This document shows, piece by piece, positions 1-64,000 of a DNA stretch of 64,000 nt (the first letter of the stretch is position 1; each line of letters starts with the position of its first letter). Origin of the DNA: Planctomycetota bacterium (GTDB lineage: Bacteria; Planctomycetota; Planctomycetia; Planctomycetales; Planctomycetaceae); assembly GCA_022600195.1 (NCBI GenBank), contig JAHZKX010000076.1:1-64000 (forward strand), read 5' to 3'. The notes under the pieces are model-generated. The model was not told the origin of the DNA. It did no database searches and saw only the letters and a list, made by a program, of their open reading frames with translations. The translations under genes were made by a program, and so were the position numbers.

Positions 1-1560
1 ACCGTAAAGCTCTGACCTTCCACATCACTGTCGGCTGTCGTCGGATTCGCAGTGAATACACTACTCGCACCATTCAGGACGGTGTTTTCGTCTGTTGTAA
101 ACGCATCATCAACGGCTACCGGATCATCGTTCACACCGGTAATCGTCAGATTGACGGTTGCTGAATCGGTGCCACCCTGGGCATCAGTAATCGTATAAGT
201 AAAGCTGTCGCTGCCATTGTCGCCGTCAGTCAGATCTTCGAAAGCACCGTTCGGATCGTAGCTGAACGTTCCATTTGCATTGATTGTCAACAGAGCACCC
301 GAGGCCAATGCGAACTGACTGTCTACCGTTCCCCCTGCCACTGCGGTCACTGTAAAGCTCTGGCTTTCAGGATCACTGTCAGCTGTTGTCGGATTTGCAG
401 CAAACACATTCTCACCACTCAGGGTGGTATCTTCGTCTGTTGTAAAGGCATCATCAATCGCGATGGGATCATCGTTCACACCGGTAATCGTCAGGTTGAC
501 AGTTGCTGAATCGGTGCCACCCTGGGCATCAGTTATCGTATAAGTGAAGCTGTCGCTGCCATCAACGCCGTCAGCCAGATTTTCGAATTGACCATTCGGG
601 TCGTAGCTGAACGTTCCATTTGCATTGATTGTTAACAGGGCTCCTGAAGTCAGGGCAAACTGACTGCCAACCACCGGAGCAGCACCACCAGTAACGCCGG
701 TCACCGTAAAGCTCTGACCTTCCACATCACTGTCGGCTGTCGTCGGATTCGCAGTGAACACACTACTCGCACCATTCAGAACGGTGTCTTCATCTGTCGT
801 AAACGCATCGTTGATCGCTACCGGATCATCGTTTACACCGGTAATCGTCAGATTCACGGTTGCTGAATCGGTGCCACCCTGGGCATCAGTAATCGTATAA
901 GTGAAGCTGTCGCTGCCATTGTCGCCGTCAGCCAGATTTTCGAATTGACCATTCGGGTCGTAGCTGAACGTTCCATCATCGTTCATCGTTAACAGAGCAC
1001 CTGAAGGAAGTGTGATCTGTGAACCATGAATAACCAACTGACCATTTACTTCTGCAACACGAAGCCTTTGGCTTTCCACATCGCTGTCAGCTGTTGTAGG
1101 ATTCGCAGCCAGTACACCTCCACCGGTCAATACCGTATTTTCATCGGTTGTAAAGACATCGTCAATCGCCACAGGGTCATCATTCACACCGGTGATCGTG
1201 ATCGTCACAGTAGCGGTGTCTGTCGTTACCAGACTGCCTGTGCCATCATCGATCGTATAGGTAAAACTGTCGCTGGCATTGTCGCCGTCAGCCAGATCTT
1301 CGAAAGCACCATTGGGATCGTAACTGAAAGTACCATTCGCGTTCAGCGTCAACAAAGCCCCCGATGATAATGTGATTTGATTACCAACGCTTGCGGCCAT
1401 TCCGTTGACTTCAGTCACCGTGAAGGGATCATTTTCGACATCCGAATCCGGCGTTGTTGGGTTCGCAGCAAATACATTACTGGCACCGTTTAACACTGTG
1501 TCTTCATTGGTCGTAAATAAGTCGTCGATGGCTACAGGAGCATCGTTGAGGGCATTAACC
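1..1560 (-). repeat. Tandem approx. 350-base coding repeats of the giant surface protein
   Basis: Blocks encoding the VCBS-like units recur about every 348-357 bases. The start of the 'FTVT.V.G' segment is near positions 1, 349, 705, 1062 and 1419. The copies at about 1-60 and 705-765 are almost identical over some 50 bases, while the copies near 1062 and 1419 (closest to the N-terminus) are more divergent. Higher similarity towards the window edge suggests recent duplication or gene conversion in the C-terminal part of the array. Confidence 0.9.
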
Positions 1561-2900
1561 ATAACGTTAAACGAATTTGACAGAACGAAATTCCCAGCAA
1601 CGTCTGTTGCGCGAATCACTATGTCAGCCGAACCATTCGCATGAAGAATTGATTCTAAAATCAAATCACTAGTAGCGTCATCGAGAGTGACAATCGGACT
1701 GGTAATGCTGTCAAATTGAAAGCTGAGTGGTGTCCCGCCATTCTGATTAAAGAATGTGGTCTTTGGCCCCAGGTTCGAACTACCAAAGTCTTCGTCCTCA
1801 GTCACATTACCAAACGAATACATGGTAGTTGGTGCAGTCACATCCAGTTCAAAAGTCAGATCGTAGAACGCGCCCATATTGTTATTATCATGCTCATCCT
1901 GTCCGAAGAAGTGGAGAGTATGAGTGCCTCCTTCCAGAGACGCGCCACCATTCAAATTGGTTTCCAGCCAGCTACGTGTTAAAGTAAATGAACCACCATT
2001 CGCACCGCCTGAAAGCTGAGGAAGGATATCCACAAAGCTACTAAAGGCAGCACCATCGAGACCCACCTTAAACTGAGTGATTTGACTTTCGTCGGAGAGA
2101 GTACCCACGACTGTTAAATCATTGGTAATCCCGTCTGAATCAGAAATACCCGAATCCAACTGCAATTCAATGAAACTCGCTGGTGCATCCTGATCGCCGA
2201 TCAGTTCGAACTGAACTGTGGGAATGTTCCGATTGGCATTCATCAGGTTCAAGTCGTTGTTATCGACGTCACCGTCCATATCACCATCCAACTCTGGTCT
2301 ATAGAAGTTGGTGCTGGGATCCAATCCCATTTGCTGAACAAGAAGCTGAGTGGTGTGATGGTTATAGCCAAACAGATGCTGGTAGCTGGCGGCTAAAGCA
2401 TGCCGATATTCGTCATCATTAACGGAGCCATTGCCATCTGAGTCACCAGGCAGGAAGACGTCCACGATGAACCCGCCGATTGCGGAACTTTGTCCCTGAA
2501 CTTCGACTCGGTATTCACCGGGAGATAAAGTTGCCAATACCAGAGAGTTTGTCGAGCCAGCATGGTCATGTTCTGCCAGATTCAGCGGAATGACTGCATT
2601 CGTATTGGCGTCGAAAATTCGAATCGCTGCAGGATCAAACACGGATCCGGGAGCCGCTTTGACTTCAAATCCGAGCGTGGGAGAGCTGCCTGATCCCACG
2701 TTTAAAACCAGATCTGTCGTATCGTTAGGCTGATTGACTGAACTTTCCAGCGAAGCAAGGATATTGCTGGCCAGGAGAGTTCGATCCTCTAACCGTTCGA
2801 CATGACTTGCATATCCAATTGGACGCGAGAGCCGAAATGGCGTACGACGAGTGACTTTGCGAGTAGATTTACGGCCAAACAATCTTTTCAGGCTCTTCAT
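1..2900 (-). CDS. Giant VCBS/cadherin-like repeat surface protein, 3' part outside the window
   Basis: The frame is open from an ATG at 2900 to the window edge (about 966 codons) without a stop, so the C-terminus is missing. The N-terminus is basic and carries HVERLEDRTLLAS near residues 38-50, a form of the LEPR-XLL-type motif found near the start of very large planctomycete extracellular proteins. Next come a pre-peptidase-like beta domain (SPGEYRVEV) and two EF-hand/dockerin-like calcium loops (GDSDGNGSVNDDEY and LDGDMDGDVDNNDLN). From about residue 450 tandem VCBS/cadherin-like units of about 116-119 residues begin, each with ITGVNDDPVAIDD, FTTDEDTVL, SGALLT(I/L)NANGTFSYDPNG and GSDSFTYTITDAQGG. 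At least four full units and part of a fifth are in the window. It is probably a secreted, calcium-stabilised adhesin or surface-layer protein. The exact ligand is unknown. Confidence 0.9.
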   Translation of the reverse strand, partial: MKSLKRLFGRKSTRKVTRRTPFRLSRPIGYASHVERLEDRTLLASNILASLESSVNQPNDTTDLVLNVGSGSSPTLGFEVKAAPGSVFDPAAIRIFDANTNAVIPLNLAEHDHAGSTNSLVLATLSPGEYRVEVQGQSSAIGGFIVDVFLPGDSDGNGSVNDDEYRHALAASYQHLFGYNHHTTQLLVQQMGLDPSTNFYRPELDGDMDGDVDNNDLNLMNANRNIPTVQFELIGDQDAPASFIELQLDSGISDSDGITNDLTVVGTLSDESQITQFKVGLDGAAFSSFVDILPQLSGGANGGSFTLTRSWLETNLNGGASLEGGTHTLHFFGQDEHDNNNMGAFYDLTFELDVTAPTTMYSFGNVTEDEDFGSSNLGPKTTFFNQNGGTPLSFQFDSITSPIVTLDDATSDLILESILHANGSADIVIRATDVAGNFVLSNSFNVMVNALNDAPVAIDDLFTTNEDTVLNGASNVFAANPTTPDSDVENDPFTVTEVNGMAASVGNQITLSSGALLTLNANGTFSYDPNGAFEDLADGDNASDSFTYTIDDGTGSLVTTDTATVTITITGVNDDPVAIDDVFTTDENTVLTGGGVLAANPTTADSDVESQRLRVAEVNGQLVIHGSQITLPSGALLTMNDDGTFSYDPNGQFENLADGDNGSDSFTYTITDAQGGTDSATVNLTITGVNDDPVAINDAFTTDEDTVLNGASSVFTANPTTADSDVEGQSFTVTGVTGGAAPVVGSQFALTSGALLTINANGTFSYDPNGQFENLADGVDGSDSFTYTITDAQGGTDSATVNLTITGVNDDPIAIDDAFTTDEDTTLSGENVFAANPTTADSDPESQSFTVTAVAGGTVDSQFALASGALLTINANGTFSYDPNGAFEDLTDGDNGSDSFTYTITDAQGGTDSATVNLTITGVNDDPVAVDDAFTTDENTVLNGASSVFTANPTTADSDVEGQSFT

Positions 2901-2903
2901 AAT

Positions 2904-2949
2904 GATTTTTACTCGTAATTGATTAAGATTTTTACTCGTAATTGATTAA
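2904..2949. repeat. Perfect 23-base tandem duplication in the leader of the giant protein gene
   Basis: Bases 2904-2926 and 2927-2949 are identical and directly adjacent. The duplication ends three bases before the ATG at 2900, so it lies in the ribosome-binding region of the repeat-protein gene. Read on the minus strand each copy carries ACGAG, the only SD-like purine run near the start, so the duplication doubles the putative ribosome-binding site. Confidence 0.85.
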
Positions 2950-3666
2950 ATAGTGGTCAATTTATTTATTACTGGCATCAACAGCTAGATTTTAGTGTCA
3001 GAATAGTCACTTACTTTGACGATTAAGCGAATTAAACCTAACAGTAAGCCTCGCGTAGGCTCAAAAGGATATTCTTCTATGCGTACGCGATTTTGGCTAA
3101 AGAATGCAGATATTAATGCAGTTTGTAAAATATCTTTGCCCACGCAGTAACCAATTGCAATCAATAATAAAGGCAATTTACGCTGTTTGGGACATCCCGT
3201 TCAGGTTATAGGAGCATCATAGAGATCATCACAAAAGTGACAGTCTTGTTCAGTAAGCGGGATGAGCGGTAATGATGCTTTAACTCAACACATTTGTTTA
3301 ACTTAGGAAACATTTTTGTAAAATTTAATGTACAATTTCCATAACAAATGAAACTTGATTATTGGTGTGTGGTTGATGAACGAGATCGTATTTCAATCAC
3401 GTCAACATCGACCCACATGTAAAAATAGAGACCATTCACAGATTGGAACAATAGTGGTTGAGATTAACGTTTAAACTGCGAAATCCGAGTGAAGTAATCA
3501 CTTTACGAATAATTAGCATATGTCTCCCAATTCTACCCAGCCGAAAAAGAGAGATAGAAGACCCTTCCACCACCTTCAGATTTTGTCTGTTGAAAGCCTT
3601 TTTCAGCGATATGTGAACATAAGATTCGCAGTTTAATAGCAATGTTATCGCACGAGTTGGAATCAA
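2950..3666. other. Intergenic region between divergent surface-protein and porin genes
   Basis: No convincing gene. Two short minus-strand frames (near 2985-3176 and 3436-3666) lack good start sites and recognisable domains. Inverted octamers are present: AGCATCAT near 3212 with ATGATGCT near 3272, and CATTTGTT at 3291 with AACAAATG at 3343. The second pair flanks a very AT-rich stretch (about 3299-3342) that would suit a promoter or regulator site for the divergent genes. No specific regulator can be named. Confidence 0.4.
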
Positions 3667-5100
3667 ATGCGGATAAAAATAATCTCACGATGTATTGTGG
3701 TTGGCCTGATCATGAGTATTCCCGGCCTCCTTTTCGCGCAGACAGACCGGCTGGGAAATTCAGACTTCGAGAATTCCTTTCTGGCTGAAGATCAAAGTCT
3801 TTACCAACCAGTCTCTTTGAATGTGTCGGACTCATCTGACTACGATACAGTGAATAATGATGCCGATCATTGCATTGATTCGATTTGCTTACCTGAATCG
3901 CAGTGCAATAATTTTCTTGAACAGTTTCTGATGCAAAATTCGCCTGTTTACCCCTCCATGAATTCTGAACGAGTCAGAGTGGGTGGCTGGATCGACCAGG
4001 GTTTTACCGGGAATTTTCAAAAGCCTTCCAATAATTTCAATCTGCCGGTCACATTTAATGATCGATCTAATGAATATCAGATGAATCAGCTTTATCTGTT
4101 CATGGAACGTCCTGTCGATTTTGGTGGGGATGAACTGGACTGGGGATTCCGTGCAGATCTGCTGTATGGTACTGATTATTTCTTTACTACCGCGACTGGA
4201 CTGGAAACACACACAAATGGTTCAGCTCGCTGGAATAGCTCGAATGGACCGAGAAGAAATGGGGCCAATACCTATGCCATGTATGGCCTGGCAATGCCTC
4301 AGCTCTATGCCGAGTTTTATGTTCCCTGGCTGGCTGGAGTCAGTATAAAAGCAGGACATTTTTACACTCCCATCGGCTATGAAAAAGTCACAGCTCCGGA
4401 CAATTTCTTCTACTCACACTCTTATACGATGCAATACGCAGAACCATTTACCCACACAGGTTTTCTCACAACATTTCAAGTCAATGACCAGGTGCAATTA
4501 CTTGCGGGTCTTACACGCGGTTGGGATACATGGGAAAATACGAATCATGATCTGAGTTTACTCGCGGGAATCGGATGGACCAGCAGTGATCAGGCTACGA
4601 CAGCTAATTTTGTAATGACCACGGGAGATGAGGATACTCTCACAAATCCAAGCACCAACCGTACGTTGATCAGTTTAGTGTTATCACATCAAATCAACGA
4701 CTGTTTGACATATGTTTTCCAGAGTGATTTTGGCATTCAGGATAACGGGCAGATTAATAATCAATTTCAAGTCGTTCCTGCCAAATGGTACTCAGTCAAT
4801 CAGTACCTGTACTATGATGTGTCGGAAACGTTTGCCTGGGGCGCCCGCTTTGAATGGTTCCGGGATCAAGATTTTTCACGAGTCACGCAGTTAATACCCG
4901 CGTTTGCTACAGGCGGGAATTATTATGAACTCACAGTGGGAGCCAATTGGCGTCCGCACCCGAATGTCACAGTTCGACCAGAACTCCGCTTTGACTGGTC
5001 TGATACGACTTCTCCCTTCTTCAACATCCAGGGGCCATATCGAAATGGCCAGGCAGATTATCAGGTGTTGCTGGGTGGCGATGTGATTATTCGGTTCTAA
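3667..5100 (+). CDS. Outer-membrane beta-barrel porin, BBP2/OmpL-like
   Basis: This 477-residue protein starts with a signal peptide (basic MRIKIISR, hydrophobic core, cleavage after about LLFAQ). The mature part is rich in aromatic residues and alternating strands (GGWIDQGFTGNF, WGFRADLLYG, AEFYVPWLAGVSIKAGHFYTPIGYE), typical of the putative beta-barrel porin-2 family (PF07642 type), which planctomycetes encode in many copies. It ends in VIIRF with a C-terminal phenylalanine, the usual outer-membrane insertion signal. It should form a diffusion channel in the outer membrane. The gene stands alone, divergent from the giant surface protein and convergent with the CDF transporter. Substrate cannot be read from sequence. 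Confidence 0.8.
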   Translation: MRIKIISRCIVVGLIMSIPGLLFAQTDRLGNSDFENSFLAEDQSLYQPVSLNVSDSSDYDTVNNDADHCIDSICLPESQCNNFLEQFLMQNSPVYPSMNSERVRVGGWIDQGFTGNFQKPSNNFNLPVTFNDRSNEYQMNQLYLFMERPVDFGGDELDWGFRADLLYGTDYFFTTATGLETHTNGSARWNSSNGPRRNGANTYAMYGLAMPQLYAEFYVPWLAGVSIKAGHFYTPIGYEKVTAPDNFFYSHSYTMQYAEPFTHTGFLTTFQVNDQVQLLAGLTRGWDTWENTNHDLSLLAGIGWTSSDQATTANFVMTTGDEDTLTNPSTNRTLISLVLSHQINDCLTYVFQSDFGIQDNGQINNQFQVVPAKWYSVNQYLYYDVSETFAWGARFEWFRDQDFSRVTQLIPAFATGGNYYELTVGANWRPHPNVTVRPELRFDWSDTTSPFFNIQGPYRNGQADYQVLLGGDVIIRF

Positions 5101-5132
5101 AAAACCAGCTTTTAGACATCCTTGATTGCCCG

Positions 5133-6158
5133 CTAGTGATCAGCCTCATAATAGGGCTCCACGTGCACGACCACTTCTCTGACGGTTGGCCAGTCGAGTT
5201 GAATCCTTTGGCGCACCTGTTGTGCAATTACGTGGGCATGATCGACGGTCTCCTCAGGATTGACTTCAATATCGATATTCACATGGGCATCCGGGCCAGC
5301 AGTCTGAATTCGAACCTTTTCCACATCCAGAACCCCCTCTACTTTCAAGGCCGAAGATTTGACTTGGTCAAAATAATTTTGATTTGGAATCTTATCTGTC
5401 AGTTCATTTAAATTTTCCCTCGCGGCGACCCACCCCAGATAGATCATAATTACAGCAAGAATCATTGCTGTAATATGATCAATCAAGTGACCATATCCGG
5501 GAATTTGACTGGCGATAATCAAACCAAAGGCTGCGACAAAACTTGTGATCGCATCGACTCGATAGTGATACGCTTCAGCGATCATAGCAGAACTATTTTC
5601 CTGACGTGCCATTTTCAATACAATACGACAGGTCAGCTCCAGTAGAATAGCAGCTGTTAATGGGATGGTCCAACTGACCCAGCCTATGACTTCAGACTGA
5701 GGGTGACTGATGGCGGCAAATAACTGATATGCAAAGGTGCCCGTACCCACAACCAGAATCAGCAGCCCCAATTGAAATCCTGCCAATGGCTCATAACGCC
5801 CGTGGCCGAAAGGGTGATCTTCGTCAGGTGGTTGTTCCGCTAAACGGATCGCAAATAATATGGCCAGTGATGTTAATACATCCGCGCTACTTGCCAGTGC
5901 ATCAACAAGCAGAACAGAATGTCCCAGATACCATAAACCGATCAATTCGATAACGATTACAAAACAACGAACCGAAATCCCAAGCCAGGAAACTTTGATC
6001 AGCCTGGATGTTCTTCTGTGGCGGATACGCGAAACATCATCCGATAACGCCAGAGGTTTCGGAAACATGTCTAACAAAGGAACTTCGGGCAAAGGAACTT
6101 CGGGCAAAGGAACTTCAGGCGGCAAATTTGAATGATCTGTTGATTCGGAAGCAGCCAT
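5133..6158 (-). CDS. Cation diffusion facilitator (CDF) family metal exporter
   Basis: The start is placed at the ATG at 6158 (341 residues). A longer frame from a GTG at 6227 adds 23 residues that do not resemble the family. After a Pro-rich N-terminus, membrane helices carry the CDF signature VDALASSADVLTS with the helix-2 metal-site Asp near residue 93, the cytoplasmic-loop motif DHPFGHGRYE, and the helix-5 motif HYRVD with His and Asp near 198 and 202. A C-terminal ZT-dimerisation domain follows (KVEGVLDVEKVRIQTAGPDAHVNIDIEV). Members exchange Zn2+, Fe2+, Mn2+ or Co2+ for protons at the inner membrane. The second helix-2 ligand seen in FieF is alanine here, so metal preference is open. 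No metal regulator lies beside it. Confidence 0.88.
   Translation of the reverse strand: MAASESTDHSNLPPEVPLPEVPLPEVPLLDMFPKPLALSDDVSRIRHRRTSRLIKVSWLGISVRCFVIVIELIGLWYLGHSVLLVDALASSADVLTSLAILFAIRLAEQPPDEDHPFGHGRYEPLAGFQLGLLILVVGTGTFAYQLFAAISHPQSEVIGWVSWTIPLTAAILLELTCRIVLKMARQENSSAMIAEAYHYRVDAITSFVAAFGLIIASQIPGYGHLIDHITAMILAVIMIYLGWVAARENLNELTDKIPNQNYFDQVKSSALKVEGVLDVEKVRIQTAGPDAHVNIDIEVNPEETVDHAHVIAQQVRQRIQLDWPTVREVVVHVEPYYEADH
6076..6120 (-). repeat. Three 15-base tandem repeats encoding PEVPL units in the CDF N-terminus
   Basis: Three consecutive 15-base units (6076-6090, 6091-6105, 6106-6120; one mismatch in the third) encode PEVPL three times just before the membrane domain. In-frame slippage would lengthen or shorten the Pro-rich cytoplasmic tail without breaking the gene. 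Confidence 0.9.
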
Positions 6159-6353
6159 GAGAACGACATCACAGTAAATTGAATAAGATAGAAGGAATGC
6201 CTGAAATGCCCTACAAGATAATTTCACCAGTCATTTTGGTTAAGAATTATCTTGATTTGATTGTGGGTATTTAACAAGTGAGAAACCAACTGAACGAAAG
6301 AAACTTTTCGGTTTCATGAATTTCATCAAACTTGAAAACACTCTGTCCCTTCT

Positions 6354-7517
6354 TCAATCGGGTAGGATTAGAATATCGGGCAAAGCGATTTGATGTTCTT
6401 TGACCTTAATTTTCGCTGCTGGCCATTGTCCCATGGGCGTGATCAAAATTGTCTGATCCTGTTCTATCAGAATCGTATCACCTGTCATTGCCGGCCCTAC
6501 TGAAGGATGCCAGCACGCAGCCATACCCGGCGAGAATTTGAATTCACTATTCATCAATATTGAGGTTTCCTCGGGAAGGTACCCCATGATGTCTGCCTGA
6601 TCGGCGTGCTGCCATTCATCAGCACAATGGTATTTTTCATAGATTCTTTTGACACGATTCCAAGTATCGAACAATGCCCAGTCAGGTTGGGAAAAATACA
6701 TGCCTGTCGCCTGCATTAACAATGCCAGATGATGTGACTTTATAAAACTTGATGGTGGCTTTCCCAGTGAAACAGTTCGTGTTGCTGATGCATGGAGTCC
6801 ATTTTGTGACCCCACAGCAGATATCACACAATAGCGTTCCAGACGATCTTCACCATAGCTCCAGTGACGGTAACGAATACTTTGACCGTCAACCATGACC
6901 TGCAGTCGTTTGGGAAGAACTCCATGCTTCAACAGTCGATGTGACAGGCTCCCTGCTATTTCCTGCTCTGTCAGACCATGTTCTACTCGTCTGGCAGTGG
7001 CTTCCACTGCGTGCGCTACATGCTTTCCCAGATCCCGCATACGCACGCTTTCTAAATCGCTAAACGGGAATCGCATCGACTTTAATTCTTCAGAAACGTT
7101 TCGTGTCTGTTCTATGCCGCTATCACTGGCCACTTTTCTGCCCTTGCAGAGATCTGTGACCAATTGCGATAAAGGCTCGTACCACGGTCGGGTTTTTATC
7201 TGGAATCCAAGTCCGGGAAGCGCCCGGTCAAAGATTTGATTCGCATCTACATTACTACAGGCTATCAGTCTGGCGTCTTGTGTGATAAAGACTGCAGCGC
7301 AACTGTCTCCTGATCCAGCACGCGTCAAATCGGCACCGGTTGTGAACCAAGCGATATTTTCAGGTGACTGCAGAAGCAATGCATCGAGTTGATTTTGTTC
7401 CAGAAAATCAACTACTTGCTGTTGCTTCTGATCTACGTCAGTTGTTCGTCGTGGGTCTGTGGTAGGAATTTCTCCTGATGAGATAGGTGCCTGCGCATTC
7501 ACTGCCACGATTGTCAT
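6354..7517 (-). CDS. M24 (creatinase/prolidase-fold) protein, probable pseudoenzyme
   Basis: The 387-residue product has the two-domain layout of M24B peptidases: a creatinase N-terminal domain (DALLLQSPENIAWFTTGAD, about 45-65) and a pita-bread C-domain. The C-domain landmarks align (HASATRTVSLG near 242-252, SPGMAACWHPSVG near 329-341, ILIEQD near 349-354), but four of the five dinuclear-metal ligands are gone. The Asp of the 'lvDvG' strand is Ser/Ala, the Asp of 'sDxTRT' is Ser244, no 'GHGIG' histidine is seen, and the Glu of 'xxEPG' is His337. Only the last Glu (352) remains. A metal-dependent aminopeptidase activity is therefore unlikely. Start ATG has a good SD (GGGAG, 6 bases upstream). 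It stands alone between the CDF gene and the TIGR03545 pair. Confidence 0.75.
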   Translation of the reverse strand: MTIVAVNAQAPISSGEIPTTDPRRTTDVDQKQQQVVDFLEQNQLDALLLQSPENIAWFTTGADLTRAGSGDSCAAVFITQDARLIACSNVDANQIFDRALPGLGFQIKTRPWYEPLSQLVTDLCKGRKVASDSGIEQTRNVSEELKSMRFPFSDLESVRMRDLGKHVAHAVEATARRVEHGLTEQEIAGSLSHRLLKHGVLPKRLQVMVDGQSIRYRHWSYGEDRLERYCVISAVGSQNGLHASATRTVSLGKPPSSFIKSHHLALLMQATGMYFSQPDWALFDTWNRVKRIYEKYHCADEWQHADQADIMGYLPEETSILMNSEFKFSPGMAACWHPSVGPAMTGDTILIEQDQTILITPMGQWPAAKIKVKEHQIALPDILILPD

Positions 7518-7958
7518 ATAGGACTCCCGACTTGAATAATTACATATGACATTTCAGACACACGTAATAAACCACTCAAAATCCGAGTGTTTGAACGTTG
7601 AACTCAATACCGAGTTTTGTATCGAAAATTGTTTAAGTCAAGTGTTTCTCGATGATCTCAATCAAGAAAGCCAAGTTTCTTCTCGATTGACTCTACGACC
7701 TCAATTTTCCGACTTTGAAAAGCTGAAATGATTGAATAATAATGATGTGATTCTGAACGATTACGATCAGTGGACAGGAGGGTAGCAGCCAGAAAAGGCA
7801 AAATAAAGGCAAATAAAAGCTTCCTGCATTGCACTCCGTTCCCTGTCTATAAATGATATCACAAATCGAGAGAAATCAAGAGGAATTTAAGCAATTCAGA
7901 AGAATCAGTGCCTTTAGATCGCTAAATGAAGAAGGTATCACACCAGTAGGCGATTCTG
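7518..7958. other. Intergenic region without a recognised gene
   Basis: It separates two minus-strand genes. A short plus-strand frame at 7546-7731 has no SD and no domain and is taken as chance. I see no terminator or conserved RNA motif. It presumably carries the promoter of the M24-like gene. Confidence 0.4.
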
Positions 7959-9698
7959 CTAACGGAGCAATCTGCGAATATCCAAGGGGCGGTTCGAGAC
8001 TTTTTGAATCACCGCCTGTACTTTTACTTCTTCCTCTTCAAGGTGGGCAAGTACCTCGGAATATTGGATGTTGAGTTTTTGAATCAGCTTTTCGCGTTCC
8101 TGACTTGCTAACTGTTCAATTTGCTGAGACATTCTCTGTTTTTGTCTTGAAATTTCAGCTTGAAATGCCAGATGCAAACCACGCGCAATTTTCTCTCCCA
8201 ATTCTGACTCCATTCTCCATTCCGGTTGTTTATAAGAACCGGAACAATTTAGTGTTGCAGAAATCGAATCGATGGAAGCGAGTGTCTGAGTCAGAATGCT
8301 CGCCATTGCCTGATACTCAGATTGGGATGCTGCAACTTGAAAATGAACAGGAGTCTGGGTGAATACTAGCTGACATTGAAAATCATGTTCTCTAAAGGAA
8401 AGCTGAGATTTGCATTCTGTATGTTCTGCAATCAAATCCAGCGAAAGCTGTTTAGAATTTTCAATTGTGATTTTTTTCTGATGGGGCAGCTTGAATAATA
8501 CGACAAAATCGTGAGTGGGATTGTCTTCATAAAATTTAAGTTCTCCGGCAATCTTGATGTCAGCCTCAGCCTCGATCTGGGCTTGGAGAACAATCGGTTT
8601 TCTATATGTACTGGGAGATGAGGAAAGTTCTTTGATGGTCCCGATAAAAGGGTATTTCAGTTGATCGACTCGCGCTACACCTGTTAAACGGATCTTTTTA
8701 AACAGAGCGTCCGGTAAACTGGAATCACGTCGAAAATTGATCCATTCTCCCTTAATTGGTTCAGGTTCCTGCTCATCACGGAGAGTTTTAACGGATTGAA
8801 GCATCAAGTTCGACCAGCCTAAGACCTGTTCCAGTTGCTGGGACAGGTTTTCGCCTATTAATGCATGCAGAATTTTTTGTGGATCAGGCGAAACTGACTC
8901 TACCAGCTGGTCGAGGTTTGCTAAATCATGCTCTTTCGCCTGCTCGATTCTTTTGTAATCCTGTTGTGCAATCTGAGGGAGTGTTTTGAGATCTTTACGG
9001 ATCTGTTTGCCTGCTCTGACAAGTAGATCTACACGCTCGGCTGACTGAGTATAAGTTCTGATTTTGTCAATCGTCTTTCCTGCGGCATTTTTAACGTTAT
9101 TTTGTACCGAATCTACTTCCAGTTTGACTTGTTTCAGGCGCGTATCGTATTGTGCAAAGCGCTGCTTCCACTCCTGTTCAATCGTTTTTGAAACACGCAC
9201 TGTTTCCAGACGATTCGGGTCCAGCTCTTCGACTGCCGATTTTTTCAAGACACTCAACCAGGAGTTCCCCAGTTCTTTTGATGTTTGGCGAAAGAGTTGG
9301 GGGCTGAACTGAAATCCTTTGCCCTGTTTATCTGAAGTGTTTTCCGACTGATGATCATCATCAGATCGGGGCGAATCAAATTCCATCCCCGAGACTGTTG
9401 CTTCCTCTACAATCAGATTGCGATACATCAAAGGTTTGCCGGACAATTTCATTTTAATTTGATCGAATGAAACCAGATTGCGTTTGTCATTAGTTTGACT
9501 GGCAATTCTGATGGGTCCTGTTTTGATCGACGGTGGAAAGAACCCTGTTTGTAGACTTACGACATCCACTTCCGCTCCAGTAAGCGATTGTCCGGTTCTC
9601 ACTAAACACATACGGACCAGAGGATCAAAGGCGAAAGCAAAAAAAGTCCAGATAATAGCAGCCAGTGCAAATCGAGGCAGCAGGTAATTCCACTTCAT
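7959..9698 (-). CDS. TIGR03545 family protein, AsmA-like membrane-anchored protein
   Basis: The 579-residue protein has one N-terminal membrane helix (about 8-28, LALAAIIWTFFAFAF-type) followed by an extracytoplasmic domain with an AsmA/DUF748-like start (DPLVRMCLVRTGQSLTGAEVDV, then LSGKPLMYRNLIVEEATVSGMEFDSPR). A long coiled-coil centre and a C-terminal helical tail complete it. This layout matches the TIGR03545 family, whose members occur beside TIGR03546 genes as a two-gene cluster. The ATG overlaps the end of the TIGR03546 gene by four bases, so the two are translationally coupled. SD GGGGAAG precedes the ATG. Function is unknown. A role in envelope lipid or protein transport is only an inference from the AsmA-like N-terminus. 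Confidence 0.75.
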   Translation of the reverse strand: MKWNYLLPRFALAAIIWTFFAFAFDPLVRMCLVRTGQSLTGAEVDVVSLQTGFFPPSIKTGPIRIASQTNDKRNLVSFDQIKMKLSGKPLMYRNLIVEEATVSGMEFDSPRSDDDHQSENTSDKQGKGFQFSPQLFRQTSKELGNSWLSVLKKSAVEELDPNRLETVRVSKTIEQEWKQRFAQYDTRLKQVKLEVDSVQNNVKNAAGKTIDKIRTYTQSAERVDLLVRAGKQIRKDLKTLPQIAQQDYKRIEQAKEHDLANLDQLVESVSPDPQKILHALIGENLSQQLEQVLGWSNLMLQSVKTLRDEQEPEPIKGEWINFRRDSSLPDALFKKIRLTGVARVDQLKYPFIGTIKELSSSPSTYRKPIVLQAQIEAEADIKIAGELKFYEDNPTHDFVVLFKLPHQKKITIENSKQLSLDLIAEHTECKSQLSFREHDFQCQLVFTQTPVHFQVAASQSEYQAMASILTQTLASIDSISATLNCSGSYKQPEWRMESELGEKIARGLHLAFQAEISRQKQRMSQQIEQLASQEREKLIQKLNIQYSEVLAHLEEEEVKVQAVIQKVSNRPLDIRRLLR

Positions 9699-10207
9699 GA
9701 AACTTCCCCTACGATCGCGCCCACTTGTGTACCCCAGAGAAGTTGCACGATTCGATATTTTTTCAATTTATGGGTAAGCAGAGGTGTGTACTTTTCAAAC
9801 TGTGGTTTTGAGATTCGGAAAACCGGGTAGAACATAAATAACCCCAGGATCAGACTTCCCATTACGATAGTGTTATTGAAATCGGTCCAAGGAGCCAAGG
9901 GCACTTCATAGACTGAAACCCAAAAACCCTGTAAAGATGACGCCAAGAGCACACTTCGACCAATTAGATGGCTTAACGGATCGATCAGAATTGCCAGCCA
10001 GGAGAAAACTATGGTTCCCAGTGAGGCTGAGCAGAGATTCACTTTTGAACCTGCCAGAATGAATAATAAAATCACAGCCGTCAAATTTTCTTTGGGAACC
10101 AGTCCAATCATCATGCCCATACTGAATCCGAGGGCTAGTTGACGAGGAGAATTGGCACTACTAAGTGCGCTGGCAAGAAAACGGAGAGAGCGAAGCCAAT
10201 AAGACAT
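9695..10207 (-). CDS. TIGR03546 family integral membrane protein (DUF2062-like)
   Basis: This 170-residue protein starts MSYWLRSLRFLASALSS and continues with LALGFSMGMMIGLVPKENL, the conserved opening of TIGR03546, followed by hydrophobic segments around 25-50, 55-80 and 110-130 and a basic tail (THKLKKYR). It resembles the DUF2062 membrane family. It is the first gene of the pair with TIGR03545 (ATGA overlap at 9695-9698) and follows a terminator at 10247-10286, so it probably has its own promoter. Molecular function is not known. Confidence 0.75.
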   Translation of the reverse strand: MSYWLRSLRFLASALSSANSPRQLALGFSMGMMIGLVPKENLTAVILLFILAGSKVNLCSASLGTIVFSWLAILIDPLSHLIGRSVLLASSLQGFWVSVYEVPLAPWTDFNNTIVMGSLILGLFMFYPVFRISKPQFEKYTPLLTHKLKKYRIVQLLWGTQVGAIVGEVS

Positions 10208-10246
10208 TTTGAGGGGAACTCCGCAATATTTCTGGAGTTAGAAATG

Positions 10247-10286
10247 GAAAAAATAATTCTGCCCGCCTGAGAAGGTCAGGCAGAAT
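10247..10286 (-). terminator. Rho-independent terminator after the fluoride-channel gene
   Basis: Read on the minus strand, ATTCTGCCTGA and TCAGG/CAGAAT form a stem with a small bulge, immediately followed by TATTTTTT. It closes the three-gene operon 13320-10462 and insulates the TIGR03546/03545 pair. Confidence 0.75.
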
Positions 10287-10461
10287 CCCCCCTGTTATGA
10301 ACTTGTTATCGGCCAGAATTCAACTTCACCTTAACCGTTATAATCAGAATATCTTAACAATATGATATTTTTAGTTCATAAGCTGAACTGATTGATTTCA
10401 GAGACAGGAATGAGTCTAGACAGGTCTGATACATTTCAGCGAAATCAGTCAGCCATTAAAA

Positions 10462-10860
10462 TCATTTTTCCAGCCAGAACATGACAGAAGCCCAGCCTAC
10501 CCATACAGCTATCAGACCGACGATCAAGTTTCCAGAGATGTTGAGAAAAGCGTGATTCAGTTCAGAATTTCTTAACAGGCTAACAGTATCATGACCAAAG
10601 GTGGAAAATGTGGTTAATGATCCCAGAAACCCTGAAATCAGAAACAGGCTGGCATGTTCGTGTATACGAATGGAAGAATGAAGCTGCTTGTGGGTGACGA
10701 TGGCCATCAGAATGCCGATCAACAAACAACCTGCGGCATTCACGACAAGGGTACCGACAGGAAAATTTCCCGGGTATTTCCGCGCAAGTAGTTCCGTAAT
10801 GCTATATCGAGCTACGGCGCCTACAAATCCTCCTAACCCGACAGCCAGCAGTTGTGACAC
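10462..10860 (-). CDS. crcB: Fluoride-specific ion channel CrcB/Fluc
   Basis: The 132-residue four-helix protein shows all family landmarks: GGFVGAVARY (10-19), GTLVVNAAGC (36-45, with the conserved Asn41), and GFLGSLTTFSTF (77-88, the phenylalanine-box/Thr segment). Fluc proteins form dual-topology dimers that export cytoplasmic fluoride. A single gene of this length fits a homodimeric channel. The start codon is GTG with AAAGGA ten bases upstream. It lies 45 bases after the PQQ-propeller gene, and this gap holds no fluoride-riboswitch (crcB-motif) sequence, so expression probably follows the upstream operon. Confidence 0.93.
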   Translation of the reverse strand: MSQLLAVGLGGFVGAVARYSITELLARKYPGNFPVGTLVVNAAGCLLIGILMAIVTHKQLHSSIRIHEHASLFLISGFLGSLTTFSTFGHDTVSLLRNSELNHAFLNISGNLIVGLIAVWVGWASVMFWLEK

Positions 10861-10905
10861 AAATGATTCCTTTCTATTTTATGATTCATAAAAACCGCCG
10901 ACAAA

Positions 10906-12114
10906 TTATTTGGAAGAGATTTTCCAGAGATGTTTATCACTACGAAGAAAGAGTGAATTATTTGAGATTGCCGGCGTTGCCAGAATCGTCTCTTTCAAAT
11001 CGATTTCTCCGGTGACATCTCCCTTCTCTTCACTTAATTGAACGACCTGTAACAATCCTTTTTCACTGATCAGATAAAGATGATTAGCGGCGGCAATCGG
11101 GGTGGCACTGAATGGACCTTTCAAGCGTAGTCGCCAGATAATTTCACCGGTCTGGAGACTTCCACAAGATAAGACTCCAGCACGATTCACAGTATATACC
11201 CTTTTTTGATAGACCAATGGACTCGCGGTCGCTGGAGAGAGTTTTTGTTCCTTCCAGAGCACTTTAGGGGGATCGCTGCTAGTGCCGGGTTGGAGCGCTG
11301 TCAGACCATTTGAGGGTACAAACAAAATATTTTCGCCAACAGTAGTCGAAGGAATGCGTCCCGCCCCTTGTTCATACTGCCAGGCTGTTTCACCCGTATC
11401 GGGATAGATGGCATCGACGCCTTCACTCGACTGCAAAAGCACCAGTGCTTCCGCTTCGGGTGCAGATTTCAGAATCGCAGGCGATGTCCAGTTTGCAACA
11501 CGTGGGCGTTTAATTTTCCAGCGGGCGATTCCCGTTTTAACGTCGAGACCGGTGGTAAAAGAATCATCATCATTTTCGACTGGAACAATTAAAGTTTCGC
11601 CTACAACGACTGGAGAGGATGCCATGCCCAGACTGTTGCTGGCGTTGGGAAAATCGTGCGATAAACCTCTTATCCAAAGCAGATTTCCATCCAGATCCAG
11701 ACAGACAACATCATTACTGGAAAATGTCGCAAACACGCGTTTGCCATCGCTGGCAGGAGTTGAAGTGGCAACACTCATTTTATTATGACATTGAGTACGA
11801 CCTGTTGCCCAGAATTGTCTTTCCCAAAGACGTTTTCCTGTGTTGAAATCAAAGCAGTGAACGTGCAGTTGATCCTGTTTGAAACCTGTCGTACTGGTAA
11901 TAAAAACTTTATTACCCACGACAATCGGACCAGACGCGCCGCGCCCCTTTAAATCTGCTGACCAGGCAATGTTTTCCTGATCGACTTTCGAAGGAGGCGT
12001 CTCTGAAGTCGCTACATTATTCGTCAGTGGTCCTCGAAATTGAGGCCAGTCAGCGCCACAACATAAACAGACCGCGATCAGGGGCAGTACTAATTTAAGG
12101 AATTCATTTTTCAT
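10906..12114 (-). CDS. Secreted PQQ-binding-like beta-propeller protein
   Basis: The ATG at 12114 is chosen because MKNEFLKLVLPLIAVCLCCGA makes a proper signal peptide. An upstream frame extends to 12150. The mature part begins DWPQFRGPLTNN, the planctomycete hallmark of exported PQQ/BamB-like propellers, and contains repeated blades of the type GxxLWxxxL/TGExxWRLRLKG (LDLDGNLLWIRG, VKTGIARWKI, PDTGETAWQYE, LQTGEIIWRLRL). It is likely periplasmic, and the blades may serve protein-protein contact rather than PQQ catalysis. It is the middle gene of an operon with the HEAT-type gene upstream and crcB downstream. Confidence 0.82.
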   Translation of the reverse strand: MKNEFLKLVLPLIAVCLCCGADWPQFRGPLTNNVATSETPPSKVDQENIAWSADLKGRGASGPIVVGNKVFITSTTGFKQDQLHVHCFDFNTGKRLWERQFWATGRTQCHNKMSVATSTPASDGKRVFATFSSNDVVCLDLDGNLLWIRGLSHDFPNASNSLGMASSPVVVGETLIVPVENDDDSFTTGLDVKTGIARWKIKRPRVANWTSPAILKSAPEAEALVLLQSSEGVDAIYPDTGETAWQYEQGAGRIPSTTVGENILFVPSNGLTALQPGTSSDPPKVLWKEQKLSPATASPLVYQKRVYTVNRAGVLSCGSLQTGEIIWRLRLKGPFSATPIAAANHLYLISEKGLLQVVQLSEEKGDVTGEIDLKETILATPAISNNSLFLRSDKHLWKISSK

Positions 12115-12174
12115 AAGATCATCCATTTCAGGAAAGAAGCGTATCATCAATCGTAAAAAAATATTGATTAAACA

Positions 12175-13320
12175 TTATGGGCTAAGCTGAGTCGTCGACT
12201 GTGGTTTTTGGGATTGTACTCCCGTTCCCGAAGGATGTGCAATTCGGAGTTGGAACTGGTAGCGTTGCGCCCAACTGTCGTCTTGCTCGTTCTGACAAAG
12301 TTTGAGAAGAATCACATTCTTGCCGGGTTGAACCGTTACTGGCACGCTATACTGATCTAATACCATTCCACGATGATATTCGTTACGTGCAAACAGTAGT
12401 TTACCATTTACCCAGATTTTCCAAGCGTTCGGAGTACCCAGTCGGATTTCCAACGATTGTTTCTGAGGACTATGGAAGTCGGCAGCGCAGTACATGACGG
12501 CTCCCTTATAGGGAGAGATTGATTTCGCGACATCGAAGATTCCGTAGTCATCTTTCGTATTAACGGATTTCCAGTTAACTTTACCTTCTTTGCCTTCCAG
12601 CGCTGCAGCGAAATCGAGTTTTTCTTCGGGGGCATAGACGGTATCGTACCCTTTTTTCTCGCGATTATCGAAGGGGCCAACGATCATCCATTCAGACAGA
12701 AAACCGAAATGTTTTTGTAAGTCGATTTTCTCTCCCAGACTCCTTAAGGGTTTGACAATGTTTTTGACCTGATCAGAATCAGTCGCACCAGAAAGTGCCT
12801 GCTGATACACTTTCTTTGCCTGATCTTTTTTACCTGACTTTTCCAGATTTTTTGCTTCATTGATCAATCGCTGAACAGCGTCACGACGCAGAGTAACACT
12901 CGTGTCATTAATCATACCGGGAATAATTCGGTCAGCTGCAGCTGGATCAACTTTAATCAATGTTTCATACGCGAGGCGTCTTGCCCGTGGATTCCTGGAG
13001 GTATCCAGAACAAATTCTTCCAAGTTCTTAACGGGAAGTTTTTTTTGTTGAATTGCCCTGGCAGCAATTGCTTCAAATGCACCACGCAGCCAGTTGACGG
13101 CCAGCGGATTGGCTCCTTCAAAGCTGGACAGAATCGGAATCAAGGCTGAGGCATCTGACTGAGAAAGTTGCTGCACGGCTTTGGATGCGGTGAGATTCCC
13201 CTGACCTTCTTTTTGAACCTGTTTGATTTTTGCAATATTTTGCGCTACGTCATTCGCCTGAAGGATCGTCAGCGAACTGAAAAGGAACATGAGGCAGAAT
13301 AGAAAACGGATTCGCTGCAT
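12175..13320 (-). CDS. Secreted HEAT-repeat/beta-sandwich protein of unknown function
   Basis: The ATG at 13320 has a strong SD (AGGAGA, seven bases away) and opens a signal peptide (MQRIRFLFCLMFLFSSLTILQA, cut before ND). The first half is helical with HEAT-like units (PRARRLAYETLIKVDPAAADRIIPGMINDTSVTLRRDAVQRLI). The second half, from about residue 215, is a galactose-binding/PA14-like beta-sandwich (EWMIVGPFDN, WKIWVNGKLLFARNEYHRG, PVTVQPGKNVILLKLCQ). This pattern recurs in secreted planctomycete proteins. It is the first gene of the operon with the PQQ protein (about 60 bases to the next start) and crcB. Confidence 0.75.
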   Translation of the reverse strand: MQRIRFLFCLMFLFSSLTILQANDVAQNIAKIKQVQKEGQGNLTASKAVQQLSQSDASALIPILSSFEGANPLAVNWLRGAFEAIAARAIQQKKLPVKNLEEFVLDTSRNPRARRLAYETLIKVDPAAADRIIPGMINDTSVTLRRDAVQRLINEAKNLEKSGKKDQAKKVYQQALSGATDSDQVKNIVKPLRSLGEKIDLQKHFGFLSEWMIVGPFDNREKKGYDTVYAPEEKLDFAAALEGKEGKVNWKSVNTKDDYGIFDVAKSISPYKGAVMYCAADFHSPQKQSLEIRLGTPNAWKIWVNGKLLFARNEYHRGMVLDQYSVPVTVQPGKNVILLKLCQNEQDDSWAQRYQFQLRIAHPSGTGVQSQKPQSTTQLSP

Positions 13321-13615
13321 GGGAATCTCCTGAGACTGATCGATGCAATAAAAATGATACGCCAATGACTTTAGGGCCAACTGGTGATAGTCGTACTTTC
13401 GTGGAAAGAAATTGTACCAATTTCATTCCGACACCAACAAGTATGACGGCTATATTCCCATTAATTTAACTCCGGAAAGCCAGAATGAGTCAGTGTTTAA
13501 TTAAAATTAACTTCTCGCATTCAAAGAGACTTTGGCTGATTCTTTTTTAACTACCTGATATAATTTCACTCTAAATTAGAATATTACGACTTTTTGAAAA
13601 TTCGGATTCACAGCT

Positions 13616-14647
13616 ATGACAACAGTGCTCAGCAGAACCATTGATCGATTACTTCAGGGAGAAAATCTGGAAAGCGAAGCCGCGTATGAGGCGATTGCTT
13701 CCATCATGCGCGGTGAATGCAGCGAAATACAGATCGCAGCGTTACTGACCGCATTGCGGATGAAAGAGGAAACTTCCGATGAACTGGTCGGCGCAGCCAG
13801 AGCGATGCACGAACGGGCTCTGGCAATTCCCACGAAGATAACCGGTCTTCTGGACACATGTGGGACGGGAGGAGATCAACTCCATACGTTTAACATCAGT
13901 ACCGCCGTGGCGATCGTAGCGGCGGCAGCCGGAATCCCAGTCGCCAAACATGGAAATCGAAGTGTTTCCAGTTCCAGCGGTTCCTCGGATGTTCTCGAAG
14001 CATTAGGAGTCCGGTTGGACTTAACACCAGAACAAATCGGGCAATGTCTGGAAAAAACCGGTATCGGTTTCTGCTTTGCTCCTCTGTTGCACTCTGCAAT
14101 GAAATATGTTGCTCCTGTTCGTCGCGAATTGGGAATTCGCACCATCTTCAATTACCTGGGGCCTTTAACGAATCCAGCCAATGCAGAGTATCAGCTTTTA
14201 GGGGCTAATTCTGTACAGGCCGCAGAAAAAATTGCTCAAGCCTTATTAAAATTAGGTCGAAAACATGCATTGGTTGTTTGTGGCAATGGTGAACTGGACG
14301 AGATTAGCCTCTGGGGAAAAACATCAGTTTATGAAGTAAATGGTTCGGATTTGCGTTATTATGAATGGACTGCCGCTGATTTCGGATTACCAGAATGTGA
14401 CGTAAGTCAATTGGTCGTCAAATCCTCAGAGCAGAGCGCTCAAGTGATTCTAGACATCTTTCAGGGTGAACAGGGACCTGCTCGGGATATGGTAGTAGCC
14501 AACGCATCGGCTGCCTTATTGGCAGCGGAAAAAACTACAAATCTGGAGCAAGCTGTTCAAAATGTCTCTTCACTGATTGATGAAGGTAAAGTATTAGAGA
14601 AACTCAAACATCTCATCGAGTTTAGTAGTAATATAACTGGAGAATGA
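13616..14647 (+). CDS. trpD: Anthranilate phosphoribosyltransferase
   Basis: The 343-residue enzyme transfers phosphoribose from PRPP to anthranilate in tryptophan synthesis. The glycine-rich PRPP loop DTCGTGGD (about 80-87), the KHGNRSVSSSSGSSD segment (about 110-124) and the anthranilate-site arginine region (MKYVAPVRRELGIRTIFNYLGPLTNP) are intact, and length is normal. No other trp gene is adjacent, so the pathway is scattered, as often in planctomycetes. The gene has its own upstream region of about 295 bases, divergent from the HEAT-type operon. Confidence 0.95.
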   Translation: MTTVLSRTIDRLLQGENLESEAAYEAIASIMRGECSEIQIAALLTALRMKEETSDELVGAARAMHERALAIPTKITGLLDTCGTGGDQLHTFNISTAVAIVAAAAGIPVAKHGNRSVSSSSGSSDVLEALGVRLDLTPEQIGQCLEKTGIGFCFAPLLHSAMKYVAPVRRELGIRTIFNYLGPLTNPANAEYQLLGANSVQAAEKIAQALLKLGRKHALVVCGNGELDEISLWGKTSVYEVNGSDLRYYEWTAADFGLPECDVSQLVVKSSEQSAQVILDIFQGEQGPARDMVVANASAALLAAEKTTNLEQAVQNVSSLIDEGKVLEKLKHLIEFSSNITGE

Positions 14648-14831
14648 ATAAACAGGATTTCTGTCCGGTAATCAGAAAATGTAAGTCTCATCATTGGTGT
14701 TGACTTGCCGAATCTGAGTATCCTCTTATAATTCCTCAGGACAATGACAATTGAAAACAGTAGAAATCAAAAGAAGTAAGGTCGCTACTTATTTGATTTG
14801 ATTGCTGGCATTAAGAAATAAAGGTCTCATC

Positions 14832-15305
14832 ATGAATGCTGAAGCGCAAAGAAAGCTGATTTTCACAACAGAAGAGGCCAATCTTCGTTTACCACTCGTG
14901 CAGGCGATTGTCAAAGACATCGTTGCCCTTTATCAGAATTTGCATGACCGCCAGGAACGAATTACAGAAATTAAGCAACTACCCGGTGCTTCCGCTCGAG
15001 ATGAAGAGTCAGCTTACAGCGAAGAACTTCTCCAAGCTGAAGTCGATATCGAAAACGATATGGAGCAACTCAAGGGATACGTCACCGAGCTCATTGAGCT
15101 GGGCGTCGAATTGGAAGACCCTGCTCTAGGAGTTGTGAACTTTCCTTCCCTGCGAGGAGGCCAGGAAATTTATCTCTGCTGGAAATCTGGCGAGGAAGAA
15201 GTTGCTTTCTGGCACAATCTGGAAGAAAACTTTTCCGACCGACAAGAGTTATTTGAAGAATCATTGAATAATGACATCGAAAATAACGATGAGCCACTAA
15301 TTTAG
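14832..15305 (+). CDS. DUF2203 domain protein
   Basis: The ATG at 14832 is preferred (AAAGG upstream; the ten extra residues of the longer frame are not family-like), giving 157 residues. It matches DUF2203 from end to end: the opening FTTEEANLRLPLVQAIVKDI, a helical hairpin with ELLQAEVDIENDMEQLKGYVTELIELGVELEDPALGVV, and the closing FPSLRGGQEIYLCWKSGEEEVAFWHNLEE. It is soluble, acidic and of unknown function. It follows trpD by about 185 bases and is convergent with a sulfatase. Confidence 0.85.
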   Translation: MNAEAQRKLIFTTEEANLRLPLVQAIVKDIVALYQNLHDRQERITEIKQLPGASARDEESAYSEELLQAEVDIENDMEQLKGYVTELIELGVELEDPALGVVNFPSLRGGQEIYLCWKSGEEEVAFWHNLEENFSDRQELFEESLNNDIENNDEPLI

Positions 15306-15347
15306 TCAACGACTTCTTTCAACTTCTCTCTTTACCAGTCCTTCGAA

Positions 15348-16712
15348 TTATTTCGAAGTAGTTTCATCTATCCAGGATTCATACGCCTGCTTTAATTGCC
15401 TGGTGATTTCAGGGTGTTTGGCAGCTAAATCTGTTGATTCGCCCAGATCCTGTTTCAGATCGAACAGCATGAATGGTTGATCGTGCTTTGTACGAAGTAA
15501 TTTATATTTCCCTTTTCGAACAGCGCTATATTTTCGATATTGAAAATAGAAAGACCTTTGCTCTGATGTTTCTGGTGCTTTGAGAACCGGAAGAATATTC
15601 TGCCCATCCAGAATTCGGTCCTGTGGAAGTTTTCCACCCGCCAGTGAAACCAGAGTAGGCAAAATATCAAGGCTGATGATTTGACTGTCATTCACAGTCC
15701 CCGCTTTGATATGACCAGGAAATCGTACAATCGCAGGAACACGAATTCCTCCTTCCCACAAAGTAACCCCTCCGTCACGCAGAGGTTTGTTACTGGCCAC
15801 TTCCAATCCACGATCCTTCAGCATGAAAGCCCCATTGTCCGAATACCAGATAACGATCGTATTTTCGCTCAATCCACTCTCATCCAATTTCTTCAGAACC
15901 CGACCAATGGCGGTATCCAGTGCAGTAACAACCGCCCGATAACGTTTCTGAGGATTTTTGGTTTGTGGAGAAATGCCATACGCTTCGAAAGCGCTGTCCG
16001 GGGCCTGCCACTCATTACTTTGCCCTGGTTGTTTATTTCTCTTTCCTGGAAAATGCGGTGCGTTGAAAGGCAGATAGATGAAAAAAGGATGTTGTTTATT
16101 AGCTTCAATGAATTGGCAAGCTTCGTCAGCAAATAAATCAGTCGAATACCCTTTCACGAACACCTCTTTCAAGCCACGCCACAAATCATGGCGACCAGCG
16201 TAAAAGTGATAGTAATAATCAATATTACCCGCAGCAAACCCGAAAAATTCGTCAAAACCGCGCTCTGTCGGACGGCTTCCTGGCGAAAAACCGATATTCC
16301 ATTTTCCAAAACAGGCAGTGCGGTATCCCTGTTGCTTCAGATACTGTGGAATCAGTCGTTCACTTTTTCGTAAGCCATCTCCATAATTTTCCACAGCGTT
16401 CAATTGATGATTTAAACCAATTCTCTGGGGATATCGGCCTGTTAACAACGTCGCCCTGGAAACGGTGCAAGTGGGAGATGCGGTATAAAAATCAGTGAGC
16501 CTTACTCCCTGTTTTGCCAACTGGTCAAGCTGAGGCGTCTTTATATTTGGATTGCCATAACAACCTAAGTCGCCGTATCCCAGATTGTCAGCGGTAATCA
16601 GCAGGATATTCGGTTGTTGACGAATCTGTTTTTCACTGGCAGAAACCTGAGCCTGGAATAAAAAGGTGAAAATACAGGCCACAATCAAATTAATAAACAG
16701 TCGATGATACAT
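15348..16712 (-). CDS. Secreted sulfatase with a non-canonical CTVSR active-site motif
   Basis: The 454-residue protein has a signal peptide (cut about ASA/SEK) and the alkaline-phosphatase-fold sulfatase layout: NILLITADNLGYGDLGCYG metal site (35-53), the formylglycine segment at Cys82, ATLLTGRYPQRIG, GKWNIGF, and the distal metal site IVIWYSDNGAF. The formylglycine motif reads C-T-V-S-R rather than CxPxR or CxAxR, and the first metal pair is Asp-Asn (ADN) instead of Asp-Asp. Both deviations may lower maturation or activity. It probably acts outside the cytoplasm on sulfated glycans. No sulfatase-maturing enzyme gene is nearby. Confidence 0.88.
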   Translation of the reverse strand: MYHRLFINLIVACIFTFLFQAQVSASEKQIRQQPNILLITADNLGYGDLGCYGNPNIKTPQLDQLAKQGVRLTDFYTASPTCTVSRATLLTGRYPQRIGLNHQLNAVENYGDGLRKSERLIPQYLKQQGYRTACFGKWNIGFSPGSRPTERGFDEFFGFAAGNIDYYYHFYAGRHDLWRGLKEVFVKGYSTDLFADEACQFIEANKQHPFFIYLPFNAPHFPGKRNKQPGQSNEWQAPDSAFEAYGISPQTKNPQKRYRAVVTALDTAIGRVLKKLDESGLSENTIVIWYSDNGAFMLKDRGLEVASNKPLRDGGVTLWEGGIRVPAIVRFPGHIKAGTVNDSQIISLDILPTLVSLAGGKLPQDRILDGQNILPVLKAPETSEQRSFYFQYRKYSAVRKGKYKLLRTKHDQPFMLFDLKQDLGESTDLAAKHPEITRQLKQAYESWIDETTSK

Positions 16713-16862
16713 AAAAGATTCTTTTGCTATCTTGGATTTTGGGACCAGGATCTTTCTCGAATGAACAGTGGCAGGAGATTGATACTCTCTCTGGCTTTAT
16801 CTGAACAGTTCAGGAACTGCGTGTCAATCAAGAGCGAGAAAACTTGGTAAGCAATGTTTGTT

Positions 16863-18932
16863 TTACGATTTTGTCGAGAGCTGTTGCATTAAGTACAAAT
16901 ATTCCAATGAACTTAACATTGCTTCCTGTTCCTGGTTTGCATTTCCTTTGTGTCCGCCTTCGATATTTTCGTAATAATAAAATTCATAGCCCATCTGTTC
17001 CATTCTGGCTGCCATTTTTCGAGCATGTCCCGGATGGACACGATCATCTTTGGTGGAAGTAAAGAAATAGACCTTCGGGTAGTCCTGCCCTGACTTTAAA
17101 TTCTGTAGGGGAGAGTACTTTTTGAGATAGGACCATTGTTCGGGAAGATCAGGGTTACCATATTCCGCCATCCAGCTGGCACCAGCGAGAAGCTTATTGA
17201 ATCGTTTCATATCCAGCAATGGAACGCCGCACACAATGGCATTGAACAGATCCGGTCGTTGCGTAAACGCCACTCCCATTAGCAGACCGCCATTACTGCG
17301 CCCCATTGCCCCATAATGTTGCGGAGAACTAAATCCCCTACTTTGAACAGCTTCGGCAACAGCAAAAAAATCATCATAAGCACGTTGCCGATTTTCAAAC
17401 AAAGCCGCATCATGCCAGCGAGGACCATATTCACCCCCTCCCCGAATATTGGCAAGCACATAAGCACCTCCTTTTTCCAGCCAGAGCTTTCCCATCAGAG
17501 CGCTATAATGAGGTAATATCGATATTTCAAATCCACCATATCCATACTGCAGAACGGGTGTAGAATGATCTAACTTAAGGTCTTTCTGATAAACTATGAA
17601 ATAAGGAATATCCGTGCCGTCCTTGCTGATCGCAAAACTTTTCTCAACTTTGAGGCCGCTAGTATCAAAGCGTGCTGGAGTTGATTGGACAGTCTCTTCT
17701 ACTCCCTCTTGAAAATTCACATAATACAGGCTACTTGGTTGTAGAAATCCATCGCGCGAAAGCAGCAGGTGATTGCTGTTTTTATCAGAAGAACTGATTG
17801 AGATGACATCATCGCCTCCCCAGGGAATCAGATTTCCGTTCCATTTGTTTTCCTGAAACGTAAATTCTCGAATCTGACTGGAAACATGCTCGAGGCATGT
17901 AAGATAGACAGCATCTCTGGCATACCTTACTTGCGAAATAGTGCCTGTCAGTCCCGGATCAAAAACGGGAAAAAGATCATTGATTATTCCCGTCTCTCGA
18001 AAATTCGTCAATGAAAAACTAACGAGACTACCTGCCGTAAAGCCTCGCCAGTCCTGTTTCAATTCGATTAGTATTTGATCCTGAAATAATCCAGACAAAC
18101 TGCATTTCTGAGGAAGAGGCAGTTGTTTCAATACACCAGAATCAGTAATGAGATAGAAGCTGAAATGATAAAAGTCATGTCCTCGAAGGACAAAACAGGT
18201 TTGACCATTGTCATGCTCGATATTGATGGGATAAACGAAGGTCTCTTCCGGTCCCGTTTCCAGAAGCGTCTCAGCAGTGGAAAGGGGCGTCCCACGTTTC
18301 CAGCGTTTGAGTATTCGGGCATAGCCGGAAGTATTCAAACTCCCCTCACCCCAATCGGTGGCGATCAATAACTGATCGTGGTTTTCCCAGCAAAGATTTG
18401 TTTTCGCGAGTGGAACTTCAAAACCTTTTTTGACAAATGTTTTGGACTCAAGATCATATTCGCGATAGACGGCGGTATCCGTTCCACCGGGTGCAAGTTC
18501 AAGAATGCAGCGTGCATAATCAGGGCCAAGACAATCCACGCCTTTATAGATCCAGTTTTCACTTTCTTCTTTTGCCAGTTTGTCGACGTCCAGTAATGTC
18601 TCCCATTCAAGCTGCTGTTTTCTGAATTGAGTTAAACTGGAACGACGCCAAAGGCCCCGTACGTGATCCTTATCTCGCCAAAAGTTATAGACAAAATCTC
18701 CGCGCAGGGTTCCATAAGTAATCCGATCTGAAGCAGTCAGAATTTGCAGTGCTTCCTGCTGATACTGTTTATAGAGAGGATCGCCTGTCAGCGCTTTCAG
18801 AGTGTTGGAATTTTGCTGTTTCACCCAGTCTAATGCTTTTTCGCCTTCGATTTCCTCAAGCCAGAGTAAAGATTGCTCTGGATTATTCTCAGTTTGCGAA
18901 TTGTTTTCAGAAAGTATTTCCGGTGAATCCAT
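16863..18932 (-). CDS. Prolyl oligopeptidase family serine peptidase (S9A)
   Basis: The 689-residue length equals that of classic prolyl oligopeptidases: an N-terminal seven-bladed propeller domain and a C-terminal alpha/beta hydrolase domain. Catalytic residues are visible as Ser546 in GRSNGG, Asp near 630 in STKDDRVHPGHA and His661 in EGGHKG. The oxyanion/lid motif LANIRGGGEYGPRWH is present. No signal peptide is seen, so it is probably cytoplasmic and cleaves short proline-containing peptides. GGGAG lies nine bases before the ATG. It stands upstream of the sulfatase in the same direction with a gap of about 150 bases. Confidence 0.92.
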   Translation of the reverse strand: MDSPEILSENNSQTENNPEQSLLWLEEIEGEKALDWVKQQNSNTLKALTGDPLYKQYQQEALQILTASDRITYGTLRGDFVYNFWRDKDHVRGLWRRSSLTQFRKQQLEWETLLDVDKLAKEESENWIYKGVDCLGPDYARCILELAPGGTDTAVYREYDLESKTFVKKGFEVPLAKTNLCWENHDQLLIATDWGEGSLNTSGYARILKRWKRGTPLSTAETLLETGPEETFVYPINIEHDNGQTCFVLRGHDFYHFSFYLITDSGVLKQLPLPQKCSLSGLFQDQILIELKQDWRGFTAGSLVSFSLTNFRETGIINDLFPVFDPGLTGTISQVRYARDAVYLTCLEHVSSQIREFTFQENKWNGNLIPWGGDDVISISSSDKNSNHLLLSRDGFLQPSSLYYVNFQEGVEETVQSTPARFDTSGLKVEKSFAISKDGTDIPYFIVYQKDLKLDHSTPVLQYGYGGFEISILPHYSALMGKLWLEKGGAYVLANIRGGGEYGPRWHDAALFENRQRAYDDFFAVAEAVQSRGFSSPQHYGAMGRSNGGLLMGVAFTQRPDLFNAIVCGVPLLDMKRFNKLLAGASWMAEYGNPDLPEQWSYLKKYSPLQNLKSGQDYPKVYFFTSTKDDRVHPGHARKMAARMEQMGYEFYYYENIEGGHKGNANQEQEAMLSSLEYLYLMQQLSTKS

Positions 18933-19469
18933 GACCAGGCTCCCGCTAATGGTATTATTCGAAATCAGGACAAAGTTTATTGTAGAACAAACCTGGAATC
19001 TGCCTTAAGCGAGTTGAAGGGTTTTATCAGGTTTTTCTGCGGAACCGGGTGAGATACAACATATTCTTCGAATTTCCTGTATCAGAGCGTGCATTTAAAG
19101 CAGAGCGATGATACAATCTTCGGCTGTTGAGTAGTCAAAATAGCAGGTACAAGAAAGAACGCCTGGCAAAAATTTTGACTGATCTCCAGAATCTCTTTAT
19201 AAAAGATTTCGCTGTTTGCTGATCTTTTCGTGTTGTTTTGGCTACTTTTGCCGAGCTCCCTGACCGGTGTTCCGCTCTTGAAAGTAGCAGCTGGGTGATA
19301 CGAGGCAGAGCTTCGAGGAGAACTGTTTTCAGGAAGTAACCTGAAAACAACCCCCTGAGTCCGGAATAATCGACTCTCACCTATTTCTTTCATTACACGA
19401 CCCAATTTCTTTTTTTACGCGACGATTACACTCAGTCTCTAGGCTGAATGTTCGTCTAAAGGTTGATGC
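18933..19469. other. Long leader/intergenic region upstream of the DEAD-box helicase, with hairpins
   Basis: This 537-base stretch has no convincing gene (a 107-codon minus-strand frame lacks an SD and domain). It contains a perfect 10-bp hairpin at 19324-19349 (TGTTTTCAGG, loop AAGTAA, CCTGAAAACA), and GAGTC/GACTC pairing around 19357-19378. A long structured 5' leader would fit a cold-shock-type helicase gene, but no known RNA family is recognised. Confidence 0.4.
19324..19349. other. Perfect 10-bp hairpin upstream of deaD
   Basis: Ten perfectly paired bases around a six-base loop, without a following U-run on either strand, so not an ordinary intrinsic terminator. It lies about 120 bases before the helicase start. 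Confidence 0.6.
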
Positions 19470-21284
19470 ATGTTAACTGAAGCCTCATCTCAGGCAAAAT
19501 TTACGGATTTAGCACTCTGCCAGCCCGTATTGGATTCACTGGAAGAGCTGGGATATCAAACCCCGACACCGATCCAGTCACAGACGATTCCCCTTTTACT
19601 GGAAGGAAAAGATCTGGTAGGACAAGCCCAGACCGGCACGGGAAAAACAGCAGCATTTGCGTTGCCTTTACTCTCGAAAATCAATCTGGAAATCAAGGCT
19701 CCCCAGATTTTAGTACTAGCACCGACGAGAGAGCTGGCGATTCAGGTTGCCGAGTCGTTTAAAAAATATGGTGCAAAGCTGAAGGGACTACAGGTCTTAC
19801 CGATTTACGGGGGTGCAGATTTCAAAAGCCAGCTACAGCCCTTAAAACGTGGGGTACAGGTGGTTGTAGGAACTCCTGGTCGGGTGATGGACCACATGCG
19901 TCGCGGAACATTGAAACTGGATGCTCTCAGCTGTCTGGTGCTGGATGAAGCAGACGAAATGCTGCGAATGGGTTTCATTGATGACGTGGAATGGATTCTG
20001 GAACAAACGCCGGACAACCATCAAACCACTCTGTTTTCCGCCACAATGCCACAAGCCATCCGTCGAATTGCTGGAAATTATCTAAAGTCACCAGAAGAAA
20101 TCACAATTAAAGATAAGACTCGCACAGCTGACACTATTCGCCAAAGACACTGGTTGGCAAAAGGTCATCATAAATTGGATGCACTGACTCGCATCCTGGA
20201 AGCAGAAGAGACTGATGGTGTACTTATTTTTGTCCGAACTAAGACGATTACGACAGAGCTTTCTGAAAAACTGGAATCACGTGGTTTTCTGGCCGCACCA
20301 TTAAATGGTGATATTCCACAGAAACAACGCGAGCGAACCGTGGGGCGACTCAAGGCTGGGCATGTTAATATCGTGATTGCCACCGATGTCGCTGCTCGAG
20401 GATTGGATGTAAATCGAATCAGTCACGTCATCAACTATGATTTACCCGGTGATTCAGAGGCCTATGTACATCGCATCGGTCGTACCGGTCGCGCAGGGAG
20501 AACGGGTGAAGCAATTACTTTTGTCTCTCCTCGTGAAACTCGATCACTCCAAAATATTGAACGGTCCATCAAACATAGAATTGAAAGGATGGAACTTCCT
20601 TCCATCAGCAAGATCAATGAACGCCGTAAAGAGCGTTTCAAAGAATCGATCACCAAAACAATGAAAGGGCCAGATTTCGAACTTTTCCAGAAGTTACTGA
20701 GTGAGTACCAATCGGAAACAAATCATTCTGAAATCCAGATCGCGGCGGCATTAGCCTGCATGTTCCAGGGGAAACGTCCTTTGTTTTTAACTGAAGCCCC
20801 ACGTAAAGAAGTGACTCAACGACAACGGGAAGTCTCTTCTGGATCGAGAAAAAATCAGGCCACTTCGCCATCTGAGCGAAGATTCCAAAAATCAGCTACA
20901 CCTCCTGAGCGTCGATTCCAAAAAGAAGAGAAAGACCGTCCTGCTCGAACTCGTACTACAAGCGAAGCTCCGGAAGAAGGCATGGAACGTTTCCGTATCC
21001 AGGTAGGACACAGTCACGGCGTTAAACCAGGTAAGATTGTAGGAGCGATTGCCAATGAGGCTGAACTGGACAGCCAATACATTGGCAGAATCAATATCTT
21101 TGACGATTACAGTACCGTTGACTTACCCGAAGGGATGCCACGAGATATTTTCCATGCCTTGAAAACCGTCTGGGTATCTGGCCAACAATTACGGATTTCC
21201 CGCTTTGAACAGATTGATGCTTCTTCACCCATCAAACGTAAACGATTCAAAGGTAAGCATAAACACAAACAACAGAAAGTTTGA
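19470..21284 (+). CDS. deaD: DEAD-box ATP-dependent RNA helicase with DbpA-type RNA-binding domain
   Basis: The 604-residue protein has the two RecA-like domains of DeaD/CsdA: Q motif (PTPIQ, 32-36), AQTGTGKT (53-60), PTRELA, DEAD (159-162), SAT (190-192), DVAARGLDV and HRIGRTGRAGR. After a basic, low-complexity linker (about 440-510, with two copies of a PPERRFQK-like motif) comes a DbpA/CsdA RNA-binding domain (RFRIQVGHSHGVKPGKIVGAIAN to ISRFEQI) and a Lys-rich tail (KRKRFKGKHKHKQQKV). It remodels structured RNA in ribosome assembly or mRNA turnover. SD AAAGG is nine bases before the ATG. A strong terminator follows at 21316. Confidence 0.93.
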   Translation: MLTEASSQAKFTDLALCQPVLDSLEELGYQTPTPIQSQTIPLLLEGKDLVGQAQTGTGKTAAFALPLLSKINLEIKAPQILVLAPTRELAIQVAESFKKYGAKLKGLQVLPIYGGADFKSQLQPLKRGVQVVVGTPGRVMDHMRRGTLKLDALSCLVLDEADEMLRMGFIDDVEWILEQTPDNHQTTLFSATMPQAIRRIAGNYLKSPEEITIKDKTRTADTIRQRHWLAKGHHKLDALTRILEAEETDGVLIFVRTKTITTELSEKLESRGFLAAPLNGDIPQKQRERTVGRLKAGHVNIVIATDVAARGLDVNRISHVINYDLPGDSEAYVHRIGRTGRAGRTGEAITFVSPRETRSLQNIERSIKHRIERMELPSISKINERRKERFKESITKTMKGPDFELFQKLLSEYQSETNHSEIQIAAALACMFQGKRPLFLTEAPRKEVTQRQREVSSGSRKNQATSPSERRFQKSATPPERRFQKEEKDRPARTRTTSEAPEEGMERFRIQVGHSHGVKPGKIVGAIANEAELDSQYIGRINIFDDYSTVDLPEGMPRDIFHALKTVWVSGQQLRISRFEQIDASSPIKRKRFKGKHKHKQQKV

Positions 21285-21315
21285 TTTCTGTTGTCTATAT
21301 CTTTGACTCTCCAAC

Positions 21316-21352
21316 AAAAAAACCGCGGCCGTGAATCACGACCGCGGTTTTT
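21316..21352. terminator. Strong bidirectional terminator between deaD and the coiled-coil gene
   Basis: An A-run, then ACCGCGG and CCGCGGT arms (extended by a GGCCGTGA/TCACGACC-type inner stem), then TTTTTT. It works on both strands and separates the convergent genes ending at 21284 and 21371. Confidence 0.92.
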
Positions 21353-21370
21353 TGATGTAATGAGTTCTGC

Positions 21371-22867
21371 TTAATTGTTGCTGCCAAACACTTTGCTGGT
21401 TTGACCTGAAGAAGTCTGTGCTTTGAGCCGTTTTCCACGGGTATATAAACCAGAAACGGTACCAGACGAAGAGGCGTTCACACCAGTCTTTTTTGCCCCC
21501 AGTTTGATCTTGGATTTAACACCCGAACCAGGAGTATGCAAACGACGCTGTGGCTTATAGCCAATGTAACTCAAAAAGTCGTTAATCCCAACCACTCGAA
21601 CTGCTTTCAAGCGAGCCTCTTCCCGAATTTCTTTCATCTTGGCGAGAAGCTCCTGCATCTTGTCGCGTTGTTCGTCTGTCTTAGCATTATCAATATTTGG
21701 TGATTCACCGATCACAAGAAATTTGGTATGGACAGTGAGTCCATTTCCGAGACGCTCACCATTTTCTGTTACTTCATTATCGACCTTGGCGTTCGCATTT
21801 TCAACAATTTGACGAAGCTGATCCATATCAGATTTCCCGTCACCATCCAGGTCAATGATACCAGAAATGGCAAATGTTTCTGGACGACCTAACCCCCAAA
21901 GTGGCGTATAAATCGGGTCCCCGGGGCTAATCGGTTGGTAAATATCATCTCCTACAATACTCGCTTCTGAGAGGTGTGGCCCTAAGACTTTAGTCACTTC
22001 AATGGCCCCAATGATGTCTTCTTCGCCGCGCCCGATTCCCTGATGAGACTTGCGATACACACTGAATGTCATGCCTTTGGGAAGACGGTCTGCTTCTCCC
22101 AGATTGATCCAGACGACTCCGGTGCTGTTGTCTACTGTTCTGACCAAACCATCTGGTTTTTCGAAACTATCCTTTTGTATTTGAGACAGGCGGCTGCGAA
22201 GAGTATCAATCAGGCTGGCATACGTATTATTTTTATTTTCAAGATCTTTTATCTTCTTGGCATCTGTTTCTCGCAATTGATCCAGCTCAATCAGAATCTC
22301 TTCATTTTCTTTCTGAAGTGCACTAATTTGTTGATCCTTCGCGGAAACTTCTTCTTCTTTGACTTTCTGAGTGTCTGCTAAATCTTTTTCCGAATTATCA
22401 CGGGCCTTTTTATGTTCATCAACAACTTTATCCAGCTCGCCCTTCAATGCCAGAAATTGAGCTTCCAAATCATTTTTGGCGGTTTGCTCCTGGGCCAACT
22501 GGTTTTTGGTCTGATTTAGCTGCCCCGAAAGTTTAATGAGAGTGTTTTTGATCGTGGGCTCTGCCAGAACGTTAGCATGGGTTTTGATATCCTGCTCGGT
22601 CGCTCCAATCACAGTATTCGGAGTTTTACTATCCAACCCTACATCTTCCTGCTCATTACCGATTAATTTTTTCAAAGCTTGCAGCTCTTCATCAAGCTTG
22701 CGAACAGCAGCACCATCGCGTTGTGAATCTTTTTGAGCCTGTTCCAACTTGGCGTTCGCTTCTCCCAGATCTTTAAAATTCAAGTAAGCAATCACACCAC
22801 AAATCAATGTAGCCATGACAAATAAGATTAATGAAAAGTGAACAGCAGTTGGTTTACTGGCAGCCAT
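21371..22867 (-). CDS. Membrane-anchored coiled-coil protein of unknown function
   Basis: The 498-residue protein has one N-terminal membrane helix (about 10-30, HFSLILFVMATLICGVIAYL) followed by a long coiled coil (about 33-240, rich in E/K/Q heptads). A compact beta domain follows (LVRTVDNSTGVVWINLGEADRLPKGMTFSVYRKS to ISPGDPIYTPLWG), then an alpha/beta part with a DLDGDGKSD loop, and a basic Ser/Lys-rich tail. No enzyme motif is seen. The DLDGDGKSDMDQLRQIV region and the length suggest a planctomycete-specific envelope or scaffold protein. SD AAGG precedes the ATG. It is a single-gene unit closed by the terminator at 21316. Confidence 0.7.
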   Translation of the reverse strand: MAASKPTAVHFSLILFVMATLICGVIAYLNFKDLGEANAKLEQAQKDSQRDGAAVRKLDEELQALKKLIGNEQEDVGLDSKTPNTVIGATEQDIKTHANVLAEPTIKNTLIKLSGQLNQTKNQLAQEQTAKNDLEAQFLALKGELDKVVDEHKKARDNSEKDLADTQKVKEEEVSAKDQQISALQKENEEILIELDQLRETDAKKIKDLENKNNTYASLIDTLRSRLSQIQKDSFEKPDGLVRTVDNSTGVVWINLGEADRLPKGMTFSVYRKSHQGIGRGEEDIIGAIEVTKVLGPHLSEASIVGDDIYQPISPGDPIYTPLWGLGRPETFAISGIIDLDGDGKSDMDQLRQIVENANAKVDNEVTENGERLGNGLTVHTKFLVIGESPNIDNAKTDEQRDKMQELLAKMKEIREEARLKAVRVVGINDFLSYIGYKPQRRLHTPGSGVKSKIKLGAKKTGVNASSSGTVSGLYTRGKRLKAQTSSGQTSKVFGSNN

Positions 22868-23399
22868 GTTATTAAACCTTAAGGATTTCTAAGTGATAAT
22901 CAGGTACAGCTCAGTACCGTGACAGTTGTAATCTGAAGTGAATTTTCATCGAAACGAAGCCTTATCATCCCTGATGACTTACAGGAAAGACCAGACGAAG
23001 TGGTATTGAATCCGTTGAAGTACTTAAATTCCTGTACTAAATCATTTTAAATGCAGGAAAAGCCATGTCAAGAAGCTTTCTGACTCTGTTTGTTGGACTG
23101 CCAATTGATTCCAGCATCACAAATATAAATAACCACACACAAACATATACATAAAAGCATTACTCAAGTCTGATAAAACACGAAGATCTTTAAGGATAAT
23201 TCGATAAAAGATTTCGTAGAGTTCCGAGTTAAACCGGCCTGTTGATGGTAGTTCAGTCCAGTCTCACCAATAATAAGTGCTGTTTGAGCAGAATTCCAGC
23301 TTTTAAAAGTTTGAGCTTGCAATCAAACCGTGGTGAAAGCCTCCTCATGTTTCAATTTCGGCTATCTCATTTCAAAATTTCAGGTAAAGCTAAATCTTT
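22868..23399. other. Intergenic region between divergent coiled-coil gene and polA
   Basis: 532 bases, AT-rich, no convincing frame and no RNA motif recognised. It presumably holds both promoters. Confidence 0.4.
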
Positions 23400-26102
23400 A
23401 TGAAAGAAACACTTTACATCATTGATACGTTTTCTCTGGTATTTCAGGTATTTCATGCTGTGCCGGCGATGACCGGGCCCGCTGGCCAGCCAACCAATGC
23501 CATTTTTGGAATCACCCGAGATATCCTTAACATCATTAAAACCCATTCCCCAGATTATTTAATCTTTGCCATGGATTCGAGTGGTCCTGGAACCAGAAAT
23601 GAAATCTACCCGGATTATAAGGCAAATCGCTCGGAGATGCCTGAAGACCTCAAAGCACAAATATCTTCTATTATGGATGTTGTGAAAGGGTTTCAAGTTC
23701 CGATTATCGAACAGCCCGGTTGGGAGGCAGATGATGTCTTTGCCACACTCGCTCGCTTAGGAAAAGAACGCGGAATAGAAACAGTGATTGTGACCAATGA
23801 TAAAGACGCCCGCCAACTGATCAATGACTCTGTCCAGCTCTATAACATTCGTAAAAACACATTTATGGATGCTGAAGCGGTCGTTCAGGATTGGGGAATC
23901 CGTCCTGATCAAGTAATCGATTTTCAATCATTGGTGGGAGACAGCGTAGATAATATTCCGGGAGTCCCCCTTGTAGGACCAAAAAAAGCACAAACCTTAA
24001 TTGAGAAATTCGGCTCTCTGGAAGAAGTTCTGGCAAATGCGGATCAGGCAAAAGGTCCGAAACTGCAACAAAATCTGAAAGAGTATGCAGACCAGGCTCG
24101 TATGTCGCGTCAACTGGTAACTTTGAATAACGGTCTGGAGTTGAAGGTAGACTGGGAAGCTTCGCGGTTAACTCATCCTGATCGGGAACGCTTACGTCAA
24201 TTATTCATAGATTTTGGCTTCCGTCGATTTGCTGAAGACATGAAAGATAATTTTACGAAGCAGGACACAACTCCCACAGTAGATCGCATCTGGGAAACGG
24301 TTGACAGCAAACCGACGTTTGAAAAATTCATGGCGCTGATACATCAGCAGGATGAATTTTGTGTTGACCTGGAAACAACCGGATTAAAACCTGCAGAAGC
24401 AGAGATCGTAGGTTGGGCTATCAGTTGGCAGGAAAATCAGGGCTACTATATACCAGTGGAAGGGCCAGCAGGTCAAAAAGCTCTGGATCCACAGTATGTA
24501 TTAAATCATCTCAGACCTTTACTGGAAGATCCGGATATTCTGATTGCCAATCAGAACATCAAATACGATATGGTTGTGTTAATGCGGGCGGGTGTCACAC
24601 TCCAGGGAGTCAGCATTGATCCGATGGTAGCCAGTTATCTACTGAGTGCAGGCGAACGAGGACACGGCCTGGATAAACTGGCCGAACGGTATTTGCAACA
24701 TACAATGATTCCGATCTCGGATCTCATTGGATCAGGAAAACAACAGAAAAAAATGTTTGAAGTCGATGTCGTGAAGGTTGCTGAATATGCCGTAGAAGAT
24801 GCTGAAATCGCGTGGAAGCTATCTCGAATCTTGAAAGAAGAACTCAAGCAAGAAGGTTTGTGGGATCTTTACTGGGATCTCGAGCGTCCTTTAATTTCCA
24901 TTCTGGCAGAAATGGAATTTACCGGTATCCGCGTAGATACAGATGAATTAAACCGTCAAAGTCAGCAACTTCAGGAACGCCTCACCGAACTGATAAGCGA
25001 GATTTATGAAATTGCGGGTCACGAATTCAACATTGCTTCGCCACTGCAACTGCGCACGGTTTTGTTTGAAGAGCTGAATCTGCCTGTCTTTAAAAAGACA
25101 AAAACTGGCCCGAGTACTGACCAGAGTGTCCTCGAGAAATTAGCGCCGTTGCATGAACTGCCGGCCAAGATCAGCGAACATCGGCATCTTTCGAAACTGA
25201 AAAGTACCTACCTTGATGCGTTACCGGATTTGGTCAATTCAGATACGGGTCGAATTCATGCCAGTTTCAACCAAGTGGTCGCTGCGACAGGCCGGTTAAG
25301 TTCCAGTGATCCCAACCTGCAGAACATTCCGATCCGAACGGAAGAAGGTCGACAGATACGCAAAGCCTTTATTCCGAAGAATGAAGACTGGCGACTGTTG
25401 TGTGCGGATTATTCGCAAATCGAATTACGGGTTCTGGCGCACCTGAGTCAGGACGAAGCGTTGAGTCTGGCATTCCGAGAAGGTGCCGACATTCATACTG
25501 CCGTCGCGTCTGACATTTTTCGCGTTTCCCATGATGACGTTGACAGCAATATGAGGCGGACTGCCAAGGCAGTCAACTTTGGTGTGATCTACGGTCAAAG
25601 TCCTTTCGGATTATCAGAAACGATTGGTATTCCACAATCAGAAGCGGCTGGATTCATCCAAGATTACTTTGAACGCTATCGCGGCGTCAGAGAATTTCTG
25701 GACCAGATCCTGGAAGACTGCTCCAAAAATCGTTTCGTCCGCACCATCTGTGGAAGAAAGCGGGAAGTCCAGGGTGTCCGTGCAGGAATTCAGAAGCAAT
25801 TAAATATGCCCGAGCGAACAGCGATTAACACCGTGATTCAAGGATCTGCTGCTGACCTGATTAAACAAGCCATGATCAATGTTACGGAACGCCTGAAACA
25901 GGAACAACATCCAGGAAGAATGCTGATGCAAATTCATGATGAACTGGTCTTTGAAGTTCCCACATCAAACCTGGAGTCTCTGAGCCAAATCGTGCGTGAA
26001 GAAATGGAGTCTGCAATGGATCTGGATATCCCGCTGATTGTAGACCTTTCTTCTGGAAGGAACTGGCTCGAACAAAATAGTCTGGAGATACCCAGCCTCT
26101 GA
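23400..26102 (+). CDS. polA: DNA polymerase I
   Basis: The 900-residue protein contains all three Pol I modules. The 5'-3' exonuclease (1-about 300) shows MDSSGPGTRNEIYPDYKANR, GWEADDVFATLA and SLVGDSVDNIPGVPLVGPKKA. The 3'-5' proofreading domain (about 310-500) keeps DLETTG, ANQNIKYD and YAVEDAE, so proofreading is probably active. The polymerase domain has DYSQIELRVLAHLS (motif A), RRTAKAVNFGVIYG (motif B) and QIHDELVFEVP (motif C). It fills gaps and removes RNA primers in replication and repair. It leads a same-strand series with coaE, rho, ribH and nusB, although gaps of 165-300 bases suggest separate transcripts. Confidence 0.97.
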   Translation: MKETLYIIDTFSLVFQVFHAVPAMTGPAGQPTNAIFGITRDILNIIKTHSPDYLIFAMDSSGPGTRNEIYPDYKANRSEMPEDLKAQISSIMDVVKGFQVPIIEQPGWEADDVFATLARLGKERGIETVIVTNDKDARQLINDSVQLYNIRKNTFMDAEAVVQDWGIRPDQVIDFQSLVGDSVDNIPGVPLVGPKKAQTLIEKFGSLEEVLANADQAKGPKLQQNLKEYADQARMSRQLVTLNNGLELKVDWEASRLTHPDRERLRQLFIDFGFRRFAEDMKDNFTKQDTTPTVDRIWETVDSKPTFEKFMALIHQQDEFCVDLETTGLKPAEAEIVGWAISWQENQGYYIPVEGPAGQKALDPQYVLNHLRPLLEDPDILIANQNIKYDMVVLMRAGVTLQGVSIDPMVASYLLSAGERGHGLDKLAERYLQHTMIPISDLIGSGKQQKKMFEVDVVKVAEYAVEDAEIAWKLSRILKEELKQEGLWDLYWDLERPLISILAEMEFTGIRVDTDELNRQSQQLQERLTELISEIYEIAGHEFNIASPLQLRTVLFEELNLPVFKKTKTGPSTDQSVLEKLAPLHELPAKISEHRHLSKLKSTYLDALPDLVNSDTGRIHASFNQVVAATGRLSSSDPNLQNIPIRTEEGRQIRKAFIPKNEDWRLLCADYSQIELRVLAHLSQDEALSLAFREGADIHTAVASDIFRVSHDDVDSNMRRTAKAVNFGVIYGQSPFGLSETIGIPQSEAAGFIQDYFERYRGVREFLDQILEDCSKNRFVRTICGRKREVQGVRAGIQKQLNMPERTAINTVIQGSAADLIKQAMINVTERLKQEQHPGRMLMQIHDELVFEVPTSNLESLSQIVREEMESAMDLDIPLIVDLSSGRNWLEQNSLEIPSL

Positions 26103-26229
26103 TTTCTGACCATTTTACCTGTAAAGTAATTGGTTCGGCCGACAGATCAAATTCCCTTGATCTTTCGAACAAAAAATCCGAGCCAGTTTCACAATTTTAG
26201 GTCGAAAACAGGGAAGTTTGTTTTTTTTT

Positions 26230-26265
26230 GTTGACAACTGGCATGACATCGGTAACGATATTACT
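26230..26265 (+). promoter_or_regulatory. Possible sigma70-type promoter for coaE
   Basis: A perfect TTGACA box follows a T-run in the polA-coaE gap, with a TAACGAT-like sequence 16-17 bases downstream. The -10 match is poor, so this is a weak prediction. Confidence 0.3.
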
Positions 26266-26398
26266 GCACTCCTATGTGTCTCATCTAATAGTTGCTAAGG
26301 ATTCAGCAATCATAAGCCTCCTGTGTGGTAAGTTTCTGTTTCGAAGGAATGTGTAAGAAAACCATTTTCCACCAAATGCAAGTTGTTACAACCTTCTT

Positions 26399-27019
26399 GT
26401 GTCTTGTCATAAAGCCATACCTACTATTGCCCTGATTGGAGGAATCGGATCAGGCAAGAGTGCGGTAGCGAATAAAGTCAAATCATTACGACCTGTAAAG
26501 GTAATTGATGCCGATCAAATCGGACATGATGTTCTCGAATTTCCTGAAGTACAACAAAAAATTCGGGAGCATTTTGGAAATGCAGTGTTTAATGAACAAG
26601 GAAAAATAGAGCGTTCACAACTTGCGAAAATTGTTTTTGGAGAATCAAAAAAACATCAAGATTCATTGAAGAGACTCGAAGAACTAGTTCACCCCGAGAT
26701 TCATCGCAAACTTGAGCAGGAAATTTTGTCCGCCAGAGCAACAAAAAAGGTTGATGCAATCCTGATTGATGCAGCGATAATTTTAGAGGCAGGCTGGAAA
26801 GATTTGTGCGACCTGATCGTATTTATTGAATGCCCTTTTGAACAACGGTTAAAAAGGGTGATTCAGAACCGAGGGTGGTCGTCAGCAGAATTAGAGAAAC
26901 GGGAGAAACAACAATATCCTCTCTCAGAAAAACTAAAATTGACTAATTATATTGTTCATAATAATCATGATCTGGATACTGCCGCACAAGAGTTATCCAG
27001 TTTCATAGAAACTTTATAG
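26399..27019 (+). CDS. coaE: Dephospho-CoA kinase
   Basis: The 206-residue P-loop kinase phosphorylates dephospho-CoA in the last step of coenzyme A synthesis. GGIGSGKS (about 15-22) is the Walker A loop, followed by VIDADQIGHDVL, the IEHPEIH-type LVHPEIHRKLEQEI and the LID region QNRGWSSAELEKREKQQYPLSEKLKLTNYIVHNN. Length is normal. The start is a GTG without a clear SD and could be a few codons off, but no residue of the P-loop is affected. Confidence 0.92.
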   Translation: MSCHKAIPTIALIGGIGSGKSAVANKVKSLRPVKVIDADQIGHDVLEFPEVQQKIREHFGNAVFNEQGKIERSQLAKIVFGESKKHQDSLKRLEELVHPEIHRKLEQEILSARATKKVDAILIDAAIILEAGWKDLCDLIVFIECPFEQRLKRVIQNRGWSSAELEKREKQQYPLSEKLKLTNYIVHNNHDLDTAAQELSSFIETL

Positions 27020-27251
27020 ACGAGATAAAAAACAGACAAAAAATTTAACATTGAATGTCTTTCCAAAATAATCTTTGATGTTTGAACTTCACTCTCATCC
27101 CAGACGATATCCTGAACATCTCATGATAATTTTCCCTTGTTTATGAAAACCTTCCAAAGGTTAATTAGTCTCCACGTTCAACATATCTAAATGATTCAAG
27201 AACTCCACGCTATTTCATCTCATTAATTTAGTAATTCGGAAAGTTATTGAC

Positions 27252-28694
27252 ATGGCCAAATCCATAAAACTTCAGACATCTGAAAATGACGGAGTTGTGG
27301 CTTCAAAAGACAAAGACATTGAAGAGTTTGATCAAAAGTCAAAACAAGAAAAAACTCCCGCTACGCGCCAGCAACGAGAATCTGCCATCACCCGTGCAGC
27401 AGATGAGCGTTATGAAAAGATCAAGCAAAGCGAAATTCATATCGCCGACCTGCAACGGCTGACAATGAAAGATCTCATGCAGTTGGCGAAAGAGGAGAAT
27501 CTGACAGAATATACCGGCTTGAAAAAGCAAGACCTGATTTTCAAGATTCTAAAAGAGCGAACAAAAGTGAACGGCCTGATGTTCGGGGAAGGAACATTGG
27601 AAATTCTGCCAGACGGATTTGGCTTTTTACGAAGCCCCGATTACCACTACCTTCCGTGCCCTGATGACATCTACGTCTCTCCCAGCCAAATACGCCGTTT
27701 CGGATTACGCACAGGTGCGATCGTTGCTGGCCAGATTCGGCCCCCCAAAGAAAATGAACGCTATTTTGCGTTACTTCGTGTTGAGGCCGTTAATGGCTGT
27801 GATCCTGAAATCCTGACAACAAAGGTGTTTTTTGATGATTTGACTCCATTGCACCCGAAAGAACGTTTAAAGCTTTCATCAACGGCGGGAAACTTGAGCA
27901 CGCGAATTGTTGATCTAGTCGCACCAGTGGGTATGGGGCAACGTGGCTTGATTGTCTCACCACCCCGTGCCGGGAAAACGGTGATGTTACAGGAAATGGC
28001 AAAGTGTGTGCTAGGTAGTCACCCAAATGCCTATGTATTTATCCTGTTGATTGATGAACGACCCGAAGAAGTAACAGACATGGAACGCCAGGTTGGTGGA
28101 GATCGATGTGAAGTTGTCAGTAGTACTTTTGATGAACCACCGAGCCGGCATATACAGGTTTCGGAAATGGTAATTGAAAAAGCCAAACGGATGGTTGAGT
28201 ATGGTGAAGATGTTGTCATTTTCCTGGATTCTATTACGCGATTGGCCCGTGCCTGGAATACGGAAGTACCACATTCCGGAAAAATTCTTTCTGGTGGAGT
28301 AGATGCCAATGCCTTGCAGCATCCGAAACGATTTTTTGGCGCTGCCCGGAATGTGGAAGAGGGCGGCAGCTTAACCATTGTTGCTACAGCCCTGGTTGAT
28401 ACTGGAAGCCGTATGGATGAAGTGATCTTTGAAGAATTCAAGGGAACCGGGAATACCGAATTACATCTGGATCGCAGAATGGTCGAAAAACGAATCTGGC
28501 CAGCCATTGATGTCAATAAATCAGGAACACGACGCGAAGAATTATTGATGGATGAAGAGGAACTACGCAGAGTCTGGATTCTAAGACGTGTGCTCAACGA
28601 CATGAATCCGGTGGATGCGATGGAACTTCTGACTAACAGAATGCGTCGTACAAAAACCAACGAAGAATTTTTACTGAGTATGAATCTGGGTTAG
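27252..28694 (+). CDS. rho: Transcription termination factor Rho
   Basis: The 480-residue hexameric helicase has a charged N-terminal extension (about 1-60), the Rho_N helical domain ([18 protein letters not shown]), the RNA-binding OB fold ([22 protein letters not shown]) and the ATPase core with SPPRAGKT (236-243), [14 protein letters not shown] and [13 protein letters not shown]. The C-terminal [29 protein letters not shown] is intact. It ends transcription of untranslated RNA. The start ATG follows GGAAAG. A perfect long hairpin lies 50 bases after the stop. Confidence 0.97.
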
Positions 28695-28744
28695 AACTTT
28701 ACCAAAGTCTGGTCCTGGTTTCTCAATATACTTGAGCCAAATCA

Positions 28745-28783
28745 AGTATTGAAGAATCGTAGACTCAACGATTCTTCAATACT
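28745..28783. repeat. Perfect 16-bp inverted repeat downstream of rho
   Basis: AGTATTGAAGAATCGT and ACGATTCTTCAATACT pair perfectly around a 7-base loop. No U-run follows on the plus strand, so it is not a classic intrinsic terminator. It could stabilise the rho mRNA 3' end or bind a protein as DNA. Confidence 0.85.
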
Positions 28784-28857
28784 GAGATATAAATTTGGCG
28801 ATTCATGAGGCGTTTTTTTCTTATTTCCTTTTGACAATTTTTTAAGTTACCACTTCG

Positions 28858-29340
28858 ATGAACCATAAACTGATAGAAGGTGATTTACTTGCTCGCGATG
28901 CGAGCTTTGCCATCATTGTTTCCCGTTGGAATGAGTTGATTACCAGTAAATTACTTGCAGGGGCGCTGGAAACATTTCGCCGACATGGTGGTCTGGAAGA
29001 AAACATCACAGTGACCTGGGTACCCGGATCTTTTGAGTTACCTCTGGTTGCTGATCGCTTAGCCAAAAGTGGTCGCTATCAGGCAGTATGCTGTCTGGGT
29101 GCTGTGATTCAGGGAAGCACCATGCATCATGATTATATCAATCACCAGGTCGCTGCTGGAATCATGCGTAGCAGTCAGGAAAGTGGTGTACCAGTTTTAT
29201 TTGGAGTGTTGACCTGCGAAACCATGGAGCAGGCGCTGGACCGTGCTGGAGGAAAAGTTGGTAATAAAGGAAGCGAAGCCGTTCTGGCTGCGATTGAAAT
29301 GGTAAATCTTTTAAAATCGATTGATCAGGAACAGACATAA
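28858..29340 (+). CDS. ribH: 6,7-dimethyl-8-ribityllumazine synthase
   Basis: The 160-residue enzyme condenses the pyrimidinedione with 3,4-dihydroxy-2-butanone 4-phosphate in riboflavin synthesis. Visible family motifs are [17 protein letters not shown] (22-38), WVPGSFELP (54-62) and [14 protein letters not shown] (81-94), with the catalytic His near 90. Length suits a lumazine-synthase capsid or pentamer subunit. It lies directly before nusB (69 bases), the common ribH-nusB order in bacteria. No FMN riboswitch is seen upstream. Confidence 0.96.
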
Positions 29341-29409
29341 TTTAGTTTTGAAGGCAGCAACCAGAGTACATTAAAACTCTGATCCCCCTATTTGCGTTAG
29401 TGATAATCT

Positions 29410-29973
29410 ATGTCTCTTCGAAATCAGGCACGACAACTGGTTGTGCAAATGCTTTATCAAGTTGATCTGAACCCTGAAATTACTGCGGGTGAGGTTCGCC
29501 GTATGATTGAAGAGCATGGTCACAATAATACCAGCCGAACTTTCGCCTGGCAGTTATTTACCGGTGTAATGGAGTACAAGCCACAGATCGACGCTGAAAT
29601 TGTACGTGTAGCGGAAAACTGGAGTTTGAAGAGGATGGCTGTAACGGACCGCAATATTCTCCGACTTGGCGGCTATGAATTACTCCACACTGAGACTCCT
29701 TCAGCAGTCGTGATAGATGAAGCAGTCGAGTTGGCTCGTGAATTTGGCAGCGCACAATCGTCCCAGTTTGTCAATGGAATTCTCGACAAACTGATTCCGC
29801 GTACAGACAATCTGGTTACGCCATTAGAAGACAAGCCGGTCCCAACAAAAGAAGAACATCAAGTTCCCTCCTCAAAAGATCAGCCTTTGCCCGATCAGCC
29901 GCCTCAGGACAAAATGCTACCACAGCCACCATCCACGCCCTATCGCAAGTTGAATAATCCCTGGGCTAAGTAG
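29410..29973 (+). CDS. nusB: Transcription antitermination protein NusB with a Pro-rich C-terminal tail
   Basis: Residues 1-about 137 form the NusB helical fold (RNQARQLVVQMLYQVDLNPE, NWSLKRMAVTDRNILRLGGYELLH, AVVIDEAVELAREFGSAQSSQFVNGILDKL). NusB binds boxA RNA with NusE (S10) in rRNA antitermination. An unusual tail of about 50 residues follows, rich in Pro, Gln and Lys (PLEDKPVPTK to NPWAK), and disordered by appearance. The last codons overlap the convergent SDR gene by eight bases. Confidence 0.93.
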   Translation: MSLRNQARQLVVQMLYQVDLNPEITAGEVRRMIEEHGHNNTSRTFAWQLFTGVMEYKPQIDAEIVRVAENWSLKRMAVTDRNILRLGGYELLHTETPSAVVIDEAVELAREFGSAQSSQFVNGILDKLIPRTDNLVTPLEDKPVPTKEEHQVPSSKDQPLPDQPPQDKMLPQPPSTPYRKLNNPWAK

Positions 29974-31099
29974 TCCCAAATCGATGCGGTGTTCGATCAT
30001 TCCAACTGAAATTCATATCAATGGCGACCTGGGATAAACGGGTCAATAACTCTCTGTCGATATGAGGACAGGGCAGGTGAGGTGCCGCAGTTTGCGTATT
30101 CGTACTGTCAAAGACTGGATCATCACGCCAATACGAATTATAGACCCGAATATGATCATAAAAGAGTCGTTCTGCTTCAGTGGGGTCCTTCAATTCTACA
30201 CCCCCTCCGGCAAATTCCGAGCCGTAAAAATTGCATGTCCCTTCGAGAACATCATGCACAAGCCTGGATTGAACTGGGTGTAGCGGTGTCAGATGGTAGG
30301 TTTTACCATGATGTTTGGGATGTGTCAGAATATATGACATCACAGCAGAAACCCAGTCGACGGGGATCAAATTCTTTGACTCATCTCCATCGAGAGTAAA
30401 CCGGGATTTTGCATAGAGACGCCCCGTTTCATCAGGTGTCTGCATTTGAGTCAAAGTATACCCTAGTTGTAGAGCAGCATAAAAACCATGAAATGTATTG
30501 GTAAATCCGGTTTTCGAATCACCAATAATGATAGCAGGTCTAAAAACAGTTAATGAGTCAAATTGATCTGAATTCCGAACCAGTAACTCTGCCTCAAGTT
30601 TACTGCGTTCATAATCGTTTCCGGATTCCTGGCCTTCGTCAACATCTGACTCCATGATTCTTCCTGTACGCAAACCGCAAACATAAGCAGTCGATACATG
30701 ATTAAAGTTTTTGATCTCTGTTGTTTTACAGAAATCAAGAACTTTTTTCACACCGCCTACATTTGATCTCCAAGGCTCGCTCTCCTGGCTGGTACTATAA
30801 AAGGAAAGACTGGCTGCGGAATGAATCATATGGTCCACATTTTGAGTTGCCCACTCTAACTGTTCCTGACTTAGGCCCAGATTGTCTTCATTGATATTTC
30901 CTTCAAGAATGACAGGCCGGGTTAATTCACGTCCCATCTGGTCATCCCAGAACCCCATGATCATGTCAATGCGTTGATCAACCGTCATGCGTCTTGTGGG
31001 ACGAACAAGCACTGCTAAAGGGACACCTGCCGATGCTAAGTCCCTGATTAAGTATCTTCCCAATAATCCTGTGGCACCTGTTATCAGATGATATCCCAT
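29966..31099 (-). CDS. Extended SDR, NAD(P)-dependent thioester-reductase/epimerase-like
   Basis: The 377-residue Rossmann protein begins GYHLITGATGLLGRYL (cofactor loop 8-14) and keeps the catalytic set Ser136 (HVSTAYVCG), Tyr163 and Lys167 (YERSK). MIHSAASLSFYS, NVGGVKKVLDFC and FRPAIIIGDSKTGFTN are typical of the NAD_binding_4/male-sterility branch that includes carboxylic acid/fatty-acyl reductase domains. No carrier or adenylation domain is fused, so it is a free-standing reductase or epimerase with unknown substrate. It is convergent with nusB and lies downstream of the RND exporter in the same direction. Confidence 0.82.
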   Translation of the reverse strand: MGYHLITGATGLLGRYLIRDLASAGVPLAVLVRPTRRMTVDQRIDMIMGFWDDQMGRELTRPVILEGNINEDNLGLSQEQLEWATQNVDHMIHSAASLSFYSTSQESEPWRSNVGGVKKVLDFCKTTEIKNFNHVSTAYVCGLRTGRIMESDVDEGQESGNDYERSKLEAELLVRNSDQFDSLTVFRPAIIIGDSKTGFTNTFHGFYAALQLGYTLTQMQTPDETGRLYAKSRFTLDGDESKNLIPVDWVSAVMSYILTHPKHHGKTYHLTPLHPVQSRLVHDVLEGTCNFYGSEFAGGGVELKDPTEAERLFYDHIRVYNSYWRDDPVFDSTNTQTAAPHLPCPHIDRELLTRLSQVAIDMNFSWNDRTPHRFGTT

Positions 31100-31358
31100 T
31101 TTTGATTTCCGCTGTGTTTTTTTAAAAAATAAAGTGAAGGTAATTTGAGGTCAGAAAAACGCTAAACCACCCGTTTCCACCAGACATTTCTGCTATTGTA
31201 AAAAGATAAAGAGAGAGGGGATCTGCAACTTATGAGAAGTGGGAACCCGACTGAACCAAGGAGAAATCCATGATAATGAACTGGCTTCATATATCAATCA
31301 AGGGGTGCTGAAAAGCGTAGACTTTAACAGAGCAATTGGCATTGTTTCGGAACTGATT

Positions 31359-33587
31359 CTATGCAACTGCTTTCTCTGTTTGATCTTTTGTTCCTCTTTG
31401 ATTCTGCTTGAGGTAATGAGGAGCACCAGGAAGTTGTCTCTCAGGCGAACCATTGCTGTTATTGCGATCAGTAGTTTCGTCTTCGATAGATTTCTTAGGA
31501 CGGAGCGCAAGCAAACAAGGGAGTAAAACCAGATCGCCAATCAAGGCCGCCACCAGCAGAGAAGCCATCATATATCCAAACCGAGCAGTGGGAACAAAAT
31601 TACTCAAAGTAAGAGCAATCATACCCACACCGGTAATGACAGCCGCTGTAAAAATCGGCTCGCCTGTCATCAATAGAGAATCTCGAGACGACTTGGCAGA
31701 ATCACGGGTCAGTCGAAATTGACTCTGATAACGAACAAGGAAGTGAAATGTCCCATCGACGGCAATACCCAATGCAATACTGGCCGTCATCATTATTCCA
31801 ATATCAATTGGAATTTGAAACCAGCCGAGGATGCCGAAGACGATACAAATCGGCGTCAGATTGGGGACCATTGCGACTAAACCAGCTTTGATGGATCGCA
31901 ATGAAATAATCATGACTACGGTAATGATGAGAAATGCCATCGAAAAGCTTTCCCAAAATCCAATAAATATCTGACTTTGGGCCCGTCTCAATAAGGGAGC
32001 GACACCGGTCAGAATGATATTAGGATCATCAATCAACGCAGTCAACTCGTCATAGACTTGATCCTGAGGCATATCTGCATTGCTGTGAATTCTTGCTGAA
32101 ATTCTCCACAAACGATCGCCATCGGAGACAAAATCATTTTTCCCATGTGCAGATTGTGCATGTGATAATAAACGGGCAGTCTCAAAAGGACTCTCTGGAA
32201 ACTGTTTTGGAAAAAAACTGGCCAGAGACATAGTATGTCTGACCGCTGAGTGCTGTTTGATCGTATTTTCCACTTGGCGTACTCGATCGATTTTTTTGAT
32301 AAAAGGAATCTCTTCGTCACCAAAATCGATGATGGCTTCAACTGAGTCCAATTCGGTCAAGTTATTCTGAACAGAGCGAACGTCCTGAATGACTCTTCCA
32401 TCTGACGGTAGAAAATCGAGTGGATCGATTTTTGTTTTGAGACTGAAGAGTCCGATACCAGTTATCATCACAAGAATGATAGTCGCAATTGAAACTCGAC
32501 CAGAGTGATCAATGAGCCAGTTCGCACACCGCCGAAAGTCCCAGCGTTGTTCCCCAGCATGCACTGTTTTTGGATCAATGGGCCAAAGAGTTAAGACTGC
32601 TGGTGTAAGCCCCAGACCCGTAATCAAGGAAACAAAAGTTCCAATCGAGGCTGCGTAACCAAATTGAATGACCGGCCCTATTTCGCTGACTGTCAGAGAA
32701 AACAGACCAATCGTCGTCGTCAGAGTTGCCAGACAGCAGGGCTTCCAGGCGATCCGCAAAGCGGCAATCAAGGGATCATCTTCGTCAATACAACTGGCAA
32801 CATAGTGATGTACGTGAATGGAAATCGCCAAGGTAAAAACCATTACCATCACTGACAGGGCACCCAAGATGAAATTCATTTCACCTCCCCCCAGATAGAT
32901 CAACGCCGTTGTCAGATTAATGGCCCAAATGGTCAGACCAAGAGTGGCAAGAGTTTTCTTCCATTCCCTGAAAGAGTAATATAATAATACCAGACTGATC
33001 AGCAGGGTGATGATAAAGAATTTTTTATTGTTTTTCTGACTTCCCAGACGATCCAGTTCGGCAACAACAACGGGGGCTCCTGCCAGTTGAACTTCTTTTC
33101 CTGTCAACTGATTATATTCGAGCTTCTCGCGAATCCCCGCGACCGTTCCCGCACGATTTTTAATCCCTTCATCGGAAAGTAATACAAGAATGCCCGCGAC
33201 ATTCTTTTCAGAATTCATCAGCAGGCCATTCAAACGATACTCAATTTGCTCTGGTTCGACTTTGAGTTCATTTAGAATATGTTTGAGCCGTTGTGGAGTC
33301 CAGCACTGACGGACCGTGGGTAATGTTTCAATCCGGCCAGCGGTCGCTTCGACCAGCAAGGGTTGATTGAGCCCATCCTGCAATGCAACCAATATGACTT
33401 CTTCTGCTCCGAATTCTGCTTTAAAACGATCGTAAACGATTCGGACATCAGAATCACTCGGCAGCCAGGTTTCAATGTCATTATTTGAGGGCAGCAACTC
33501 TGCCAGAAATGTCAGAATTGGTAGCGTACAAAAGACACCCCAGATTAGTTGCCTGCTATATTTTTTGTAAAAAGAAGAGATCATCAT
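31359..33587 (-). CDS. RND/MMPL-family exporter
   Basis: The product (about 742 residues from the ATG at 33587; a TTG at 33632 with an AGAGAG sequence would add 15 residues) has the MMPL duplication. Each half has a first membrane helix, an extracytoplasmic domain (ETWLPSDSDVRIVYDRFKAEFGAEE in the first half, KIDPLDFLPSDGRVIQDVRSVQ in the second) and a five-helix bundle with sterol-sensing-like GLTIWAINL, TTTIGLFSLTVSEIGPV and GIGMIALTLSNFVPTARFG. Such proteins move lipids or hydrophobic compounds across the inner membrane by proton exchange. No membrane-fusion partner is adjacent, which argues for a lipid role. Confidence 0.85.
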   Translation of the reverse strand: MMISSFYKKYSRQLIWGVFCTLPILTFLAELLPSNNDIETWLPSDSDVRIVYDRFKAEFGAEEVILVALQDGLNQPLLVEATAGRIETLPTVRQCWTPQRLKHILNELKVEPEQIEYRLNGLLMNSEKNVAGILVLLSDEGIKNRAGTVAGIREKLEYNQLTGKEVQLAGAPVVVAELDRLGSQKNNKKFFIITLLISLVLLYYSFREWKKTLATLGLTIWAINLTTALIYLGGGEMNFILGALSVMVMVFTLAISIHVHHYVASCIDEDDPLIAALRIAWKPCCLATLTTTIGLFSLTVSEIGPVIQFGYAASIGTFVSLITGLGLTPAVLTLWPIDPKTVHAGEQRWDFRRCANWLIDHSGRVSIATIILVMITGIGLFSLKTKIDPLDFLPSDGRVIQDVRSVQNNLTELDSVEAIIDFGDEEIPFIKKIDRVRQVENTIKQHSAVRHTMSLASFFPKQFPESPFETARLLSHAQSAHGKNDFVSDGDRLWRISARIHSNADMPQDQVYDELTALIDDPNIILTGVAPLLRRAQSQIFIGFWESFSMAFLIITVVMIISLRSIKAGLVAMVPNLTPICIVFGILGWFQIPIDIGIMMTASIALGIAVDGTFHFLVRYQSQFRLTRDSAKSSRDSLLMTGEPIFTAAVITGVGMIALTLSNFVPTARFGYMMASLLVAALIGDLVLLPCLLALRPKKSIEDETTDRNNSNGSPERQLPGAPHYLKQNQRGTKDQTEKAVA

Positions 33588-34119
33588 AAGAGTTGTTAGA
33601 TCAATCTGTTTCTCTTGCTTGTGCCTGTTCAAATTCTCTCTTCAAAGAAATCTAGAGAGAGAAACCAAATCTAGTTGCGATAATGAAAGGTTGGTCTGAT
33701 TGAACAATCTTGGACTATGATTATTGAGATCACCCCAAACTCATATCGAACCAGTTTTGTGCATGAGGTCATGAGGATTTTATAAACAACAAACGTTATA
33801 GCAGAATTTGCTGGAGTCTTAGGAATGATTGATACAATACGCACCATCAAGGGGTGAATAATCGTTACAACTCCTAGCAACTCATAAAATTCTGTTACTT
33901 GGTCGGACGTTATAATTGTTAGCGTTTAACATGTATCAGTGCAGAAACAGTCTGGCTTATCAAATAACGAAATGTTCACAGGCAAAAAACACCTCATCAT
34001 CTGCAATCTGAAAGTAAAATGAATCCGGGAATATTTTTATATCCTATATTTCAGTATCAGGTTTGAATGAGAAACCAAAAATCCTTACCGTAATGACAGC
34101 CAGATCAGGAGTAATTTCA
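33588..34119. other. Intergenic region between RND exporter and PilZ gene
   Basis: No recognised gene. A 69-codon minus-strand frame at 33671-33880 has no domain. The part just before 34120 provides the SD AGGAG for the PilZ gene. Confidence 0.4.
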
Positions 34120-34470
34120 ATGGAAGAGACCCCGTGGAGTCGTCCATCAATGGATGACCTTAAACACGTATTGGAAAGTTTTGGTAATAATGACGCTGTC
34201 AATCTGAGAAATGTGGACCGCCTTGAGTTATCGGTTCCCGCAGAAGTGAAAACATCTCGTGGCAATACCATTTCTGCCATGACACGGGAAATTAGCCGTC
34301 AGGGTCTCGGACTACTGCACAAAGGCATGTTGAATCCCGGTGAGGTCATTGTAAAACTCGCCAGTGAGACTCGGGAATTTGAATACCGCGTGAACATCAT
34401 GTGGTGCACGCCGTGTGAGAACGGAATGTTCATCAGCGGGGGAGAATTTGTAACCAAACCGGAAAATTAA
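34120..34470 (+). CDS. PilZ-domain protein with a degenerate c-di-GMP motif
   Basis: The ATG at 34120 is preceded by AGGAG eight bases upstream. A longer frame from a TTG at 34063 has no such site. The 116-residue product carries a single PilZ-like beta-barrel (LELSVPAEVKTSRGN, REISRQGLGLLHKGMLNPGEVIVKL, YRVNIMWCTPCENGMFISGGEFV). The N-terminal RxxxR motif is missing and the second motif reads E-I-S-R-Q-G instead of [D/N]xSxxG, so direct c-di-GMP binding is doubtful. It is convergent with the lipoprotein gene. Confidence 0.75.
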   Translation: MEETPWSRPSMDDLKHVLESFGNNDAVNLRNVDRLELSVPAEVKTSRGNTISAMTREISRQGLGLLHKGMLNPGEVIVKLASETREFEYRVNIMWCTPCENGMFISGGEFVTKPEN

Positions 34471-34507
34471 TCAGACAGATCCTTCAGGCTGGTACTGAAC
34501 TGATAAT

Positions 34508-36352
34508 TCAGGACGGTGAATTACTCCGTCTTAACAGAACGACAATGATCGTTAGCAGTAGCAGAATGATCACCCCACCCACCATTAACAGGACTGTAGA
34601 CATACCCCACCAACTGCTCTTTGGCTGTGGCTGACGCTTCTCCTCCAGATCCCATTCAATTTCATCTAACGTCAAAGTTGATTTTATTGCTCGTCCGTTT
34701 TCTTGCTCCCTCGCAATTTTTTGATCTACAAGAGTCGATTGTTCATTCTTCACGTCTTCCTGTTTTTTTGATCGAAATTTTACAGGAGCCGTTTGGGTCT
34801 TCTGATGCTTTCCGGATTGATTGAGCATCAAATTTTGATGTGTCTGATTCTGTCCAGCTTGAGACGTAAGGTCCTGAGGCACGGAAGGTAGTTTAGGCAG
34901 CATCAATTTGGGACCGGGTGACGTCGACTTCTTAACCTCTTTTTCTGATTCCTGCTGAACCGGTTCGGGACCACTGATCCTGATTCTGGCAGGCGTCTCA
35001 TCGGTAAACGTATTTGGATTTGGTTTTAGATCTGGATGCAGGGCGGGGTTTGATTTCTGTGGCTGAGTTTTATCAGGTACAGGAAATTCCATTTGTTCTT
35101 CAGGCTGCTGATCAAATGCGGGGGGTTCCAGTGAAATCCCATGGGAAGGAGCATGCGGTTCCTGAGTCCTGGAATGACCTGGTAGAATTGAATTTCTCTG
35201 CCTCTGTATTCCCAAATCTCGGGGTGTGATTATCGGCAATTCCTGATTCGGTGCGGATGCGTTTCCAGGTAGTGGACTTCTTTTAGTGGGTTTTGCCACC
35301 GGACGTTTTTTTAATGGATGAACAGTTGAAGGTGAAAAATGAAAGTTTTGTACAGATTGACCTCCATTAGATTGAACTTTGGACTTTGTATGTTCAATTG
35401 GCTTCACTTCTGTATCCCGGCGACCAGAGGCGATGCTCTTGATATGTTGCATTAATTTTTGGGGTGATTCCTCTTCAGGTCCAAAAGCAACATGTCCGCG
35501 GTAACTCGACTCCATAGCCTGCTCTGCTAAAAAGAGAGCATACTCATAGTTTTTGCGTACTAATTCCTGCCTGGCACGCTCCATGATAGTATTAATTTGC
35601 AATCGACGATTGTCATGATCCACATCAACTAATGTTGGCTTTGCCTGTTCCAGATCACGTTTCAGGTCTTTCCCAAGTTGTGAGATTTGAGAGTGGGCAT
35701 CTTGACGATCTGCCTGATCATAGTAGCGGCTTAACTCTTGAGTTCGAAACTGATCTGCCACAGAAGATTTGGTATTTGAGTTTTTGCTTTCAATTTGGCT
35801 CTGTTTTGGAGGAGATGAAACCGTTTTTGCAATCTGTTGGATACCGTTAGAAATCTCCTGGACCATCGAACTGGATGCGACCTTGATTCTATCTGATTTC
35901 TGATGATATGATTTTGCAACTTTCGACTGATACCTCTTTGCTGATTCTATCAATGATTTAGAGCGCCAGCTCTCGGGTCGTTTTCTGAGTGTTTTCCCAG
36001 GATTTTTTTGCGAGTTCTCTACAGCGTTCTCAAATTTTGAAACCGAATCACCTGAAATCTTGACGCGTCCTGGTTTTTCTTCCTGATGCCCGACTTGCTT
36101 GATGACTGGGGTAAATTCATCAACTTTGCCATTTACGACAGCTTGAGTTGAAGAATATTTCTTTTTCGAATCAAAATAGTTAAAGCTGGAACTGGTTTTG
36201 GAAGAGAGCAGAGCATCTTTTGAATTTTTATCGGATTGAGAAATGACTTCTCCTGGTTGACGTAGGCACCCCACAAGCAAACAAGTGAGAATCACTACTA
36301 ACGAATAAACCGTTATCAGGTTTCGTTTTAACAGACCGATCTTCACAACCAC
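34508..36352 (-). CDS. Large low-complexity lipoprotein with C-terminal membrane anchor
   Basis: The 614-residue protein begins with a lipoprotein signal (hydrophobic core then LLVGC, lipid-modified Cys near 29) and ends with a strong membrane helix and a basic tail (WWGMSTVLLMVGGVIILLLLTIIVVLLRR). Between them it is rich in Ser, Gln, Lys and Pro and largely disordered. The exception is a helical motif near 250-285 (INTIMERARQELVRKNYEYALFLAEQAMESS) that resembles TPR-like units seen in planctomycete envelope proteins. A protein with both a lipobox and a C-terminal helix could link two membranes or be double-anchored in one. GTG start with AGGA upstream. Function unknown. Confidence 0.7.
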   Translation of the reverse strand: MVVKIGLLKRNLITVYSLVVILTCLLVGCLRQPGEVISQSDKNSKDALLSSKTSSSFNYFDSKKKYSSTQAVVNGKVDEFTPVIKQVGHQEEKPGRVKISGDSVSKFENAVENSQKNPGKTLRKRPESWRSKSLIESAKRYQSKVAKSYHQKSDRIKVASSSMVQEISNGIQQIAKTVSSPPKQSQIESKNSNTKSSVADQFRTQELSRYYDQADRQDAHSQISQLGKDLKRDLEQAKPTLVDVDHDNRRLQINTIMERARQELVRKNYEYALFLAEQAMESSYRGHVAFGPEEESPQKLMQHIKSIASGRRDTEVKPIEHTKSKVQSNGGQSVQNFHFSPSTVHPLKKRPVAKPTKRSPLPGNASAPNQELPIITPRDLGIQRQRNSILPGHSRTQEPHAPSHGISLEPPAFDQQPEEQMEFPVPDKTQPQKSNPALHPDLKPNPNTFTDETPARIRISGPEPVQQESEKEVKKSTSPGPKLMLPKLPSVPQDLTSQAGQNQTHQNLMLNQSGKHQKTQTAPVKFRSKKQEDVKNEQSTLVDQKIAREQENGRAIKSTLTLDEIEWDLEEKRQPQPKSSWWGMSTVLLMVGGVIILLLLTIIVVLLRRSNSPS

Positions 36353-36527
36353 AAATCCTGTTCTCTGTCTGGGTCGCGGGAAGTAACCTCAATGGGTGGC
36401 TGAGGTCTTGAAGAGCAAATTAATCCGGCGCAACCACGCTCGACCAATTGCCTGTATTCATATATCGACGAGGCTATTTTGATAGCATGAGAGGGTATTG
36501 AGGATTTTAGTAGTCTTTAGGAAAATA

Positions 36528-37385
36528 TCAGCCCTGATAGAGCTTTCGTAAGGTTTCCATGTTGATTTGATCCAGCGGAACACCATCTTCTTCATCTTTC
36601 GGTGTTTCCAGATACATTGGCCGATCCTGAAACGTCGAATCATTCAGAAGATGCCGAAACGGCTCCAAACCCAAGCACCCTCGACCAATATTTTCATGCC
36701 GATCTTTGCGACTACCAAACTCACATTTACTATCGTTAATGTGAAATGCGCGCACGTTTTCGAAGCCAATTACATTGTCTAATTCTGCCATCGTTGATGC
36801 ATATTCTGATTTTTTTATTAATGGGTAACCCGCGGCAAAAATGTGACATGTGTCAACACAAATCCCTAACCGCTGTCCCTCTTTGACCTGTTCCAGAAGA
36901 TATGCAAGCTGCTCAAAACGAAAACCCAGATTCGATCCCTGCCCCGCCGTCGTTTCCAGCCAAATTTGTGTGGCGAAATCCTCAGTCTGCTGATGAATCA
37001 GATCGATGGCAGCTACAATTCGATCCAACCCTTCCTGTTCACTTGAAGTGACAAAACTGCCGGGATGCATCACAGCTCCCTCCAGTCCCAATGCTTCAGC
37101 CCTTTCTAATTCGATTACCACTGAGGCAATCGATTTGTCCCACAACTCATCTTTGGGGCTCGCCAGGTTGATCAGGTAGCTCATATGAGAACAGGGATGC
37201 CCAACCCCCGTTTCAGCCAGTCGCTCCTTAAACAGACTAACATCTTTGTCCGTCAATGGTTTTGCCCGCCATTGATTATTGTTCTTGGTAAAAATCTGCA
37301 CACAATCCATTTCGAACTGGGCTGCGGTATTCACGGCTTTATAATATCCACCAGCGATCGACTGATGTGCTCCTAATATAGGCAT
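36528..37385 (-). CDS. nfo: Endonuclease IV (AP endonuclease)
   Basis: The 285-residue TIM-barrel enzyme cleaves DNA 5' of abasic sites in base excision repair. Family sequence is clear: MPILGAHQSIAGG, VQIFTKNNNQW, HPGSF, ETTAGQGSNLGFRFEQLA, CVDTCHIFAAGY and AFHINDSKCEFGSRKDRHENIGRG, which supply the three-zinc ligands. YLETPKDE closes the site. Length is standard. No clear SD precedes the ATG. It is a single gene preceded by a palindromic sequence. Confidence 0.96.
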   Translation of the reverse strand: MPILGAHQSIAGGYYKAVNTAAQFEMDCVQIFTKNNNQWRAKPLTDKDVSLFKERLAETGVGHPCSHMSYLINLASPKDELWDKSIASVVIELERAEALGLEGAVMHPGSFVTSSEQEGLDRIVAAIDLIHQQTEDFATQIWLETTAGQGSNLGFRFEQLAYLLEQVKEGQRLGICVDTCHIFAAGYPLIKKSEYASTMAELDNVIGFENVRAFHINDSKCEFGSRKDRHENIGRGCLGLEPFRHLLNDSTFQDRPMYLETPKDEEDGVPLDQINMETLRKLYQG

Positions 37386-37761
37386 TTATCAAACCCAAGC
37401 ATAAACAAGAATTATTGAAGCGAGCCACTACTTTTGAAAAGTAGCCTGGCTCGGAATAGAGTAAATTTGCGTTGAAACGAATTCAATACTTACACTGGAT
37501 ACAATTATACGCTGTATTGCATAGTCCCTCCAGCCACTGTTGTGAGCAATAATCACTTCGGAAGATCGAGTACTGTGTACTACGATCGACAGCGGAAACC
37601 CACGCGGGTATTGTTGAGCTTTATGGATAGTATTCCCAGTAAAGATTACAATCATTTTATAGTAGTCTTATCACACCAATAAAACGCTCCCAAACATTAT
37701 GAGCACTAAAGTGACGTATTCAACGATTTCATTGCTTTATTTAATCGAGTCCGGATAAATC
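37386..37761. other. Intergenic region between nfo and a sulfatase, with a long palindrome
   Basis: 376 bases between divergent genes. Apart from the palindrome at 37421-37453 it shows a 75-codon minus-strand frame (37428-37655) of unknown nature, not called. CCGGAT lies just before the sulfatase ATG. Confidence 0.4.
37421..37453. repeat. 33-base near-perfect palindrome upstream of nfo
   Basis: CGAGCCA/TGGCTCG outer arms and CTACTTTT/AAAAGTAG inner arms around a single G, with a two-base CC bulge on one side: 15 paired positions. It could be a regulator site or the end of a small transcript. No U-run follows. Confidence 0.75.
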
Positions 37762-39180
37762 ATGTATTCAATCAAATTACTCTCACTCTTTTTCTTTTCT
37801 ATTATTTTTACTGTTCTCGTACAAGCGGCTGACCAGCCTAACATTATCATATTAATGGCAGACGATCTTGGTTACGGCGAGTTGGGATGTCAGGGGAACC
37901 CACAAATCCCAACTCCTCATATCGATTCAATTGCAAATGCAGGAATCCGCTTCACTCAAGCATACGTGACCGCGCCGAATTGTAGTCCGTCGCGTGCGGG
38001 CTTACTGACGGGTAAGATCCCCACCCGCTTTGGTTACGAGTTCAACCCGATCGGTGCTCGAAATGAAGATCTGGGTACAGGCCTGCCTCCAAAGGAACAG
38101 ACCATCGCGGAATTGCTACACGATCAAGGCTATACAACAGGACTGATTGGAAAGTGGCATCTGGGTGGCGCGGCTGATTATCATCCTTTCCGTCACGGCT
38201 TTGATGAATTTTTCGGCTTTGTACATGAAGGCCATTACTTCGTCCCACCACCTTACCAAGGCGTCACCACAATGTTACGCCGCAAGACAATTCCCGGAGG
38301 TGGTAAGGGACGTTGGATAAGCAATCATCTAATTTATTCAACGCATATGGGGCACAACGAACCAGATTATGACGCGAATAACCCCATCATTCGTGGCGGA
38401 CAGCCAGTCGTCGAAACTGAATACTTGACCGACGCCTTCACTCGCGAGGCTGTCAGTTTTATCGATCGCCATAGTGACAAGCCATTCTTTCTATATCTTG
38501 CTTACAATGCAGTTCACAGTCCGTTACAGGGCAAACTCAAAGACATGCAGCGATTCAAGCATATCGAGGATATTCATCGACGGATTTTTGCTGCGATGCT
38601 GGTATCATTAGACGAAAGCGTCGGCACAATCCTTAAGCAAGTAAAAGATGCACAACTTGATAAAAAGACTCTTGTAATTTTCCTCAGTGATAACGGTGGT
38701 CCCACTCGCGAACTGACATCCAGCAACCTTCCCCTCCGTGGTGGCAAAGGAACGATGTACGAGGGCGGATTACGGATACCGTTCATGATGCGTTGGACTG
38801 GCACATTGAAGCCAAACCAGACGTTCCATCGCTCAGTGAGTAGCATGGATCTCTTCAGTACTTCAGCAGTACTGGCGGGTGCAGCCTTGCCTGAAAACAT
38901 TGATGGTCGCAATCTGATGCCCTACTTGCTAAATGAGAAAACAGGGTCTCCTCATGAGGAGCTTTTCTGGCGACAAGGTAACAAAGCCGCACTGAGAAGT
39001 GGTGACTGGAAGATTGTCAATATGCACAGAAATCACAAAAGCTCCACATGGGAACTTTTTAACATCGCCAATGATCTCGTTGAGGAACGAAACCTTGCCA
39101 CCCAGGAGAAAGAAAAGCTAAATGAGCTACAAGCACGCTGGAATGAACTCAACTCGCAAATGAAACCATCGCTTTTTTAA
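37762..39180 (+). CDS. Secreted sulfatase, CSPSR type
   Basis: The 472-residue protein has a signal peptide (MYSIKLLSLFFFSIIFTVLVQA, cut before ADQ) and a standard sulfatase core: IIILMADDLGYGELGC (first metal site), formylglycine Cys74 in CSPSR, GKWHLGGAADYHPFRHGFDEFFG and the distal site VIFLSDNGG. The C-terminal subdomain has RSGDWKIV and WELFNIANDLVEERNLA. Active-site residues are intact, so it is likely an active exported sulfatase acting on sulfated polysaccharides. It is convergent with the sulfatase at 39234, a two-gene sulfatase locus. Confidence 0.95.
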   Translation: MYSIKLLSLFFFSIIFTVLVQAADQPNIIILMADDLGYGELGCQGNPQIPTPHIDSIANAGIRFTQAYVTAPNCSPSRAGLLTGKIPTRFGYEFNPIGARNEDLGTGLPPKEQTIAELLHDQGYTTGLIGKWHLGGAADYHPFRHGFDEFFGFVHEGHYFVPPPYQGVTTMLRRKTIPGGGKGRWISNHLIYSTHMGHNEPDYDANNPIIRGGQPVVETEYLTDAFTREAVSFIDRHSDKPFFLYLAYNAVHSPLQGKLKDMQRFKHIEDIHRRIFAAMLVSLDESVGTILKQVKDAQLDKKTLVIFLSDNGGPTRELTSSNLPLRGGKGTMYEGGLRIPFMMRWTGTLKPNQTFHRSVSSMDLFSTSAVLAGAALPENIDGRNLMPYLLNEKTGSPHEELFWRQGNKAALRSGDWKIVNMHRNHKSSTWELFNIANDLVEERNLATQEKEKLNELQARWNELNSQMKPSLF

Positions 39181-39233
39181 AGGGTCAATCAGATAGTCTG
39201 CTACAATTCATTCCTGCTCGGCTTGCACAGTGA

Positions 39234-40796
39234 TTATTTTTGTGATGTAGATTTTGAACCGGGACGGCTGCTTCCCTGCTCTATGATTTTGGCAAGTTGT
39301 TTTTTAAGTCGACTCATTACCTCAGTATGCTTTTCAGACACATCTCTCTTTTCGGCGGGATCATCTGAAAGATTGAAAAGCTGATACTTAGGCACTTTGG
39401 TATTGGCAAGCTGAGTTTCAACAACTACATTTCGCGCAGTCTTTCTGTCGTAACGATGCAGTTTCCATTTGCCAGTTCTTAGGGCGTAAGTTCCGTTGTT
39501 ACCATTATTCTGTTGTACGATGTGATCGCGGCCTTTGGCATTATCATCACCCAACAAGGCTTCCAAAACATTGAAGCTGTCAAGGCAGCTTTGTTTTGGC
39601 AGATTTTGTTTTGTGAGGGCGGCAAGACTGGCTGCCAGATCAATGGTACAGACTAATTCGTCACTCAGACCTGGTTCAATGCGACCTTTCCAGCGTGTGA
39701 TAAATGGAGTTCGTGTCCCCCCTTCATAGACACTGTATTTGCCGCCTGAATAGGGGCCCGCAGCGCGGTGCTTGCCGATCTTTTCAATGGCTCCGTCTTT
39801 ATATCCATCATCGAGTACCGGACCGTTATCAGAACAGAAGACAACGAGTGTCTTCTCTGCCAACTCCAAACGTTCGAGCGTCTTCATTAATTCGCCGACG
39901 CACCAGTCGAGCTGAATGATAGAATCGCCTCTAAATCCGAGTGAGGTCTTTCCCTGGAATCGTTCGTGCGGGATGCGCGGAACGTGGATGTCGTGTGATG
40001 AAAAGAAGAGAAAGAATGGTTCAGATTTGTGTTTTTCAATAAATTCGTTAGACTGCTCAACCCATTTATCCGCGAGGTCTTCATCGCGGAAGCGCGCTGC
40101 ATGACCGCCGGTATAGAAGCCAATCCTGCTTATCCCGTTGTGAATTGTCGAGTTGTGCCCGTGAGACCAATCCATTTTCAGTGTATGACGATGAGTTTTC
40201 CCTGTGGGATGATCAGGGCTTGGTTTTTTTGTCCCCACCCATAACGGGTCAGCGGGGTCGAGATTTAGAACACGGTGATCCTGAACATAAACCTGAGGGA
40301 CACGATCATTGGTGGTCGGTAACAGGAAGCAAGTATCGAATCCTATTTCGAGTGGTCCTGGCTTCAGTTGTCCATTCCAGTCGGGCCCCCCTTCATCGCC
40401 AAGCCCAAGATGCCATTTGCCGATGACTCCAGTAGCATAACCGGCATGCTTCAGAATTGAAGCAATGGTTTCAGTACCCGGTTTAATAATCGCAGGCGCA
40501 TTGGGTGGTGCAATACCAGTACGTTCACCACGAAAGGCATAAGTCCCTGTCAACATCGAATAACGCGTTGGCGTGCATGTGGACGCCGAGCAGTATCCGC
40601 TTGTAAAACGCAGCCCCTCTGCAGCCAGCTTGTCAATGTGTGGCGTCTTTAGCGCAGTCGCACCGTAACAGGAAACATCACCATAGCCCAGGTCATCCGC
40701 CATAATGACAAGCACATTCGGTTGCGCTGACTTCAATTGCCTGCTCCCCAACAACAGAATCATGGCCATGAAGAATATCAGGGATAATCGAAGCAT
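39234..40796 (-). CDS. Secreted arylsulfatase, CTPTR type
   Basis: The 520-residue protein has a signal peptide (cut after about LKSA) and the sulfatase core: VLVIMADDLGYGDVSCYG, Cys74 in CTPTR, GKWHLGLGDEGGPDWNG, FSSHDIHVPRIPHERF and VVFCSDNGPVLDDGY. It resembles the arylsulfatase A-like enzymes abundant in marine planctomycetes. The C-terminus has RTGKWKLHRYD and LFNLSDDPAEKRDVSEKH and a Ser/Lys-rich tail after QGSSRPG. Active-site residues are complete. Confidence 0.95.
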   Translation of the reverse strand: MLRLSLIFFMAMILLLGSRQLKSAQPNVLVIMADDLGYGDVSCYGATALKTPHIDKLAAEGLRFTSGYCSASTCTPTRYSMLTGTYAFRGERTGIAPPNAPAIIKPGTETIASILKHAGYATGVIGKWHLGLGDEGGPDWNGQLKPGPLEIGFDTCFLLPTTNDRVPQVYVQDHRVLNLDPADPLWVGTKKPSPDHPTGKTHRHTLKMDWSHGHNSTIHNGISRIGFYTGGHAARFRDEDLADKWVEQSNEFIEKHKSEPFFLFFSSHDIHVPRIPHERFQGKTSLGFRGDSIIQLDWCVGELMKTLERLELAEKTLVVFCSDNGPVLDDGYKDGAIEKIGKHRAAGPYSGGKYSVYEGGTRTPFITRWKGRIEPGLSDELVCTIDLAASLAALTKQNLPKQSCLDSFNVLEALLGDDNAKGRDHIVQQNNGNNGTYALRTGKWKLHRYDRKTARNVVVETQLANTKVPKYQLFNLSDDPAEKRDVSEKHTEVMSRLKKQLAKIIEQGSSRPGSKSTSQK

Positions 40797-40890
40797 TTGT
40801 TTTTCTTTCAGTCGTATATCTGAATTGTGTTTTAAATCACTACATTGGTTCGCAAAGGTGAGATAATTTCTCAGGAATCCTCATCTTACA

Positions 40891-41532
40891 TTAATTTGCA
40901 TTTTCGCTTTTTTGCTTTACGGAAGAAATACCAACCCCTGATCGACTAAAACTAATCGCCTGCGAACCGGACACTCCTACCATCACTGTTTCAATCAGGG
41001 GTTTATCGACCTCGATCTCTGCCCCCCATTCAACGAGGAAGTTAGCTCCCGATCCTCCTGAACTATCACGATCTTCTACTAAGAATTCAATTGTTTGAAA
41101 AGGTGCTAATTTGATTGTTTGATCTAGGTACTTTTTAACCAGCTTACCTTGCGTGTTAAAATACTCAATCGAGTTCAAGTAAATCGAATGACTTTGATCT
41201 ATATTACGAATACTAAGCGTCGTCTCAAGCAGCAACGGTGCCCCACCGTGATAGTAAATATGTGAATAGGAGGGTACATAGACCAATTGCCGAGTAGAGA
41301 GTTTGTCAAGCGAAATATTTTCCGCCTGATATTCAGTCAACTCAGGAGGTTGATAGCTCCGTGGCGGCACATATTGAAGTCGGTCTTCAATTTTTGCAAG
41401 ACGGTAATCCAGGAAGACCGCCCCTCCAACAATGACTGCAATTAATAAGAACAGAACCAGAAACAGGCCAATCCAATTTTCCCACAACCAAAGAGACCAG
41501 TCTGAATGCTCTTTCTTTTGCTGTCCAATCAT
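40891..41532 (-). CDS. DUF3124-type membrane-anchored protein
   Basis: The 213-residue protein has one membrane helix (about 20-46, NWIGLFLVLFLLIAVIVGGAVFLDY) and then an extracytoplasmic beta domain (RQLVYVPSYSHIYYHGGAPLLLETTLSIRNID, YFNTQGKLVKKYL, IEFLVEDRDSSGGSGANFLVEWGA) matching my memory of DUF3124. The conserved DxxSGGSGANF segment is intact. Function unknown. It lies downstream of the HD/ABC cluster with about 250 bases between and is probably a separate unit. Confidence 0.7.
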   Translation of the reverse strand: MIGQQKKEHSDWSLWLWENWIGLFLVLFLLIAVIVGGAVFLDYRLAKIEDRLQYVPPRSYQPPELTEYQAENISLDKLSTRQLVYVPSYSHIYYHGGAPLLLETTLSIRNIDQSHSIYLNSIEYFNTQGKLVKKYLDQTIKLAPFQTIEFLVEDRDSSGGSGANFLVEWGAEIEVDKPLIETVMVGVSGSQAISFSRSGVGISSVKQKSENAN

Positions 41533-41781
41533 CTACTTAACTTTCACTCAAAAATGTCATTAAGAATAAACTGCACGTCTTGAACCACACATTATGATCA
41601 GAACCGGTCGAGAAATCTGAGCTGGCTGACAGAATTTCAAAGCAGTGTCATTAATCGCAAACTTTATTCAATCGACTAACAACCGGCAATAGTTTCTGGA
41701 ACCAATAGTGAATCCAGTTTATGAAATGCATTCTATTCAAGTAATTACACAACCCCATAGTGTGATAGAACCGGCCCAAGT

Positions 41782-42369
41782 TTAACTAAGATATTTTTTC
41801 AATTCAGTGAGTCTAGCGTTACAATTGTTGACCAGCAATTCTAATTGTTGATCAGACTGACCAGCGGCCTCAATCATGGATTGATAATATTGTACAATCT
41901 CTTCCGAACTGGCACCAAAGTGCCCCCAGAAATCGTGCTTGTCTTCTGTCTGCAAGTCAAAAAGCATGGCTTCCAGATTATGCAGTTTATCAGCTAATTC
42001 TATCGCCCGTGCTCCCAGAGTCGCTTGTTGCATGACCTCAATATGATCCTGTTTTCGGTCATGCCAACTTCGTTTTTCACCCTGGCTGGTTTCTTTTTCC
42101 TCTGTCATTTCTTTGACATATTGAATCACTTCATCGGAAAACTCTTCTGTCAGTTGTTCGATTGTCAGGTCGGTATCTTCGACGACATCGTGTAGAACCG
42201 CAGCAGCAAGAATTGTGTCATCATGAAATCCGGCCTTCATTAAGATCAGGCAGACACTCATAGGATGAGCTATATAAGGGACTCCAGAAGACTTTCTTTT
42301 TTGTGATTTATGAGCAACAGCGGCTAACCGTATTGCATGCTCGACAACAGGAGAGTGAAGTATTTCCAT
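41782..42369 (-). CDS. HD-domain protein, MESH1/SpoT-like (p)ppGpp hydrolase
   Basis: The 195-residue protein is a free-standing RelA/SpoT-type hydrolase domain without synthetase, TGS or ACT domains. Residues match small alarmone hydrolases: AHKSQKRKSSGVPYIAHP (His20 and His35), VLHDVVEDTDLT (HD at about 60-61, ED at about 64-65) and ELADKLHNLEAM (Asp-Lys-x-His-Asn, substrate side). The expected activity is removal of 3'-pyrophosphate from (p)ppGpp with Mn2+. It could also act on other nucleotides. It starts 15 bases after the degenerate ABC exporter gene, so the two are probably co-transcribed. Confidence 0.78.
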   Translation of the reverse strand: MEILHSPVVEHAIRLAAVAHKSQKRKSSGVPYIAHPMSVCLILMKAGFHDDTILAAAVLHDVVEDTDLTIEQLTEEFSDEVIQYVKEMTEEKETSQGEKRSWHDRKQDHIEVMQQATLGARAIELADKLHNLEAMLFDLQTEDKHDFWGHFGASSEEIVQYYQSMIEAAGQSDQQLELLVNNCNARLTELKKYLS

Positions 42370-42384
42370 GAATATTTCTTTAGT

Positions 42385-44478
42385 TCAACGTTCGCTCGCG
42401 GGTTCCTGAGAGTGTCGGAACTGATTAAACCGCGTATACTCCCAATGTCGATACAAGGCGGATTTCTTTAAGAGATTCGACTGACTGTCAACTGCTTCCA
42501 CTTTTCCCTCATGGATCAAGACAACCTGATCTACCCGACGAAGTGTCGTAATTCGTGTAGGCACCATGAGGATCGTACGGTTTTGAAAAATCCGTGCATA
42601 AGCATCTTCCAGAAGAGTTTTCGTATCATCATCGAGCACTCCCTCTGGCTCTTCAATGATCATTAAAGCCGGGTTCCTTAATAATGCTCGAGCCAGACCC
42701 AAACGGAATTTTTCACCTGTCGTCAATTCTTCACCATGTTGCCCCAGTACAGTCTCGTATCCTTGAGACAAATTCTGAATGAATTGGTGAGCGTGCGATT
42801 CTTTTGAAGCAGCAATTATTTCCTGCAATGAATATCGTTCATCACCACACTGAATATTCTCTTTGACGCTTCCCGTCAGACTGGGGTCGTTTCCACTCAC
42901 ATAAATAGCTTCAGCCCTCAATGATTCCAAGGTCACCCAGGCAGTATCCTCCCCATCCATTAAGATGCGTCCCGACTTTGGCTCTATAAACCGCGGAATC
43001 AGATAGGTTACCGCGCGTGGCGCAAGTTCTTCTAGTGAAACAAAAGCCATGCTGATTCCTGCAGGAATTTTTAAATCAAATCCATTCAGAATTTTTGAAT
43101 TCTGCCCAGAGAGATTGTAGCTGACATTCTCAAACTGTAACGATTGTGAGAGAGGCTCTAAAAACTTGGCACCCACTGCCTGACTGACTTCTGGGATCTT
43201 GCTGAGATAACGATAAATAGAACTGGCAGCAATATTGGCTTCTGAGCGAATCTTGATGAGTCCATAGAGACCATTGACCGGAATATAAAAAAAAGCGAAT
43301 ATGACAACAATTAATACCGCGGCTGAAAATGGCAGGCTTGCTGGATTCACTAACACCTTATAACCCACAAGGAACAACACAAGACACGAACAAAAAACTG
43401 CGAGTATACGGGCAATGCGATGCCCCCAGCCTTCAACGCGTTTCAACTTTTCAATATGTTCGGTATATTTTTCGAGATGTTGCTGAAAATGTGCATGCTC
43501 TGATGTTTCCATGCCATACCCTCGAACCAATCGCGTGCTGCGGACATTTTCTGCCAGCAAAGCCAACTCGGTTTCAATAGATATTAACGTTCGAGCATGT
43601 TGAAATTCATAATCTTTTCGATGTTGCTGTAAAAAATACCAAGCAGCTGTTAGTGGAATCATACACTGGAGTGTTAATCTCCAGTCAACTGAAATCGTAA
43701 AAAACAGTAGAATCAACAGTGTGGAAGCATGTTGAGAAAGTCTATAGACCCACTGAAAAACACCATTTTGCACTACCCCAACATCTTTGGTGAATAAAGA
43801 AAAGGTCTCGTCCGTTTCTCTACCTGATAAATCACCAGGCCCCAGTCGCAGTGCCTGACGATGGATCATATTTCGTAACGTCATAGAAACATGCTGAGAA
43901 ATTTTCAAACTGCGTTGCCTGACTCTCCAGCGAATCATCATACGGATGAAGGAAAGTATCAGTGCTACGAAAATGAGTGAAAAAAAGGCAGACTGATTTT
44001 CCTGAAGAACAGGAAAACGCTGGTAGAGTCGGTTCAATACATTCGAAGGAAATTTCGAATGTAACCACCACAAAGAAGGCAGGATTCCGGAATCAGTCAG
44101 AACAAGAGTATCTGAAACGATTTGAATGGGTTCTGCAGATTTCGCATTATCCACACTCGGTTCCGATTTTTTTTCTGCTGGCTCCTTATCGGATATTTCG
44201 GGAGTCTTTTCTGACTTCGCTTGATCCGAAGCAATCACAAGCGGCGGAACATTTCTCAATTCCTGAATTCTCAGGACATTCTGTTTTCCGTGAACGGTGA
44301 TCCTGCCTCGATGGCTGAGTAAGTCAACCATCAGAAATAAATTAACCACCAATAACGCAAGTAACAGACCATTTACTAGAGACCAGATCAAGACTGACCT
44401 GGCGGAACCCCGAAAGAATTCCCGCGCAGGAAATGCGCGGTGGAAGGCGTTGGGCTGACGATTTGACACAGGACCCAC
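42385..44478 (-). CDS. ABC-exporter-like half transporter with a degenerate ATPase domain
   Basis: The 697-residue protein has the ABC exporter layout: helices near 30-52, 163-185, 251-264 and 355-405 and a C-terminal nucleotide-binding domain (about 446-665). The Walker A site reads SLEELAPRA (about 481-489) where GxxGxGKST is expected, so the invariant Lys is Pro487. The signature is LTTGE rather than LSGGQ, Walker B is IIEEPE (Asp to Glu), and the H-loop is VPTR with Thr641 for His. ATP hydrolysis is therefore unlikely. Between the first two helices a loop of about 110 residues contains a Lys/Glu/Ser/Pro-rich linker (about 86-118), unusual for exporters. It lies between an ABC-2 permease gene (45-base gap) and the HD hydrolase gene. 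Confidence 0.8.
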   Translation of the reverse strand: MGPVSNRQPNAFHRAFPAREFFRGSARSVLIWSLVNGLLLALLVVNLFLMVDLLSHRGRITVHGKQNVLRIQELRNVPPLVIASDQAKSEKTPEISDKEPAEKKSEPSVDNAKSAEPIQIVSDTLVLTDSGILPSLWWLHSKFPSNVLNRLYQRFPVLQENQSAFFSLIFVALILSFIRMMIRWRVRQRSLKISQHVSMTLRNMIHRQALRLGPGDLSGRETDETFSLFTKDVGVVQNGVFQWVYRLSQHASTLLILLFFTISVDWRLTLQCMIPLTAAWYFLQQHRKDYEFQHARTLISIETELALLAENVRSTRLVRGYGMETSEHAHFQQHLEKYTEHIEKLKRVEGWGHRIARILAVFCSCLVLFLVGYKVLVNPASLPFSAAVLIVVIFAFFYIPVNGLYGLIKIRSEANIAASSIYRYLSKIPEVSQAVGAKFLEPLSQSLQFENVSYNLSGQNSKILNGFDLKIPAGISMAFVSLEELAPRAVTYLIPRFIEPKSGRILMDGEDTAWVTLESLRAEAIYVSGNDPSLTGSVKENIQCGDERYSLQEIIAASKESHAHQFIQNLSQGYETVLGQHGEELTTGEKFRLGLARALLRNPALMIIEEPEGVLDDDTKTLLEDAYARIFQNRTILMVPTRITTLRRVDQVVLIHEGKVEAVDSQSNLLKKSALYRHWEYTRFNQFRHSQEPASER

Positions 44479-44523
44479 CGAATCTGTTTAAATGATTGAT
44501 AAATGCAACCTGCCCCACGTTGC

Positions 44524-45450
44524 TCAGGCAAGGTCACGGTCTTCAAAAAGGATAAAGGCAACCAGAATCGCGATTCCGGAATAAAGCAGACAGCTTAAAG
44601 CCGAATAACCGATATAGATTGGTGGAACCACTGTTCCTGTTGCAACCGCTGGTGACATATTAAAATTATCCAGGTTGGGCAGAACTGTGGCGATCAACTG
44701 TCCTGTGAACTTCACAAACTCCAGCCCTTCTGTTTTGGCCTGAACCAGATTCGGTGTCAGGTGGCCTATGATGTAGACCCCAAAGCAGATAATCATATTC
44801 ACCATCATCGGCAGACGGGTTGAAATGGCGACACTGATTGCAGTCAGGATAGCAACTTCCATATAAATCAGAAGAATACCCGGAAGAATCAGCCAGACAG
44901 CTGCCATTTTTTCTGCATGGCTGGGAACATCTTTGGAAGCTTCCCGCGCATCATAACCTACCTTGAAATAAACAAGTAACAGGAAGGTAATCACCATCGG
45001 GAGCATCAACCAGACAACGGCTTTTAGAATGCCTAGGTATTTTCCGACTATAAATTGACGACGATTGATCGGCTTCGACAGCAATGTCATGGCCGTCTTA
45101 CCTTCAATTTCATCTGCGATACTTGTGCTGGCAGACCAGACCGCAAGCAACAGACTGCATATCAAAATCGTGGCTAAGCCGCAGTCCATCAGCATTTTTA
45201 CATCATCGCCCATCGAAAAGAACGGGAGAAATGTGTTGAGCAGCAGCAGAACCAGACCCAATGCCATTAGCAACATGAAGACTGGTTGGCGAATCGCCTC
45301 TTTCGTAGTGGCTTTGGCAATCACTCCTGCCTGTGAATAAGAAACCACTCCAAATAGAATCACAAAATATATCAGGACACCAATTCCGGTAATCCACCAT
45401 TGCACCGTCAAGTCAGTATTTTCTGCAGAAAAAACCAAGAGGCTTTCCAT
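44524..45450 (-). CDS. ABC-2 type transporter permease
   Basis: The ATG at 45450 (GGTGA nine bases upstream) is preferred to a GTG at 45462, giving 308 residues. The protein has about six membrane helices and the ABC-2 hallmark [30 protein letters not shown] after the second or third helix. No intact ABC ATPase gene is next to it; the neighbouring exporter-like gene (42385-44478) has a degenerate ATPase, so the cognate ATPase is probably encoded elsewhere or upstream of the window order. Substrate unknown. Confidence 0.82.
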
Positions 45451-45462
45451 TGTAATATTCAC

Positions 45463-45781
45463 CGATCAAGAAGTTTTATGAACTAAAGAATAAATTTACA
45501 TAATATATGTGTGCCATTAGCGGCGCATAATCATTCGATGGTAGTACGGAGCAAGCTGCTCCGAATGTTGGTTTTATTTTTTAAAGTTCTGAAAAACAAA
45601 CCATTTATGTTCGGAAAAAGAGGCCTTTGGCTCCAGACTCTAGTTACTTTACCGCGAAAAGGTGATCAAAGTAAAGAATACGGAGCAATTCAGAACATGA
45701 TTTCCCTAATCTGGTATGAACGTCCGCTATAACTTGCCAGATTCGATTCAATTCAATTCAAACTTGCTTAGCTGCTTAGAG
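45463..45781. other. Intergenic region between acyP and the permease gene
   Basis: No recognised gene. It contains a 7-bp hairpin CGGAGCA/TGCTCCG at 45547-45563, with a T-rich stretch (TTTTATTTTTT) about eight bases later on the plus strand, and a short ATTCA tandem repeat near 45741-45760. It probably holds the promoter of the permease-ABC-HD operon. Confidence 0.4.
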
Positions 45782-46093
45782 TTAGCGTTTGATTGAAAAG
45801 TTCAAACAGTTTGGATCGGGAGCGGCTTCCTGAATCGATACATCTGTTACATTTGTTGCAAAAGTCAGCATCATTTCATCAAAAAATTCGTCCAGAATCG
45901 ATTTGTCACTCGCCTGGACCATCAGTTCAACAGTCCCGTCTGACAAATTTTTGACAAAGCCACTAATAGGATGCTGCCTGACAAGCCTTGCAGTACGATA
46001 GCGAAAACCAACGCCCTGTACATGCCCCTGAAAAATAGCATGCAAACAGACTGTGGCTGCTGAAAAATCCGAATCGTGGGAATCAGCACACAT
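45782..46093 (-). CDS. acyP: Acylphosphatase
   Basis: The product of about 103 residues (ATG at 46093; an upstream ATG at 46123 adds ten residues) carries the family core HAIFQGHVQGVGFRYRTARLV with the phosphate-binding Arg31, and the catalytic Asn49 in GFVKNLSDGTVELMVQ. It hydrolyses carboxyl-phosphate bonds such as acetyl phosphate. It lies downstream of csrA with about 110 bases between them. Confidence 0.92.
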   Translation of the reverse strand: MCADSHDSDFSAATVCLHAIFQGHVQGVGFRYRTARLVRQHPISGFVKNLSDGTVELMVQASDKSILDEFFDEMMLTFATNVTDVSIQEAAPDPNCLNFSIKR

Positions 46094-46203
46094 TGTACGG
46101 GCTTCTAATATCGAAATATGCAATCATGAATTAGAAACGAATTTTTATCGACAATCGTCCGATCAAGAAAACTTGAGACGGAAACCAGGAAAGGCAGTTC
46201 GCA

Positions 46204-46407
46204 TTAAGGCGAGGAGGCACCTTCTTTACATTGACCAGCCTCTGGAAGATCGGAAAAGTCAATACACAACTCTTCTCGGACGATACTCATGCTCCGTGGA
46301 GCATCAATGCCTAGTCTGACTGAATTGGGGCCAATTCGAACAACCGTCAAGGTTACGTCATCGCCAATCCGAATTCGTTCGCCGGGCTTACGTGATAATA
46401 CAAGCAT
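46204..46407 (-). CDS. csrA: Carbon storage regulator CsrA
   Basis: The 67-residue protein begins MLVLSRKPGERIRIGDDVTLTVVRI and continues NSVRLGIDAPRSMSIVREEL, the full CsrA/RsmA beta-strand dimer with the RNA-binding Leu4/Arg6 and Arg44-type residues. It binds GGA motifs in mRNA leaders and changes translation or stability. The 5' leader of the gene contains GGA-bearing sequences, one in a small hairpin, consistent with autoregulation. The tail after REEL (about 20 residues) is acidic and longer than in E. coli. Confidence 0.95.
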   Translation of the reverse strand: MLVLSRKPGERIRIGDDVTLTVVRIGPNSVRLGIDAPRSMSIVREELCIDFSDLPEAGQCKEGASSP

Positions 46408-46414
46408 TTCTTTT

Positions 46415-46425
46415 CGAATCCTTCG
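46415..46425 (-). promoter_or_regulatory. GGA hairpin in the csrA leader, possible CsrA site
   Basis: On the minus strand the leader reads CGAA-GGA-TTCG: a 4-bp stem with a GGA loop, eight bases before the start codon. A second GGA (TGAGGGAAC) lies at 46432-46440. GGA presented in a loop near the ribosome-binding site is the classic CsrA target form. Confidence 0.45.
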
Positions 46426-46451
46426 TTATCTGTTCCCTCATACTTCCCTGT

Positions 46452-46469
46452 AACCTTTCCAGAAAGGTT
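46452..46469. repeat. 18-base palindrome upstream of csrA
   Basis: Perfect 8-bp arms AACCTTTC and GAAAGGTT separated by CA. It lies about 45 bases upstream of csrA and could be an operator or a leader hairpin. Confidence 0.6.
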
Positions 46470-47048
46470 GAAGCCAAATTGTAGGATGAGGGTAATTCAA
46501 GAGTACTCATTTAGGCAGTTTACTGAAAACAATCTCTATTTCCTCGACAACTGCCATCACTACGATGTCGACATCAGTATGATAACACCTTTTGGATTAA
46601 CGTGTCTAGCCCAGACCTAAAAATATAAACCCGCAACCTGCAACCACATAAACGCCGCCCTGCCCGACATATTTACCCCATTTTATTGCACAAAATTCAG
46701 GCAGCCTGAGTGTTGCATAAAAAACAGGCAGCAACCGGGCTTGCTGACCACATGAAGCGTTGGTTCTAGCGAGGTTTTTCAGTTCAAAGTTGCCTCACAA
46801 AACGAAGAGAATATCGCCTTTCCAGTATACCGGAAACCGGTTCGCTGAATCACAACAGCGCACCGATTAAGTTGGAACTGACCATTTCAAATTCCGATGA
46901 GTGCCAAAGACGCATGGAATTCGCAGAAGATAGAAAAAGAAGCGTGAAAACCTGTTGGCAACCGCTTGACGATTTCAGCACGGATCGTCAGTCTTTAGCA
47001 ACAGTATTTACCAACCCAAAAGATCAGCCTCATTAACGGGGAAATATT

Positions 47049-48110
47049 ATGGTTCGAATCGGAATTATCGGTATTGGTTTCATGGGAATGGCTCATTACG
47101 AGGGAGCCAAGAAACTCAAAGGCGCCAAAGTCACTGCCATTTCAACCCGAGATCCCAAAAAACTAGCGGGCGACTGGAGCACGATTGAAGGAAATTTTGG
47201 TCCTCGAGGTGGTCAGGTTGATTTATCTAAAGTCAAACAATACGCCGACTATCACGACCTTTTAGCTGACCCGGATATCGATCTGGTTGACATATGCCTG
47301 CCCACCCAGATGCACGAGAAGGTAGCCCTGGATTCTATCCGAGCCGGCAAACATACGCTTGTGGAAAAGCCAATTGCCCTGGATCTCAAAGCGGCAAACA
47401 AAATGGTAAAAACTGCAGAGAAGGCAGGGGTACAGTTCATGGTAGCACAGGTACTTCCCTTCTTTCCTGAATTTCAATTTGCTGTAGAATGCGTTCAGAG
47501 TAACAAATATGGCAAACTTTTAGCTGCTCATTTTCGACGAGTCATGGCACCTCCCAAATGGTCTGAAAATATTGAAGATTTTCAGAAGTTAGGAGGCTGG
47601 GGGGTGGATTTGCACATCCATGACAACCATTTGATCAGCCTGATGTGTGGAGTTCCTCGAAAAGTGACTTCACGTGGCATCGAAAACAAAGGCTATGTAA
47701 ACCATGTTCATACCGTCTATGAATTCGAAGATCCGAATCTGGCGATCAGCTGTGTCAGCGGAGGCATAGCGGCACGTGGTTTGGAATTTGCGCACGGCTA
47801 CGAACTCTACTTCGAAAACGCGACCGTCCTATTTGGTGCAGGAACAATGGGAGTAGGTAAGAATAAAGAATGGGTCGTCAGCCAGCCGCTCACACTAATC
47901 ACCAAAAAAGGTCAATTACAACATCCAAAATTAAAAGGGGGAGATGCCTGGTGTGCTGCATTTACTCTGGAAATTCAAGCAGCAGTGGACGCGATTCGGT
48001 CAGGTAACGAACCAGAAGCCTTGTCCGGTGCACTGGCCAGAGATGCTCTGAAAATCTGCTATGCGGAAGCAAAAAGTATCCAGACGGGCCGATCCATAGC
48101 GGTCAAATAA
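47049..48110 (+). CDS. Gfo/Idh/MocA family oxidoreductase, cytoplasmic
   Basis: The 353-residue protein starts VRIGIIGIGFMGMAHYEGA (Rossmann GxGxxG, 7-12) and has CLPTQMHEKVALDSIRAGKHTLVEKPIALD, including the EKP motif with catalytic Lys. The C-terminal alpha/beta domain has GGWGVDLHIHDNHLISLMCG, where the DxxIHD..H pattern supplies the usual Asp/His pair. These enzymes oxidise or reduce sugars and inositols with NAD(P). It has no signal peptide. A terminator-like hairpin follows. Confidence 0.9.
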   Translation: MVRIGIIGIGFMGMAHYEGAKKLKGAKVTAISTRDPKKLAGDWSTIEGNFGPRGGQVDLSKVKQYADYHDLLADPDIDLVDICLPTQMHEKVALDSIRAGKHTLVEKPIALDLKAANKMVKTAEKAGVQFMVAQVLPFFPEFQFAVECVQSNKYGKLLAAHFRRVMAPPKWSENIEDFQKLGGWGVDLHIHDNHLISLMCGVPRKVTSRGIENKGYVNHVHTVYEFEDPNLAISCVSGGIAARGLEFAHGYELYFENATVLFGAGTMGVGKNKEWVVSQPLTLITKKGQLQHPKLKGGDAWCAAFTLEIQAAVDAIRSGNEPEALSGALARDALKICYAEAKSIQTGRSIAVK

Positions 48111-48147
48111 GTGTCTCACTTTTAGAAATTTCATCTTTACAACAATC

Positions 48148-48196
48148 ACACCGCCGAATCTCGAACTGTTCTTCGATTTCCGGCGGTGTATTTATT
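48148..48196 (+). terminator. Probable terminator after the Gfo/Idh gene
   Basis: ACACCGCCG and CGGCGGTGT arms (48148-48156 and 48181-48189), with an inner TCGAA/TTCGA stem, followed by ATTTATT. Confidence 0.7.
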
Positions 48197-48273
48197 GGTA
48201 AGTCAGATAAATTGAGTTAATCTGGCTTACTCGAGAAAACTAACATTTCTAATCCACCAATCGTAATATTTCC

Positions 48274-49113
48274 ATGCTTGAAAACTTACCTCTCCAAACC
48301 CTGAAATACAAAGGACTTACTATCGAGGGGTATTCACGTGCCGCCGTTCAGAGTTACTGGAGAATTCCTGAACTCAAACTGGGCTTCGACATGGGTGCCA
48401 GCCCCTGGTCATTTATGGGCACTTCAGTATTTTTTATTTCGCATGCCCACCTTGATCATATGGCAGCATTACCCGCATATGTTGCCCGCAGACGTATGAT
48501 GAAAATGAGTCCGCCCACGATTTATATGCCTGAAGAAGTCATCGACCCAGTCTGGAATATGCTGAAAAGCTGGCAGAAACTGGATCGTGGTCGCATGGAA
48601 TGTGATCTGGTTGGCTTGAAGGATGGGGAAGATATCCAGCTTTCACGCGAACATGCCGTAACTGCTTTTCGAACCAAACACACAGTTCCCTCTTTGGGTT
48701 TCCAGGTCTGGGACTGCCGCAAAAAACTGAAACCAGAATTCATCGGCAAGCCAGAATCGGAAATCCGTGATGCGCGAGTTGCCGGAACCGAAGTCAGCGA
48801 AGAAATTCGCGTGCCTCTCGTTTGTTATACAGGAGATACCGCTCCTGCTGGCCTGGATCGTTTCGAAACCGCCTATGAATCCAAAGTACTGATTACGGAG
48901 ATGACGTTTTATCGTCCCGATCATCGGCGGGAGAAGATCCATAAATTTGGCCATATGCACCTTGACGATCTAGTCGAACGTGCAGAACGATTTCAAAATG
49001 AACTGATTATTCTCGCACATTTCAGTACGCGGTATCATGATAATCAGGTGATGAATGCCATCAAAAAACGCCTGCCAGCAGAATTACAAGAACGAATTCA
49101 CCTCTGGATGTAG
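48274..49113 (+). CDS. RNase Z-like metallo-beta-lactamase-fold hydrolase
   Basis: The 279-residue protein has the complete two-metal set: SHAHLDH (His57, His59, Asp61, His62), His136 in KHTVPSLGF, Asp187 in YTGDT and His249 in AHFSTRY. The HTVPSLGF form and the [11 protein letters not shown] segment resemble the short tRNase Z family (Arabidopsis TRZ1 type), which trims the 3' trailer of tRNA precursors. It lacks a long flexible exosite arm. The spacing between HxHxDH and the later ligands is intact, so it should be catalytically active. A phosphodiesterase role on other substrates cannot be excluded. Confidence 0.75.
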
Positions 49114-49131
49114 AGTATTAAGTCAGAGCAA

Positions 49132-49180
49132 CAAAAACAGCCTGAAGGAAATGGCTTCCTTCAGGCTGATCGTTTTTTAC
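49132..49180. terminator. Strong bidirectional terminator between convergent genes
   Basis: CAGCCTGAAGGAA and TTCCTTCAGGCTG arms around a short loop, flanked by AAAAA on the left and CGTTTTTT on the right. It serves the RNase Z-like gene and the Tat oxidoreductase gene. Confidence 0.93.
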
Positions 49181-49196
49181 AGATTAAGCAATTAGA

Positions 49197-50579
49197 CTAC
49201 GCGTTAATTTCGTACCCTTTACGCTGCTTGCGGCTCTGCCACTGATTGGCATCGTCATCGCCGATAATCTGCTCTGTTTTGGGATCCCATTCCAGTGAGC
49301 GATTCAGACGAATAGCAATATTAGCCAAATGACAGGTCGTAATTGCTCTATGGTGTGTCATGACATCGGAAATTGGTTGTTCCCGCGCATCGACACATTC
49401 ATAGAAGTTTCGCATGTGATCGCCAGGCTGACGCCCTTTGTAGAGCTTCTTGATGGTATCACTGGAAAGTGGGTTATTCTTCAGGTCTTCGACTGGTTTA
49501 CCAGTTAAATCGCCACGGCTGACGAACATCCGACCTTCAGTACCTGTAAAGAGAATTCCATTTCGCCCATCGCTTTTGATCGTCATTTTTACTTCGTTCG
49601 GGAAAGCGCACTGCACTTCGAACTTGGAAGCAACGTTATAAGCGTCGTCTTTGGTAGGCATACCGTCCTTGAGAGGAACCGGATGCACTGCCGAAATGGG
49701 AACGACCTGGGTGGGGCCGGAATGATCCATACCGATTGCCCATTGAGCGATATCAACATGATGTGCGCCCCAGTCGGTCATTTTGCCCCCAGAATATTCA
49801 TACCACCAGCGGAATTCGTAATGTCCGCGTGTTTTGGCTCTAGGCTTCTCGCCTTCGCCTGCTTTCCAGCGATAATCTGTGACTGGTGCTTGTCCAAGCC
49901 ATTTTTCCCAATTCAAGGTTTTAGGAACGTCAGCGACCGGAAGAGGACCACTGGGAGCAATGCCACCGATGACACATTCCACTTCTGTGATTTTGCCTAG
50001 CCGACCTTCTTTAATAACAGCTACGGCGTTCAGGAAACGCTGTCCCATTTCACTGCGCTGTTGCGTACCAACTTGAAAAACGCGACCGGTTTCTTTTAAC
50101 GTCTTGATGATCTGCTTGCCTTCATCAATCGTCAAAGTCAGCGGTTTTTCGCAATAAACGTCTTTACCGGCTTTCATCGCTTCGATTGCAATTTTTGTAT
50201 GCCAATGATCGGTCGTGACGATGGTCACAATATCGATTTCGGGATTTTCGAGAACTTTCTGATAGTCTTCGAACACAGCGACTTTTTTATTATTCCCTTT
50301 TTTGCCCTGAATATCTTTCACTCGATCGTGGGCTTTATTCGCATGAGCGGCATCTACATCACATACGGCAATTACATCACCATATTTCATTGCATTGGGT
50401 CCAACGCTATTCCAGCGACTACCTGTTCCAATACATCCTACTACAGGACGATCATTGGCTGCCTTGAATTTGTATGCACTGGCAGGATCAATATCAAACC
50501 AGAAAGGGACACTACTGCCAGCCACAACAGCGGCTGATGTTTTCAAAAAGTCACGACGATTTTGATGAGGTTTACTCAC
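49197..50579 (-). CDS. Tat-exported Gfo/Idh/MocA family oxidoreductase
   Basis: The 460-residue protein has a twin-arginine signal ([20 protein letters not shown]) and a Rossmann domain ([19 protein letters not shown]), [27 protein letters not shown] with the EKP lysine, and the C-terminal domain with [20 protein letters not shown]. The Tat signal means it folds with NAD(P) in the cytoplasm before export to the periplasm. Such proteins are plentiful in planctomycetes and probably act on sugars. GTG start with AAGGAG seven bases upstream. Confidence 0.93.
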
Positions 50580-50917
50580 TGAAGACTCCTTATCAACAAA
50601 AATAATTGCAAGATGATCCAGTTCATGGAATCATCCAGATGCAGGATGATTGATTGTGAACGGACTATTATAGTAGACCTTGAAACAGCATTGCAAAGAT
50701 CAAGCGACTTTTATCTCTGTTTTGCTTTCTATTCTTTTCAGTACGTATTTGATGTGATTCCTGCTAATATGAAACCCAAAATAGAATTTCTCGAATAGTG
50801 AAACAGTGAATAGTTCAGTTCTTCCTCAACCACAAACGGTACACTCTACCAACAAAAAAGTAAACGACCTCTTTGTAAGCGAAGTTAATTAAATCAGCTG
50901 AGTAATCGATTGATCCA
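50580..50917. other. Intergenic region between the Tat oxidoreductase and dinB
   Basis: 338 bases between divergent genes, with the SD of the oxidoreductase at one end. No LexA-like operator that I can recognise and no gene. Confidence 0.4.
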
Positions 50918-52111
50918 ATGCGCACGATCTTACACGTTGATATGGATGCATTTTATGCGTCGATTGAAGAACGGGATCACCCGGAATTAAAAAGGGGACC
51001 GATTATTGTTGGCGGTCAAGCTGAACATCGAGGTGTTGTTTCAGCTGCCAATTATGTAGCACGCGAGTATGGTGTGCACAGTGCCATGCCAATGAAAACC
51101 GCGCGTCAACTCTGCCCTCACGCTCACTATTTTCCGGTACGAATGAAAGACTATGCTGAGGTCTCTCATTCCATTCAGAATATTTTTCGCAAGTATACTC
51201 CTCTGGTTGAACCCCTCTCACTAGATGAGGCATTTCTGGATGTTTCCGGCAGCCAATTATTATTTGGAAGCGGTCCAGATATTGCCGTCTCCATCAAACA
51301 AGAAATAAAAGAGTCATTAAACTTGATTGCATCTGTGGGGGTGGCCCCCAATAAATTTCTGGCTAAAATCGCCAGTGACGCTGAGAAGCCGGATGGGATG
51401 GTGATCGTGGAGCCGGACAGCATCCACGAATTTCTTGATCCATTGCCCATTTCACGCGTATGGGGTATTGGAAAAGTTGCCAGTAAACGCTTTGCCAATC
51501 TGGGAGTTCAAACAATTGCACAATTACGGGCTCTTGACGCGAAATTGTTATGCGAGTTATTTGGCGAGCAAGGCCAGCATTTGTGGGAACTCTCACGGGG
51601 CATTGATGATCGGTCCGTCATTTCCGATCGACAGGCAAAATCCATTTCACGCGAGACTACATTTTCTCAAGACGTGACCGATGTCGAAGTTCTAAAAACG
51701 GTATTGATCGAACTGGTAGAGGATGTAGCCCGGCGACTTCGCAAAAACGAACTGCGAGGCAAGACCATTCAGCTCAAAATTCGCTACGATGATTTCTCTA
51801 CCTTTACTCGCGATCTCACCTTAAATCATCCGACTGACATTACAAATGAAATTGAAGAATCGGCTTTACATCTACTAAAAAACCGACTGCCTGAGCGTGC
51901 ATTATCAATCAGACTAATCGGAGTCGGAGTCACCGGCTTTGATACAGGAGCATTACAGCAACGCTCTCTCTTTGAAGAAACAGATCAGCAAAAACATTCT
52001 CGCCTCGATGAGGTAAAAGATCAGATTGCAAACCGATTTGGTACCGAATCGTTAAAAAGAGGAACGCGGATTTCATCGGACGATTCTGATACTGAGGCAG
52101 CTGATGAATAA
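50918..52111 (+). CDS. dinB: DNA polymerase IV (Y family)
   Basis: The 397-residue translesion polymerase has ILHVDMDAFYASIEERD (metal Asp8), VVSAANYVAREYGVHSAMPM (steric-gate region), PLSLDEAFLDVSGS (Asp-Glu metal pair), SVGVAPNKFLAKIASDAEKPDG and the helix-hairpin-helix WGIGKVASKRFANLGVQTI. The little-finger domain follows (SISRETTFSQDV to LSIRLIGVGVTGF). The acidic tail lacks a clear QxxLF clamp motif at the very end; the internal QRSLF near 370 may serve as one. It copies past DNA lesions with low fidelity. Confidence 0.96.
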   Translation: MRTILHVDMDAFYASIEERDHPELKRGPIIVGGQAEHRGVVSAANYVAREYGVHSAMPMKTARQLCPHAHYFPVRMKDYAEVSHSIQNIFRKYTPLVEPLSLDEAFLDVSGSQLLFGSGPDIAVSIKQEIKESLNLIASVGVAPNKFLAKIASDAEKPDGMVIVEPDSIHEFLDPLPISRVWGIGKVASKRFANLGVQTIAQLRALDAKLLCELFGEQGQHLWELSRGIDDRSVISDRQAKSISRETTFSQDVTDVEVLKTVLIELVEDVARRLRKNELRGKTIQLKIRYDDFSTFTRDLTLNHPTDITNEIEESALHLLKNRLPERALSIRLIGVGVTGFDTGALQQRSLFEETDQQKHSRLDEVKDQIANRFGTESLKRGTRISSDDSDTEAADE

Positions 52112-52156
52112 CATCATATTTTCAGTAATCCCCATACATCTTGTTAATAATTAATG

Positions 52157-53710
52157 TTATGAGGCAGGTGCCCAACGTACTTCCTGGCTGATATCGAATC
52201 GAACTTTCGTGTCATTGGCGCCTTTTTGCCCCGAACGACTGCTACCCTGATCAATTAACTTTTGCAGATCGACAGTCATCTGCTTTACAACCTCCGGATG
52301 TTTTCTGGTCAAGTCATTCTGTTCGCTGATATCGGAATCCAAATTATAAAGTTCCGTTATCGTTGGCTTTCCTCGTGATTGTTGAAGGTTTTTACCACTC
52401 ATTTTGAAAACGATTTTCCAGGGACCATTTCGGTAGGCAAATTCGCCGTGGTTCGAATGGCTCACGAGTGAGGTACGCTGTTTGTCGTTTTTCTGATTCA
52501 ATAAAGAAGGAAGAAAACTGATACTGTCCTCTGCTCCGATTGAGGGTAATTCGACTCCCACAATTTCCGCGTTCGTAGCAATTAAGTCTGTCAGACAGAC
52601 CATCTGGTCACTGCGTGTGCCTGCCCCAACCTTTTCAGGCCAGCGCACAACAAGTGGAACTCGGTGTCCGCCTTCCCAGATATCCCCTTTGTGTCCACGA
52701 TAGGGTCCACTGGGCTGATGGCCTGCTTTGATTAATTCATTCCACCCTGTGTAGTGTGAATGACCATTATCCGCAGTAAAAATAACAACCGTGTTATCGG
52801 CGATCCCCGCTTTATCGACGGCCTGAATAATCTGTCCGGCAGACCAATCTGTCTCCATCACAAAGTCTGCAATGGGAGCAATTCCACTTTTACCGCGAAA
52901 TTTTTCCGAAGGCACAACTGGTTCATGTGGTGAAGTCATTGAAAAATAAAGGAAGAACGGTGCATCTTGTTTTGCTTGATCATGAATATATCGAACAGCA
53001 CGTTTAGTGATCTCTGGGAGAATCTTTTGCATCCTCCAACCTGGTGCTGTGGGTGCACCAACAAATCCTTTGGGTAAGACAATTCCTTCACCGGGGTCCA
53101 ACTGAAATTTTTCAGTTGGAAGACTCGTAACATGATCATTTTCAATAAAAGCAAATGGAGGAAGGTTGGGAAGATCAACCCCAAAGAAGTAATCAAACCC
53201 GCGTTCAGTCGGTCCACCTTTAATCGGTTTTTTGAAATCCCATTGCAGTTTCCACTGTCCGTTTTTTTTCTCCATCATACGACTGGATTGCGGGCCGGCC
53301 CATTGCCAACCCAGATGCCATTTTCCGACGCAGGCCGTCTGATAACCCTGTTTTTTAAGTAATCCCGGTAAAGTAAGCCGGTCTCTGGTGATCAGTGGTG
53401 GCTCATAAGCGGCAACCACCCATTCCTGCAAACGTGTCCGCCAACTGTATCGGCCTGTCAATAATCCATAGCGTGTAGGCGTGCAGACAGCTGATCCACT
53501 ATGAGCATCAGTAAAACTCATCCCCTGTGACACGAGGCGGTCAAGATAAGGTGTGGGAATTTTGTTTTTGGGGTAGTGTGCCTGAATATCACCAACGCCA
53601 AAATCATCGGCAAGAATCACAACAATGTTGGGGTGTTCCTGATGAGCGGCTAATAGATTTGTAGCGGGAATGATACAAAACAAGAAAAGCAGGACTATTT
53701 TCAGAGGCAT
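52157..53710 (-). CDS. Secreted arylsulfatase, CTPTR type
   Basis: The 517-residue protein has a signal peptide (MPLKIVLLFLFCIIPATNLLAA) and a full sulfatase site: VVILADDFGVGDIQ, Cys76 in CTPTR, GKWHLGWQWAGPQ, YFSMTSPHEPVVPSEKFRG and VVIFTADNGHSHYTG. It resembles the arylsulfatase at 39234, including the QGSSRSGQKG tail, which suggests the two are paralogues. GGGAG precedes the ATG. It is convergent with dinB. Confidence 0.95.
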   Translation of the reverse strand: MPLKIVLLFLFCIIPATNLLAAHQEHPNIVVILADDFGVGDIQAHYPKNKIPTPYLDRLVSQGMSFTDAHSGSAVCTPTRYGLLTGRYSWRTRLQEWVVAAYEPPLITRDRLTLPGLLKKQGYQTACVGKWHLGWQWAGPQSSRMMEKKNGQWKLQWDFKKPIKGGPTERGFDYFFGVDLPNLPPFAFIENDHVTSLPTEKFQLDPGEGIVLPKGFVGAPTAPGWRMQKILPEITKRAVRYIHDQAKQDAPFFLYFSMTSPHEPVVPSEKFRGKSGIAPIADFVMETDWSAGQIIQAVDKAGIADNTVVIFTADNGHSHYTGWNELIKAGHQPSGPYRGHKGDIWEGGHRVPLVVRWPEKVGAGTRSDQMVCLTDLIATNAEIVGVELPSIGAEDSISFLPSLLNQKNDKQRTSLVSHSNHGEFAYRNGPWKIVFKMSGKNLQQSRGKPTITELYNLDSDISEQNDLTRKHPEVVKQMTVDLQKLIDQGSSRSGQKGANDTKVRFDISQEVRWAPAS

Positions 53711-53875
53711 CGACGACTCCCATCAGTTTATTGTCTCGACCAGTCGGGATTTCACCAGAGAATTTATTGAAACGGTTGTAATTAACACTGCAACCATATC
53801 GTAATCAAGTTAACTCACGAAGGAAACCATGCTTGATTGATCCTGGGTTTGAGAGGGAACTCAGTAGCAATGCTA

Positions 53876-56077
53876 TTACAGATCAGGACTTTCATCAGGT
53901 TGTCGGCTATTTCCCACACGTATCAGGAAGAACCCCATTATGACGATCAGTAACGAACTTCCCAGCCAGACTATGGGTAAGTGCTTCTGATTTTCCAGAT
54001 TGATTTTCCAAGTGGAAAAATAATCCTGATAATTGGCGAGAGTCAGTAACAGTCCATTGTGAATCATATGCAGCATGATCCCGGGAATCACACTGCGAGC
54101 AAGCACGTTCACATAACCCAGAGCCAGTCCCATAAAAAAACTGGGAAAAAATCGCTCGATAAATAATGAATCTCTCACGATCACATGAAATAACGCAAAC
54201 AAAAATGCAGAGATCAGGATCGCAGGCGTACTGGAAAAACGATTTAAGAGGGAGCTTAGTAAATAACCTCGAAAAAATAATTCTTCACAAACCGCAGGTA
54301 ACACGGCCAGAGAGATTAATTTGACCCACAGGGGGACTGCCCCTAATTCCAGTTTCAATGACTCAAACAATTTTGAAAGCGACTCTATCCGTTCATTACT
54401 GAGTGAGAGAATTTCGATTTCATAAGCAAATGGCCAGAGAGTGAAGCCCAGTAGAATGGCTCCCAGGCAAGAGAGAATTCGAGGTCTAAACCAACGAAAT
54501 CCGCTTTTAAGTTTTACACCACCCATTCGAGCGAACAAGAGTGGAATCAAAAGAAACAGGCTGAATGTAAGAGTTCCCGAAATCAGCAACCGTTGCGATA
54601 TCGACATCTCGCCCAATCGGCTCACAAATGATGCAGAGAGAATAAACACAGGAAATAGTACTGCCAGACAAAGTATGGCATTATTTAGGGCGGGCACTGC
54701 ATGCGTCTTTTTTGATCGCTTGAGTAAATCGGTCCAGGAAGCATTGCTCTGATAGAGAATGGTATCAGTTCCAAAAATCCGTGCCGCCAGACTTAATGCG
54801 ACAATTCCATAAAACAAAGTTGAAAACACCGACACAAAAACCAAGAGTGGCTGTGCATCGTGAAGTAGAAAATCTCGACTGAGTAACACGATATTCGCCA
54901 GCGGAATAACAGCCCATAGTGGAGTCATCTTCAAATCGGGTACCATCCCCAGAATCCCAGGTGCCATTGAGATCATCATTAGCGGAATCAAATAGGCCTG
55001 AGCTTCTTTGAAACTACGGGCAAAGCTGGTAATACAGAGTAGAACCGCTGAAAAGAAAGCGGCAAAGATCATCAGTAACAACAAGATTTCCAATAATACA
55101 AATGGTGTCATACCCGTGCCAAACAAGACGGTTTCCAAGCCGTTGGCATATGTGGTCGCCAGCATAGCCATCATATTGACAAGTGCAGTCATAATAGCAA
55201 CCACTAAAACCGCGATGAATTTGGCACTCAAAATCCACATCCTCGGTAATGGAGCCGCCATTAAAGTTTCAAGTGTACCTCGCTCTCGTTCTCCCGCCGT
55301 TAAATCAATTGCCGGATAGACGGCTCCCGTCATAGTCATCAAAATCAAAATCAGAGGCACGATAGTCACTAGTGAGAACGTCTGACCTGACTGCGTATTG
55401 ACTGCTGAAATAGATGTTTTGAAAGGAACGGCGTTACTTTCCCCAAAATCTTTGAGAAGTCGATTCCTGTATTCCCATCTGACTGCCAGTAAGCGTTTTT
55501 CAACATAGTCTGCAACGCGTCGACTGTGTCTGGATTGTGCCCCGTAGATGATCTCAAACCGGCCTCCCAGCTTGTTGCGATTAAATTCTTCTTCCTGTTT
55601 TTTACTGGTAATAAACTGAACGCCTACATCAACGTCCCCATCACGCACAAAAGATTTTAAAGTTCGATTTTTGTTTGCGTCATCCACAATCAGGATCTTA
55701 ATTTTCGGCTTTTGCTGCTCGAACTCTTCGAGCGTCTCATCGGGTTTGCTTTTTTCTGATGTCGAGAACTCTTTATACTTTTTTAATTTGAGAATTTGTT
55801 GTCCGTGGTTAAACGCATTACGAAATAAATCTCCTTCTGATTCGTTTGGCAGAAGGATGCGATATTCTACTTTCCCCAGATTTTCCATCTGACTCATAAA
55901 AAACTTCTGCAACATTAATCCCAACAGAGGATAAACCAGCAAAGGCATTAAAACCAAGGTGATAATCGTGCGCCGATCACGAAGAATTTCGCGCAATTCT
56001 TTTTTCAACAGACCTGAAAACCGGAATGTTCCTGCGTAAGAATGAGTGCGTACGTGCAATTTAGATGAATCCGACAT
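53876..56077 (-). CDS. ABC-2 (NatB-like) permease fused to a CPBP intramembrane protease
   Basis: The 733-residue protein joins two modules. The N-terminal 450 residues are a NatB/ABC-2 permease (FRFSGLLKKELREILRDRRTIITLVLMPLLVYP, extracytoplasmic domain about 60-235, then DLTAGERERGTLETLMAAPLPR and helices). The C-terminal part (about 480-700) is a CPBP/Abi protease with CEELFFRGYLL (two catalytic Glu and Arg, near 598-603), FALFH (His near 631) and HMIHN (His near 670, Asn near 674), so the proteolytic site looks complete. It follows the ATPase gene with a TGATG one-base overlap. Export coupled to cleavage is an inference. Confidence 0.88.
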   Translation of the reverse strand: MSDSSKLHVRTHSYAGTFRFSGLLKKELREILRDRRTIITLVLMPLLVYPLLGLMLQKFFMSQMENLGKVEYRILLPNESEGDLFRNAFNHGQQILKLKKYKEFSTSEKSKPDETLEEFEQQKPKIKILIVDDANKNRTLKSFVRDGDVDVGVQFITSKKQEEEFNRNKLGGRFEIIYGAQSRHSRRVADYVEKRLLAVRWEYRNRLLKDFGESNAVPFKTSISAVNTQSGQTFSLVTIVPLILILMTMTGAVYPAIDLTAGERERGTLETLMAAPLPRMWILSAKFIAVLVVAIMTALVNMMAMLATTYANGLETVLFGTGMTPFVLLEILLLLMIFAAFFSAVLLCITSFARSFKEAQAYLIPLMMISMAPGILGMVPDLKMTPLWAVIPLANIVLLSRDFLLHDAQPLLVFVSVFSTLFYGIVALSLAARIFGTDTILYQSNASWTDLLKRSKKTHAVPALNNAILCLAVLFPVFILSASFVSRLGEMSISQRLLISGTLTFSLFLLIPLLFARMGGVKLKSGFRWFRPRILSCLGAILLGFTLWPFAYEIEILSLSNERIESLSKLFESLKLELGAVPLWVKLISLAVLPAVCEELFFRGYLLSSLLNRFSSTPAILISAFLFALFHVIVRDSLFIERFFPSFFMGLALGYVNVLARSVIPGIMLHMIHNGLLLTLANYQDYFSTWKINLENQKHLPIVWLGSSLLIVIMGFFLIRVGNSRQPDESPDL

Positions 56078-56853
56078 CAATTCACATCCTCTTGAATCGA
56101 AGCCCTAGACTCCTGGCATACAACAGGCGCGTCGAGTAACTGTAGAAATATTTGTGTCAAAGTCTGACACATTGTACTTTGCTTCAGTTCTAACAGAGTT
56201 CCTTCGTAGCGTTTTTTCCCTTGATGCAATAAACCAAACCGATCACAGAGCAGTTCTGCCTCATCGAGTCGATGAGTGCAGACAATTACCGCTTTGCCAG
56301 CATCGCGCAAATGATCAATGTAGTCAAAAATGACTTTACTGCCGACTACATCCAGGCCGCGGGTTGGCTCATCCATCAACATGACAGGTGGATTGTGGAT
56401 GAGCGACCTTGCCAGATTCACTCGCTGTTTTTGTCCGGTACTCAATGTAGCAGAACGACGATCTAAAAATGGTGTCAGTTCAAAGAGTTGAGTTAGATTT
56501 GCTATACGCTCAGTGGCCTGATCTTTCGGCACACCATAGACGTCAGCGAAGAAAAAAAGAATTTCACGGGGCGTTAGCCATTGGTAGAGACCCGCGCTGG
56601 TTGAGACCAGTCCCACGCGACGTTTGATTTCGTCAGGTTGACGTGAAACGAGAAAACCTTCCACTTCCGCATCGCCACTGGTTGGTTTTAATAGCCCTAA
56701 AATCATTCGGAGCGTCGTCGTTTTACCGGCTCCGTTTGGACCCAGCAAACCATAGACCTCGCCTTGCGACACGGCAAAAGAGACATGATCCACGGCTAGA
56801 ACATCTTCATTCCCTGCCTCGAATATCCGCGTAAGATCATTTACTAGAATCAT
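56077..56853 (-). CDS. ABC transporter ATP-binding protein, NatA type
   Basis: The 258-residue ATPase is intact: [17 protein letters not shown] (Walker A), [13 protein letters not shown] (Q-loop region), [16 protein letters not shown] (signature), [12 protein letters not shown] (Walker B) and [13 protein letters not shown] (H-loop). It closely resembles NatA-type ATPases, which pair with NatB permeases in Na+ or peptide export. It is translationally coupled to the permease-protease fusion downstream. Confidence 0.93.
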
Positions 56854-57281
56854 TCTGGATCTGCCCTTGCTCCCACCCGCTTACGTTACGCACAATCCAC
56901 CTGTCTTGAAAAAGACAAACCAACCAACAATATAAAATCAGACTTTCTATGGATTGCTTTGCTTCAGAAAGCGTTGATATCACAAGAATTGTGGTTTGGA
57001 AATGCTGGCGCATGCTCAACGCGTCTTGGAACACTCGCATTGTAACAAACGAATGGCCAGCCTGTCACCTGTTAAAAAGGGAACCGAGAAAAGAATCTCC
57101 ATTGATCCATCCTTCAGCCAGAATTTATGTCTTTCAATAGAAAACCATTTTCTAATGAGTGAAAGAAGATCCCTCAGACACCTTGCACACCGGTACTGGC
57201 TCGACCACAATAAATGGTAGCAATGTGATTCCCCTATGCCGCACTCCTCCTGACATTTTTCGAATCCTTAAAGGCCAAACG
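56854..57281. other. Intergenic region between divergent NatA and PQQ genes
   Basis: 428 bases without a recognised gene. A frame from 57159 joins the PQQ gene but its first 41 codons lack signal-peptide character and are treated as leader. The SD AAAGG for the PQQ gene is at about 57270. Confidence 0.4.
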
Positions 57282-58535
57282 ATGAAATTATCGATTCCTC
57301 TCGACTGGATCTATTGCCTGCTGCTGACTTGCCTGTTCACCACTTCTTCCCAGGCGGAAGATGATTGGCGTGTCTGGCGTGGTCCCCATTCCAATGGAAT
57401 TGCAGATGGGGAGATGCCACCTGTGAAGTGGAATGAATCCCAAAACATTCGCTGGAAAACGCCTCTTCCCGGACGGGGTCATTCCTCTCCAATTGTGGTG
57501 AATGAGCGTGTCTTGATTTCCACCGCGGATAAAGAGAAACAAATTCAATCGGTGATTTGTTTTGATCGTGCGACGGGGCAGCAGTTATGGAAAACCGATG
57601 TCAACCAAGGTGATTTTGCCCCTAAGATTCATCAGAAGAATACACATGCTTCGCCTACACTGGCCTCGAACGGTGAAACCATTTTCGCCGTCTTTCCGCA
57701 ATTTGACCGAGTTCAGTTGACGGCGTTAAATCTTGGTGGGAAACAGCAGTGGCAGATCAAAGCCGGCGGCTATCTGCCTCGCGCCTATCAATTTGGCTAT
57801 GCCCCCTCACCCATTCTGTATGAAGGGAAAGTAATTGTCACTTCAGAATACGAGAAGAATGGTTTTATAGCCGCCTTTGATCAACAAACGGGTGGCGAGG
57901 CCTGGCGCATCGAACGGCCTGAAAAAATGAACTTCTCAACCCCGATCGTGGCACAGATCGCGGGCCGCGATCAAATGCTGTTGAGTGGTAATTCCAAAGT
58001 GGCGAGTTTTGATCCCCAGACCGGGAACGATCTCTGGTCAGCCCCCGCGATGTGGATCGTCAGTTGTGGAACCATGGTCTGGGATAAGGACCTGGTCTTT
58101 ACGAGTGGCGGTTTTCCCTTAAAAGGGACAATGGCAGTTAAAGCCGACGGTTCAGGTAAAGTTGTCTGGACGAATCGTGTGAAATGTTATGAGCAGTCGA
58201 TGCTGGCCTATCAGGGATACCTCTACGCCGTCGACGATAACGGCATTGCGTACTGCTGGAATGCCCAGACCGGAAAAGAACAGTGGAAAAGTCGCCTGGG
58301 CGGAAAAGTCTCTTCCTCTTTGGTTCTCGCCAACAATTGCCTCTATCTTTCCAATGAGCAGGGTAAAACGTTCGTCTTTCGTACCAACCCAAAGAAATTC
58401 GAACTACTCGCAGAAAATCAGCTGGGCGATGAATGCTTCGCATCCCCTGCCCTCTGCGGCAATCAGATTTTCCACCGCGCCGCAAGCCGCGCGTCTGGTA
58501 AGCGCCAGGAATATCTATATTGTATCGGTAAGTGA
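57282..58535 (+). CDS. Secreted PQQ-binding-like beta-propeller protein
   Basis: The ATG at 57282 opens a signal peptide (MKLSIPLDWIYCLLLTCLFTT, cut after SSQA) and follows AAAGG. The mature protein starts DDWRVWRGPHSNG and has PQQ-type blades (DRATGQQLWKTDV, LNLGGKQQWQIKAGG, DQQTGGEAWRIERP, DPQTGNDLWSAPA, NAQTGKEQWKSRLGG). It parallels the propeller at 10906, so both are members of one large exported family. The role is probably periplasmic and unknown. It is upstream of the FAD oxidoreductase gene by about 90 bases. Confidence 0.85.
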   Translation: MKLSIPLDWIYCLLLTCLFTTSSQAEDDWRVWRGPHSNGIADGEMPPVKWNESQNIRWKTPLPGRGHSSPIVVNERVLISTADKEKQIQSVICFDRATGQQLWKTDVNQGDFAPKIHQKNTHASPTLASNGETIFAVFPQFDRVQLTALNLGGKQQWQIKAGGYLPRAYQFGYAPSPILYEGKVIVTSEYEKNGFIAAFDQQTGGEAWRIERPEKMNFSTPIVAQIAGRDQMLLSGNSKVASFDPQTGNDLWSAPAMWIVSCGTMVWDKDLVFTSGGFPLKGTMAVKADGSGKVVWTNRVKCYEQSMLAYQGYLYAVDDNGIAYCWNAQTGKEQWKSRLGGKVSSSLVLANNCLYLSNEQGKTFVFRTNPKKFELLAENQLGDECFASPALCGNQIFHRAASRASGKRQEYLYCIGK

Positions 58536-58624
58536 AACTACATTATACAAAACTTCAAGGTAGAGAACGGATCGAATCTAAGCACTATAAATCCACTTAA
58601 GTATAATGCAGGCAATCGAGAAAA

Positions 58625-59710
58625 GTGTCATTACCCAAGCCAACCCTGAAACAATTTGACTACATCATAGTAGGGCAAGGATTGGCAGGAACGGCATTGG
58701 GTTGGACATTACTAAATCGTGGATTCAGCGTACTTGTGATCGATCGGTGTGAACAAACAACGTCTTCAAATGTAGCCGCGGGCTTGATTACTCCCATCAC
58801 GGGGCAACGACTCGTTGTTTCCTGGCGACTTGACGAATTCCTGCCCTTCGCAACTGACTTTTATCGTCGAATTGAACAAGAAACGGATGCTCGCTTTTTC
58901 GAACTGAAGCCTATGCTGCGGCTGTTTTCTTCTGAACAGGAGCAGAAACAGTATCGGCAGCGTTCGCAAACACACTTTCCAGAACTGGTTTCTGAACCGC
59001 AACCGCTGGCCGATGAAAGAGCGTTTGAGATGAGTCGGGGAGGCTTTGAAATGACGCAGGGAGGACAACTGGATGTGCCGACTTATCTTCGTGTCTCCCG
59101 CGAGCACTTTTCAGAACAGAATTGTTTTCTGGAAGTAGACATCGACCCGGCCAGCGATCTTGAGTTTGAATCAGACCGTGCGATACTGCCACGCTGGAAG
59201 ATCACTGCTGACAGAATCATTTTTTGTGAAGGTATCCACAGTCAGCAGAATCCCTGGTTTCGAACGGTGCCTTTTGAAGGGGCGAAAGGAGAAGTCCTCA
59301 CCCTGAAAATACCGGGACTGACAGAGAGACGTGTGGTACATCGGGGAGTCTGGCTGGCGCATTGGAAGGATGACCTCTATCGCGCCGGTTCAACTTATGA
59401 TCGCGAAAATCTTAATTGTGAACCGACGATCGTCGGCCGCGAGGAAATCTGCGCGCGACTTGTCGAATTTCTCAAACTGCCGTTTGAAGTTGTTGACCAT
59501 CGCGCTGCGGTCCGGCCGGTCATTCGTGGCCGCTTACCGATTATGGGGTTTCATCCCGCGCAGACCAAAATCGGATTTTTTAACGGCTTCGCTTCGAAGG
59601 GGAGCCTGCAGACTCCGTGGATGGCAGATTATTTTGTAAACGTTCTGGAAGGCAAACAGTCTTTGGATAAACAACTGGACCTCAGCCGAAAAATTGATCT
59701 CTCCCCATGA
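58625..59710 (+). CDS. FAD-dependent oxidoreductase (DAO family), candidate MnmL/MnmC(o)-like enzyme
   Basis: The 361-residue protein begins with a dinucleotide-binding fold (DYIIVGQGLAGTALGW, Gly17/19/22) and continues VAAGLITPITGQRLVVSWRLDEFLPFA, a form shared by DAO-family oxidoreductases of Bacteroidota and planctomycetes. IIFCEGIHSQQNPWF, VVHRGVWLAHWKDDLYRAGSTYD and AAVRPVIRGRLPIMGFHP complete the FAD and substrate domains. The ATG of the next gene, an MnmM-family methyltransferase, overlaps its stop by four bases (ATGA). E. coli MnmC(o) and B. subtilis MnmL are DAO enzymes that convert cmnm5U34 to nm5U34, so this role is likely from context. A glycine oxidase (ThiO) role is the main alternative. 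GTG start. Confidence 0.72.
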   Translation: MSLPKPTLKQFDYIIVGQGLAGTALGWTLLNRGFSVLVIDRCEQTTSSNVAAGLITPITGQRLVVSWRLDEFLPFATDFYRRIEQETDARFFELKPMLRLFSSEQEQKQYRQRSQTHFPELVSEPQPLADERAFEMSRGGFEMTQGGQLDVPTYLRVSREHFSEQNCFLEVDIDPASDLEFESDRAILPRWKITADRIIFCEGIHSQQNPWFRTVPFEGAKGEVLTLKIPGLTERRVVHRGVWLAHWKDDLYRAGSTYDRENLNCEPTIVGREEICARLVEFLKLPFEVVDHRAAVRPVIRGRLPIMGFHPAQTKIGFFNGFASKGSLQTPWMADYFVNVLEGKQSLDKQLDLSRKIDLSP

Positions 59711-60273
59711 CGCGTTTAACCGATCAAGCCCATGAACTCATTGCCGCAGTGTTAAAGCCGGGCGAAACTGCCATTGATGCCACCGCCGGCAATGGCCACG
59801 ATACCCTCTTTCTCTGCCAGACTGTGGGACCAACGGGGAGTGTTTTTGCTTTTGATATCCAACAGAAGGGACTTGACCAGACGATCGAAAAACTTACGCA
59901 GGCAGGATTTTCGAACTGTAATTTAGTTTGCCACGATCACAGCCAGCTTGCGGAGATTATTCCCTCGAACCTTCACCAGAGGATCGGCGCAATCATGTTC
60001 AATCTGGGTTATTTACCAGGCGGCGATCATACCATCATCACACAACAACACTCGACGTTGACTGCCGTCAAAGCAGCATCGAAATTGTTACGTCCTGGTG
60101 GAATCTTAACCATTATGGCGTACCCTGGTCATCCTGGAGGTGCTGCGGAAACTACGGCTGTTTCTGAATGGATAAACACTCTTGAAGAGAATTTATTTAA
60201 AACGGATATCTGTTTTTCATTATCAGATTCAACTCGCGCGCCCCGATTGTTTGTTCTCAGAAAACAAGAATAA
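59707..60273 (+). CDS. YtqB/MnmM-family SAM-dependent methyltransferase
   Basis: The 188-residue Rossmann methyltransferase has the SAM loop DATAGNGHDTLFL (24-36), the acidic strand VFAFDIQQ and the family motif MFNLGYLPGGDHTIIT (about 98-113) followed by LLRPGGILTIMAYPGHPGG. This is the PF06962 family, whose B. subtilis member YtqB is MnmM, the enzyme that methylates nm5(s2)U34 to mnm5(s2)U34 in tRNA. The four-base overlap with the DAO oxidoreductase supports a joint pathway step. Confidence 0.82.
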   Translation: MTRLTDQAHELIAAVLKPGETAIDATAGNGHDTLFLCQTVGPTGSVFAFDIQQKGLDQTIEKLTQAGFSNCNLVCHDHSQLAEIIPSNLHQRIGAIMFNLGYLPGGDHTIITQQHSTLTAVKAASKLLRPGGILTIMAYPGHPGGAAETTAVSEWINTLEENLFKTDICFSLSDSTRAPRLFVLRKQE

Positions 60274-60286
60274 CAGCTCTCGAATA

Positions 60287-60529
60287 TCACTCTGCTTCAG
60301 GAGAATCCTCAGCTGATTCGGAAGACTCGCGTATCTCATCAATAATTTGACGGGCGTGATCCACATTGGAGGACATCACATCTACTTTGACTTCGAAGAT
60401 ACCCGTATAACCAGCTTGAAGTTCATTTTCCAACATGCACCGAATCCCTTCCCCTTCCAACGTCATTTTGATAAATTCGGCTTCCATCACATTCGTTGTA
60501 GAATACACTGTTTCCAGGCTTTCGCTCAT
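60287..60529 (-). CDS. DUF2007 domain protein
   Basis: An 80-residue acidic protein matching DUF2007 over residues 5-65 (ETVYSTTNVMEAEFIKMTLEGEGIRCMLENE, KVDVMSSNVDHARQIIDEI), a small ferredoxin-like alpha/beta fold described as a putative signal-transduction domain. No catalytic residues are evident. The tail is Glu/Ser-rich. It is convergent with the MnmM-like gene. Confidence 0.82.
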   Translation of the reverse strand: MSESLETVYSTTNVMEAEFIKMTLEGEGIRCMLENELQAGYTGIFEVKVDVMSSNVDHARQIIDEIRESSESAEDSPEAE

Positions 60530-60769
60530 TGAATAATTCCTTAAGACAAACGAACCATGTAAACGAACTCGATAAGGGGAACGTTAAACAATCGGGCACA
60601 GTTTAATATTTCATCTGTTCAAGTTAACTGGAATATTGCTCAACATCAATACTGTTTTGTCTGAAGGCTGAGATACAACAATGAGCTGATGCTATATACT
60701 CTTTGTTTATAAACAGTTTCCAACTGAAGAACTTCACTATTCCATTTTTCCGAAGAGAAAAGGGACATT

Positions 60770-62035
60770 ATGAAATTCGTTTTTTCACTACCTGTTTCCA
60801 TGTCAAATCATTTGTTTCTGGGACTTGTATTTTCATTTATCATCGCTCCAGGTTTCCTGATGGGTGAGCAACCGAACCGCAAACCAGTTGTTCTGACCGA
60901 GCGTGCTAAAAAACTACATCAACAATGCCTCGTGATTGATGGGCATAACGATCTCCCCTGGACGATGCGTGAAAAAGCAGCCTCTTCGTTCAAACAGGCT
61001 GATATTTCGAAGCCTCAACCAAAGTTTCATACAGATATTCCCCGACTCAAACAAGGCAATGTGGGCGCCCAATTCTGGTCGGCTTACGTTCCTTCAGAAA
61101 CACGGCTCGAAAGGCGTTCCGCCCATTACACACTGGAACAGATTGATCTGATTCATCGGATGATCAAGCGTTATCCCGATACATTTGAAATGGCTGCGAC
61201 CGCGGATGATATTGAACGAATTCATAAATCAGGAAAAATTGCCTCAATGATCGGTGTGGAAGGTGGACATGCTATTGAAAATTCACTGTCACTACTGCGT
61301 GTGTTCTATGGTCTCGGCGTGCGTTATATGACTCTGACTCACTCCGATTCTCTTGACTGGGCAGATTCAGCCACAGATGTCGCCAAAAACAGGGGACTCT
61401 CTCCTTTCGGTGAAGAAGTAGTACTCACGATGAACCAACTGGGAATGCTGGTTGATATTTCACATGTCTCTTCTGAAACGATGGACGATGTTTTGCGTGT
61501 CAGTCAGGCCCCCATCATCGCCTCACATTCCTCCGCTCGCGCAATTGCCAACCACGTCAGAAATGTTCCCGATGATATTTTACGAAAGGTGAAGCAAAAC
61601 GGCGGAGTCGTGATGGTAAATTATTTCTCCGGTTTTGTTGTTCCCGAATCGGCAAAACTAATGACCGACATGTTTCAGATTCGACGGGAACTCAAACAGA
61701 AGTTTCCCAAAGATTCGGACTTTAATCGAGAGTATAACCGCTGGAAGAGTAGTCATAAAATGAAACCAGGAACGATTCATGATGTCGTCGATCACATTGA
61801 TCATATTGCAAAAGTCGCTGGTGTGGCGCACGTGGGTATCGGCTCTGATTTTGATGGTGTTTCGACATTGCCGACCCAATTGGAAGATGTTGCCACCTAT
61901 CCTCTGATTACTCAGGCATTGCTGGATCGGGGTTACACGGATTCGCAAATAAAAAAAATTATGGGCGGAAATCTGATGCGCGTGCTGCGAGAAGCAGAGC
62001 GAGTTTCGAAACGCCTGCAGAATAATACGGAATAA
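60770..62035 (+). CDS. Secreted membrane dipeptidase (peptidase M19)
   Basis: The 421-residue protein carries an N-terminal signal segment (hydrophobic about 12-31) and the M19 TIM-barrel: VIDGHNDLPW (His/Asp zinc ligands), MIGVEGGHAIENSL (bridging Glu), LTHSDSLDWADSATD, DISHVSSETMDDVL and ASHSSARAIANHVRNVPDD (His ligands), and HVGIGSDFDGV. It hydrolyses dipeptides, including D-residue dipeptides, outside the cytoplasm. SD AAGGGA lies before the ATG. Confidence 0.93.
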   Translation: MKFVFSLPVSMSNHLFLGLVFSFIIAPGFLMGEQPNRKPVVLTERAKKLHQQCLVIDGHNDLPWTMREKAASSFKQADISKPQPKFHTDIPRLKQGNVGAQFWSAYVPSETRLERRSAHYTLEQIDLIHRMIKRYPDTFEMAATADDIERIHKSGKIASMIGVEGGHAIENSLSLLRVFYGLGVRYMTLTHSDSLDWADSATDVAKNRGLSPFGEEVVLTMNQLGMLVDISHVSSETMDDVLRVSQAPIIASHSSARAIANHVRNVPDDILRKVKQNGGVVMVNYFSGFVVPESAKLMTDMFQIRRELKQKFPKDSDFNREYNRWKSSHKMKPGTIHDVVDHIDHIAKVAGVAHVGIGSDFDGVSTLPTQLEDVATYPLITQALLDRGYTDSQIKKIMGGNLMRVLREAERVSKRLQNNTE

Positions 62036-62495
62036 ATTGTGATCAACCCCCAGATGTAAGAAATCTACCATTTTCTTCTAATGTGAAATCCGTCCGAACT
62101 ACAAAAATGTGAGAGCATCCTTTCATAAATCTCCTCGATCTCTCATTGTCCGTTTTACTCACTCAATACAAGTACGTATTTTGGGGAAGCCAACTAGAAC
62201 TAAGAAAGTCAGTAAAATAGACAATTGGATCATTTCAAAAACGATCTATGTGTTTTTATGAAGGTTTCAATGCCATAAACTGCTCAGGCCACCTAATTCG
62301 CAGGTTTTAATAAAAATCATAAATTCTCTGGAATAAAGCATTGGGAAAGTGGCTCTTATTAATAGGGTAGGGTAGTTTGTTCTTGAGAACAGACCTGAAT
62401 AATAGGGTTTCCTTCAATCAATACTGAATCAAACCCGATTTGTGAAACTCTCAAACTTACAAATCTGATAATCACTTGAAAAATGGAGAACAGAG
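62036..62495. other. Intergenic region upstream of the small lipoprotein
   Basis: 460 bases without a recognised gene, AT-rich. Near 62379 there is a GTTCT-TG-AGAAC palindrome, flanked by AATAGGGT at about 62361 and 62400. It is a candidate operator and promoter area for the lipoprotein gene. Confidence 0.4.
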
Positions 62496-62771
62496 ATGAA
62501 ATTACTTTCGACCATGTTTGCACTGATGGCCCTTACATTATTCGTTACTGGTTGCACAAAAGCTGAGCCTGAGGCCAGCTCTACTGATGCACCTCCAGCA
62601 ACTGAAGTTGATCCAGGCCCCTCAGCAGATCCTGCTGCAGACCCAGCTGATCCCGCCGCGGATCCAGCAAAGCCAGAAGCCGCCAAAAAGGATGAAGCAA
62701 AGCCTGAAGCTGCCAAAAAGGACGAAGCTAAGCCTGAAGCTGCTAAAAAGGATGCTCCCAAGAAGCCATAA
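62496..62771 (+). CDS. Small repeat-rich lipoprotein
   Basis: The 91-residue product has a lipoprotein signal (MKLLSTMFALMALTLFVTGC, lipid-modified Cys20) and a mature part made only of low-complexity sequence: a DPAADPA-type block and three KPEAAKKDEA units. SD GGAGAA is well placed. The Lys/Glu/Ala repeats resemble extended, charged envelope linkers. No enzyme or domain is recognised. A strong terminator follows at once, suggesting abundant monocistronic expression. Confidence 0.8.
   Translation: MKLLSTMFALMALTLFVTGCTKAEPEASSTDAPPATEVDPGPSADPAADPADPAADPAKPEAAKKDEAKPEAAKKDEAKPEAAKKDAPKKP
62670..62760 (+). repeat. Three 30-base tandem repeats encoding KPEAAKKDEA
   Basis: Three near-identical 30-base units code for KPEAAKKD(E/A). 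They follow a shorter ADPADPA repeat. Differences between units are mostly synonymous, so selection may keep the peptide pattern. Confidence 0.85.
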
Positions 62772-62811
62772 TTTGGGTTTCTGTCATCTCAGCATGGCAT
62801 AAGAAAACAAA

Positions 62812-62843
62812 AACTCTCCCGAACGTCGGGAGAGTTTTTTTTA
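62812..62843. terminator. Strong bidirectional terminator after the small lipoprotein and folD
   Basis: ACTCTCCCGA and TCGGGAGAGT arms with a three-base loop, followed by TTTTTTTT on the plus strand and preceded by an A-run that gives a U-run on the minus strand. Confidence 0.95.
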
Positions 62844-62894
62844 TTTCTACTCTGATCAGAGAGAATGCCATCGATAGACAATTGAGCCCGCATT

Positions 62895-63770
62895 TCAATG
62901 AGGGGCGATTCCTGAGAGAATTCGGGCGGCAGTCAGTGTATTTTTCAATAACATCGCGATTGTCATCGGCCCAACCCCTCCTGGAACAGGCGTAATCGCG
63001 GAAGCAACTTCTTTCACAGATTCAAAAGCGACATCACCAACCAGTTTGTCATTCACGCGATTAATTCCGACATCAATTACAACAGCACCAGGTTTCACCA
63101 TATCGGCTGTTACAAATTCCGGTTGACCGATGGCGGCTATGATAATATCTGCGGATCGCACGATCTGTTTCAAGTTTTGGGTTCTGCTATGACAAATGGT
63201 AACCGTGGCGTCAGCCCCCAATCCACGCTGTATCAACAACATGGCCATTGGTTTTCCAACGATCTCACTACGACCTAAAATCACAGCATGTTTTCCTGCT
63301 GTCTCCATTTGAGTCGAGAGGATCATCTGCTGAATTCCATAAGGAGTACAAGGCAAATATCGTGGGCGCCCTTGTACAATCAACCCCACATTTTCAGGAT
63401 GAAATGCGTCTACATCTTTCAAAGGATTCACGGCATCCAGAATTGCTGTTTCAGTAATATGCTTTGGCAAGGGAAGTTGGACCAAAATACCATGAACCCC
63501 CTGATCGGCATTCAGTTCTTCTACTAAATCAATTAGTTCTGCCTCAGAGGTATCAGCCGGTAAACGCTTCAGGGTACTTTGGATTCCCGCTTTTTCACAC
63601 GCACGCTGCTTGTTACGGACATACACAGCACTGGCAGGGTCATCACCAACCAAAACTGCAGTCAAATGTGGAACAACCTGAGATTCTGCTTTAAATTGAG
63701 CCACTTCCTGAGCAAGTTGCTCACGAAATGTGGCAGCCAGCGCTTTACCATTGATAATTTCTGCGGACAC
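62895..63770 (-). CDS. folD: Bifunctional methylenetetrahydrofolate dehydrogenase/cyclohydrolase
   Basis: The GTG at 63770 is preferred as start because the family N-terminus SAEIINGKALAA begins there and AAGGA lies upstream. A frame to 63827 adds 19 unlike residues. The 291-residue enzyme interconverts 5,10-methylene- and 10-formyl-tetrahydrofolate with NADP. Visible motifs are VGDDPASAVYVRNKQRACEKAGI (Tyr and Lys active site), GILVQLPLPKHI, KDVDAFHPENVG, TPYGIQQMI, VILGRSEIVGKPMAMLL and TPVPGGVGPMTIAMLLKNT. It follows pgpA closely. Confidence 0.96.
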   Translation of the reverse strand: MSAEIINGKALAATFREQLAQEVAQFKAESQVVPHLTAVLVGDDPASAVYVRNKQRACEKAGIQSTLKRLPADTSEAELIDLVEELNADQGVHGILVQLPLPKHITETAILDAVNPLKDVDAFHPENVGLIVQGRPRYLPCTPYGIQQMILSTQMETAGKHAVILGRSEIVGKPMAMLLIQRGLGADATVTICHSRTQNLKQIVRSADIIIAAIGQPEFVTADMVKPGAVVIDVGINRVNDKLVGDVAFESVKEVASAITPVPGGVGPMTIAMLLKNTLTAARILSGIAPH

Positions 63771-63839
63771 TCTGCCAATTCCTTGAAAAGTTTCTGAAAT
63801 ATTCAACGTTGAGCACAACATAACCAATCAGCAGGGAAT

Positions 63840-64000
63840 CTAAAACCACCCTAAAAGAATTAATGTGGTGTAAAGACAAATCGCCGCATAAATGGCTGCT
63901 ACATAATCATCTGCCATAATTCCCCAGCCCCCATGAATCCGATCAAAATAACGAACCGGCCAGGGCTTCCAAATGTCAAATAAACGGAACCAGAGAAAGG
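63840..64000 (-). CDS. pgpA: Phosphatidylglycerophosphatase A, C-terminal part (runs off the window)
   Basis: The last 53 codons of a minus-strand gene end with TAG at 63840. The protein reads FLWFRLFDIWKPWPVRYFD, then RIHGGWGIMADDYVAAIYA and a final hydrophobic helix, the signature FRxFDIxKPxPxRxxDR-GGxGIMxDD of PgpA, which dephosphorylates phosphatidylglycerophosphate in the inner membrane. The 5' part lies beyond the window. It is probably co-transcribed with folD. Confidence 0.85.
   Translation of the reverse strand, partial: FLWFRLFDIWKPWPVRYFDRIHGGWGIMADDYVAAIYAAICLYTTLILLGWF

Follow-up and report, generated by a model that had tools for sequence, protein, structure and literature searches.

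A planctomycete pseudo-ABC exporter with a conserved loss of its ATP site, possibly an accessory of the neighbouring ABC-2 permease

Introduction

What could an ABC exporter still do once its ATP site is gone, and with which protein would it do so? This question is raised by a gene in a stretch of 64,000 nucleotides of planctomycete DNA (assembly GCA_022600195.1, contig JAHZKX010000076.1, positions 1 to 64,000; hereafter the window), whose product, here called the pseudo-exporter, was described in a sequence-only reading as an exporter half-transporter with a dead ATPase site, possibly acting as a non-hydrolytic partner, a regulator or a scaffold with another ABC half. The host is a Gimesia genome of 6.58 Mb in 84 contigs, and the closest named records belong to Gimesia (Planctomycetia, Planctomycetaceae according to NCBI). 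Among the open-access papers listed by literature searches, none describes a dead-site ABC exporter from planctomycetes or the pseudo-exporter family.

The gene and its domains

The minus-strand reading frame begins with a GTG (44478), ends with a stop at 42385 and is uninterrupted over 697 codons, in line with the earlier claim of a frame open over the whole domain, and no obvious Shine-Dalgarno sequence was seen by eye upstream of the GTG. The product carries an exporter transmembrane domain (TMD) followed by a nucleotide-binding domain (NBD), and both Pfam matches exceed their cut-offs: 53.6 bits for ABC_membrane (PF00664; cut-off 28) and 41.4 bits for ABC_tran (PF00005; cut-off 25), the latter aligned from profile position 30 onward only. 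The half-transporter architecture of the MsbA/ABCB type proposed earlier is thereby borne out, with the best NCBIfam match, MsbA (TIGR02203), reaching 193.1 bits against a cut-off of 602, which sets the protein apart from MsbA proper. The features of the locus are collected in Table 1.

Table 1. Features of the pseudo-exporter locus, with positions in the window
Feature	Coordinates	Strand	Basis
Pseudo-ABC exporter half-transporter, 697 aa, GTG start	42385..44478	-	ORF, Pfam, orthologues, motif tally
Transmembrane domain, residues ~150-433 (ABC_membrane match 160-398)	43180..44031	-	Pfam; AF2-model helices
Pseudo-nucleotide-binding domain, modelled residues 420-697	42388..43221	-	
Replaced Walker A VSLEELAPRAVT, residues 480-491, Pro487 in the Lys column	43006..43041	-	Alignment, motif tally
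Q-loop position, Gln replaced by Gly529	42892..42894	-	Motif tally
Degenerate signature LTTGE (for LSGGQ), residues 585-589	42712..42726	-	Alignment, motif tally
Altered Walker B IEEP, residues 608-611; Asp replaced by Glu609, catalytic Glu610 retained	42646..42657	-	Motif tally
H-loop position, His replaced by Thr641	42556..42558	-	Motif tally
Conserved C-terminal motif YRHWEYTRFN, residues 676-685	42424..42453	-	Invariant in 10 aligned sequences
ABC-2 permease, 312 aa, 45 bases upstream of the pseudo-exporter	44524..45462	-	PF12679, 37.2 bits (cut-off 27.2)
Acylphosphatase, upstream of the permease	45782..46123	-	PF00708
MESH1-like HD hydrolase, downstream of the pseudo-exporter	41782..42369	-	PF13328
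DUF3124 protein, two genes downstream	40891..41532	-	146.9 bits

As regards structure, the AF2 model of the pseudo-NBD has the NBD fold, with a TM of 0.84 to an MsbA chain, and the TMD is predicted as long exporter-like helices. The NBD model alone was used for this comparison because the full-length AF2 model (pLDDT 64.2 overall; query-normalised TM 0.27-0.37 among the matches listed) is poor in the NBD. The charged loop after helix 1, previously singled out as unusual, does exist (residues 58-145 have a pLDDT below 50) but is not special: by eye, a long loop at the same place is also present in the canonical paralogue L117, and some relatives of the pseudo-exporter have a shorter one. Near the C-terminus, the motif YRHWEYTRFN is recognisable in most of the further pseudo-exporter members displayed.

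Erosion of the ATP site

The four departures from a working ATPase listed in the sequence-only reading, namely Pro at the Walker A Lys, Glu at the Walker B Asp, Thr at the H-loop His and LTTGE as signature, were all confirmed, and two losses can be added to them, that of the Q-loop Gln and that of the A-loop aromatic residue, the latter missing by eye from the pseudo-exporter and from the relatives viewed. In comparison with the canonical paralogue, all three Walker A glycines are gone (Ser481, Glu484 and Ala486), and no GK[ST] was found in a search of the whole chain, so that the GxxxxGK[ST] of a half-transporter is lacking together with its Walker B Asp, Q-loop Gln, H-loop His and LSGGQ. The pseudo-NBD, whose predicted fold is kept, is thus very probably incapable of normal ATP binding and hydrolysis. 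Since the chain lacks both Walker A and signature, by the logic of composite sites (PMC7756269) no partner could complete a canonical site with it, and the one complete composite ATP site of a degenerate-site heterodimer would not be available here.

Motifs were tallied in 109 orthologues (15 from Gimesia, 65 from elsewhere in the family and 29 from other families of the class), alongside seven canonical controls. The loci were picked non-randomly, mostly one per genus; L036 and L038 yielded no motif rows, L221 and L232 are cut at the 3' end, and two further relatives with eroded sites, L252 and L275, stand outside the tallies. The degenerate Walker A, whose fate in orthologues had been named as a check on the earlier claim, is conserved, an intact GxxGxGKS occurring in none of the 109 orthologues as against all seven canonical exporters in the same alignment. 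The altered motifs are identical in the 15 Gimesia members read. Across the family, neither the Walker A Lys nor the Q-loop Gln occurs in any of 80 members, whereas 12 and 18, respectively, of the 29 relatives outside the family have them; the H-loop His is found in 2/79 members against 17/29 relatives, and the Walker B Asp in 2/79 against 0/29. This gradient, with relatives outside the family only partly eroded, suggests that the ATP site was lost stepwise. Two of these 29 relatives, L193 and L204, are eroded still further.

The second Walker B acid, i.e. the catalytic Glu, is retained in 107 of 108 orthologues. In view of this Glu and of the Lys kept by part of the relatives outside the family, nucleotide may still be bound, at least where the Walker A Lys is retained. 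As a separate observation, it is the Mg-binding Asp of Walker B that is lost, mostly to Glu (IIEEP), while the catalytic residue beside it stays.

Distribution, selection and origin

All 17 genomes of the genus, among them that of the window itself, contain a match to the pseudo-exporter, and the matches in the other 16 are 65-91% identical to it. By profile search, the pseudo-exporter was recovered from 158 of 170 family genomes and from 57 of 58 genera, with one match per genome except for two genomes with two. Of the 130 family genomes with a completeness of 90% or more and a contamination of 5% or less, 126 have a match. The four misses are G015, which holds a fragment of the gene, and G082, G112 and G163, whose best matches carry an intact Walker A and are therefore canonical exporters; in these three genomes, all at least 90% complete, the ABC-2 permease is present in G163, partly found in G112 and not found in G082. 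A class-wide count of 232/347 at an E-value of 1e-90 was set aside as a count of pseudo-exporters, since canonical exporters (L154, L155, L156, L159 and L160) are among the matches it contains. At the level of the phylum, 36 of 294 genomes were matched, all of them labelled as the window's own class or as closer relatives and one (G204) by a canonical exporter, in a search that weak homologues could escape.

Within Gimesia, dN/dS is about 0.05 for the NBD and 0.062 for the TMD, and 0.28 for the fast-evolving loop after helix 1, as calculated from the 44 to 61 of 91 pairs (depending on the region) that pass the dS filter, with dS near saturation (median about 1.8). On these ratios, the pseudo-NBD is under strong purifying selection. 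A decaying pseudogene or a sequencing error could be suspected from a TGA in the frame of one Gimesia metagenome-assembled genome (G015, L036; L013), near a contig end, and from further matches in the genus and family whose aligned span was marked as holding one or two stops. However, three flagged loci that were re-read (L074, L077 and L086) are open over 622-738 codons, and this explanation is ruled out, to a probability that is practically nil, by the motifs common to all Gimesia members, the low dN/dS, the retention of the gene across genus and family and the lack of any intact Walker A among the orthologues. The earlier claim that the protein is not decayed is therefore upheld, its expression is implied by an open frame under selection, and the idea that correcting a sequencing error would restore Walker A is contradicted by the orthologues.

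In a tree of 86 exporters, one branch separates 57 pseudo-exporters from 29 canonical exporters with an SH-aLRT of 100, and this split persists without the motif columns (SH-aLRT 100) and with the membrane domain alone (99), in repeats that omit seven rows and contain 52 pseudo and 27 canonical ones. Read as quick, midpoint-rooted trees with SH-aLRT as sole support, these data are compatible with a single origin of the pseudo-exporters; L193 and L204 sit on very long branches and their placement is unsure.

The adjacent ABC-2 permease

The gene directly upstream encodes a recognisable ABC-2 permease, its PF12679 match exceeding the cut-off. A permease lies upstream on the same strand, at 900 bases or less, in 100 of the 110 testable pseudo-exporter loci and in none of the seven canonical loci; the count becomes 97/107 without L193, L194 and L204, which were located via the permease, and one Gimesia locus with too little flank is outside it. 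Among the ten non-adjacent loci, five (L216, L229, L235, L239 and L246) have only about 1.7 kb of upstream sequence and nine have a permease elsewhere in the genome, which in G099 (L239) shares a contig with the pseudo-exporter and precedes it by about 1.9 kb. On account of this conserved gene pair, the ABC-2 permease is the best candidate partner of the pseudo-exporter, rather than another exporter half. The same-strand cluster described earlier also comprised the MESH1-like gene; while its permease part is conserved, the MESH1-like gene is patchy, being near the pseudo-exporter in 13 of the 49 loci compared, and it is probably an incidental neighbour that was set aside as a functional partner.

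Counted against a subunit of the permease is the occurrence of either gene alone. The permease is found without the pseudo-exporter in several families, as well as in G163; in a set of 14 class genomes chosen for having no clear pseudo-exporter, 11 have a permease that no pseudo-exporter follows. Conversely, in G041, a draft that is 90% complete, the pseudo-exporter is present and the permease was not found.

As for a motor, no cognate ATPase gene adjoins the permease among the genes of the window, a search confined to the surroundings of the locus. The flanks fetched for 71 loci, of which 64 are pseudo and 7 canonical, were compared by BLAST with six ABC proteins of the host genome. No half-transporter gene, and hence no canonical partner half, was detected in them; the stand-alone ATPase ORFs number five (229-308 aa), and no pseudo-exporter/permease pair has one next to it. 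A canonical half-transporter, whose co-occurrence was to be checked, is encountered in each of seven genomes searched but not in these flanks. Since the permease has no ATPase gene next to it and is also found without the pseudo-exporter, the latter looks like an accessory of the permease. A distant permease match in another class (L190, E 5.5e-22) stands directly behind an ORF with a Walker A.

Promoter-like sites at the locus number 9 against 10.6 in shuffles, and terminator-like sites 8 against 5.4 expected; one of the latter, a weak site at 44579-44562, falls on the end of the permease gene. In some families (L149, L150, L151, L153 and L158) the permease frame extends to 522-761 aa, with an apparent extra domain before the permease core; because frames were read from stop to stop, the starts of these five are uncertain. 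In G221, where permease and pseudo-exporter are apart, a 568-aa exporter-like ORF with an intact Walker A (GPNGSGKT; L210, 5795-7498) is encountered about 1.8 kb downstream of the permease.

Possible roles of the pseudo-exporter

Among the roles that can be envisaged, we favour with moderate confidence that of a subunit of the ABC-2 permease, structural or regulatory and without hydrolytic activity. The exporter-shaped protein, without normal ATP binding or hydrolysis, would form a membrane scaffold, probably homodimeric, that would assemble with the permease encoded directly upstream and stabilise or gate it, whereas ATP-driven work, if any, would be left to an ATPase encoded elsewhere. Sequence and predicted structure show the loss of the ATP-site residues, the predicted fold, the purifying selection, the retention across the family and the conserved gene pair, whereas we infer the lack of ATP hydrolysis, the physical complex, the pairing of two identical chains and the function as scaffold or gate. 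As the ATP site is gone by sequence while predicted fold and selection persist, the job of the NBD is probably non-catalytic, and as the relatives keep this loss, usually beside the same permease, the pseudo-exporter is probably a non-energised partner of that permease. The partner, regulator or scaffold proposed by the sequence-only reading is accordingly kept as regards a conserved and very probably non-hydrolytic protein (0/109), but not as regards its association with another ABC half, of which the 71 flanks hold none.

Three other roles have to be weighed against this. An ATP-independent transporter, either a homodimeric facilitator or a lipid scramblase whose dead NBDs clamp the TMD while the permease has a separate function, would agree with the conservation of the TMD, its long predicted helices and the kept NBD fold, but leaves the recurrent adjacency of the permease unexplained and is in our opinion unlikely. 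The pseudo-exporter could also form a heterodimer, as its non-hydrolytic half, with a canonical half-transporter encoded elsewhere, e.g. L117 on contig C49 of the same genome: the canonical half-transporters of all genomes searched, with four PF00664 matches in G000 (pseudo-exporter included), would offer partners, and degenerate-site heterodimers are a known kind in the accessible part of PMC7756269. Such a pair is nevertheless more doubtful still, given that no half-transporter gene stands alongside in the flanks and that both of its composite sites would be damaged, one chain lacking Walker A and a good signature. Just as doubtful is a remodelled site that would still bind nucleotide and use it as a signal, like regulatory ABC proteins; the catalytic Glu and the Lys, Gln and His retained by part of the relatives outside the family speak for it, whereas the pseudo-exporter's own family has lost the P-loop, the Gln and nearly all of the His, and by eye the A-loop aromatic residue in the members viewed.

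Pursuing the subunit model, we tentatively propose, at slightly less than even confidence, that an old exporter lineage found across much of the Planctomycetia lost both ATP sites stepwise and was put to new use as a subunit, dedicated and non-energised, of an ABC-2 permease that itself has no ATPase gene beside it. Such a complex would combine ABC membrane proteins of two kinds, and the gene cluster would supply a working engine for neither.

Relation to known systems

With the MsbA-type (ABCB) half-transporters, the pseudo-exporter shares the domain order, the predicted NBD fold and the best NCBIfam match, but it differs from them by its low score, its altered ATP-site motifs and its position on a branch apart from the 29 canonical planctomycete exporters. 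With respect to ABC-2 transporters, in which a PF12679 permease works with its own ATPase, the upstream gene is of the expected kind, whereas the pseudo-exporter occupies the ATPase's place beside it. SUR1 (ABCC8), one of the regulatory ABC proteins without transport, is a eukaryotic, full-length, nucleotide-sensing protein. It offers the parallel of an exporter-like ABC protein that acts as subunit to a different membrane protein, while the pseudo-exporter is a bacterial half-transporter without a normal site, whose candidate partner is an ABC-2 permease.

Catalytic motifs lost and retained in this state by evolution are also seen in TM287/288, TmrAB, TAP and NBS1 of Pdr5, each with one degenerate site. 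According to the accessible part of PMC7756269, degenerate sites are common in ABC exporters and the other composite site is active; in Pdr5 NBS1 the Walker A Lys is replaced by Cys, the Walker B Glu by Asn and the H-loop His by Tyr, and the signature reads LNVEQ. Judged on that account, this site comes close to the pseudo-exporter in the number of altered motifs, although it loses the Walker B Glu where the pseudo-exporter keeps Glu and loses Asp, and the pseudo-exporter chain, in contrast to exporters with one degenerate site, misses Walker A and signature together. The interest of the pseudo-exporter lies in the loss of a whole ATP site under strong selection, as against the degenerate exporters reviewed in that part of PMC7756269, which keep one working site. 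The less eroded forms in other families provide a natural series for the function of an NBD after the loss of ATP, and the gene pair points to an unstudied candidate membrane complex in planctomycetes. Genome-wide transposon data exist for Planctopirus limnophila (PMC10632474), in a paper whose main text does not contain the term "ABC transporter".

Other genes of the locus

The DUF3124 protein was rejected as a companion, BLAST hits to it occurring in 4 of the 51 loci compared (L010, L011, L098 and L099). In 40 of 68 loci from across the class, the permease is preceded by an acylphosphatase gene, and some of these loci have no pseudo-exporter. Further along the window, on the minus strand (53876-56853), a stand-alone ABC ATPase, which we take to be NatA-like, is followed by a 734-aa ABC-2 permease with what is presumably a fusion to a CPBP-type protease domain. 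This ATPase (56077-56853) was set aside as an engine for the permease beside the pseudo-exporter, being accompanied by a permease of its own, and the two genes appear to make up a separate and complete ABC system.
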